Shown here: in pieces, positions 1-38,445 of the stretch | Position numbering within the stretch: the stretch's first letter is position 1 | How the letters are laid out: each line of letters begins with the position of its first letter | From: Dialister histaminiformans | GTDB lineage: Bacteria > Bacillota > Negativicutes > Veillonellales > Dialisteraceae | Reading direction: 5' to 3' | Assembly (NCBI RefSeq): GCF_900103425.1 | Contig: NZ_FMXA01000016.1 | Location: 1-38,445 of the forward strand | Length of the DNA: 38,445 nucleotides | Position numbers and translations under genes: made by a program | The notes under the pieces: model-generated | Told to the model about the DNA's origin: nothing | Databases searched by the model: none | What the model saw: the letters and a program-made list of their open reading frames with translations, nothing else

Positions 1-2
1 AA

Positions 3-320
3 TTCACTAAACGATTCACTAAAGCAAGTCTTGACGAAGATTTTACTCTTTTTGAGCGTAAATTAAAGGAGCTGGGCATCAAGCACAAAAAGATTCGTCC
101 CTTTACCCCAAGACACAATGGGAAAGTAGAACGCAGTCATCGCAAGGATAACGAACGCTTTTATGCCACGCATTGTTTCTTCTCTTTTGAAGATTTCAGC
201 AGACAACTCAAAAGATATAATTATAGAGATTATAACTGCTTCCCAATGCGGCCACTTGGATGGAAATCTCCAAAAGATACACTCCATGATTTCATCAAGT
301 ACGGTGTAACATATGTTTGA
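3..320 (+). CDS. Transposase C-terminal part (IS481/IS3-type, DDE integrase core), cut by window edge
   Basis: An open frame enters from the left edge and gives 105 residues before a TGA. It contains the stretch RPFTPRHNGKVERSHRKD, the typical end of an rve (DDE) integrase core, in which the Glu of KVERSHR is the third catalytic acidic residue. The tail with the motif MRPLGWKSP is also usual for IS481-like or IS3-like transposases. The first two catalytic Asp residues lie outside the window. No terminal inverted repeat could be fixed downstream, so the exact right end of the element is unknown. It stands beyond the 3' end of rsmG in the opposite orientation. Family is a confident call; the IS group is not. 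Confidence 0.8.
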   Translation, partial: FTKRFTKASLDEDFTLFERKLKELGIKHKKIRPFTPRHNGKVERSHRKDNERFYATHCFFSFEDFSRQLKRYNYRDYNCFPMRPLGWKSPKDTLHDFIKYGVTYV

Positions 321-450
321 CAAACCAACACGTGCGAACCCAGCCAGATTTGCAATATCCGCAAAAATTTCTTCGAATGTTTTGAGACGTTGCCTTTGCA
401 TCAAAAGTGCAGGGTGTAGATTCTGCGAATAGCCTCCTGGTATATAAACT

Positions 451-492
451 AAAAGCAGAAAGAATCTTTTACCTTTGATCCTTTCTGCTTTT
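451..492. terminator. Hairpin terminator downstream of rsmG
   Basis: Arms 451-466 and 477-492 pair at 15 of 16 positions, with A-rich and T-rich outer ends, so it can act on either strand. It lies about 65 bases past the rsmG stop. Nearly the same arm sequence (AAGCAGAAAGAATC) is used in hairpins at 5673-5711 and 34471-34516. Confidence 0.65.
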
Positions 493-556
493 ATAAAGAT
501 TCTATACGAAGCATCCACTTGCAGATAAGCGGAGCCAATCTGCTCCCTTAAGCCTC

Positions 557-1279
557 TTATCTCTTATCCCTTACCGCTTTTATTGGCTTTCTTTCCGCTT
601 CTCCTGCTTTTCTTGGGAAACGTTTAGGTGTCAGGCTGTTTTTTCTGAGATAGAGGATGACCCTCTTTTCTCCGGAGGGAAGGATGCATTCTTTTTCGCT
701 TTCAAGTCTGGTTCCCATGAGAGAAAGAATGCCGGAGGCGTCCCTGAGTTCATCCTGGGCTCCCGGTCCTTTCATAGCGGCAAAGATTCCGCCTTTTTTT
801 ACGAAGGGCAGAGCCCATTCGGAAATGACGGGCATGGATTTCACCGCTCTGGCGGTCACTACGTCGAAATGGTCGCGGAAAGCGCCGTCCCGGGCCGCAT
901 CTTCCGCACGGCTGTGTACTACCGTCACGTTGGATACCCCCAGGATTTCTGCCGCCTCTTCAATGAAGCGGAGTTTTTTACGGATGGCATCCATGAGTAC
1001 GACCTGCATATCCGGCCGGAGAATGGCCAGAATCATCCCCGGGAAACCGGCGCCGGTCCCCAGATCCAGAAGGCTGCCTCCCTGTGGGAAATACCGGGCA
1101 TCGTATACAGTCAGAGAATCATACACATTCTTAATGAGACTTTCCCCGCTATCCTTAATACCTGTGAGGTTCATCACCCGGTTCTTTTCCATTACCAGTT
1201 CATTGTACTTTTCAAGGCGTGCCGCTATGGTTTCATCGCCCTGGATATGCAGTGCGTTAAGCATGTCCATGCCTGTCAT
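557..1279 (-). CDS. rsmG: 16S rRNA (guanine527-N7)-methyltransferase RsmG (GidB)
   Basis: This 240-residue protein matches RsmG, which uses S-adenosylmethionine to methylate N7 of G527 in 16S rRNA of the small ribosomal subunit. The SAM-binding motif I is clear at about residues 69-77 ([12 protein letters not shown]), followed by the acidic [15 protein letters not shown] segment and the TARAVKSM region. The C-terminal 30 residues are rich in Lys and Arg and make it slightly longer than usual. Its ATG overlaps the mnmG stop as ATGA (1276-1279), so the two are translationally coupled, as is common for gidA-gidB. An internal Met at residue 4 is an alternative start. A terminator-like hairpin follows at 451-492. 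Confidence 0.95.
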
Positions 1280-3150
1280 CTGTATTCTCCCTTATGCTGC
1301 TTAAGAAATACCATCAGTACGGTCATATCCGCCGGGGATACGCCGGAAATTCTGGCTGCCTGTCCCAGAGACAGCGGACGGATCTTGTCCAGCTTCTGAC
1401 GGGCTTCCATGGTAATCCCTTCCATATGAAGGAAATCAATACCGGCAGGAATCTTTTCATTTTCCATGCGGGCTGCCTTTTCGATGGCCTTTTCCTGTCT
1501 GGCAATATAGCCTTCATATTTAATCATGATTTCCATTTCTTCTGCTGCGTCCTGAGCAAAATGCGGGCATCCCAGATATTTTTCCATCTTTTCATAGGTA
1601 ATTTCCGGACGTCTCAGAATCTGATCAGCCCCAATGCCTGTGGTAAGCGGTGCAGAACCGGCTGCCACCATGGCTTCATTAGTTGCCTTCGATGGAGTGA
1701 ATCTCTTTGTATGGATGAAATGCAGGGCTTCTTCCAGTCTCTGCTTTCTGGCCTGGAAACGGGCATATCGTTCTTCCGATACCAGACCGATTGCATATCC
1801 CTTTTCTGTAAGACGCAGATCCGCATTATCCTGACGGAGGATGAGACGGTATTCGCTGCGGCTGGTCATCATACGGTACGGTTCATTGGTTCCCTTGGTT
1901 ACCAGATCATCAATAAGGGCACCGATGTAGGCTTCATGACGTGCCAGTACGAACGGTTCCTTTCCTTTTATCTTCAGTGCCGCGTTGATGCCGGCCATAA
2001 GGCCCTGAGCGGCCGCTTCTTCATAGCCGGAGGTTCCGTTGGACTGACCTGCGGAATAAAGTCCCGGAAGCTTCTTTACTTCCAGAGTCGGATACAGCTG
2101 GAGAGGATCCAGCAGATCGTATTCAATCGCGTAAGCCGGACGCATAATCTTTACATCTTCCAGCCCCGGAATGGTACGCAGGAACGCATACTGTACATCC
2201 ATCGGCAGGGATGTGGACATGCCCTGTACATACATTTCATTGGTGTCCAGTCCTTCCGGTTCGATGAAGAGCTGATGTCTCTTCTTATCCGCGAAACGGA
2301 CTACCTTATCTTCAATGGACGGGCAGTATCTGGCTCCGACCCCGGTGATAAGACCGGAATACTTCGGTGCTCTCTTAATATTGTCCCGGATAATCTTATG
2401 GGTGGTTTCGTTGGTATAGGTGAGCCAGCAGACCGCCTTGTTTCTGTCCACATCTTCATCCATGAAGGAGAAGGAATGATGCTTCGGATCTCCTTCTTCC
2501 AGCGCCATGTGGTCCAGGTGCAGAGTACGCAGGTCGACACGGCTCGGTGTCCCGGTCTTGAAACGGAGCAGTTCGATACCATGCTTTCTCAGATTTTCAG
2601 AAAGTCCTGTACTTGGGCGCATGCCGTTCGGTCCACCTTTGTACTTGTTATCCCCGATGATGATATCACTTTCCAGATAGGTGCCTGTGCAGAGAATGAC
2701 TGCCTTGGCTGTATAGGCTTCACCCAGTTCAGAAATAATTCCGTTGACATGGCCGTCTTCTTCCAGAATATCCACCACCATCATCTGTTTCAGATCCAGA
2801 TTGTCGGTGTTTTCAATTACCTTTTTCATATAGCGGTGGTACGCGCCTTTGTCCGACTGGGCACGCAGAGCGTACACAGCCGGTCCCTTACTGCTGTTGA
2901 GCATGCGCATCTGAATGGCGGTGGCATCTGCTGCAATGCCCATTTCGCCGCCCAGCGCATCCAGTTCTTTGACCAGATGGCTCTTTCCCGGTCCGCCTAC
3001 TGCCGGATTGCACGGCATCATCGCTACATTATCCAGAGAAATTGTCGTAAGCAGCGTTTTGCATCCCATACGGGCAGCAGCCAGTGCTGCTTCGCATCCC
3101 GCATGACCGGCGCCAACAACAATAACGTCATAGGAATCAATCAAATACAT
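1276..3150 (-). CDS. mnmG: tRNA uridine-34 5-carboxymethylaminomethyl modification enzyme MnmG (GidA)
   Basis: A 624-residue FAD protein, normal in length for MnmG. With MnmE it installs the carboxymethylaminomethyl group on U34 of certain tRNAs, using methylene-tetrahydrofolate and FAD/NADH. The N-terminal dinucleotide fold [19 protein letters not shown] (about residues 11-29) and the family segment [16 protein letters not shown] are visible, as are the GTGTYLE-like and [18 protein letters not shown] regions. mnmE is not in the window, although in many Firmicutes it lies directly upstream. The gene is the first of a two-gene unit with rsmG, and has its own promoter at 3206-3234. Confidence 0.97.
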
Positions 3151-3205
3151 TTCTTACCCTTCTTTCCCCTCCGTCTGAGGGAGTAAACACTAAATCATGA
3201 TAGAT

Positions 3206-3234
3206 ATTATACAGGCAAAAACGAGGCTATGCAA
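3206..3234 (-). promoter_or_regulatory. Sigma-70-type promoter for mnmG-rsmG
   Basis: On the minus strand a TTGCAT -35 (3229-3234) is separated by 17 bases from a perfect TATAAT -10 (3206-3211), about 55 bases ahead of the mnmG ATG. The -35 box lies inside the trxA terminator hairpin, so the terminator and the next promoter share sequence. Confidence 0.65.
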
Positions 3235-3254
3235 AAATATGTTTTGCACAGCCC
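3213..3254 (-). terminator. Intrinsic terminator of trxA
   Basis: Read on the minus strand, GGCT(G)TGCAAAA pairs with TTTTGCA(T)AGCC over a short loop and is followed by TCGTTTTTG. It lies about 73 bases past the trxA stop. Confidence 0.65.
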
Positions 3255-3326
3255 CGTCTCATATCATCTAAAAAGAAAATCCGGTCTTCCGGTCTAGTCT
3301 GTCAGGGAGTTTCCTGAAGGAGGAAA

Positions 3327-3638
3327 TTATTCGGTTACAAACTGAACCAGTGCTTCCTCCGGCTGGAATCCCATAGTCTGCTTTACCGCCTTGCCATCCT
3401 TGAACAGGATAAGGGTAGGAATGCTCATAATGCCAAACTGAGCGGCCAGTTCCTGCTGATCATCCACATCCACCTTGCCCACTTTCAGGGTATCGGCCTT
3501 TTCTTCAGCCAACTTGGCCACTACCGGTGCCAGACGACGACATGGCGGGCACCAGGTAGCCCAGAAATCTACCAGTACCGGCTTATCCGATTTAAGAACT
3601 TCTGCTTCAAAATTATCTTTGGTAATAACAACTTCCAT
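3327..3638 (-). CDS. trxA: Thioredoxin with a CPPC active site
   Basis: A 103-residue single-domain thioredoxin, normal length. It would act as a cytoplasmic dithiol-disulfide reductant recycled by thioredoxin reductase. The fold markers are DFWATWC at the active site (about residues 25-31), the cis-Pro segment SIPTLILFKDG (about 73-83) and the closing G..P region. The active site reads WCPPC instead of the standard WCGPC. Pro replacing Gly between the cysteines is seen directly and would be expected to alter the redox potential. The gene stands alone between its own promoter (3690-3717) and terminator (3213-3254). An AGGAG ribosome site precedes the ATG by eight bases. No signal peptide is present. 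Confidence 0.92.
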   Translation of the reverse strand: MEVVITKDNFEAEVLKSDKPVLVDFWATWCPPCRRLAPVVAKLAEEKADTLKVGKVDVDDQQELAAQFGIMSIPTLILFKDGKAVKQTMGFQPEEALVQFVTE

Positions 3639-3689
3639 AATGATTTCTCCTGTTATATATCAACCATATCTACAATTATCTATATACCT

Positions 3690-3717
3690 ATTATACAGTA
3701 CACCGTCAAGGCGTCAA
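3690..3717 (-). promoter_or_regulatory. Promoter of the thioredoxin gene
   Basis: Minus strand: TTGACG (3712-3717), 16-base spacer, TATAAT (3690-3695), about 50 bases before the trxA ATG. It is one of the closest matches to the consensus in the window. Confidence 0.7.
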
Positions 3718-3814
3718 GACTCGCTAAAAAGCAGGTATGAGATATGAAGTTTGAGGAAGGATAGGGTTCGGCTTGCGAGTTTTTCCTCTTACCTGTTTTT
3801 ATGCACAGGCAGCA

Positions 3815-3849
3815 AAAAAGCTGTGACAGGTATCCTGCCACAGCTTTTT
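3815..3849 (-). terminator. Intrinsic terminator of the ferritin gene
   Basis: AAAAAGCTGTG (3815-3825) pairs with CACAGCTTTTT (3839-3849), with an additional inner CAGG/CCTG pairing. On the minus strand it lies ten bases past the ferritin stop and ends in a T run. The symmetric A/T ends would also let it work on the plus strand. Confidence 0.8.
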
Positions 3850-3858
3850 AGCCATTAT

Positions 3859-4353
3859 TTATTCTTTTCTTCCCTTGAGGGACTGATCAAAGCTGTAGAA
3901 TGCAGCCTTATCATCTTCAGTAGCCTTGAAACCGTCAACGATTTCGTGAGCGTTAGCTTCTTCTTCTACCTGTTCAGTAATGTACCACTGGAGGAATACT
4001 TCAGTTTCCAGATCGCCTTCTGCTCTTGCCTGCTTAAAGAGGCTGCGGATGGAGTCGGAAATGAATTCTTCGTGCTTCAGTGCAGCTTCAGATACCTGGC
4101 ATGGGCAGTCAAAATGCTGAGTTACCGCATCGATAGCGCCGAATTCAGTAACCCCTTCTCTGTCTTCGATATAGTCAGAAATCTTAAATGCGTGTTCCAG
4201 TTCTTCATCATGCTGAATCTTGAGCCAGGATGCATAACCGGTGAATCCTTCTCTCTTCATATCCTTGGACATAGAGAGATAAAGATATGCGGAATACAGT
4301 TCCTTAACATACTGTTCATTCAGTGCTTTTTCCATAGATGCGGACAATTTCAT
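3859..4353 (-). CDS. ftnA: Non-haem ferritin (FtnA-type)
   Basis: A 164-residue four-helix ferritin, which oxidises Fe(II) and stores iron as a mineral in a 24-subunit shell in the cytoplasm. Ferroxidase ligands are visible in order: Glu18 in VKELYS, Glu51 and His54 in DEELEHAF, a Glu in LKHEEFI (about 95) and the Gln and Glu in FLQWYITEQVEEE (about 127-135). No haem-ligand Met of the bacterioferritin type is obvious. A strong AAGGAGG ribosome site precedes the ATG. A TATAAT -10 lies at 4413-4418 on the minus strand but its -35 is weak. It is monocistronic. I saw no Fur box that I could defend. Confidence 0.93.
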   Translation of the reverse strand: MKLSASMEKALNEQYVKELYSAYLYLSMSKDMKREGFTGYASWLKIQHDEELEHAFKISDYIEDREGVTEFGAIDAVTQHFDCPCQVSEAALKHEEFISDSIRSLFKQARAEGDLETEVFLQWYITEQVEEEANAHEIVDGFKATEDDKAAFYSFDQSLKGRKE

Positions 4354-4464
4354 AATGAATCCTCCTTATCAACATGTAGCTTTATTATTGGACAATGAGT
4401 TTGTCTATCTCTATTATATCGCATTTTTCCAATTAATCCAGATACTGAACAAATTTTATTCAGT

Positions 4465-5343
4465 TTATTTCATTCCCGAAACAATCTGTTTCAGATAGTC
4501 AGCAAACGGACCGCCCAGATCCTTTCTTCGCAGGGCAAATTCCACCGTGGCTTCCAGAAACCCCAGTTTATTGCCTACATCGTAACGGCGGCCTTCGAAG
4601 TTATACGCATAAACGCTGCTGTTTTTAGCCATAACCCGGAGTGCATCGGTGAGCTGAATTTCTCCACCTTTTCCCGGCTGCGTCTGTTCCAGAATCGGGA
4701 AGATATCCGGCGTAATGACATAGCGTCCCAGAACCGCTGTACGACTCGGTGCTTCTTCTACTGCCGGTTTTTCCACCATATCTTCCACCCGGTACAGATT
4801 AGATGTTTCTGTAGGAACGCCCTTAATAATGCCGTAGGAAGATACCGCTTCCTTCTCCACTTCCTGGCATCCAAGAATGGTGGAGCCCGTTTCATTATAC
4901 ATATCGATGAGCTGCTTCAGTGCCGGACGCTTCGGATTGTACACAATATCGTCTCCCAGAATGACACCGAATGGCTCATCATCCATAAAGGTCTTAGCGC
5001 AGAGAATAGCATCTCCCAGTCCGTTCATATGCTTCTGACGGACGTAGTGAACCGTAATGGAGGAAATGCGTTCAATTTCCTTAAGCAATTCCATCTTGCC
5101 ATGTTCATACAGATGTCGTTCCAGTTCCGGAGAGGAATCAAAATGGTCTTCAATCGCTCTCTTGGCATGGCCGGAAATAATCAGAATCTCATTGATTCCG
5201 CTCTCCAGAATTTCTTCCACAATATACTGAATCGTCGGTTTGTCGACAATAGGCAGCATTTCCTTTGGCATGGCCTTGGTAGCCGGAAGGAAACGTGTAC
5301 CGAATCCCGCTGCCGGGATGACTGCTTTTCTTATCTTTTTCAT
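4465..5343 (-). CDS. galU: UTP--glucose-1-phosphate uridylyltransferase
   Basis: The 292-residue enzyme makes UDP-glucose from UTP and glucose-1-phosphate, the donor for glycans such as those built by the cluster further right. The nucleotidyltransferase signature AAGFGTRFLPATKAMPKEML stands at residues 10-29, followed by the metal-site region VILGDDIVYN, the EKPAVEE segment, and GRRYDVGNKLGFLEA near the C-terminus. I chose the ATG at 5343 because AAGGAGC precedes it at good spacing and the family starts with MKKIRKAVIPAAG. An in-frame upstream extension to 5457 would add 38 residues unlike the family. A good promoter lies at 5368-5396. Confidence 0.96.
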   Translation of the reverse strand: MKKIRKAVIPAAGFGTRFLPATKAMPKEMLPIVDKPTIQYIVEEILESGINEILIISGHAKRAIEDHFDSSPELERHLYEHGKMELLKEIERISSITVHYVRQKHMNGLGDAILCAKTFMDDEPFGVILGDDIVYNPKRPALKQLIDMYNETGSTILGCQEVEKEAVSSYGIIKGVPTETSNLYRVEDMVEKPAVEEAPSRTAVLGRYVITPDIFPILEQTQPGKGGEIQLTDALRVMAKNSSVYAYNFEGRRYDVGNKLGFLEATVEFALRRKDLGGPFADYLKQIVSGMK

Positions 5344-5367
5344 AACCTGCTCCTTAAACCTGTTATT

Positions 5368-5396
5368 TTTATAATCTGCATTTAATCTTATGTTAA
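5368..5396 (-). promoter_or_regulatory. Promoter of galU
   Basis: Minus strand: TTAACA (5391-5396), 17-base spacer, TATAAA (5368-5373), 24 bases before the chosen ATG. A promoter here also argues against the longer galU reading frame, which would start upstream of it. Confidence 0.65.
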
Positions 5397-5976
5397 CCAT
5401 CCCCGGAAAAAAAGTAAAGCACAGTGGCCTGACGGCCACAGAACGGGAACATTGCATGTTCCCTCTCAGACTTCAGACGACAGACCGAGAATCCTTTGGA
5501 TTCTCTTTCAGACTGACAACCATACATTATGCGTTCCTATAATTTAACAATGTGGAATCAACTTTCCACCGTCTTCGACGGTCCCCCTTTCTCTCCAGAA
5601 AGGCGTTTCATTTTGTGCGTTACCTTTTGGATGCACTTTTCAATTCTTCTGCTAAGCATGCTGTAAAAACAAAAAGCAAAAAGAATCATTTCTTGTGATT
5701 CTTTCTGCTTTCCATATACAACCAATTTCCGCATCCCCCCTGCAATTCTAAAGGAATTGCACCGTCTCAAGAATCCATCAGGATTCTTGCCGTCTCGGGC
5801 CGAAGGACTGCGGTCCCGAGAATGGCTCTCCCATTCTTGCGGGCAGCAAACATAGTTTGCTGGGGGTGAAGTGGAAAACACTTTTACAAAAGGCTATTCG
5901 CAGAATCCACTTGCGGACAAGCGAAGCGCGTCTGCCAAACCTCCTACCTCCAACCTCACACCTCTTACCTCTCCTA
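5397..5976. repeat. Intergenic multi-hairpin array A (no gene)
   Basis: No convincing gene lies here. The stretch holds successive small inverted repeats: 5487-5505 (8-base arms, flanked by CAGAC repeats at 5467-5514), 5568-5582, 5586-5603 (CCTTTCT/AGAAAGG), 5673-5711, 5741-5761, 5768-5789, 5794-5820, 5819-5837 and 5845-5861 (AGCAAAC-ATA-GTTTGCT). Linkers such as CCGTCTC recur. The block ends with ACTTGCGGACAAGCGAAGCG (5909-5928), which has relatives at about 516-540 and, inverted, at 9755-9782. Several modules reappear in arrays C and D in the same order. Confidence 0.7.
5673..5711. terminator. Terminator-like hairpin inside array A
   Basis: Arms 5673-5688 and 5696-5711 match at 15 of 16 positions, with A-rich and T-rich ends. 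The 3' arm TGATTCTTTCTGCTTT is nearly identical to those at 477-492 and 34500-34516. It lies about 265 bases beyond the 5977-7773 gene, so it may terminate that transcript. Confidence 0.55.
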
Positions 5977-7773
5977 TCAGAACGCCGGATCTTCTGTGAG
6001 TTTTTTCTTTCTGTCCATAGTCATGGCATTCTCTGCGTTGATAGCATAGGCCGGGGACGAGAAATCATAGGCTTCGTGATAGAACGAAGTCCGGGCCTGG
6101 AACAGGCCAGACAGAGTATCAAATATCAGGTCATTGGTAAATGGTGTATGCTCGTGTGCCTTCATCTGCTTCATCAGTTCCGGATATTTTGCCTGGTACG
6201 ATGGGGACAGATATACGAAGAACGGAATATGGACCATATCAAAATAGAACGGTGACGTACCGTGGAAATGTTTCATGTTTTCCCCATGGTCTGAGAAATA
6301 GACCATAGCCTGCAGATTCATGTTATCCCGGGCATAATTGAAGATATTCTGCATAATCCAGTCGTCATAAGCAATGGTCATATCATAATCATGGTCAGGG
6401 TTATTCGGAGAAATGCCAAACTGATTCCAACGGGATACCGGAACACGTGTCTTATAGGTATAGTGGCTGCCGGTAATGTTGATGAACACCACCCGTTTCT
6501 TTGCCGGAGGTAATTCTTTCAGCACATTCAGAGCATATTCATCCGGATTCTGTTCCCAGTAGGTATGATCACACCTTTCAGCAATCATGGTGACGCCGGC
6601 GCTGGACAGGGAGCTGCGGTTCTTGAACGAAATCCAGTCGGTGGCGAATCCTGCCTTGCGAAGGGCATCCACCAGGCTGACTACGTGCCGCAGGTCGTTA
6701 TCCCCATACTGGTTAGCGCTGGTGAGCGCATAGCTGAGGGACATGAGCGTATTCGGGAAATTAGAGTAAGCCTTGTACCCCAGAGCGAAATCAGGAGTTT
6801 TCGCCATAGCGGAAAGCCAGGGCGTATTATTTTCCCGATATTCCGGATTGAAAGCCTTCATGTGGTCACGGTTGGCACTTTCCCCGATAATGACGATATA
6901 GGTTCCATCCGGTGCATTCTGCCCTTCCTGAAGCAGCATGGCCCCGGTATTCTTATTGATATTGTCATTCATCTGGGACAGTACCTGGAAGTCACTGCCC
7001 TTGCTTTCCACAGCGCGATAAATATTGACAGGGAACACATGAGTGAACATGCGGTAGAATCCGCCGATAAACAGGATAGACACCAGCACCAGGCCGATTT
7101 TCCCGCGCCGGCTCAGGCTCTTCACCGGACTTTCACAGGAAGCTGCTGCCTTAAGAAGGGAGAATGAACCCTTCATGGCCAGCACCAGCAGAGCGGCTAC
7201 CAGCACCACGGAGCCAACGGCCATAGCCGGAGAGGCTACGGTGGTAAAGAAAGATTTCACTTCATCGCTGTGTGTAGCCATAACGGCCATCATGGCGAAC
7301 ATATCCATTTCTCCGCCCATGACGATGTAATATCCCACATAGACAAAGGGCATGGCCAGAAGGAACAGCGCAAGCAGTCCCTGCACGATGCCCCAGGGGA
7401 TGCGCGCCTTCAGGCAATGGCGGCTCCACACGCCTGACACATAGGGAAGCGTGAAAATCAGGGCTGCATACATGTAGTAATCCCCCAGATGCTTCTTTTC
7501 CGGAAGATCTGCGAACCCGTATCCCCAGGTAAACACCGCTGCCCACAGCACAGGCAGTACCACCGCCCAGGGCAGCAGTTTCTTCAGGTACGAATCAGTA
7601 AACACAGAGAACATCCCCAGAGAGACAATCCATACCACGAGTACGGATGTCAGAAGCCGGGGATTCATATAACTTGCAAGGGTGGGATAATCCCCGCCGA
7701 GCTTAAGGATGCCTGCCGCTGCCACCACAAAAAGCAGGACGGTGAGCAGGGAGCGCTTCAGAATCTGTTTCAT
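5977..7773 (-). CDS. Phosphoethanolamine transferase-like membrane sulfatase-fold enzyme (copy 1)
   Basis: A 598-residue inner-membrane protein of the EptA/CptA type, expected to transfer phosphoethanolamine from phosphatidylethanolamine to lipid A or core sugars. The first 245 residues carry about six or seven hydrophobic segments (near 8-25, 42-60, 68-85, 100-118, 128-150, 185-203, 225-242). The alkaline-phosphatase-fold domain follows, with IIGESANRDHMKAFNPEY at about 295-312 as the nucleophile and metal site and FSDHGENMKHFHGTS at about 493-507 for metal binding. The nucleophile position holds Ser where EptA enzymes have Thr. The start at 7773 follows GAGGAAA; an upstream in-frame start at 7824 lacks a site. 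Its leader has a hairpin at 7798-7815. Paralogues lie at 17813-19633 and 19679-21397. The exact acceptor is unknown. Confidence 0.85.
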   Translation of the reverse strand: MKQILKRSLLTVLLFVVAAAGILKLGGDYPTLASYMNPRLLTSVLVVWIVSLGMFSVFTDSYLKKLLPWAVVLPVLWAAVFTWGYGFADLPEKKHLGDYYMYAALIFTLPYVSGVWSRHCLKARIPWGIVQGLLALFLLAMPFVYVGYYIVMGGEMDMFAMMAVMATHSDEVKSFFTTVASPAMAVGSVVLVAALLVLAMKGSFSLLKAAASCESPVKSLSRRGKIGLVLVSILFIGGFYRMFTHVFPVNIYRAVESKGSDFQVLSQMNDNINKNTGAMLLQEGQNAPDGTYIVIIGESANRDHMKAFNPEYRENNTPWLSAMAKTPDFALGYKAYSNFPNTLMSLSYALTSANQYGDNDLRHVVSLVDALRKAGFATDWISFKNRSSLSSAGVTMIAERCDHTYWEQNPDEYALNVLKELPPAKKRVVFINITGSHYTYKTRVPVSRWNQFGISPNNPDHDYDMTIAYDDWIMQNIFNYARDNMNLQAMVYFSDHGENMKHFHGTSPFYFDMVHIPFFVYLSPSYQAKYPELMKQMKAHEHTPFTNDLIFDTLSGLFQARTSFYHEAYDFSSPAYAINAENAMTMDRKKKLTEDPAF

Positions 7774-7880
7774 CACAATTTCCTCTTTTAAACACAACAG
7801 CAGAAAAGTCTGCTGCCACAACATTCCTATATTAGCAGAAAATTAAATTTCCGGCTAACGTTTTCATTCCTTTCTTTCAT

Positions 7881-7909
7881 TTGGCGAACCGGCGGTTATA
7901 GTCTATACT
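7881..7909 (+). promoter_or_regulatory. Promoter for the orphan membrane-domain gene
   Basis: TTGGCG (7881-7886), 17-base spacer, TATACT (7904-7909), 28 bases ahead of the ATG at 7938. The gap is shared with the divergent gene 5977-7773. Confidence 0.6.
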
Positions 7910-7937
7910 TAGAAAGAGATTTTTAAGGAGGATTCCC

Positions 7938-8813
7938 ATGAGTTTCTGGTACAAAGAAAGACAGAAAATGGCCCTGTGGTGGAATGGCATTTCCCGCCAG
8001 GAAATCCACAGCTACGTATACACCGCCGTTCTTTTTCTGTTCCTGACCTTTTTATATTTTATGAGTATCCATATTTCCGGCCTGTTCTCGTGGTATCGTT
8101 TTCAGCGCAGTATGATGGAGTGTTTTATCATGCTGTTCCTCACCCAGCTCATGACCGGAAAAAATATGCTTCATCCTTTCTGGAGAATTGGATATATTCC
8201 CTTTGCCCTCTGGATTACCGTATTCCCTTACTGCATCACCCATGCACTGAACGGTTCCCACTATTCGGACTTTAATCATCTGACCCCTTATTTTCTCACC
8301 GCTTTCGGTGTTCTTCTCCTCCTGTTCTTCATGATGAACATCATTTCCAAAGCGGTACTGGGAAAGAAGATGATGACCGTCATCGTGCTGGCCATGGCCG
8401 GCTATTTCTCCTTCAGCCCATTCATTTATCTTCTCCACTTTCATCTCACCGGAATGGTTCTCTCGCCAAGAGAACTCTTCTTTGCCAGTCACATGCCCAT
8501 GGACTGGATTGCCCATATCATTTACCCCCGCATCGGGTGGTCCGGTCTTATCGCCATTGCGCTGGGCATGATTATTTATCTCACCCTGTACTGCCGATGG
8601 ATATGGAGCAGTGCCTACCATCTGAATCCCCGCTGGAAAGATCAGCACGGTACACAGATTTCCATTCTCTACCGCATTCTCCAGCTCCTGGTCTTCATCG
8701 GCTGCGTATGGCTCCTCGTCCGCTGGAGCAGTGAATGCTTCCCCATGAAGGAATTTAACAGTATTAATGCCTATGAAGAGTATCTGGATACGATTACGAA
8801 TTCCAATCCATGA
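7938..8813 (+). CDS. Orphan membrane domain resembling the N-terminal half of the phosphoethanolamine transferases
   Basis: A 291-residue polytopic membrane protein with about seven hydrophobic segments and no catalytic domain. It resembles the membrane halves of its neighbours. FIYLLHFHLTGMVLSPREL followed by a Met-Pro-Met-Asp-Trp segment aligns with LVYFFIYHNMFPAEDMIPV in the 17813-19633 protein. RWSSECFPMKEFNSI at the end aligns with RRWVPRCYPLYELKL there and with CFPLREIRL in the 19679-21397 protein. In those proteins the catalytic domain follows; here the frame stops about 25 residues later. AAGGAGG precedes the ATG and a promoter lies at 7881-7909, so it looks expressed. It could be a degenerate paralogue or a partner subunit. 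The similarity is by eye; the function is unknown. Confidence 0.8.
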   Translation: MSFWYKERQKMALWWNGISRQEIHSYVYTAVLFLFLTFLYFMSIHISGLFSWYRFQRSMMECFIMLFLTQLMTGKNMLHPFWRIGYIPFALWITVFPYCITHALNGSHYSDFNHLTPYFLTAFGVLLLLFFMMNIISKAVLGKKMMTVIVLAMAGYFSFSPFIYLLHFHLTGMVLSPRELFFASHMPMDWIAHIIYPRIGWSGLIAIALGMIIYLTLYCRWIWSSAYHLNPRWKDQHGTQISILYRILQLLVFIGCVWLLVRWSSECFPMKEFNSINAYEEYLDTITNSNP

Positions 8814-8942
8814 AGATGAACTGGTAATCGCAGACCAAGCGGAAAAACTTCTGCATGCATTACATTCTCTGTAAGAAAAATTACAGTCCTGATTTTCCTT
8901 ATATTGTTCACAGGAAAATCCATAGTCCACTTACAGCAAACA

Positions 8943-8996
8943 ACTGAGCCGGTAATGAAGTCACTATTGTGTAACCTCATTACCGGCTCAGTTTTT
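8943..8996 (+). terminator. Strong intrinsic terminator
   Basis: ACTGAGCCGGTAATGA (8943-8958) pairs perfectly with TCATTACCGGCTCAGT (8977-8992), followed by TTTTT. It ends the plus-strand gene at 7938-8813 and lies just before the 3' end of the convergent gene at 9030. Confidence 0.9.
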
Positions 8997-9029
8997 ATGC
9001 CCATTTCCATATATACCGATTCACAGATC

Positions 9030-9602
9030 TCAGCCATGTACCAGCCGGCTGTTACCCCATGGATGGTTTGCCAGAGCTTCCTCAATCTTATGTATTTTTT
9101 CAGAAATATGATGAACTATTCTATCCATACCTTTCTCTGCCTGGCGAACTTCGTTTCCTTTGTAGTCACCAGTACGAATCTTATCCATAAACAGAACCTG
9201 ACTGGTCATCTTCAGTTCACTGACCAGCGAGGAATCAAGGGAAGAGTCCAGAATCACCATATCCGGCACAAAGGAATTCAATGCCTGTAAAAGTTCTGCT
9301 GCATAAGCCTTTCTTTCATGCGTTTCGGTCATCTGACGGGCCATGTCAGGGCTGAACAGCCGGAGAATTTCCCTTCTGATTTTTGCGGTATCAGATAAAG
9401 CCGCAGACTCTCCGGAAATGCGATGCCTCTTCACCTGATTATCCAGTGGAAATAAATAGTCCCCCTTCACATGGTTGCGGTACAGGACCAGCACCTCATG
9501 GCCTTCCTGAACCAGCGCCTGCGACAATTCGCATATACCCCGTTCCGTAGTTCCAAAACGATCATTCTTATCCAATCCCATATCCACAATAGCTATTTTC
9601 AT
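9030..9602 (-). CDS. Truncated GT4-like protein (N-terminal Rossmann domain only)
   Basis: The 190-residue product looks like the first half of a GT4 glycosyltransferase. After a start typical of the fold (MKIAIVDMG) it has RGICELSQALVQEGHEVLVLYRN and GDYLFPLDNQVKRH, which parallel CQLSGEMIRRGHAVTILYRDR and GDPYFPLDSRVVQH of the 13038-14225 protein. The nucleotide-sugar-binding C-terminal half with the EX7E motif is absent, and no continuation appears downstream. The start at 9602 follows AGGTGG; a longer in-frame start at 9653 has no support. It may be a decaying gene or a lone domain; activity as a transferase is unlikely. Confidence 0.7.
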   Translation of the reverse strand: MKIAIVDMGLDKNDRFGTTERGICELSQALVQEGHEVLVLYRNHVKGDYLFPLDNQVKRHRISGESAALSDTAKIRREILRLFSPDMARQMTETHERKAYAAELLQALNSFVPDMVILDSSLDSSLVSELKMTSQVLFMDKIRTGDYKGNEVRQAEKGMDRIVHHISEKIHKIEEALANHPWGNSRLVHG

Positions 9603-10040
9603 AGTTCCACCTGCTTTGCAAAATATATTTGAAGAACCAAGATTTCTTACCACATCTTTATATCCTTATGATGCACCAGCCACATAAACCTGATGAAAAT
9701 AATTGTTAAACTTTTGTTAAACTTTGTAAGCCCTTAAAGAGAGGTACGAGGTTTGGCATACTCGCTTCGCTCGTCCGCAAAAGGTATAAAAAAACGGCTT
9801 CCAAATCTATTGGAAGCCGTTTTTTGAAGCTTTCAGATCTCACCTGCAGAAGTCGAAAACTTCTGTACATTAAGGAGCGAAGCCCAATCTCTTTTGGTCT
9901 GAAGAGAATCCGTCCCCTGCAAAACGTTGCGTTTTGCACAGCCCTGCCATGTTGATGTCAGAGCACAGCCTTATGAATCTTTTAAAGATTCATACAGCCC
10001 TAAGCCGAAGGCTTACAGCCCATGAGCTTCAGCTCATCCA
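9603..10040. repeat. Intergenic multi-hairpin array B (no gene)
   Basis: No gene is supported. Hairpins run at 9789-9825 (terminator), 9847-9865, 9918-9938 (TGCAAAAC/GTTTTGCA), 9972-9994, 10001-10015 (TAAGCC-GAA-GGCTTA) and 10022-10037 (ATGAGC-TTCA-GCTCAT), the last ending three bases before the YrbL-like stop. A CAGCC linker precedes most of them. 9755-9782 is an inverted copy of the GCGGACAAGCGAAGCG element of array A. Confidence 0.7.
9789..9825. terminator. Intrinsic terminator of the glycan operon
   Basis: Fifteen-base perfect arms AAAAAACGGCTTCCA (9789-9803) and their complement (9811-9825), with A/T ends usable on both strands. On the minus strand it is the first strong terminator after the run of genes 21397 to 10041. 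Confidence 0.8.
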
Positions 10041-10667
10041 TCAAATCTTCTTTGCAAATTCAAGAACCCATGGCTGATTGTAATGCTTCGGAATGTCTCT
10101 CTTGAATTTTGCCCAGTACTTATTGACATAACGGTGAGCTGCCCAGCCAAAGTGATAGTTAAACTTCAGTACGGCCCTGGTTCCCAGGTCGTTAATAAGT
10201 TTTACATCCATATGGCCTTCACCGTCTACCGGGAACAGGATATTCGGAGTAGTGAGGCTTCGGAAAATGACCTGGTTATCATAGAGATCCTGGCGCAGCT
10301 TTTCCATCAGTTCCAGAAGAGTCTTCTCATTTTTACGGAATAATTCCTCATCCACGAAGAAATCATGCAGGCATTTCGCCTGAGATCCATCGGAATTTTC
10401 CACGATATCGTACACGTACCCCACATGGTCCACCCCGATATTTACCGGCACCGTTCCATAGTAATGGGGAATGGTCTTTGGATCAAATCCTCTTCCGTAC
10501 AGGATTTTGATGTATTTAAACTCAAATGCGCAGATTCGTTTCCCATCTTCGGAAAGAATCACTTTAATACATTTGTCCGGACGGCCGGGATAGTGGTAGC
10601 AGGCACGATGATTGCCCTTGGAAATAAATCCTTCTTCCTTAAGTATAACCGTTTCAGGTTTCTTCAT
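10041..10667 (-). CDS. YrbL-family protein (copy 1)
   Basis: The 208-residue product matches the YrbL family (named for the PhoP-regulated E. coli protein), a short kinase-like fold of unproven function. Markers are FISKGNHRACYHYP with CIKVI (about residues 14-37), a glycine-loop and lysine-like region, and the acidic-aromatic segment GYVYDIVENSDGS. Later come QVIFRSLTTPNILF and the LINDLGT segment, placed where a kinase has its catalytic loop and metal-binding Asp. It lies 32 bases after a paralogue, with GGAGG before the ATG. Position at the end of a glycan operon suggests a role in phosphorylating or controlling the glycan; that is inference. Confidence 0.85.
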   Translation of the reverse strand: MKKPETVILKEEGFISKGNHRACYHYPGRPDKCIKVILSEDGKRICAFEFKYIKILYGRGFDPKTIPHYYGTVPVNIGVDHVGYVYDIVENSDGSQAKCLHDFFVDEELFRKNEKTLLELMEKLRQDLYDNQVIFRSLTTPNILFPVDGEGHMDVKLINDLGTRAVLKFNYHFGWAAHRYVNKYWAKFKRDIPKHYNQPWVLEFAKKI

Positions 10668-10699
10668 GTCTTATATCCTCCTTCACGAAAGCCGTACGT

Positions 10700-11311
10700 T
10701 TACAGCAGGTCAATAAAATGCTGGGCTTCCTGAATTCCCTTATAATAAGGTCTCATATCATGTTTAAATTTCTTCCAGTGCTTTTCCACATGTTTATGGG
10801 CTGCATAACTGATGTGGTAAGGAATCTTAAGCTTATTCGGCATGCCCAGATCATTGACAAGCCGGATGGACAGCGTGCCATCCGCTGCCTGGGGAAAAAG
10901 CACATTCCATGCTTCCAGACTGCGCACAATGACCTGATTGTCATATAAATCCTTATGAAGACTGCACATTAATTCCAGCAGCCTTTCCTGGTGTTCCTTC
11001 AGCATCTGCGGATTTTTCAGGAAATCATCCAGAGTCAGCGCCGGTGTACCATCAGCATTCTCTACCAGATCATATACATAGCCCGTCCCTTTACTGGTTT
11101 CAATCATTCCATAATACCCGGGAATGAGCTTCGGGTAAAATCCTCTTTTATGAAGAGTTCTGAGGAAATCCAGTTCAAAATTAACTGTCCGTGCCCCGTC
11201 ACTGTTTAAAATAATCTTTATACATTTTGTCTTATCCACAGGATGACGATAGCAGGCTCGATGACCGCCTTTCCCGAGGAACAGATCATCGGTAATGTTC
11301 ACTATATCCAT
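10700..11311 (-). CDS. YrbL-family protein (copy 2)
   Basis: A 203-residue paralogue of the next gene with the same layout: FLGKGGHRACYRHPVDKTKC near the start, GYVYDLVENADGTPALTLDDF in the middle, QVIVRSLEAWNVLFPQ and RLVNDLGMPNKLKI toward the end. The first ATG (11317) has only two bases between AGGA and the codon, whereas the ATG at 11311 has eight, so I chose the latter. It lies 36 bases after the PIG-L gene, in the same operon. Two YrbL-type genes side by side are unusual. Function is not known for the family beyond the kinase-like fold. Confidence 0.85.
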   Translation of the reverse strand: MDIVNITDDLFLGKGGHRACYRHPVDKTKCIKIILNSDGARTVNFELDFLRTLHKRGFYPKLIPGYYGMIETSKGTGYVYDLVENADGTPALTLDDFLKNPQMLKEHQERLLELMCSLHKDLYDNQVIVRSLEAWNVLFPQAADGTLSIRLVNDLGMPNKLKIPYHISYAAHKHVEKHWKKFKHDMRPYYKGIQEAQHFIDLL

Positions 11312-11347
11312 TGTCATGTTCCTTTCTGTTCATCGCGTAACGCCCTC

Positions 11348-13060
11348 TCATCCGCGAGGTAAAAATTTCTTATCGTATTCTTTTTCCGACTTTATCTTTT
11401 TCAGCTGATGATGCGGCCTCTTATCCATCTGCCGTCTCCACCATACGCCGGCCTTATCCCGCATCATCCTCATGTGGTGCCGTATCCGGAAGCTTCTGTC
11501 GGCCGGTACAAACACCGCTTCGCTCCACAGCCCGGGATTATCTTCTGATTCTACACGAATCACCAGTCGTTTTTCCAGATGCTGCAGCTGCTTATTTATA
11601 GATTCTTCCGTGGCCGGCTGGCCATCACTGTACCATTTCACCTGTCCCTGCACTCCATAAGTATATGCAGAAATTTCCGGCTTTTCTCCTGGCCAGATGG
11701 CCCAGTCGTAGGCAAAATGATTATTGATACAAATCTGGATTATGGAAAGCGGCAGACGGGTATTTTCCAGAATTTCCCATTCGGAAATTCCGGCTCCCTG
11801 TCCCTTTGATTCCAGGATTTCAAACTTCACCCAGGTTACTCCTGACTGGCGGGGCACGGTAATCAGGGTTTCCTGTCCCTGTTTCCGGAAGGGCCCTGTC
11901 ATGCAGGAATACCCGGTACTGAAGGTAAGTCGTCCTTTCAGCACCTGGTTTTCATCATCCATATTCCCATAAAAAGCTACGGCCTCGATATCCTGAGGCG
12001 TATCAAAGTCGCATCGGCACCATTTTTCCCTGTCCTCTGCGTCAGGTATCCAGAGATAATTTTCCATTGCCGGGTGTTTATCGGTAATATGTTCCGTATT
12101 CATCATCATGAAATCATGAAGATAGTCCCCGTTACCGGAGGAAACAGAAACCTTCCCCTCATATATCCGGTTGTCGGTTCGCCGGAGCCAGAAGACCTGA
12201 TCTCCGTTAATCAGGCGGATGGCCCGGGTAGATGCCTTCTGTGACATATGACAGCAAAGCGCCTTATAGATAATATTCTGCTTCAACCAAGACCGGCACG
12301 CCTCTTCCACAGGGAACCGTATACGCTGGTCCCATTCATACACCGGATTATCGGTTTCATATGCCTTATTCCAGAGCTGGTCTGTATTTATCACAGAAGA
12401 CAGAAGATGCGGACCATAAAAATCCTTTCTTCCTTCAAATCCCGTACTGTAGCAGAATCCCATAAGCACTACCGGCCGGTAATCATGACAGGTATGCAGA
12501 ATGGAATTCATTGCATGCAGAAATCCCAGATAGCACAGCCGGTGATCCGGGTGAGAGTCAAAATCCGTAGCCAGAATCATGGCCGGCTTATCCCGGAGGA
12601 TGACATCCTTTATGTCCTGAACCAGTCCATTCCATGTATACGCCTGATGTTTTCCCCGGTACTGCATGGCAAAGTCAGCATGTGTATCCATGCCATAGGT
12701 TTCCCTGCGTCCATCGCGTCCGGCAAGCGCTTCCTTCCTGCCGCTGACGAACACATTGCGTTCCCCATGCACTCCCCCATCAGGATACCCCAGGAAAACG
12801 ATATCTTTTTCCGGCACGCCAAGAAGAGACAGCGCCTGTATCGCCTCTTTCATGCGGACAAGTCCGCGATACTTCCAGTCTCCGTTGGTAGTAAATACGC
12901 AGATGACGCGGATGCCCAGATGGCGGGCATGGTAAATGACTGTCCCCGCCAGATTGATTTCATCATCCTCATGGGGAATGATAACCATCAGTGTACGGGA
13001 TGATTCATCCAGTCCTTCAAAGAAGGAGAAAAGCCCATTATTCTTTCCCTGTGCTGACAT
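11348..13060 (-). CDS. PIG-L/LmbE-type deacetylase with a long C-terminal extension
   Basis: The N-terminal 200 residues are a PIG-L (LmbE) zinc-dependent N-deacetylase, which removes acetyl groups from N-acetylglucosaminyl substrates. The zinc motif reads VIIPHEDDEINLAG (about residues 26-39) and the second site ATDFDSHPDHRLC (about 166-178). The remaining 350 residues are not part of the enzyme core. A segment near 340-450 (CDFDTPQDIEAVAFYGN through WVKFEILESKGQG) looks like a carbohydrate-binding discoidin-type fold, and the tail is very basic. No signal peptide is visible, so it probably works in the cytoplasm on a glycan precursor. The start at 13060 overlaps the previous gene by 23 bases; 13105 and 13084 are alternatives. 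Confidence 0.85.
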   Translation of the reverse strand: MSAQGKNNGLFSFFEGLDESSRTLMVIIPHEDDEINLAGTVIYHARHLGIRVICVFTTNGDWKYRGLVRMKEAIQALSLLGVPEKDIVFLGYPDGGVHGERNVFVSGRKEALAGRDGRRETYGMDTHADFAMQYRGKHQAYTWNGLVQDIKDVILRDKPAMILATDFDSHPDHRLCYLGFLHAMNSILHTCHDYRPVVLMGFCYSTGFEGRKDFYGPHLLSSVINTDQLWNKAYETDNPVYEWDQRIRFPVEEACRSWLKQNIIYKALCCHMSQKASTRAIRLINGDQVFWLRRTDNRIYEGKVSVSSGNGDYLHDFMMMNTEHITDKHPAMENYLWIPDAEDREKWCRCDFDTPQDIEAVAFYGNMDDENQVLKGRLTFSTGYSCMTGPFRKQGQETLITVPRQSGVTWVKFEILESKGQGAGISEWEILENTRLPLSIIQICINNHFAYDWAIWPGEKPEISAYTYGVQGQVKWYSDGQPATEESINKQLQHLEKRLVIRVESEDNPGLWSEAVFVPADRSFRIRHHMRMMRDKAGVWWRRQMDKRPHHQLKKIKSEKEYDKKFLPRG

Positions 13061-14225
13061 CCTGTAAAAGCGCCTCCCATTCATCCCAGATTTTTTCAGG
13101 TGCATACTGTTTCATGCTCTCTGCGGCCTGCCGGCCCATAATCGTTCGTTTTTCCGCATCATCCATCAGGGCCTTCAGCGCTTCGGCCAGAGACTCCACG
13201 CTTCCCTTGTCGGCCAGGAACCCGGTGACTCCATCCTGAATCAGATCTTCCACACCGGTACATCCTTTAAATCCTACAGCTGGAACCCCGGCCGCCATAG
13301 CCTCTGTAAGTCCCAGTCCCCAGCCTTCCGCCCGGCTGGGAAGACAGAAAATGTCACTTCTGGCATACACATCTTCCACGTGAGTGGTCTGCCCTTTAAT
13401 CAGGATCCTTCCTGATAAGGAATGCTTATCCGCCCATGACTGTATCCGGCTGCCATAGTGCCCGGAATATCCCCAGAACTCTACATTCCAATCGGGATGA
13501 TCCGCTGCCAGAAGGCCAAACGCTTCGGCAAGAAGATGCTGCTGTTTATTTTTTGTCAGACTTCCTACGCAGGAAATCAGATGCTTTTCTTTCGCGTCTC
13601 CCGGATGTGCTTTCTTTACCGGCGGATATACCGGGTTCCCAATGACTTTCACCGGCAGGTCCGGAAAGAACTCCCTCGCTGTCTTCAATCCTGATGGAAG
13701 CAGAATCTGAAGCGCTCTGCATTTTCTTACCGCCGCAATTTCCGCCTTTGACATATTGGGAAAAAGATAGCAGGGATGCGAATGCATCATCTGTATCACC
13801 GGCGCCGTACAATGCGCGTCATCTATCACATATTTAGTGGAAGGGACCGAACATGAAAGGACTACATCCGCCGGATGTTTCTGCAGATATTTCTGAATCT
13901 GCATACCGTACTGGCGTCCCTTGAACCGCGCGTTCATTTCCTGTCCTCCGGATTTTGAAAATACCCGGACGATTTCCCGTAAGGCCCGGAGTCTTACCGG
14001 AAGTTTGTCAGAGATGATTTTCTTTCCATCCTGAAACAGGATATTATGCTGAACCACCCGGCTGTCCAGAGGAAAATAAGGATCTCCCTCACAGCGATCC
14101 CTGTACAGTATAGTCACCGCATGCCCACGGCGGATCATTTCCCCGGAAAGCTGGCAGATTACCTTTTCCACTCCCCCTGGATTGTTCACATAGTGAGTTC
14201 CAAAATGGGCAATAACTATATGCAT
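13038..14225 (-). CDS. Glycosyltransferase family 4 (GT-B), LPS sugar addition
   Basis: A 395-residue GT4 enzyme. The acceptor half begins MHIVIAHFGTHYVNNPGGVEKV with the glycine loop typical of the fold. The donor half carries CVGSLTKNKQQHLLAEAF and the retaining-GT4 signature RAEGWGLGLTEAMAAG, in which the two Glu residues are seven apart, followed by PAVGFKGCTGVEDLI. It shows close resemblance to the 15304-16500 protein, including an identical GFK.C.GV motif and the same EKIW ending, so the two are likely duplicates with different specificity. AGGAGG precedes the ATG. The sugar used cannot be read from sequence. Confidence 0.92.
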   Translation of the reverse strand: MHIVIAHFGTHYVNNPGGVEKVICQLSGEMIRRGHAVTILYRDRCEGDPYFPLDSRVVQHNILFQDGKKIISDKLPVRLRALREIVRVFSKSGGQEMNARFKGRQYGMQIQKYLQKHPADVVLSCSVPSTKYVIDDAHCTAPVIQMMHSHPCYLFPNMSKAEIAAVRKCRALQILLPSGLKTAREFFPDLPVKVIGNPVYPPVKKAHPGDAKEKHLISCVGSLTKNKQQHLLAEAFGLLAADHPDWNVEFWGYSGHYGSRIQSWADKHSLSGRILIKGQTTHVEDVYARSDIFCLPSRAEGWGLGLTEAMAAGVPAVGFKGCTGVEDLIQDGVTGFLADKGSVESLAEALKALMDDAEKRTIMGRQAAESMKQYAPEKIWDEWEALLQDVSTGKE

Positions 14226-14294
14226 GACTCCTCCTTTCAGGCGTCCTTACTATCGGATGAACCCGCTTTCACTTCAACCTTAACAATTCAGACC

Positions 14295-15293
14295 TTACTC
14301 TTTATGGTCACTGATTATTTTTCTGTTTTTTCGCTCCAGCTTTTTTATCTTATGATTGGCATACCTTCTGCAAGGACCATCTATATGATGGATAATGCAC
14401 CAGCAAAGGAACTTATCTCTCAGACGTCCTCCAATAGGATATCTTCTTAAATCGCGAAGAGATTCAACCAGTTCCTTCTGAAATTTTTCAGGTAAATCAT
14501 GATTTATCAGGGACATAGAATAAGCCTTAACGGCTCCGGAAAATGCCCGGCTTGCACAATGCGCAACTAAATCCTTGTAATTCTTTTCGCAGATATGAAG
14601 GCGATAGTACCAGATACTGAAATTGCCCATATAATATTTGCCATCGCAGGTATGGCGGATTGAATTAGGGTTATCCCCAATGTGATAATACAGTATTTCA
14701 GGGATAACTTCGATACGCTGTGCTTTCATGAACAGTTGAATGGACATATATCCATCTTCTGCTGAACGTTCCATTTCTTCAGGAACCTTTTCTCCAATCC
14801 AGAAATCTCTTAAAGAAGCCATTCTCCAAAGCGTAGAATATTTTCCTGTAATGGATTTGCGTCGCATCGCGGATAGTTCTTCTTTTTGCGGAATCTGTTC
14901 TTTGGTTACAATCCCCTGATATTGATACTGCACACCATAAAGAATCAGGTCTGCATGGCTCTCATTGATTTTTTTCAGCACATTTTCCACCAGGGTTGGA
15001 TCCGCAGAATCATCTGCATCTACCCACACAATGTATTTTCCCTGAGCCTTTTGGATTCCCACTTCACGGGTCCTGGCAACTCCCTTATTGGATTGGTGAA
15101 ACACTTTTATCATAGGAAATTGTCTGGCATATTCGTCACAGATTTCACCAGAACGGTCCGGAGACCCATCATCAATAACAATAACCTCATAATTTTCCTG
15201 GCAGGTCTGTCTCACAACACTATCAAGACAGCCCCGTATATATTTTTCAGCCTTATAAACAGGAATGATAATTGATACTGTTATATTTTCCAT
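14295..15293 (-). CDS. Glycosyltransferase family 2
   Basis: The 332-residue product is a GT-A inverting transferase. It shows VSIIIPVYKAEKYIRGCLDSV (residues 5-25), the nucleotide-binding VIDDGSPDRSGEI and the DXD-type metal site WVDADDSADPTLVENV. A helical C-terminal region follows, ending in a basic tail. The start at 15293 follows AAGGAGAC; an in-frame ATG at 15329 lies inside the previous gene and lacks a site. It is 10 bases after the GT4 at 15304 and clearly cotranscribed. The acceptor is probably the LPS core or O-unit. Confidence 0.92.
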   Translation of the reverse strand: MENITVSIIIPVYKAEKYIRGCLDSVVRQTCQENYEVIVIDDGSPDRSGEICDEYARQFPMIKVFHQSNKGVARTREVGIQKAQGKYIVWVDADDSADPTLVENVLKKINESHADLILYGVQYQYQGIVTKEQIPQKEELSAMRRKSITGKYSTLWRMASLRDFWIGEKVPEEMERSAEDGYMSIQLFMKAQRIEVIPEILYYHIGDNPNSIRHTCDGKYYMGNFSIWYYRLHICEKNYKDLVAHCASRAFSGAVKAYSMSLINHDLPEKFQKELVESLRDLRRYPIGGRLRDKFLCWCIIHHIDGPCRRYANHKIKKLERKNRKIISDHKE

Positions 15294-15303
15294 GAAAGTC
15301 TCC

Positions 15304-16500
15304 TTACATAATAATTTTCTTCCCTTCAACCGCTAAAGAAAGAATCTTTTCCCATGTGCCCCAGATTTTTTCAGGAGAATATTGTTTCATCGCTTCATGA
15401 GCGGCTTTTCCCATCTTTACACGAAGGTCCTGATTTTCCATCAGTCGACTTAATCCTCCGGCCAGCTCTTCTGCCCCTTCTCCCACAAGATATCCTGTCC
15501 TGCCATCCTCAATCAGTTCATTGACTCCCATACAGCTTTTAAAACCAACTCCCGGCAACCCCGCACTCATACCTTCTGCTAAAGCAAGCCCAAACCCTTC
15601 GTAAGCACTGGGGAGCACTATGATGTCTGCATTGACATACTTGCTTAACACATCATTCGTATTACCGCAAAGAGTAATTTTATCGTTAAGCTTTTTAGTT
15701 TCAATTAAATTCTGAAGCTCCCTTGTGTATACCTTTTTGCCATCAGGTTCTGAGCCCCAGAATTCAAGATGCCATTGTGGAAATTTATCAGCTATCCGGG
15801 AAAAAGCCTCTATCAGAAGGTGAGGCTGCTTCTGATGTCTTGTCAGCCTGGCCACATCAATAATTGTATACGTTGATTTTTTCTTTCCCAGATCGGCCAC
15901 AACAGGATACATGGGTACGACATTCGGAACACAGACCGCCTGCACCTGAGGAAGTTTTTCCTTTAATTTTACCAGATCATCTTTCAGCAGCACCTGCACA
16001 CAGGCACTTTTTCGCAACGCTTCAATTTCCTGAGAATCTTCCCAGTTAACTGCCTCATTAACTGAAAAGTGAAACATCGTAACCAGTGGAATCTGGAAAT
16101 CAGGACACGCACCAAAGAAAACCGCACTGGACTCCGCATCAAATGAAACAATGACATCAGGCTTAAACTGGCGTAGCACCTTTCTCATTCCTTCTCTGAA
16201 ATAAGAATATCTTCCTTTGTTCCTCCAGTATAAGGCCTTCTTTTTACTAAACGGTCTTACGGCTTCTCTTATACATTTGAAAACCAGCAAATCTTTCGAG
16301 CTTCCAATAAAATTATTCAGATTCAACATCCGGACAGATGTGTCAACAGGATAATATGGCTTTCCTTCCTGTGTATCATACGACAAGATACCCACATCAT
16401 GTCCTCTTTGAATCATAGCATTAGCCATACGTGATTCTACTTGTTCCATGCCGCCATTGCGACCATACAACGCAGCAATCCTCGCCAGTAATATTCTCAT
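15304..16500 (-). CDS. Glycosyltransferase family 4 (GT-B)
   Basis: A 398-residue GT4 enzyme starting MRILLARIAALYGRNGGMEQVESRM. The donor half shows DVARLTRHQKQPHLLIEAF and the signature SAYEGFGLALAEGMSAG, with Glu residues spaced as in retaining GT4 enzymes. It shares GFKSCMGVNELIEDGRTGYL with the related 13038-14225 protein. The ribosome site is weak (GAGAG). It sits 13 bases after the O-antigen ligase gene. Base composition here, with 14295-18000, looks more AT-rich than in the flanking pieces, which may indicate a separately acquired block; I did not measure this. Confidence 0.92.
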   Translation of the reverse strand: MRILLARIAALYGRNGGMEQVESRMANAMIQRGHDVGILSYDTQEGKPYYPVDTSVRMLNLNNFIGSSKDLLVFKCIREAVRPFSKKKALYWRNKGRYSYFREGMRKVLRQFKPDVIVSFDAESSAVFFGACPDFQIPLVTMFHFSVNEAVNWEDSQEIEALRKSACVQVLLKDDLVKLKEKLPQVQAVCVPNVVPMYPVVADLGKKKSTYTIIDVARLTRHQKQPHLLIEAFSRIADKFPQWHLEFWGSEPDGKKVYTRELQNLIETKKLNDKITLCGNTNDVLSKYVNADIIVLPSAYEGFGLALAEGMSAGLPGVGFKSCMGVNELIEDGRTGYLVGEGAEELAGGLSRLMENQDLRVKMGKAAHEAMKQYSPEKIWGTWEKILSLAVEGKKIIM

Positions 16501-16513
16501 TTGTCTCTCAATA

Positions 16514-17752
16514 CTATTTCTGCTTTAACTGCATACAACATAAAGGAATAAAGCTGCCCATTAATGCAAAATACATCCTCGCCGGAATCTTATTAATTAT
16601 CGTTGTATCTACAAATCCCTGAATGAAAAATGAAAGAAAGACCATATACACAGCCAAAGCGAAGGCTGAATCTTTTTTCATTTTCACCAGCTTTGTCAAA
16701 GTGACCGCCGATACAATAACAAAAATCCCATATCCGGCAAATCCTACCATGCCGCCGGTAGATAAGAAGAACAATGGCATATTATGCGGCATGGAATGAC
16801 CGGTTTCATGAATATCTGCAGGTCTGTACTGACCATAGTATGCTTCGCCCCAATGACCGGCACCAACCCCCAGAATCTTATGGTCTTTCCACATAGCAAT
16901 GCTTGCCTGAATCATCTGTGCTCTTTCTCCTCCGGCTCTGGTGATAGATTTTCCGGATTCAGCCAGTTCTATAACATCAACGTTTCTTTCCTCACCCATA
17001 TGATGGAAGGCCAATCCGCCGCCAAGAAGAAGAACAAGGATTACGACCCAGATATATCTGCTGAATTTAATCGCCTGATATTTTCTTAAGCTGAGGTATG
17101 TCCATAATACCCCTAAAATGACAGCCCCTACAAGCGCAAGTACTGCTCCTCTGGAGCCAGTAAGGTACAGACAGACCAACTGCATAATTATTGTACAAGC
17201 CGATAAGATTTTATAGGCATGCTGTTTAATTTTCAGCGCATAATATCCAATTATCGGAAGCGTAATATTAATCATTGTACCAAAATGGTTCGGATGAGCA
17301 TAAGAGCTCCTAATTCTTAATCCCGGGTTTATATACCATTGGTGCAATCCAATACTACAGGCAATCACAGCTCCTATCAGGATTCCCCAGCGAAATCCTT
17401 TTTCCGCATCATATTTGCTTAAAATCCACCAGGTGATAAAGAAAGGAAAACAAAGCCCGGCCTCATTAAGGGATTTAACCATATCCAACCGGTCTCCATG
17501 CAGCACAGCAGTGAGAATAAAGAGCAGATAAAAGCCCAGAATTCCTGATATCATCAGGTAAAATCCTCTGTTTCGATTTGGCAGAAAAGGACGTTTCTTC
17601 CGCAATGAATATATACCATCCGCAATAAGGAACAGAGCAAAAACAATCAATGCATAGCTGAAATAAGACGCTTTAAAGCACCATGAAATTATGACAAGAA
17701 TAGAAAAAACAGATATGCTGGCAATTTGATCAATCCGTATATTATGTATCAC
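16514..17752 (-). CDS. O-antigen ligase family protein (WaaL/Wzy-like)
   Basis: A 412-residue inner-membrane protein with about 11 hydrophobic segments. The central loop carries RIRSSYAHPNHFGTM and CLYLTGSRGAVLALVGA, and a large periplasmic loop contains MWKDHKILGVGAGHWGEAY and ETGHSMPHNMPLFFL, with the conserved Arg and His positions of the Wzy_C family. WaaL joins O-chain to lipid A-core at the periplasmic face; Wzy polymerases share the fold, so ligase versus polymerase is not settled. The start is GTG, with AAGG nine bases upstream and no in-frame ATG nearby. Confidence 0.85.
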   Translation of the reverse strand: MIHNIRIDQIASISVFSILVIISWCFKASYFSYALIVFALFLIADGIYSLRKKRPFLPNRNRGFYLMISGILGFYLLFILTAVLHGDRLDMVKSLNEAGLCFPFFITWWILSKYDAEKGFRWGILIGAVIACSIGLHQWYINPGLRIRSSYAHPNHFGTMINITLPIIGYYALKIKQHAYKILSACTIIMQLVCLYLTGSRGAVLALVGAVILGVLWTYLSLRKYQAIKFSRYIWVVILVLLLGGGLAFHHMGEERNVDVIELAESGKSITRAGGERAQMIQASIAMWKDHKILGVGAGHWGEAYYGQYRPADIHETGHSMPHNMPLFFLSTGGMVGFAGYGIFVIVSAVTLTKLVKMKKDSAFALAVYMVFLSFFIQGFVDTTIINKIPARMYFALMGSFIPLCCMQLKQK

Positions 17753-17812
17753 TTTATGTATCCTTTTCCTTCCTTAAATCAAAATTGCTTCAGACCCTTG
17801 TTTCCCCATCAC

Positions 17813-19633
17813 TTATTTCTTCAGTGCCGGATCTTCCATTACCTTATGCTTTCCATGAACGGTAAGTGCCTTATCTTCCGGCAGAGAATAGCTGCTATCA
17901 GTTATATCATACTGTGCATTCTGATAATTGTTTCCTGCCCGCAGGATGCTGCTCAGGGAATCAAACATGAGATCATTGGTAAAGAATTCATCCTTATGCT
18001 TTTCCACATTGCTTACAAGCTGCGGATAATCCTTCCGGTATTCCGGTGAGAAGTAGAAGAACACCGGAGTATGTACCATGGCGAAGGTGAATCCGCCTTC
18101 TCCGTGTCCATTGACCATATCTTCCCCATGGTCCGATGTATAAATGAGAGCCTTCAGGTTCAGATTCTTTTCTGCATAGTCAAAAATCCGGCTCATGATG
18201 TCATCAGTATATTTAACCGAAGTATCATACTGTACCACACTGTCTTTGGTACTGTTGTGTACTTCCGGATAGCCAGCCGGATATCTGTCCATGTACCGTG
18301 TATGTGAACCGTACATATGGATGATGACAAAATTATTTCCTTCCTTCGGTACCTTCTTCAGCAGGTCCAGAAGGGCCTTATCATCCTGCGGCGCCGGATT
18401 GGTCCACAGCTTATGCTTGGCTTCTTCCGCTACCAATCCATAAGCCGCCGTACCATTGGCCATGCGGTTATGATTGCCAAGCCACCAGGTCTGATAACCT
18501 GCCTTGTTGGCCACATCCAGAATGGATACAGCGTCAGAGAAGGACTGATCATGGTACTGGTTTTCGCTGGTGAGAACCTGTTCCAGTGCCAATGCGGTGG
18601 CCGGGAAATTGGAATATGCCTTCTTATACAGAATGGCCTGATTGGACTTCGCCATTCTGGAAAGCCACGGGGTGCTGTCATCCGTAAGCGCCGGATTGAA
18701 CGCGGTCATCCGGTCGCGGCACTCACTTTCCCCGATAATCAGGATAACTGTACCCTGAAGCGGTTTCCCCTGCTTATCCGTAATCTGCAGTTTCTTATAA
18801 TTTTCCTCATGTGACTTTTCCGCCTTGATTATGCTGGCCTGATACCGTCTTGCCAGCTTCAGTTCATACAGAGGATAGCAGCGGGGTACCCAGCGGCGAA
18901 TAGTAAGCCCGGCCATGATGAGGATAAGGACAATGAATATGGTCCTTGTCTTTCCGCTCCATATCATAGAGGGCATGACCGGAGAAACCTTCTTTTCCTT
19001 CCCTGTGGAAAACCAGCCCATAAACAGACCACCGACAATAATCAGAAGGGCTACCAATCCCAGGCCGGCCAGCTTTGCCGTATCAAAATGGGTAGTCATG
19101 AATCCGACAGTTTCCTGCCAGCTGGTCATAATGACCGGAATCATATCCTCTGCAGGGAACATGTTGTGATAAATAAAGAAATAAACCAGGTAGGAAATGG
19201 CGGACACGCTGAAAAAAATGACCGACAACGCGATAATCCCTGTGGCCGCCGGACGCACCTTTTTGTTCTTTTGCCCAGCCGCTGCCAGGAGTGTCAGTAC
19301 GATTCCCACAGAAAGGGCACTGAGATAATAGGGATTCACCAGGTCAAAATCCGCATGCCATCCGTGCATAGATGTGCCAATGACATAGGGATAGATGCTT
19401 ATCATCAGCAGATAGATGCCTCCCGCCGGAGCCCACAGCTGGGACAGCAGGTGCTTCTTTACTATCACCTGCCCCAGAATGAGGATAACCAGCCCCATAG
19501 CAAAATCACGCATGCTGTTATGCCATGCCAGGATACGTCCGATGCCGCAAAAATAAAACCAGGCAAAGGTAATCACCTGAAGAATCAGCGCTTCTATACC
19601 TGCCCAAATCTCAAAATTCCATTTCTTACCCAT
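17813..19633 (-). CDS. Phosphoethanolamine transferase-like membrane enzyme (copy 2)
   Basis: A 606-residue paralogue of 5977-7773 with an N-terminal membrane half of about seven segments and a periplasmic sulfatase-fold domain. The nucleophile site reads ILIIGESECRDRMTAFNPAL (about residue 300-320), followed by TPWLSRMAKS, YSNFPATALAL, GSHTRYMDRYPAGY and YTSDHGEDMVNGHGEG for metal binding. As in the other copies, Ser stands where EptA has Thr. It is 45 bases after copy 3 and 60 before the ligase gene, so modification and assembly genes would be made together. Substrate may differ from copy to copy. Confidence 0.86.
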   Translation of the reverse strand: MGKKWNFEIWAGIEALILQVITFAWFYFCGIGRILAWHNSMRDFAMGLVILILGQVIVKKHLLSQLWAPAGGIYLLMISIYPYVIGTSMHGWHADFDLVNPYYLSALSVGIVLTLLAAAGQKNKKVRPAATGIIALSVIFFSVSAISYLVYFFIYHNMFPAEDMIPVIMTSWQETVGFMTTHFDTAKLAGLGLVALLIIVGGLFMGWFSTGKEKKVSPVMPSMIWSGKTRTIFIVLILIMAGLTIRRWVPRCYPLYELKLARRYQASIIKAEKSHEENYKKLQITDKQGKPLQGTVILIIGESECRDRMTAFNPALTDDSTPWLSRMAKSNQAILYKKAYSNFPATALALEQVLTSENQYHDQSFSDAVSILDVANKAGYQTWWLGNHNRMANGTAAYGLVAEEAKHKLWTNPAPQDDKALLDLLKKVPKEGNNFVIIHMYGSHTRYMDRYPAGYPEVHNSTKDSVVQYDTSVKYTDDIMSRIFDYAEKNLNLKALIYTSDHGEDMVNGHGEGGFTFAMVHTPVFFYFSPEYRKDYPQLVSNVEKHKDEFFTNDLMFDSLSSILRAGNNYQNAQYDITDSSYSLPEDKALTVHGKHKVMEDPALKK

Positions 19634-19678
19634 TTTGAAAAAATTCCTTTACTCCTTACTATCTGTAACCCGTATATT

Positions 19679-21397
19679 TTACTGCCTGTCCTCTGCAATA
19701 TGTACCCTGCCATGCATGGTCATTGCCTCATCCTGTGAAAGATCATAGTCCTGACTAGACAGGTCAAAACGGTCCGTGCGCCCATAATTTGATGCCTGCA
19801 TGAGGCCGCAAAGGGTATCAAACACTAAATCATTGGTAAACACACAGTCCTGATGACTGCGCAGAGATTCAGCCCTGTCCTTATGTTTCTTCCTATACGA
19901 CGGAGAAAGATAGATCCACAGAGGAATCCGGGTCATATCAAAGGTAAAATGTCCGGTCCCGTGGGTATATTTCATATCTTCGCTGTGGTCCGATACATAC
20001 ATGATAACCGACGGATGTAATTTCTTCTCTGCCTTTTCCCACATCCTGCGGAGGATGTCATCGGTATAGGCAATAGAGGTATCATATTCGGAAATCCGCT
20101 GGCTGCTTCCGGAAATTACCGGGAAATCCACCGGATATCTGTCCCCATAACGGAGATGGCTGCCCATGATATGAAGAATCACCAGATGATGCCCATTTTC
20201 AGGAATAGTATCCATCACATCCAGAAGCTGGGCATCATCCCCGGCAGGCGCCGGTACTTCCACTACGTTATCCGCAGTGTGCATAAGGTACTCAGTCAGG
20301 TAATCGTTCCCCTTATGGTTGGTGCACCACCAGGTCTCATATCCGGCTGCCCTGGCTGCATCGATGATGGATACCAGATAATCTTTCGAATGATGATTAT
20401 ACTGGTTCATCCCGGTGAGCATCCAGCTTATGGTCTGCGCCGTCTGGGTAAAGCAGGCATAGGTTTTCGGGAAGAAGAAAAATCCATCCTCCACCTTAAC
20501 CGCAGATTGCCACGGTGTGGTTTCCTGCGGATACTCCGGATTAAAGGCCTTCATATGATCCCGGTTGGCGCTTTCCCCGATTATGAGGAATATATTACCA
20601 TCCGGTTCTTCTTCCGCTTTCTGCTTAAAGCGGTGCTCCAGGTTGTATACATGTACTTCTCCGGCCTGTTTCATTTCCCGTATACTGTTTCCCGCCAGCC
20701 GGATTTCCCGGAGCGGAAAGCAGTCCAGGGCGCATTTAATCATGACGATTGCGGAAACAAGCGCCACAACCGCGCTCCCTTTTGTCCAGATTCCCATCTC
20801 TCCCATGCCGGCCCATATCATGGCCAGCCCGGCCAGAACCAGCACAAGGAATCCCAGGATACCGCCCAGCAGAACGTTTCTTTTAATCTGCCCTTCCATG
20901 TATGCCCGTACCTCCTGCACATGGGTCATCAGCACAGGCACCATATCTGCCGCCTGGAACAGATTCCCATAAATGAAGAAGTAAATGACGTAGGCCAGCG
21001 CCGCTATGAGCGACCACAGCAACAGGATAGCTTCCAGACAGGCCACGCCGGTTCCTCCCCAGGGAGAATGCGTCAGCAGCAGAAACAGAGCCGCACCAGC
21101 GCTTCCTGTAAGGAATTCCCCTTTAATCCGGGACAATTCCCTGTCTTCTCTGGACTCCGCCCGGCCGCGGCACCACATATAGGGAACCGTCCACAGCAGT
21201 AAGAAATATATCGGAGCCAGAGAAGCCGGAGAAACCAGATGTATATTGCCTGCCCATGCAGCAGCCAGAAGGAGAAGTCCTCCCAGGACTCCCATACGCA
21301 GTCCGCGCCAGGTCCCTATGTGCAGACAGCCAAAAAGGGCCGCCGCACTATAAAGACCAGCCATCGTGACCAGAATAAGTAAACTGTTTTCCAACAT
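19679..21397 (-). CDS. Phosphoethanolamine transferase-like membrane enzyme (copy 3)
   Basis: The 572-residue protein opens the likely nine-gene operon. Its membrane half has about seven hydrophobic segments, ending at CFPLREIRLAGNSI. The catalytic half shows IFLIIGESANRDHMKAFNPEY, TPWQSAVKVEDGF, TGMNQYNHHSKDYLVSII, ILHIMGSHLRYGDRYPVDFP and MYVSDHSEDMKYTHGTGHF. In the last motif Ser replaces the Gly of SDHGE found in copies 1 and 2, close to the metal site. AAGGAGTC lies nine bases before the ATG. Upstream is array C; a promoter could not be placed with confidence. Confidence 0.86.
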   Translation of the reverse strand: MLENSLLILVTMAGLYSAAALFGCLHIGTWRGLRMGVLGGLLLLAAAWAGNIHLVSPASLAPIYFLLLWTVPYMWCRGRAESREDRELSRIKGEFLTGSAGAALFLLLTHSPWGGTGVACLEAILLLWSLIAALAYVIYFFIYGNLFQAADMVPVLMTHVQEVRAYMEGQIKRNVLLGGILGFLVLVLAGLAMIWAGMGEMGIWTKGSAVVALVSAIVMIKCALDCFPLREIRLAGNSIREMKQAGEVHVYNLEHRFKQKAEEEPDGNIFLIIGESANRDHMKAFNPEYPQETTPWQSAVKVEDGFFFFPKTYACFTQTAQTISWMLTGMNQYNHHSKDYLVSIIDAARAAGYETWWCTNHKGNDYLTEYLMHTADNVVEVPAPAGDDAQLLDVMDTIPENGHHLVILHIMGSHLRYGDRYPVDFPVISGSSQRISEYDTSIAYTDDILRRMWEKAEKKLHPSVIMYVSDHSEDMKYTHGTGHFTFDMTRIPLWIYLSPSYRKKHKDRAESLRSHQDCVFTNDLVFDTLCGLMQASNYGRTDRFDLSSQDYDLSQDEAMTMHGRVHIAEDRQ

Positions 21398-21903
21398 AGA
21401 ACTGCGACTCCTTTAGGATAGATGAGCAGCCTGTAAGGCTGCAGACAGGGAATCAGATGATTTCCTGTCAGACATCCGACATTAGACCGAAAATCCTTCA
21501 GATTTTCATTCAGACAAAACAAAAACTTCCTTATTACCCGTGCAATCCACATAAGATTGCACGGACTCAAGCCAGAGTCTTGCAGACATATGAGCCTTCG
21601 GCTCATACGAATCCGGGAATCCGGAACGGATTCCTGCGGACAGCAAACGCAGTTTGCAGCATTATGCTATTCACAGAATTTCATTAAGAATGGTATCCAG
21701 GTCCTTATTAAAGCTGGAGATTGGACATCGCAAACAATGCCGCACTGCTGCTCATACGGAGCAAGGACAAAGTCTTGTCCTTGCTGGCTACAAGTCTTCT
21801 ATTTTAGAAATTTGCAGAATTTCAATAAGAGAGGTAGCCCGGTCTGCTAAAAAGCTTGAAGTTGGAATTCATAAACAATGTTTCTGAGCCATTCCTGCGG
21901 ACC
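21398..21903. repeat. Intergenic multi-hairpin array C (no gene)
   Basis: Hairpins follow one another at 21426-21442, 21444-21469, 21489-21507 (with CAGAC flanks, 21469-21515), 21541-21561, 21564-21579, 21589-21607 (TATGAGCC-TTC-GGCTCATA), 21616-21634, 21643-21657 (GCAAAC-GCA-GTTTGC) and 21761-21784 (ten-base perfect arms). The sequences AATGGTATCCAGGTCC (21689-21704) and TACAAGTCTTCT (21789-21800) return in array D. No reading frame here looks like a gene. Confidence 0.7.
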
Positions 21904-22887
21904 TCAGATTTTGGTCTTTATATATTCCACATACCATTTCACCATTTCGCCATAGTGATGCTGCATTCTGGCGGTTCTGGCGGCCTGGTGGAGGTTCTTT
22001 CTTCCTTTCGGAGGAACGAGCGGGTAACCCTTCCATGGGGATGCCTCCTGCAGGGCAGCATATTCCTTTACTGCCGGCCAGTCCTGTACCCAGCTGTGCC
22101 AGGGTTTTGCGTGGCCTGCGAAATGAATGATGACCTGATTTCTGTAATCTTCATTTTCTGGCTGTTTTGCAAACAGGGACTGACGATCCAGATTGTACAG
22201 GTAGTTGTATTTCTTTGGCAGGTACTTTACCCGGCCATCCAGCATCTGGTTATGGATATCCTGATCGTGGTGAGACAGACGGTTGCCTACCTTCGCCACG
22301 TTTTCCTGTGCCCTTCTGACGATGTCATCAAACAGGCCGTCCTGCATCCACTGATCGATGTGGATGAGCATCATGCCGGCATTGAAATACTTGGACGTGC
22401 CGACACGCTTCGCGTTGCTTTCTTCTCTCCGGTCCGTCACCACGGCTGCGTCAATTCCGGTGAGGTCCAATTTCCAAAGCGGTGTCAGATCACCGCGGCA
22501 CATCATATCTCCGTCGAGATACAGCACCCGGTCAGTAAGGCTGGCCAGGGTAGGCGCCACGAGGAACCGATAGAAAAAGGCGGCTACGCCGTCAGACAGC
22601 AGCAGGCTGGTAAAGCAGCTATCATCAATAAGATGGACATACACCGCTGCCTTCGTCATCCGTGACAGGTCGATAAGATGTCCCCGTTCAGTATCACTGA
22701 GGGCATTCACAAAGAAGTGGAAACTCAACGGCATGTCCGGATTCCATTTTCTTACGGAAAATGCCACCACGCCCATATGGGAAATATAGTCCGCCGTACC
22801 GGTAAAGGCGATGTGGAAAGATTTCTCTTCCCCGCCCCGGCCCAGACGGATGGTCTTTATAATTGCGTTGCTTAATACGTTGGCCAT
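21904..22887 (-). CDS. Glycosyltransferase family 8 (LPS glycosyltransferase, WaaJ/RfaJ-like)
   Basis: A 327-residue retaining GT8 enzyme, the family of LPS galactosyl- and glucosyltransferases. It shows FHIAFTGTADYISHMGVVAFS at the nucleotide-binding start, the DXD site VLYLDGDMMCRG (about residues 120-131), KYFNAGMMLIHIDQW, DQDIHNQMLDGRVKYLP and the C-terminal IIHFAGHAKPWHSW, all family hallmarks. The last 50 residues are basic and helical, as in enzymes that bind the membrane face. It begins nine bases after the kinase gene stop and belongs to the same transcript. Confidence 0.92.
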   Translation of the reverse strand: MANVLSNAIIKTIRLGRGGEEKSFHIAFTGTADYISHMGVVAFSVRKWNPDMPLSFHFFVNALSDTERGHLIDLSRMTKAAVYVHLIDDSCFTSLLLSDGVAAFFYRFLVAPTLASLTDRVLYLDGDMMCRGDLTPLWKLDLTGIDAAVVTDRREESNAKRVGTSKYFNAGMMLIHIDQWMQDGLFDDIVRRAQENVAKVGNRLSHHDQDIHNQMLDGRVKYLPKKYNYLYNLDRQSLFAKQPENEDYRNQVIIHFAGHAKPWHSWVQDWPAVKEYAALQEASPWKGYPLVPPKGRKNLHQAARTARMQHHYGEMVKWYVEYIKTKI

Positions 22888-22896
22888 AACATCCTC

Positions 22897-23613
22897 TCAG
22901 TCTGCCAGATAACGATATAATTTGGAAAAAGCCTCTACATCCTTCATATGGAAGACATCCAGCGCTTTGGCCAGATGCCCGATGAGACCATGTTTTCTTA
23001 AAAATGCGCGGGCCCATTCTCTGGTCTCTCCGCCGGCCGCCCCTGCATATCCTGCCTCCAGTGCCTTCATATAGTCTTCTTCTGCATACGGTTCACGGAG
23101 CAGGGACAGAAGGAGGAGCAGATAGTCCAGAGCCATGCATTTCTTCTTGTTTTTTGACCGGGGCAGATTTTCCCAGTCGAGCAGCGTTACCTGCCCATCC
23201 TTATACAGGAAATCACGAAGAGCCGGCCGCCCATGGGTCATCCCCGCCTTATGCAGTGCGCCCAGTGCCGCTCCGGTACGGGTGAGGATATCCAGCTTTT
23301 CCTCTTTGCTGACATCCTTCTGCCGCATCCAGTGATTGATATTCTCGCCGGCTGCCCTGGTAACCATGCAGTCCGCGTCCAGATATACAATTTCCGGAGA
23401 CAGCCCGGTCAGGCTGTGCGCCATGGCTGAGCGTGCCACTTCGGTATAAAACTGTACATTGACGGATGACTTGGCGAACTGATTGCGTCCATTGGAAAGC
23501 CTCCGCTTAATCCAGTAGGTCGTTCCTTCAAAAGTAAAAGGGATATTCCGTTCCTCCGGCTGTCCGGCAATGGCTTTCTGCAGGGACTCTTTAAATGCTT
23601 TATCTGTAATCAT
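22897..23613 (-). CDS. Lipopolysaccharide core kinase-like protein (WaaY/RfaY type)
   Basis: A 238-residue protein with a small kinase fold. FTFEGTTYWIKRRLSN gives the N-lobe beta strands and Lys. ALHKAGMTHGRPALRDFLY occupies the catalytic-loop position (HGRPALRD) and VTLLDWENLPRSKNKKKC the metal-binding DW.N position (about residues 125-165). WaaY-type enzymes phosphorylate a heptose of the LPS core in the cytoplasm. Pairing with a GT8 on one transcript fits that role. Kdo kinase or another sugar kinase is possible. The promoter is likely at 23660-23687. Confidence 0.8.
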   Translation of the reverse strand: MITDKAFKESLQKAIAGQPEERNIPFTFEGTTYWIKRRLSNGRNQFAKSSVNVQFYTEVARSAMAHSLTGLSPEIVYLDADCMVTRAAGENINHWMRQKDVSKEEKLDILTRTGAALGALHKAGMTHGRPALRDFLYKDGQVTLLDWENLPRSKNKKKCMALDYLLLLLSLLREPYAEEDYMKALEAGYAGAAGGETREWARAFLRKHGLIGHLAKALDVFHMKDVEAFSKLYRYLAD

Positions 23614-23659
23614 AACTAATTCTCCCGATGGGATTGATATTCGTACAACCTCAATTCCA

Positions 23660-23687
23660 ATTATATTATTATATCAAGTTATGGCAA
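23660..23687 (-). promoter_or_regulatory. Promoter of the kinase-GT8 pair
   Basis: Minus strand: TTGCCA (23682-23687), 16-base spacer, TATAAT (23660-23665), about 45 bases before the ATG at 23613. A second TATAAT overlaps just upstream, so the exact start is open. Confidence 0.5.
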
Positions 23688-23850
23688 AGATTGCCCCTGA
23701 AAAACGCAGTTTTCTTCGTTGTGACCGGTACATTTCCCCGGGGAAGACGCTTTATCTTTTTTTCCGGCCCCGTTGTATAATAGGGAAGATAAGTCAGAAT
23801 TTTCATTATTTATACATTTTATGCATTCCATATCAGGGAGGATGTACATT

Positions 23851-24882
23851 ATGAAAACCGCAGGATTGGCTGATAAAGCACTGCTCAAACGGTGTGTTGT
23901 CGTCTTCGTGGTCACTGTGATTGGTACTCTTTTATATGCCATCGGGATGAATGCGTTCTTTGTTCCCCACCATTTCCTGGCCGGAGGGCTGGCCGGTATC
24001 GCCATGATTATCTATTACCTTACCGGTTTCCCCATCGGTACAATGAACCTTCTCTTAAATATTCCACTGCTGATTCTTTCCCTCCGCTATATGGGAAAGT
24101 TTTATACGGCGGTTTCCATCCTGGGAACGGTAACGCTGTCATTTTTTATTGATGCTACCGCCTTTCTCAGCCAGTCTACCATTATTCAGAGCCCACTGGT
24201 CTCTGCCATTACCGGTGGTTTCATCATCGGTATCGGCACCGGCCTTCTGTACCGCTATAACACCAACAGTGGCGGACTGGACATCGTAGGCGCCATTTTA
24301 AAGAAATACTACAATCTGGAAATCGGCAATGTAGTCTTTGGCCTGAACGTGATTATTGTCGGTGCCAGTGCCGCCATATTCTCCCTGGAACGTGCCGTAT
24401 GTACCTTAATCGGCATGTACCTTACCGCCAATGTGGCTAACCGGGTCGTTATCGGTACCGCGCAGAGAAAAGCGGCGTTCATCGTATCCAGAAAGCCTCT
24501 GGAAATTACCGACGGCATTCTTCGGAAAATCGGTCATGGTGCTACACTCCTGGACGGCCAGGGCGGATTCAGCGGCGCAAGAAAACAAATCGTTTTTGCT
24601 ATCATTGATCTGACGCAGATTGCCAAACTCCGCCAGCTGATCCATGTCATAGACCCACATGCGTTTCTGTTCATTATGAACACCACTGACGTTATCGGTC
24701 AGGGATTTACCACACCGGTGGCCACACCTGTCGAAAAAAATCTGCAGCATTCTGCCCGCTATGTAGTAAATGAAGACGGGGAACTGGTTCCTACCAAATT
24801 CTGGCAATATGAAATGGACCAGGAAGCCAATCCCACACCGGATAAGGAAACCTATCCCGAAGTCCGGGCAGATGATAAGTAA
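23851..24882 (+). CDS. YitT-family membrane protein (DUF161 plus DUF2179)
   Basis: The 343-residue product has five or six hydrophobic segments in the first 190 residues, including the family motif GMNAFFVPHHFLAGGLAGIAM and GGFIIGIGTGLLYRYNTNSGG with its TNSGGLDI signature. A soluble C-terminal DUF2179 domain follows (ERAVCTLIGMYLTANV to HAFLFIMNTTDVIGQGF). YitT proteins are common in Firmicutes; their transport role is not established. GGGAGG lies nine bases before the ATG at 23851, whereas earlier in-frame ATGs lack a site. A TATAAT -10 stands at 23776-23781. The last 40 residues are acidic and unconserved. Confidence 0.9.
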   Translation: MKTAGLADKALLKRCVVVFVVTVIGTLLYAIGMNAFFVPHHFLAGGLAGIAMIIYYLTGFPIGTMNLLLNIPLLILSLRYMGKFYTAVSILGTVTLSFFIDATAFLSQSTIIQSPLVSAITGGFIIGIGTGLLYRYNTNSGGLDIVGAILKKYYNLEIGNVVFGLNVIIVGASAAIFSLERAVCTLIGMYLTANVANRVVIGTAQRKAAFIVSRKPLEITDGILRKIGHGATLLDGQGGFSGARKQIVFAIIDLTQIAKLRQLIHVIDPHAFLFIMNTTDVIGQGFTTPVATPVEKNLQHSARYVVNEDGELVPTKFWQYEMDQEANPTPDKETYPEVRADDK

Positions 24883-24898
24883 GGAGGTTCTTTTCACC

Positions 24899-25357
24899 AT
24901 GAAAAAATACTTAGCATTACCTCTGGCATTATGCTTTTTCCTGCCCCTATCCGCCAGCGCCTATACGCCGGCCGGCACCGCGCAGATTATTCACTCCTCT
25001 GCAGAAACAGGACAGCTGTACTTTTCTACAGCCAGCGAAGGAGACATGAATTTTTCCTCTGCCTCCACCATGTATTTCAACGATGAAACCGGAGCCCTGC
25101 TGGCCTTCACCGTCAACGCCGACGGCCACACTATGCACGCCTCCATCCGCAAGAACGGAATACTCATCTGGGAAGAATCCTTCCCGGATACCACACAGAA
25201 ATACTCTATCACCAGAAAAACAGACAACATATCCCCCTATTTCCTTATGAACCTGGGAAATCGGACGTATGTTGCAAGATATGATAAGGATGGGAAGATG
25301 GAGGTCCGGGAACTCCGAACAGACGTCAGAAAATCAGACATCAGACCGGAAGCCTAA
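24899..25357 (+). CDS. Small secreted protein of unknown function
   Basis: I do not recognise this 152-residue protein. It begins with a clear signal peptide (MKKYLALPLALCFFLPLSASA, cleavage likely before YTPAG) and has about 130 mature residues with alternating hydrophobic and polar strands, and no cysteine in the mature part. AAGGAGG precedes the ATG by eleven bases, and the gene starts 16 bases after the yitT stop, so the two are cotranscribed. The last dozen residues (RTDVRKSDIRPEA) are encoded by a CAGAC-type intergenic repeat, and the TAA stop lies in the loop of that repeat's hairpin. The original C-terminus has probably been replaced. Confidence 0.8.
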   Translation: MKKYLALPLALCFFLPLSASAYTPAGTAQIIHSSAETGQLYFSTASEGDMNFSSASTMYFNDETGALLAFTVNADGHTMHASIRKNGILIWEESFPDTTQKYSITRKTDNISPYFLMNLGNRTYVARYDKDGKMEVRELRTDVRKSDIRPEA

Positions 25358-25375
25358 GCAGCTTCCTTTCAGACT
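25320..25375 (+). repeat. CAGAC-hairpin repeat copy overlapping a CDS end
   Basis: CAGAC units at 25320, 25335 and 25342 are followed by a GGAAGC/GCTTCC hairpin (25348-25366) and TTTCAGACTT. The layout matches copies at 5467-5514 and 21469-21515 and, inverted, at 31483-31540. The arms differ from copy to copy. Confidence 0.75.
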
Positions 25376-25467
25376 TAAAAGATAGATATGAGATATGAGG
25401 TTTGAGAGAGAATAAGGAAAATCCTTTAATGAGAACATTCCACTTCACCTCTGCAATCCTCAACAAT

Positions 25468-25500
25468 AAAAAGCGACAGGAAATTTCCTGTCGCTTTTTT
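25468..25500 (+). terminator. Intrinsic terminator of the yitT operon
   Basis: 25468-25499 is a perfect 32-base inverted repeat (outer part AAAAAGCGACAGG and complement) ending in six T. It lies 110 bases past the secreted-protein stop and just before the convergent Eis-like gene end, so it may serve both strands. The bases between the repeat and this terminator show only degenerate fragments such as GATATGAGGTTTGAG. Confidence 0.9.
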
Positions 25501-25586
25501 GTCTGATGCCTGAAGAAAATTTTTCGAGTTTTGTGTCTGATGGCCTGCATTCTGCAGGCGGTCTACCTTTACACAAAGACTCATCT

Positions 25587-26846
25587 CTAATACCACTCGG
25601 CAATCCAGTTATCTTTTTCCGGAAGTATGCCCATCATGAAACGGGATATCTTTTCTTTTATGGCTTCGTCTTTTGTAAGCCAGGTAATCTGGTTTCTCTT
25701 AAGAAGTTCATTGAAATCGGAGGTCCCGAAGACAAGTTCTGCCAAGGTATTCACATTCATGCAGAACGAGGGTTCCGGGATATGGTTGCCCAGATTGATT
25801 CCGGAGGTGTCTTCGATGTGCAGACGGAGTTTGTAGAAGATATCATCCTGGAGAGCATGAATTTCCCCATCTTCGGCCCGCACCATATATATCCCATTGT
25901 TTTCACTCAGTACCGGATCTACCAGCTGGAATGAATATTCTCCATGTATCTGTTTCTCACAGGGCAGACCATCAATGACCCCTACCGGATCGGTGATGCG
26001 TGCCATCATGAACGGGAAGGTGCGGTTTTCAATATATGTATGTTCCGCCCCATTAGGCCAGTAGTAGAAGGAACAGTCGTCCAGCGGTTCATACCATATG
26101 CACCGATCAATAGAACCGCGGTGCCCGGCCATGAAAGCATAAAGTCCCCTGCGACCGCGATCCGATGAATACGCCATTTCATTGGCTATAAGACGCCTTC
26201 CGTCCATACCATAGCATAAATACCCTATCGGACCCGTTTCATCGCCTGTAACGGCGATATAGCCCTCATTCAGCTGGCCTTCGATAAAGGTCCGCCATGT
26301 CTTTTCGTCGCGCTGGGTAAATCCGTTCCTTCTTTCTGTGAATTTCTCATATACGGAAGCCAGAATATGCCATTCATCGGGAGAAGAAACAGTCATTGCC
26401 TTTTCCGGTTTTTCCCCAATCCGTGCCAGCCATTCCGGAGCAGCACTGCGTTCCCACTGCTGTACATAGAAGGAACAGCCCAGAGGCATATAGAAAGAGG
26501 CATCCGATGGCATAAGGATGACTGCAGATTTTCCACGGGACCTGGATATGCGGAAAGCATTCTTCAGCAGCTTACTGGCGATTCCCCTGCCTCTGGCTGC
26601 CGGGTGCGTAGCCACCCCCACCATATAATCCACGGGCATACTGTTCCCCCGAAGATTCAGGGTATACGGCCGCAGGTGCAGATCGGCTGCGATATGCTGG
26701 TTCTCTTCCGCTACCACCACATCGTCCATCTGGCACACCCGGGAGAAATACCACTGAAAAAATGGTTCATCTGGTTTTTCAAAACAATAGGCCCACAGCG
26801 CTTCAATCGACTTACGGTCTGCTTCCGTCGCTCTTCGAAACTGCAT
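25587..26846 (-). CDS. Eis-like GNAT N-acetyltransferase
   Basis: A 419-residue protein with the Eis arrangement. An N-terminal GNAT domain shows the acetyl-CoA motif VATHPAARGRGIASKLL (about residues 77-93). A second degenerate GNAT region follows, with GYIAVTGDETGPIGYLCYG, and then a C-terminal SCP2-type domain from about 300, ending WIAEWY. A free C-terminal carboxylate acts in catalysis in Eis enzymes. Eis proteins acetylate amines, including aminoglycosides in mycobacteria, but most Firmicute members have no known substrate. It follows the DUF2156 gene by 26 bases, and both proteins have GNAT folds. Confidence 0.88.
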   Translation of the reverse strand: MQFRRATEADRKSIEALWAYCFEKPDEPFFQWYFSRVCQMDDVVVAEENQHIAADLHLRPYTLNLRGNSMPVDYMVGVATHPAARGRGIASKLLKNAFRISRSRGKSAVILMPSDASFYMPLGCSFYVQQWERSAAPEWLARIGEKPEKAMTVSSPDEWHILASVYEKFTERRNGFTQRDEKTWRTFIEGQLNEGYIAVTGDETGPIGYLCYGMDGRRLIANEMAYSSDRGRRGLYAFMAGHRGSIDRCIWYEPLDDCSFYYWPNGAEHTYIENRTFPFMMARITDPVGVIDGLPCEKQIHGEYSFQLVDPVLSENNGIYMVRAEDGEIHALQDDIFYKLRLHIEDTSGINLGNHIPEPSFCMNVNTLAELVFGTSDFNELLKRNQITWLTKDEAIKEKISRFMMGILPEKDNWIAEWY

Positions 26847-26872
26847 CTTGCTTCACCTCTCCTGACTGTTCC

Positions 26873-27766
26873 TTATTTGCCCAGGGTACCTGCCAATACG
26901 ACATTATACTTTTCTGCAAAGTGATCCGGGTTATATTCCATCTTAGCCTGACGGAGTCCTGGAACTCCCAGATCTTCTTCCCGATTCACAAATTCTGTAT
27001 CTGCAAATTCATGGAGAATGAAATCCCGGTTAATGGCCTGATAAAGTCCGCGGATTTCCGGATTAGCCTTTTCAAAATGAATATGGGCCACCTGGTCATT
27101 CATCTTATCCCCAATGGTAAAAGCTTCAATCTTTCCGTAAATGCGGATGACGGCTCCTTTTACCCCCAGGGCATCCCAGTTATCAAAACAGAGTCCGATA
27201 GAATATTCTTCATCTTCAATATCCCCATGACGTTTGAACCATTCGGCAGAAGCCTGTTTTACTTCTTCCATATTTTCGTGGGTAATCGGTTCATATACAT
27301 AGTCCGGATAGGTTCTGAGGAATCCATTGAGATGATTCTTCTTCATACGAAACTTTTTCCCTGGAAGACGGATAAGGTCACTGGTCTTATAAATGTATTC
27401 AAAGTCATCCCGGTCTTCTTCAAATTCATATTTTCCAGGGCAGAGCTGCTTAATCTGTTCCACTACCCAGGGAGATGCCCCCATGAGGCGGAACGGCTTG
27501 CCCATGTCTTCCAGGTGCTTTCTGATGATTTCCAGGCCATGTACAAACGATGCGCCCTTTCCTTCAAATGGAGGCATAAAATAAGCCATGTCTCCACGAC
27601 CGGCTCTGACAAACAGAATATTATCTTCTACTGCCCACATGGTGCTGTATGCGTGCTGCCAGAGGAACAGGGTATTAAAGGAACAGTCACACTGCTGATA
27701 ATGATGTTCCCCAAAAAATGAATTGATATAATCCTTATCTTTCATCTCAAAATGATGAAATTCCAT
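26873..27766 (-). CDS. DUF2156 protein (phosphatidylglycerol-lysyltransferase-like domain)
   Basis: A 297-residue soluble protein with tandem GNAT-like folds. It has the family pattern SFNTLFLWQHAY near the start, FRMKKNHLNGFLRTYP in the middle and FVNREEDLGVPGLRQAKMEYNP at the end. The related domain of MprF moves lysine from tRNA to phosphatidylglycerol, but stand-alone members have no membrane part and no proven function. It heads the two-gene unit with the Eis-like gene. GAGGAG precedes the ATG. Upstream lies the DnaA-box region. Confidence 0.88.
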   Translation of the reverse strand: MEFHHFEMKDKDYINSFFGEHHYQQCDCSFNTLFLWQHAYSTMWAVEDNILFVRAGRGDMAYFMPPFEGKGASFVHGLEIIRKHLEDMGKPFRLMGASPWVVEQIKQLCPGKYEFEEDRDDFEYIYKTSDLIRLPGKKFRMKKNHLNGFLRTYPDYVYEPITHENMEEVKQASAEWFKRHGDIEDEEYSIGLCFDNWDALGVKGAVIRIYGKIEAFTIGDKMNDQVAHIHFEKANPEIRGLYQAINRDFILHEFADTEFVNREEDLGVPGLRQAKMEYNPDHFAEKYNVVLAGTLGK

Positions 27767-27899
27767 AATAACTCCTCACTGTGGTCTTTCCCACGATATA
27801 TCCACTCTATATTTAATATTCTAAATCTAATAGTATTGTAGCATATACCGCAAATGGCAGGTCTCCCTTTTTCGACTGTCCTCTCTATGTGGACATTTT

Positions 27900-28401
27900 G
27901 ACAGGATTTATATAAACTTTACCGACATCAGCTGATTTTTTCAGTTCAAAAAAAATTATTTTGTCCCCAAAATCCAGAAATTCACAGGGTTATTCTACTT
28001 ATTCACCAATTCACATTTCACTATTCACTTTCTCCACAAGCGATGTAATTCCAGATATTATCGTGGGTTTAATAGATTTCCTCCGTTTTTGTAAACAGAT
28101 ATTCAATAACTTATTCACAGTTATTCACATTCTTCTGTGTACATCTAGAGTGTACACTTATGATAAATCCCCCATATTATCTGATTTTTAGAAAATATTC
28201 ACTATGAAGAATTCACCTTTTTCACCTGTTTTGTGGATAAACCTGTGAATAAGTTGAATAACCCGGCTTTTCATGGGAAATTCTTTACAGCAAACAAATA
28301 ATCGATGAACAGATTTTCGGGTTTCCACATATTAAGATTTTACGCACTTTTTACAGGATACTGATAATATTTTCACTTGTTATCATCTCTGATTATCCAC
28401 C
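27900..28401. other. DnaA-box cluster in a gene-free AT-rich region (oriC candidate)
   Basis: Four exact TTATNCACA boxes are present: 28111-28119 and 28121-28129 in tandem on the plus strand, and 28232-28240 (TTATCCACA) and 28244-28252 on the minus strand. One-mismatch boxes lie at 27999-28007 and 28393-28401. An A/T tract stands at 27949-27962 and the whole stretch is AT-rich. No gene is visible between 27767 and 29374. dnaA itself is not in the window. mnmG-rsmG, often an oriC neighbour, is 25 kb to the left. Almost all genes to the left read away from this point, but ileS to the right reads toward it. Confidence 0.5.
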
Positions 28402-28439
28402 ACCAGATACCCCCTTCAAAATATCGTCTGCTGGATTTT

Positions 28440-29267
28440 GGCAGCAAGAGGAAAAATGAAAGGGGAATAGATGCTGCGTATAGCCTCTTTTATAAAAAAG
28501 TGAGAAGCAACATATCCCATGGATTCACATAGTGGAATCAAGAATGAGCTAACGCTCATGGTCGTCAAGAGTTGCTTTGCAACTCTCGGGTTGGCAAATT
28601 CCTTCGGAATTCGGGTCGGTGCCTTAACATCAAAAGGCAGGTCGGTGTGCTACTTTGGGAGCACAGGGGATGGATGTTGCACATGGCTTTTTCATATAAA
28701 GCAAAAACATGGCATACATCAGCACGTTTTCCTATTTCCAACACAGAGAAATCAACTATCCCCCGACGTTCGTTGGATTCGAGACAATGGATTGTCTCGA
28801 ATGCCTGCCAATCCTTAATGTCTTATATATGGCAGTCTGGCGTGGCAACAATGTCTTGTTGCCACGGGATACAAGTCTTCTGTCTAAGAAATTCATTGAA
28901 TTTCCATAAAAATGGTATCCAGGTCCGTATTAAAGCCTGATAAAAGTAAGAACGCAGATTTCTGACTAAAACAAACCTGGAAATCGGGTATCACATATAA
29001 CTTTTTGCGCCAGATCCCCAGAAAGGAGCTGCGTACAGGATTCTAGTCTTTTTGTAGGCTTTAGCATTCTTAGCTTTTATAAGCAATATTCCTCTTCCCC
29101 CCTTGTAAAACAGCATGTTTTACACCGCCTCGAGCCGAAGGCTTGCCGACCTATGAGCCTTGGCTCATACCGTCTCGAATCCCGAAGGGATTTGCGGACA
29201 GCAAACATAGTTTGCGGCTTTTCGGTCTACTCTATGGCGAATAGCCTCATTGTAAAAATTAAGGCAT
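28440..29267. repeat. Intergenic multi-hairpin array D (no gene)
   Basis: Hairpins: 28544-28559 (ATGAGC/GCTCAT), 28568-28586, 28597-28611, 28621-28638, 28646-28665, 28777-28802 (twelve-base arms), 28841-28866 (ten-base arms), then 29104-29124, 29133-29143, 29152-29169 (TATGAGCC family), 29178-29192 and 29201-29215 (GCAAAC-ATA-GTTTGC). 28474-28533 resembles 37832-37900. 28866-28930 repeats the TACAAGTCTTCT and AATGGTATCCAGGTCC segments of array C. Nothing here looks translated. Confidence 0.7.
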
Positions 29268-29309
29268 AATAAAACCACTTTCCGATTTTTTATGGAAAGT
29301 GGTTTTATT
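29268..29309 (-). terminator. Intrinsic terminator of the GT2 gene
   Basis: AATAAAACCACTTTCC (29268-29283) pairs perfectly with its complement (29294-29309) over a T-rich loop. It lies about 65 bases past the stop of the gene ending at 29375, and separates that gene from array D. Confidence 0.8.
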
Positions 29310-29374
29310 ATACCCTTCGGTCTCCCCTCGCTGCCTCAAATCTCGTTGCTCAACTCGATCTTTCAGCTCATCTT

Positions 29375-30598
29375 TTATTTGCTAATTCCGCGTTTCAGGT
29401 ACTGCCGGCCTTTCAGTTCCAGCACATCCTTAGGCCCTTTTCCAATCATGGCCATCATAAAGCGCTGACCGAAGTTCAGTCGTCTCTTATATCTTCTGGC
29501 TTCTTCAATAGCGCATAGAAGCAGTTCTCTGGAAGCTGGGCGCAGGATATGCATGATGCTGTCAATACACAGGGCTGGCACAGCCGCCTGGAACATATCG
29601 CGCACTTCGTGGTGACATTCCAGGCCGCACTGCTTAAGCATCGTAATCGCCAGGGTCATGGCTTCCACTTCTGCCATATAATAGAGAAGTGTGTTTCTAT
29701 CGCTCTGCGGTGCCGGACGAATGGCATCAGCCAGTGGGAGCGCCGTGAACAGTACATCATAAATGGCGCTGTTGCCCTGGAACATATCCTCTCCCAGAGT
29801 ACCATTGCACTTAGCCCAACAGCGAAGGGCCTGCCAACGGTAATATTCCCGGTAGGCCGATAGCACCGGTATCTTTCTGGCCAGATTCAGGTTATGCATC
29901 CATGCTTTAAGTTCATGAAGTATGCGGGGTTCTTTTTCCAGCGCACTGACACTCTTTTCATTGTAGTGATTGTTATCATACAGTACCTGGTCGGTAGCAA
30001 TCAATTTTTTAGCATTCAGCAGGACTTCACTGTTCACATACAGATCCTCATAAAGCACATCTTCCGGAAAACGGACATTCTCCCACAGATGAGCACGGTA
30101 CACTTTTCTCCATACCTGGGGATCCAATCCAAGGAAAAGTCTGGCCTTGATCATATCGGAAGGAATGTCTCTGCTCTTGATATGCCAGCCCAAGAGACCA
30201 CCGAGCCCCCGTTCATTTTCATCAAATACATTAAATATGGACATATCCGCATGTTTCTTTTCCATGGCCATAACCATCATGCGAATCATATCTCCATACA
30301 CATGATCGTCGCAGTCAATAAAACAGATATAGTCCCCGCGGGCATGTTCCAGCCCTACATTTCTTGCCGCAGACACTCCACGGTGCGGCTGATGGAATAC
30401 GGTAAGCCTTGCATCCAGGGATGCGGCCTGATCAGCAATAGCGCCACTTTTATCTGGTGAGCCATCATCGATAACCAACAGTTCAATCTTGGTATAGGTC
30501 TGAGATAAAATACAACGGATGGTTTCCTTAATGTAATCTTCTCCCAGATACACCGGCAAGATGACTGACACCAGCGGCATGGAATTGATTTCTACCAT
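29375..30598 (-). CDS. Glycosyltransferase family 2
   Basis: The 407-residue enzyme starts MVEINSMPLVSVILPVYLGEDY, with VIDDGSPDKSGAI as the nucleotide site, GVSAARNVGLEHARGDYICF and the metal site IDCDDHVYGD. The segment PEDVLYEDLYVNSEVL is the usual acceptor-side ED motif. The C-terminal half is helical, ends with a basic tail and could sit on the membrane. The start at 30598 follows GAGGAGC; an in-frame ATG at 30631 has no site. It stands alone, away from the main glycan operon, with a TATAAT -10 at 30647-30652 but no clear -35. Confidence 0.9.
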   Translation of the reverse strand: MVEINSMPLVSVILPVYLGEDYIKETIRCILSQTYTKIELLVIDDGSPDKSGAIADQAASLDARLTVFHQPHRGVSAARNVGLEHARGDYICFIDCDDHVYGDMIRMMVMAMEKKHADMSIFNVFDENERGLGGLLGWHIKSRDIPSDMIKARLFLGLDPQVWRKVYRAHLWENVRFPEDVLYEDLYVNSEVLLNAKKLIATDQVLYDNNHYNEKSVSALEKEPRILHELKAWMHNLNLARKIPVLSAYREYYRWQALRCWAKCNGTLGEDMFQGNSAIYDVLFTALPLADAIRPAPQSDRNTLLYYMAEVEAMTLAITMLKQCGLECHHEVRDMFQAAVPALCIDSIMHILRPASRELLLCAIEEARRYKRRLNFGQRFMMAMIGKGPKDVLELKGRQYLKRGISK

Positions 30599-30757
30599 GA
30601 CAAGCTCCTCTCCCTCAAAAATGCAATACAATAATTTAGTATCTTCATTATATCTTATTTTATTTCCTTTTGGCAGCGTTTCTTTTTAAAAAATTTATTT
30701 TTATTTAATATTTTTGCATGTTTATGCTGGTTTTCCTGTTTATTCTCCCGTTTACCT

Positions 30758-30786
30758 TTGTCCCATACGCGCTGTCGTGTTACACT
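30758..30786 (+). promoter_or_regulatory. Promoter of the small outer-membrane protein gene
   Basis: TTGTCC (30758-30763), 17-base spacer, TACACT (30781-30786), with about 65 bases of leader before the ATG. Spacing is ideal; the boxes match the consensus only partly. Confidence 0.45.
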
Positions 30787-30854
30787 GATAAGAGCAGGGC
30801 CTGGTTATATACCTGTGCCAGCGCACAGACAATTCCACATAAAGGAGGACTATA

Positions 30855-31337
30855 ATGAAAAAACTGATAATTGCTGCAGCCGTAGGGCTGACACTGGCTG
30901 CTTCCATGCACGTTTCCGCCAATGCAGGCATTGAAGCCGGCCTCGGAACAAAGGAATCTTATATTGATGCCACAGTGCTTCCAAAACTTTCCATCGGCTA
31001 TTCCCGTCTGGATCGCGATGAATACGGTGATCAGAATGATATTCATGCCCACTACAAGCTGCTGGGAGACAATCTCCAGCTGCGTGCCGGCTGGCGTAAC
31101 GATATGAAGCATCAGGATGATTCCTTCTATGGTGGCGCGAAAATCAAGACCGACAGCTTTCTGGGTTTCCAGCCTTATCTCAGCTATGACTGGGGCCAGG
31201 AATTCAAGGAAACCAATGTAGGGGTGGACTATAACATTGGCATGGGCTTCGGACTCAACCTGAACTACCATAAATACGACCCAGATCATGGTAGTGATGA
31301 ATCCGGCCTGGGCGTAGGGGTAAACTACAAGTTCTAA
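30855..31337 (+). CDS. Small outer-membrane beta-barrel protein
   Basis: A 160-residue protein with a signal peptide (MKKLIIAAAVGLTLAASMHVSANA) and a mature part of about 136 residues made of alternating strands (for example LQLRAGWRNDMKH, FGLNLNYHKYD). It closes with GLGVGVNYKF, a terminal Phe after an amphipathic strand, which is the BAM recognition signal of outer-membrane barrels. About eight strands fit the length. I do not recognise a specific family. The AAAGGAGG ribosome site is strong, suggesting high expression. It is monocistronic and ends at the terminator 31432-31478. Confidence 0.8.
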   Translation: MKKLIIAAAVGLTLAASMHVSANAGIEAGLGTKESYIDATVLPKLSIGYSRLDRDEYGDQNDIHAHYKLLGDNLQLRAGWRNDMKHQDDSFYGGAKIKTDSFLGFQPYLSYDWGQEFKETNVGVDYNIGMGFGLNLNYHKYDPDHGSDESGLGVGVNYKF

Positions 31338-31431
31338 AAGAGACAGCTTCTGATAAGCTCCGAAGATGTTTCTCTAAAAGCTTATACGGCAGACTGTATT
31401 CACCGGAATCTAAAATTATAAGAACATAGCA

Positions 31432-31478
31432 AAAGGACGAAAAGGAATCTGATATCATCAAATTTCTTTTCGTCCTTT
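31432..31478. terminator. Terminator between convergent genes
   Basis: AAAGGACGAAAAGGA (31432-31446) pairs with TTCTTTTCGTCCTTT (31464-31478), allowing one mismatch. It lies between the ends of the barrel gene (plus) and the PagL-like gene (minus) and can act on both. Confidence 0.75.
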
Positions 31479-31482
31479 GATT

Positions 31483-31540
31483 CTGTCTGAAGGAAGTTCC
31501 ATGAACTTCCAGTCTGAAGTCTGAACTGTCTGATTGTCTG
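31483..31540 (-). repeat. CAGAC-hairpin repeat copy (inverted)
   Basis: On the minus strand several CAGAC units, the last two seven bases apart, precede a GGAAGTTC-ATG-GAACTTCC hairpin (31492-31510) and TTCAGACAG. This is the same layout as 5467-5514, 21469-21515 and 25320-25375. A separate hairpin TATAAGC/GCTTATA at 31543-31560 touches the PagL-like gene end. Confidence 0.75.
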
Positions 31541-31562
31541 TTTATAAGCTTCAGCTTATAAA

Positions 31563-32147
31563 TCAGAACTGATGACTCCAGACCACGGTGAGCCCGTTGC
31601 CATTATATCCCGGGTTTCGACGCTTCATTCCATTGGAACAGTGCATAATGGTGTAGCCTACGGAGAAGGAGTCTTTTTCTCCACTCTTCCAGGTGAGCCT
31701 GGGACCGGTTCTCCACATGAAACCATAGCCTCTGCCACCGGCAGGAAACGCCTTATTGTAAAACATAAGTGTCCCGGTGGCATCCAATCCTCCGTAGAGC
31801 TTTCCTGTGAGCTCATGTTCATATCGTCCCATAACCGATGGACCGGCACCCCAGGCATCTGAATTCCGCTTTACCTTATCATCATCTGTAAGGGTTCCGT
31901 GATTATCCGTAACGGTAAGCCCACGGTACCAGGAAATTGTTCCCCGCTGTCCCATCTTCTGATAAACATGTACCGTATCATTACTGATATGCCGGTCATT
32001 AAAGATACAAGGATGCATAGAATCATACTGGATTTCCCATGTATTCCTCATATTATTTCCATTATCTTCTGCCATAGCGGCACCTGCCGGCAGAATCGCC
32101 GCCACCCCAATAAGGACGGCAGCCAATCTTCTCATATCTTTTCTCAT
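31563..32147 (-). CDS. PagL-like outer-membrane lipid A deacylase
   Basis: A 194-residue protein with a signal peptide (cleavage likely after AAMA, about residue 26) and a C-terminal amphipathic strand ending SHQF. Near the end it has YTIMHCSNGMKRRNPGYNGN, which matches the PagL pattern in which His and Ser of H-x-S-N are catalytic and are followed by an N-P-x-x-N segment. PagL removes the 3-position acyl chain of lipid A at the outer leaflet. Strand-like segments such as KLYGGLDATGTLMFYNKA and GYGFMWRTGPRLTWKSG fit an eight-strand barrel. Sequence is otherwise divergent; activity is inferred. Two possible start codons exist, residues 1 and 5. Confidence 0.7.
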   Translation of the reverse strand: MRKDMRRLAAVLIGVAAILPAGAAMAEDNGNNMRNTWEIQYDSMHPCIFNDRHISNDTVHVYQKMGQRGTISWYRGLTVTDNHGTLTDDDKVKRNSDAWGAGPSVMGRYEHELTGKLYGGLDATGTLMFYNKAFPAGGRGYGFMWRTGPRLTWKSGEKDSFSVGYTIMHCSNGMKRRNPGYNGNGLTVVWSHQF

Positions 32148-32591
32148 GGTCCAACCTTCTTTCCTTATTATTATCTATACTCTATATTATAAACAATCTG
32201 GCAGAAACCAGCTATAGTCTGTGCTGCCTGTAAGTATTTCCATCCATTGTGGAATTTCAGATACCAGGCAATGAAAAAACCAGCGATGTTTCCTGGACAT
32301 CGCTGGTCTCGTATAAGGGGATTCTCAAAATCCGTGGGTATGCACATCAGGCCGGCATAGCGGAGGTCTTAAGTCTGTATGCGGTCTGTACCCTTCCTTG
32401 TTATAATGGAAAGTATACCGGATTGATGGCAACTAATCAATAGATAAACGGTTAACAATTTCTAACATTTTATTTATTAAGAAAAATTAATATTATATTT
32501 TCTTATATTAGCATACGCTTATTCTTTCCCATATGAAAAATGAGCTGTGAAAAATAATTTCTCATTTCACAGCTCATGGCTACGTCAATCA
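32148..32591. other. Intergenic region with two minus-strand terminators, no recognised gene
   Basis: 32540-32577 (ATGAGCTGTGAAA and complement, then a T run on the minus strand) ends the nitroreductase gene. A second hairpin, ACCAGCGATGT/ACATCGCTGGT at 32279-32307, is followed on the minus strand by TTTTTT but has no coding gene directly upstream. The bases 32310-32530 carry TATAAT-like sequences on both strands and could hold a small RNA. A 64-codon plus-strand frame at 32249-32443 has no ribosome site and is not credible. Confidence 0.5.
32540..32577 (-). terminator. Intrinsic terminator of the nitroreductase gene
   Basis: Thirteen-base perfect arms (32540-32552 and 32565-32577), with TTTTT following on the minus strand, 15 bases past the stop. 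Confidence 0.8.
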
Positions 32592-33167
32592 TTACCTGGC
32601 AACGGTAACCCGTGCGGATATATCTTCTTTTTCTTTCGGTTCTCTTTCTGATTCCACGCCGCCAAATGGCATCTGTGCAATAAGGCGATAGCCATCTGGT
32701 ACCTGGAACATATCTTTTACCAGAGGGTCGATAACCGGGTTGTAATGCTGAATATTAGCACCGACTCCTAATTCAGCAAGTCCTGCCCAGATATTGATCT
32801 GCAGCATGCCATTGGCCTGCTGTGCCCACACCGGGAAATTATCCGCATAGCGCGGGAACTTTGTCTGCAGAGCCTTTACAGTATTGTCATCAATGAAGTA
32901 CAGAATGGTTCCATAAGCCGCCTTAAAGCTATCAATCTTTGCTCTGGCTACTTTACCGCCAAATGCATCATAGATACCATCCCAGAGGGTATCCTGCTTA
33001 TCCCCTAGAACCACAATTACCCGCTGGCTCTTCATGTTAAATGCATCGGGAACCAGTTCAGTAGCTTCCTTAATCAGGTCAAGCACCTCGTCTTCACTTA
33101 CCGGAAGCTGCCGGTTTAATGCATATATAGAACGCCGTCTTTTCAGAACATCTGTCAATCTGGTCAT
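32592..33167 (-). CDS. Nitroreductase-family protein
   Basis: The 191-residue protein fits the short FMN-dependent nitroreductase group that includes yeast Frm2/Hbn1. It shows the FMN-phosphate segment RRRSIYALNRQLPVSEDEV, then ATELVPDAFNMKSQRVIVVLG, a lid region, LQINIWAGLAELGVGANIQHYNP and the C-terminal AQMPFGGVESEREPKEK. Such enzymes reduce nitro-aromatics or quinones using NAD(P)H; the natural substrate is unknown. AAAGGAGG precedes the ATG at good spacing. A TATACT-like -10 lies at 33189-33194 on the minus strand with a poor -35. It is monocistronic. Confidence 0.9.
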   Translation of the reverse strand: MTRLTDVLKRRRSIYALNRQLPVSEDEVLDLIKEATELVPDAFNMKSQRVIVVLGDKQDTLWDGIYDAFGGKVARAKIDSFKAAYGTILYFIDDNTVKALQTKFPRYADNFPVWAQQANGMLQINIWAGLAELGVGANIQHYNPVIDPLVKDMFQVPDGYRLIAQMPFGGVESEREPKEKEDISARVTVAR

Positions 33168-33253
33168 TGCTGTACCTCCTTTCTACTGAGTATATACATA
33201 TATTCATTATTTTACCTTCTTCCAGCAGAAAAATCTACGAAAATTGTTCACTT

Positions 33254-33280
33254 TTGATTCCCAGATATCTGGTCTATAAT
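33254..33280 (+). promoter_or_regulatory. Promoter of rsmJ
   Basis: TTGATT (33254-33259) and TATAAT (33275-33280) with a 15-base spacer, or TTTGAT one base left with 16. About 95 bases of leader precede the ATG at 33378. Confidence 0.5.
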
Positions 33281-33377
33281 AAAAAGGCCGATCCCCGGAT
33301 ACTGCTGAGAACGATACCAGTATCCGGATTTCCATCATCTATTATGGGCACCGCCCCGGTAAAGGAGAATCAATCAA

Positions 33378-34166
33378 ATGAAACGCAGCCAACGCCGCCA
33401 GATGCAGGAAGCTATAAAGGAAATTCCTTTTGCTGTCTTCTGTCTGGACACTGAAAAAAATGACGAAGCATCCAAACTGGCAGAAACCATGAACGCTCCC
33501 TTCTTCACATCCCCGGAGTCCATGGAAAAGACTGCCCTCTATGTGGTATATGACCAGGAAGGCACCTGCCTTACGGATGGAGAAATGACCCTGCGCGGCG
33601 ACTACATCCCCAGGATACGCCGGCTGAAGCACCATAATCTCACCCACGAAGCCCTCATAAAAGCGGCACACAGCAAGGATAAGAAGGAACATCTTACTGC
33701 AATCGACGGAACAGCCGGTCTGGGGGAAGATTCCCTCCTTCTGGCCGCTTACGGTTTTTCTGTCACCTTATGCGAACATAATCCGGTCATTGCTGCACTG
33801 CTGAAAGACACTCTGGCACGTGCCAGAACCATCCCGGAACTGGAACCTGTGGTATCCCGCATGACTGTATATGAAGGAAGCTCCCTTACCTGTTTCGCAT
33901 CCCTCTCCACACCACCAGATGTCATTCTCCTGGATCCTATGTTCCCGGAAAGAAAAAAGAAATCCAAAGTAAAGGAAAAGCTGCAGCTTATCCAGAAGCT
34001 GGAGTCCCCATGCACAGAAGAAAACACACTGCTGGAAGCGGCACTGGCCACCGGGGCGCCTAAAATCATCATCAAACGCCCGGCCAAAGGTCCATGGCTG
34101 GCTGACAGAAAACCGAGCTACGTTATCGAAGGAAAAGTGATTCGGTATGATGTAATAAGACAATGA
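33378..34166 (+). CDS. rsmJ: 16S rRNA (guanine1516-N2)-methyltransferase RsmJ-like
   Basis: A 262-residue SAM methyltransferase with the RsmJ order of motifs: GDYIPRIRRLKHHNLTHEAL, the SAM loop IDGTAGLGEDSLLLAAYGFSV (about residues 116-136), CEHNPVIAALLKDTLARA, then the catalytic DVILLDPMFPERKKKSKVKE and KIIIKRPAKGPWLA...KPSYVIEGK. RsmJ methylates N2 of G1516 in 16S rRNA. It is best known in gammaproteobacteria (YhiQ). The first 70 residues diverge from the E. coli protein and may differ in function. AAGGAGA precedes the ATG. The gene stands alone. Confidence 0.88.
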   Translation: MKRSQRRQMQEAIKEIPFAVFCLDTEKNDEASKLAETMNAPFFTSPESMEKTALYVVYDQEGTCLTDGEMTLRGDYIPRIRRLKHHNLTHEALIKAAHSKDKKEHLTAIDGTAGLGEDSLLLAAYGFSVTLCEHNPVIAALLKDTLARARTIPELEPVVSRMTVYEGSSLTCFASLSTPPDVILLDPMFPERKKKSKVKEKLQLIQKLESPCTEENTLLEAALATGAPKIIIKRPAKGPWLADRKPSYVIEGKVIRYDVIRQ

Positions 34167-34679
34167 GCGAATCTCAAAAAAATCATACGTTCAGATAACA
34201 GACTGGAAATCTTTCCGCCTTCCTTTACTCAACACAGAGAAATCAACTATTCACCCTCTGGTCCGCAAATGATCTCCTTTCTCTCCAGAAAGGGGGGCAT
34301 TTAATAATTTTTCCTATGTTGCAACATACAGTATTCTACTTGTCCCCACCAGCTTTTGCATTCTTAGCTTGTATAAGAGAACATTCCGCTTCGCCCGTGA
34401 TTGATGATAATTCTAAAATTGCAGAACCATACGTTTAGGCCTACATCCCTGAATACATATTTCCACATGCAAAAAGCAGAAAGAATCTCAGATAATTGGG
34501 ATTCTTTCTGCTTTTTATTTTATATGAAGAGATTATATGGGATATCTATCTGCAGATTAAAGTTTGCGACCTTTCAGTTTCCAGGCTGATACCTGCAGAA
34601 AATCCTTCTGAATTTCGTGTCCGAGGGAGATTCTTCTGCGTGTTTGCAAATTCCCTCAAACCTGTCTTTTCAGCTCATC
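34167..34679. repeat. Intergenic array E: degenerate hairpin repeats and a terminator (no gene)
   Basis: 34190-34238 looks like a decayed CAGAC-type copy. ACACAGAGAAATCAACTAT (34232-34250) repeats 28741-28759. CCTTTCTCTCCAGAAAGG (34276-34293) is identical to 5586-5603. AGAGAACATTCCGCTTCGCC (34377-34396) resembles the sequence near 25430. The hairpin 34471-34516 follows. No gene is visible. Confidence 0.65.
34471..34516. terminator. Terminator-like hairpin downstream of ileS
   Basis: Seventeen-base perfect arms AAAAAGCAGAAAGAATC (34471-34487) and complement (34500-34516). On the minus strand it is the first terminator past the ileS stop, about 165 bases downstream. Confidence 0.75.
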
Positions 34680-37520
34680 TTATTTTTCTTCATCAAGAAC
34701 GCGGGCGCAGCGTGCGCATACATCCGGATGATCCGGGTTGGATCCTACAGAGTCCAGATGCTTCCAGCAGCGTTCGCACTTCTGTCTGGTGCTCGGTGCT
34801 ACGGATACGCGTACACCATCTTCATTAGTCAGTGCATCCGCCGGTGCCGCAGAGGTATCATTGACCAGTTCCACGTTGGAAACGATGAAGAAGTCAGAGA
34901 GGAAGTCTCCCATAGCCTTCAGGGTTTCATATGCGTCGCCTTCTGCGTAGATGGTTACATCTGCATCGAGCGGGTGGCCAATAATCTTAGCAGCACGGGC
35001 ATTTTCCAGTGCCTTCATGACATCGCTGCGGAGAGCCAGTCTTGCGCTCCACTTTTCATCCAGTGCGCTGTCCAGGTACTGCGGCTTCATAGCCGGCCAG
35101 TCTGCCAGATGCACGCTGGCTTCCTTGCCTTCTACCGCTGGCATAGCCTGCCATACTTCTTCTGCGGTGAAGCAGATGAATGGAGCCATGATGCGAACCA
35201 GGCTGTCCAGGATTTCATACATAGCGGTCTGTGCAGAGCGACGCAGTCTGGAATCCGCAGTTTCGGTATACAGACGATCCTTGAGGATGTCCAGATAGGT
35301 TGCGGACAGGTCTACAGTGCAGAAGTTGTGTACTGCGTGATACATAACATGGAACTGATACTGTTCACACGCATTGGAAACTTCTTCCTTCACCTGTTCC
35401 AGACGGAGCAGTGCCCAGCGGTCCAGTTCGTCCATTTCTGCATAAGGAACGGCATCGGTTGCCGGGTTGAAGTCAGCCAGATTGCCAAGGAGGTAGCGGA
35501 ATGTATTTCTGATCTTGCGATATACATCACTCATGCTCTTGATAATCTTATCGGACAGTCTTACGTCGCTCTGATATTCTACAGAGGAAATCCAGAGACG
35601 CATAACGTCAGCGCCGTACTTGTTGATAATGTCCTGCGGAGCTACAACGTTACCTACCGACTTACTCATCTTGCGGCCTTCGCCGTCCATAGTGAAACCA
35701 TGGGTCAGTACTGCCTTGTATGGAGCATGTCCGTTAACAGCTACAGAAGTGAGCAGGGAGCTGTGGAACCAGCCACGGTGCTGATCGGAGCCTTCCAGGT
35801 ACAGATCGCATGGATAGGCAGCACCCTTCCATTCTTCACGCGGATTCTTCAGCACGCCGTTCCAGGTAGAACCGGAATCGAACCATACGTCCATGATATC
35901 CTTTTCCTTGTGGAAATGATGGCCGCCGCAGTGCGGGCAGGTGAATCCTTCCGGAAGCAGTTCTTCTGCACTGTACTTCCACCATGCATCGGAACCTTCC
36001 TTTTCTACGATATCCACTACCTTCTGTGTGGTTTCATGGGTAATTACATACTTACCGCAGTCATCGCAGTAGAATGCAGGAATCGGAACACCCCAGGAAC
36101 GCTGACGGGAAATACACCAGTCCTGACGGTCACGAATCATATTATAAAGGCGGTCATGACCCCATGCCGGATAGAATGTGGTATCATCCACAGCCTTCAG
36201 AGCCTTGTCTCTGAAATCATTGATGGATGCAAACCACTGTTCTGTTGCGCGGTAAATAATCGGGTTCTTGCAGCGCCAGCAGTGTGCATACTGATGATGA
36301 ATGGACTTCTTGCCCAGAAGTCTGCCAGCATGAGCCAGGAGGGAAATAACCGGACCTTCTGCTTCCCAGATAGTCTTGCCGACAAGGCCCAAGCCTGCTT
36401 CTTCGGTCATACGGCCCTTTTCATCTACCGGGCAGAGAATTTCCTGCTTCAGCTTGCCTGCATTTTCATAAGACTTATATACTTCAAAGTCATCCACACC
36501 ATGGCCAGGAGCGGTATGTACGCAACCGGTACCTGCATCGAGAGTTACGTGGTTGCCTTCCAGTACATAGACTACGCGGTCTTCATACAGTGGATGCTGG
36601 AAAGACTTGAGATCCCATTCTGCGCCGAGCATTTCACGGCCTGCAAATTCATAATTTTCCACCTTGCAGTCTGCCAGAGCTGCCGGAGCCAGTTCCTTGT
36701 TCATCAGGTAGTATTCATCATTGTCCAGGTTATGAACCCATACATAGGTGAACTTCGGATTTACACTGATGAATTCGTTAGCCGGAATGGTCCATGGGGT
36801 AGTGGTCCAGATGACAGCAAAGAGCTTATCCTTCGGTACACCTTCCGGAGCCAGGTCACCTACATCCAGTGCAGGGAACTTAACGTAAATGGACGGAGAT
36901 TTTCTGTCCTTATATTCAATTTCTGCTTCTGCCAGTGCAGTTTCGCAGTGCGGGCACCAGTAAACAGCCTTCTTACCCTTGTAAATGTAGCCCTTGTCGG
37001 CCATAGCGCCAAATACTTCCAGCTGCTTGGCTTCCAGATGCGGATCGAAGGTTACATACGGATGTTCAAAGTCGCCGACAACGCCCATGCGGATGAAGTC
37101 TTCTCTCTGGATGTTGATCCATCTCTTAGCATAGGCAAGGCACTTTTCACGGAGCTGAAGTGGAGTCATGGTGGCTCTGTCTTCACCGGATTCCTTCAAT
37201 ACTGCATATTCAATCGGAAGGCCATGGGTATCCCAGCCCGGCACGTAATGAGCAGCATAGCCCTTCATGAACTTGTAGCGGACAATGATATCCTTCAGTG
37301 TCTTATTCAGCGCATGACCGATGTGAATCTTGCCGTTGGCATATGGCGGTCCATCATGCAGTACAAAAGCCGGAGCGCCGTCTTTTCTTCTCTTTTCCAG
37401 ACGCTGATGATACAGGTCCATATCCTTCCACATTTTTACAAAGCCTGGTTCTCTTTTCGGAAGATTGCCACGCATAGGGAAATCTGTTTCTGGCAAGTGC
37501 AGAGTCTTGCTGTAATCCAT
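34680..37520 (-). CDS. ileS: Isoleucyl-tRNA synthetase
   Basis: A 946-residue class I synthetase, normal for the bacterial type. It charges tRNA-Ile with isoleucine and edits valine. The HIGH motif is in DGPPYANGKIHIGHALNK (about residues 55-72), the editing domain follows (TTTPWTIPANEF, VHTAPGHGVDDF), and KMSKS appears in GRKMSKSVGN (about 600). The C-terminus holds a four-cysteine zinc finger CERCWKHLDS...VCARCARVL. AGGAGGAATAGATT precedes the ATG. Expression is controlled by the T-box leader upstream. A 1015-codon open frame on the other strand is a shadow of this gene. Confidence 0.98.
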   Translation of the reverse strand: MDYSKTLHLPETDFPMRGNLPKREPGFVKMWKDMDLYHQRLEKRRKDGAPAFVLHDGPPYANGKIHIGHALNKTLKDIIVRYKFMKGYAAHYVPGWDTHGLPIEYAVLKESGEDRATMTPLQLREKCLAYAKRWINIQREDFIRMGVVGDFEHPYVTFDPHLEAKQLEVFGAMADKGYIYKGKKAVYWCPHCETALAEAEIEYKDRKSPSIYVKFPALDVGDLAPEGVPKDKLFAVIWTTTPWTIPANEFISVNPKFTYVWVHNLDNDEYYLMNKELAPAALADCKVENYEFAGREMLGAEWDLKSFQHPLYEDRVVYVLEGNHVTLDAGTGCVHTAPGHGVDDFEVYKSYENAGKLKQEILCPVDEKGRMTEEAGLGLVGKTIWEAEGPVISLLAHAGRLLGKKSIHHQYAHCWRCKNPIIYRATEQWFASINDFRDKALKAVDDTTFYPAWGHDRLYNMIRDRQDWCISRQRSWGVPIPAFYCDDCGKYVITHETTQKVVDIVEKEGSDAWWKYSAEELLPEGFTCPHCGGHHFHKEKDIMDVWFDSGSTWNGVLKNPREEWKGAAYPCDLYLEGSDQHRGWFHSSLLTSVAVNGHAPYKAVLTHGFTMDGEGRKMSKSVGNVVAPQDIINKYGADVMRLWISSVEYQSDVRLSDKIIKSMSDVYRKIRNTFRYLLGNLADFNPATDAVPYAEMDELDRWALLRLEQVKEEVSNACEQYQFHVMYHAVHNFCTVDLSATYLDILKDRLYTETADSRLRRSAQTAMYEILDSLVRIMAPFICFTAEEVWQAMPAVEGKEASVHLADWPAMKPQYLDSALDEKWSARLALRSDVMKALENARAAKIIGHPLDADVTIYAEGDAYETLKAMGDFLSDFFIVSNVELVNDTSAAPADALTNEDGVRVSVAPSTRQKCERCWKHLDSVGSNPDHPDVCARCARVLDEEK

Positions 37521-37529
37521 AATCTATTC

Positions 37530-37755
37530 CTCCTGAAAACAAAAAATCCCGCCCCAATAAGGGGCGAGAATTTATCCCGTGGTACCACCCTAATGACCTT
37601 TCGGTCACTCGGTACAGTTAACGATGTCCCGGCAGGGCTTTTCTTCCCTGCAGCTCCAGAGTGATCTGGCTATATTCTGTCATACCCGCTTTCACCGTAC
37701 CGGGCTCGCTCTGATGACAGGTCATATATCCCGTCTCTATCTTCGCCTTTGAATT
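37530..37755 (-). promoter_or_regulatory. T-box riboswitch leader of ileS
   Basis: On the minus strand the T-box core AGGGTGGTACCACGGG occupies 37576-37591. It is followed by the terminator CGCCCC/GGGGCG (37550-37566) and a T run (37541-37546), the classic competing antiterminator and terminator. Upstream lie Stem I arms ATGACAG and CTGTCAT (37677-37683 and 37714-37720). Uncharged tRNA-Ile would bind and let transcription reach ileS. I could not place the specifier codon with confidence; the bases after Stem I read AATATAGCC. Confidence 0.92.
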
Positions 37756-37761
37756 TTCTAC

Positions 37762-37790
37762 ATAATACCCTTATCAAAGAGCATAGTCAA
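37762..37790 (-). promoter_or_regulatory. Promoter of the T-box-ileS transcript
   Basis: Minus strand: TTGACT (37785-37790), 17-base spacer, TATTAT (37762-37767), placing the transcript start near 37755, just before the T-box structure. Confidence 0.75.
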
Positions 37791-37820
37791 GTGAAATATA
37801 GAAAAACTGTGAAAATAAAG

Positions 37821-38125
37821 GATTATGTATTCTACGAATAGTCTCTTTATAAAAAAGACGAAGAGCAGCATATTACCGCTATTCCTATGGATTCACATAC
37901 AGCATTCTACTTTCCACCGTCATTCGTCGGTCCCCGTGACTGCAGACCAGTCCACCATGCATACAACTCAGGACGATGTGAAGGCTGTGCAGAAGCGTAC
38001 CTTCTGCAGGAGAAAAAAGATTCTGAATATTTGCAACCTTTCCTATATTCCAACATAGAGGAATCTACTTTCCACCAGCCGCCAACAAAGACCGGGCTGT
38101 CAATATTATTGAAATCAAAGATTTC
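37821..38125. repeat. Intergenic repeat array F (no gene)
   Basis: 37832-37900 resembles 28474-28533 (shared TATAAAAAAG and ATGGATTCACATA). CTTTCCACCGTCATTCGTCG (37910-37929) resembles 5562-5581. CAACATAGAGGAATCTACTT (38052-38071) resembles the segments at 28740 and 34231. These are pieces of the same repeat family as arrays A, D and E. No gene is visible. Confidence 0.6.
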
Positions 38126-38149
38126 ATAATTCTATGGACTTACAGCCAA

Positions 38150-38417
38150 TGACGACAAGCTATTAGTACCATAAAAGTGTAGTTGTTGGAGAATGATCAT
38201 CTTCATCAGCTGCACTTATTTATTTATAATTAGGGGAGTAATTGGTCTGACGAAAAGCCATTGGATTTCGCATCCGTACGACAAACTGTCAACCCGCCCC
38301 TTGTTATAAATATTCGATTAAGCAGGTTGGGATTTGCTCCCGTGTAACGAACTAAACTGAATGATAATAAGTGTGGCTGGAACAATTACTTTTATTTAAA
38401 TTATCAGGAGGTGCGCT
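38150..38417 (+). ncRNA. Left non-coding end of an IS110-family element (bridge RNA candidate)
   Basis: About 270 bases without an open frame precede the IS110 transposase start. They hold a long hairpin at 38177-38215 (GTGTAGTTG pairing with CAGCTGCAC with two G-U pairs, inner TGGAG/CTTCA), a possible enclosing pair AGGGG/CCCCTT (about 38232-38236 with 38297-38302) and a GGAT-ATCC hairpin (38263-38275). IS110-group elements encode their bridge RNA in this position. The RNA ends and its target- and donor-binding loops could not be defined. Confidence 0.4.
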
Positions 38418-38445
38418 ATGATTAGCGTAGGTATTGATGTCTCTA
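38418..38445 (+). CDS. IS110-family transposase, first nine codons only
   Basis: The window ends inside this gene. The start reads MISVGIDVS, the usual N-terminus of IS110/IS1111 transposases, whose first catalytic Asp of the RuvC-like DEDD domain lies in VGIDVS. AGGAGGTG lies before the ATG. Nothing more can be said about length or integrity. The long upstream non-coding stretch argues for the IS110 group over the IS1111 group, where the RNA lies downstream. Confidence 0.75.

Follow-up and report, generated by a model that had tools for sequence, protein, structure and literature searches.

A probable new form of BIME/REP-like repeat: mosaic palindrome arrays between the genes of Dialister histaminiformans

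The stretch of 38,445 nucleotides analyzed here (the window) contains members of a family of intergenic arrays in which several different palindromes follow each other in a fixed order, connected by short constant linkers. The family is dispersed to many intergenic sites, is restricted to one species among the genomes searched, exchanges hairpins between its members, conserves its linkers, and changes the two arms of its hairpins in pairs. These arrays are probably non-autonomous mosaic palindromes of the BIME/REP kind, spread and rewritten at the DNA level. In kind they compare with the BIMEs and REPs of enterobacteria, and in behavior with BIMEs and with the GC clusters of yeast mitochondria, which are mobile and merge (PMC4478555). 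Most repeat families conserve the repeated sequence, whereas here the palindromes vary freely yet remain palindromic, and conservation is limited to the short links.

There are two related array types. Type B is the set described in an earlier note on this DNA, and on the minus strand the three window arrays are indeed collinear, each being a row of about five near-perfect hairpins with linkers of 6 to 8 nt. They are located at 5741..5863 (H1 5860-5846, H2 5837-5819, a degenerate H3 5808-5797, H4 5789-5768 and H5 5761-5741, with linkers tgcccgca, cgggaccgca, gagacgg and agacgg), 21540..21660 (H1 21657-21643, H2 21634-21616, H3 21607-21589, H4 21579-21565 and H5 21561-21541) and 29101..29218 (H1 29215-29201, H2 29192-29178, H3 29169-29152, H4 29143-29133 and H5 29124-29104), all on the minus strand. 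Their matches to the covariance model R1 have E-values of 9e-26, 1.9e-35 and 7e-34, respectively, all three copies being part of the training alignment. H1 is GCAAACnnnGTTTGC (GCAAAC/GTTTGC), followed by a linker of the GTCCGCA type (TGTCCGCA or TGCCCGCA) and by H2, with arms of the AATCC type (AATCCC/GGGATT, GGAATCCG/CGGATTCC or AGAATGG/CCATTCT). In two of the three type B arrays, those at 21.6 and 29.2 kb, H3 is a TATGAGCC hairpin (TATGAGC(C)/GGCTCATA). Further linkers are GAGACGG, GGTCGGCA and GAGGCGG, and the final hairpin is of the TGCAAT type (TGCAATTC, TGCAATC or TGTAAAAC, each with its complement). The GAATAGC-like segment that had been placed at the start of this order is no fixed part of the type B array and corresponds to the tail hairpin (GGATTCtgcGAATAGCC) of an adjoining element. 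At 5.9 and 21.67 kb, it is located before H1 and has the same sense, but it is inverted (GGCTATTCGCC) at 29.24 kb. Next to the first array, this neighboring module extends over 5864..5936 on the minus strand and consists of a GCAGACGCGCTTCGCTTGTCCGCA segment followed by the tail hairpin GGATTCtgcGAATAgCC with CTTTTgtAAAAG; other copies of it are located on contigs C3, C24 and C9.

Two more window arrays, beyond those listed in the earlier note, are of type A or similar to it. The first, at 28541..28713 on the plus strand (model R2, E 1.1e-41; in the training alignment), has a ATGAGCtaacGCTCAT head, four more hairpins including the conserved TGCCTTAACATCAAAAGGCA, and the tail hairpin GGATGTtgcACATgGC, with linkers ggtcgtca/cgggttggca/cgggtcgg/ggtcgg. 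The second, at 9879..10040 on the minus strand (R2, E 1.3e-24; partly in the training alignment), has GGGCTG linkers and an ATGAGC head together with TAAGCCttcGGCTTA, TATGAATCTTtaaAAGATTCATA, TGCTCTGACATCAACATGGCA and TGCAAAACG..CGTTTTGCA. A weaker, possibly decayed type A match at 310..461 (plus strand; R2, E 2e-5) overlaps a 151-aa ORF of uncertain reality. The general order of type A is a head AGATGAGC..GCTCAT, GGTCGG (or GGGCTG) linkers, the conserved hairpin, a last hairpin and a tail hairpin. One of its hairpins has the conserved loop CTTAACATCA, and the tail-hairpin arms change jointly (ATTC/GAAT, ATAC/GTAT, ATGT/ACAT). One element measures ca. 120 to 200 bp and consists of a head hairpin (ATGAGC..GCTCAT or GCAAAC..GTTTGC), about three linked hairpins, a TGYRAA..TTYRCA hairpin and a tail. 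Since an identical hairpin, e.g., TATGAGCC, is found with different linkers, modules have been exchanged between arrays. A third kind of unit, the companion module, has two hairpins (CCTTTCT..AGAAAGG, ggg, hairpin ggatagttgattccac), with a variable hairpin of its own, and is frequent near arrays. In the window, it is located at 5534..5605 (minus strand; CCTTTCTggagAGAAAGG ggg ACCGTCgaaGACGGT ggaaagttgattccac..., a site of the kind in which a type A array is inserted elsewhere), and the end of a further copy is at 38040..38076 (plus strand; TTCCTATATTCCAACATAGAGGAATCTACTTTCCACC).

Clusters of hairpins are more frequent than in shuffled sequences that keep the dinucleotide frequencies: the window has three clusters of at least four hairpins (0 to 1 in 10 shuffles), and 424 kb of the genome has 10 clusters of at least three stems of at least 6 bp (0.2 in shuffles). 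The linker GGTCGG is flanked by hairpins on both sides in 21 of 178 occurrences, versus 1 of 489 for the reversed word GGCTGG. Covariance models recovered at least 66 (R1) and 71 (R2) matches in the 1.7-Mb genome, of which ca. 0.7 Mb was read as separate stretches, and merging left at least 85 distinct loci at E<1e-3; these counts are probably a lower bound because 150 candidates were scored per model. The E-values are approximate, and a match is inevitable for the copies used in training. Neither outcome named as refuting in the earlier note (no further copies, or order and linkers matching no better than shuffled sequence) was obtained, given these loci and a covariation above both controls. 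Arrays are nearly all intergenic (2 of 67 overlap an ORF of at least 150 aa), and their density is uneven, with 10 on the 29-kb contig C36, 5 on the 261-kb contig C15, and 7 to 10 per 20 to 30 kb on C36, C33, C39 and C9. Four type A matches extend to the end of a contig, in line with the breaking of assemblies at repeats. The family has the general features of BIME-like repeats, being high-copy, extragenic and palindromic, with mosaic clusters in which array types have hairpins in common.

Outside this genome, the search in relatives proposed in the earlier note gave no credible match to the covariance models in 11 genomes, one of them of the same genus; the single match, in G002 (E 0.005), had no array. 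A 19-base type A core is present in 12 copies in the genome (up to two mismatches), while 59 other genomes had only two matches, both with two mismatches. We also scanned 257 Gb of contigs (own genome excluded) for a 16-mer, and the 68 matches, in scattered taxa, were at about chance level. Two array patterns gave four matches in a viral collection, all lacking an array; their surroundings read as coding DNA of viral contigs of ca. 61 kb, and we discarded them as chance. Searches of the literature on this bacterial group for intergenic repeats with hairpins, palindromes or a modular build found no description.

Several copies suggest mobility. The cores at C33:3239, C35:15633 and C39:9268 are near-identical, their left flanks are unrelated, and the junction is found at AG|ATGAGC. 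The C33 copy interrupts a companion module, and its flanks, once joined, align to an uninterrupted paralogous site at C35, which gives an insert of ca. 195 bp. The empty site suggested as a check in the earlier note exists in one case, as a paralogous site and not as a difference between strains, and it could also have arisen by recombination among resident repeats. ACATA(CA) is present at both ends of the C33 insert, at this one site; no target-site duplication was seen by eye in the other copies, and none is consistent among array copies. The arrays do not have the terminal inverted repeats of MITEs, as the highest identity between their ends was 0.37, below the 95th percentile of shuffled sequences (0.46). 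Among the three options originally put forward for these arrays (non-autonomous mobile element, structured RNA, or nucleoid or protein binding array), the first is the best supported, by near-identical copies with unrelated flanks, the paralogous empty site, species restriction and hairpin exchange.

The arms of the hairpins change together. Among eight diverged copies of type A, both sides had changed in 28 of 36 pairs, and both-side changes amounted to 56 cells versus 22.4 with shuffled partners; the covariation score was 0.477 versus 0.219 shuffled and at most 0.164 in slid registers. In type B, there were 22 both-side-changed cells versus 8.2, with a score of 0.293 versus 0.135. Because the stems were drawn on the same sequences, the share of paired cells is overestimated. 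A firmer measure is how far both-side changes exceed those with shuffled partners, although kinship among copies may inflate this as well. From this pattern, we infer that the arms are rewritten by templated copying, and the same covariation could arise if pairing were under selection. Elements would spread as DNA, probably while single-stranded in replication or repair, helped in trans by some enzyme or by recombination between resident repeats. Each arm would be rewritten by templated copying from the opposite one (quasi-palindrome correction), so that stems stay near-perfect while their sequence drifts. In transcribed copies, RNA hairpins will form and there may be local effects on mRNA ends, which we regard as a by-product. 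The arrays offer a natural experiment on whether selection or templated repair keeps genomic palindromes perfect.

Arrays of the same design, with the linker AGGGTTCTTAAGTTTGA, were found in a genome of another genus of the family (G007). This linker is present 323 times in G007 and 70 times in G010, a genome of the same genus; G011 has one copy and 36 others have none, and the backwards-control word had no occurrences. In 460 kb sampled, 121 of 122 linkers adjoin a perfect hairpin; there are 61 distinct hairpins, with several pair types per stem position. G007 also has a two-hairpin module (L138:380-441 and 12869-12930; CCCCC..GGGGG aag TCCGGC..GCCGGA tagggggagg) with a layout that resembles the companion module. 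When strands were assigned by the large-scale GC skew of the sampled stretches, 58 arrays were on the lagging strand, opposite to the G-rich strand, and 27 on the leading strand (p 0.001), and the bias had the same direction for leading, lagging, convergent and divergent neighbor genes. Among the exact linker copies listed on contig C1 of G007, 20 are on the minus and 7 on the plus strand before 620 kb, and none and 19, respectively, after it (p 2.5e-7). The strand preference of linkers on this contig flips near the switch of GC skew (ca. 600 to 650 kb), apparently independently of gene direction. A first count by local third-codon-position skew, which is noisy, gave 39 versus 38, i.e., no bias, and the large-scale assignment was chosen after that result was known, so the polarity should be taken as a lead rather than as established. 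It suggests a replication-linked process at the DNA level in that species and, being independent of gene direction, makes the single-strand route directly testable. Freely varying palindromes, with unrelated linkers in two genera, are likewise a natural experiment on the spread of REP-like repeats without a transposase.

Two kinds of mobilizing enzyme were tested, and neither is common to the three carriers. The sole Y1_Tnp match in the D. histaminiformans genome is a truncated IS200-like TnpA fragment of 92 aa (L149:1393-1671; G000:C30, ca. 42.7 kb), and there is none in G007 or G010. Two ORFs, putatively cas1 and cas2, directly precede this fragment. Reverse transcriptase matches number four in G007, with none in this genome or G010, and a route by reverse transcription was rejected because the enzyme is present in only one of the three carriers.

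REP, BIME and REPIN elements are likewise short extragenic palindromes with many copies, species restriction, mosaic clusters and complementary stem changes (PMC3733652, PMC3116915). They consist of one palindrome, single or in head-to-head pairs, while here constant linkers join ca. five different palindromes, always in the same order. REPs are tagged with GTAG or CGTC and often have RAYT genes (PMC3733652, PMC3116915), and CGTC REPs likewise lack a dedicated transposase (PMC3733652). The arrays described here differ in having neither tag nor RAYT: within 6 nt of 93 distinct hairpins, GTAG was found in 0/93 and CGTC in 3/93, and no single-copy RAYT gene flanked by repeats was found in this genome, where the only candidate is the truncated IS200-like TnpA, or in G007 and G010, where there is none. 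For this reason, we place the family as a new form of dispersed palindromic repeats. Other modular repeats are alike in part. BOX elements of Streptococcus are modular intergenic repeats with a head, a variable middle and an end, which form stem-loops, and have one repeated middle module. They are comparable (by description, not sequence) in this modular stem-loop build, but in the arrays each hairpin differs. Mitochondrial GC clusters and double-hairpin elements usually have one or two hairpins. They are organellar, while the arrays here are longer and in bacterial chromosomes. The yeast GC clusters are otherwise similar as mobile-looking palindromes with hairpin merger and shuffling and no established enzyme (PMC4478555), and so are the mitochondrial double-hairpin elements, as far as they are cited in PMC5910586. 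STAR elements of Staphylococcus are also intergenic, alternate a GC-rich constant motif with a variable spacer, and have no established mechanism of spread (PMC3532100). They are reported as direct repeats of 14 bp whose recurring spacers measure at least 40 bp, and secondary structure is not mentioned in PMC3532100; here, the spacers are near-perfect hairpins and their order is fixed.

A possible but clearly less probable reading than that of BIME/REP-like arrays is that these are mobile palindrome arrays of a class apart, present in two genera of one family, each genus with linkers of its own. Such arrays would spread without a dedicated Y1 transposase or reverse transcriptase, via a replication-linked single-strand process, and their arms would be continually rewritten by templated repair, with only the linkers inherited as sequence.

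It is unlikely that the arrays are primarily a family of structured RNAs, either cis elements or small RNAs, in which selection on the transcript maintains the hairpins. The strong covariation, the conserved type A loop and the low folding energy of two of six copies (z -6.8 and -5.3) would fit this explanation, but for the other four the gain in folding over shuffled sequences is modest (z -1.2 to -3.3), no match above the gathering score was found in Rfam, and the many loci with near-identical copies and mosaic exchange speak against it. A functional RNA on the array strand would make G.U outnumber A.C, whereas single stem mismatches on that strand are 19 A.C and 9 G.T, i.e., there is no G-U signature. 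Arrays run with their flanking genes in 13 cases and against them in 12, and in this genome 32 are on the lagging and 30 on the leading strand, with no polarity. They are commoner than expected between convergent genes (17 of 50 classified versus 67 of 433 junctions), and no T-run follows their ends. The absence of bias relative to genes or replication, together with the missing G-U signature, argues against transcribed RNA as the main identity, and this option of the earlier note is not upheld.

Just as improbable is a DNA-binding array, for a nucleoid protein, gyrase or another protein, with the linkers as predicted recognition sites and the hairpins as spacers or cruciforms. In its favor, it is the linkers that are conserved, their spacing is regular, and both gyrase and IHF are known to bind to BIMEs in E. 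coli. However, the linkers vary by array type within one genome (GGTCGG, GGGCTG, GAGACGG) and wholly between genera, the density differs strongly by contig, as between C36 and C15, and binding at linkers leaves the paired arm changes unexplained.

We find it very doubtful that this is a strict REP/RAYT system whose Y1 transposase was missed in the draft assembly. The palindromes are extragenic, the draft is broken at repeats and the genome does have one Y1_Tnp fragment, but the fragment is IS200-like and truncated, the REP tags are absent or rare, and G007, with all its linkers, has no Y1_Tnp. Ordinary terminators, or hairpins formed by chance in intergenic DNA of biased composition, can practically be dismissed, in spite of some short, terminator-like loops (TTC/GAA), by the lack of a terminal T-run, the common order and linkers, the excess over shuffles, the 85 loci and the hairpin-flanked linkers; with constant parts of only 6 to 8 nt and no tandem repeat array in the window, CRISPR does not fit either, and the earlier note was right on both counts.

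Three proteins with sulfatase domains are also encoded in the window, on the minus strand (5977-7824, 17813-19633 and 19679-21397), and have common diverged direct repeats (families D1 and D3).
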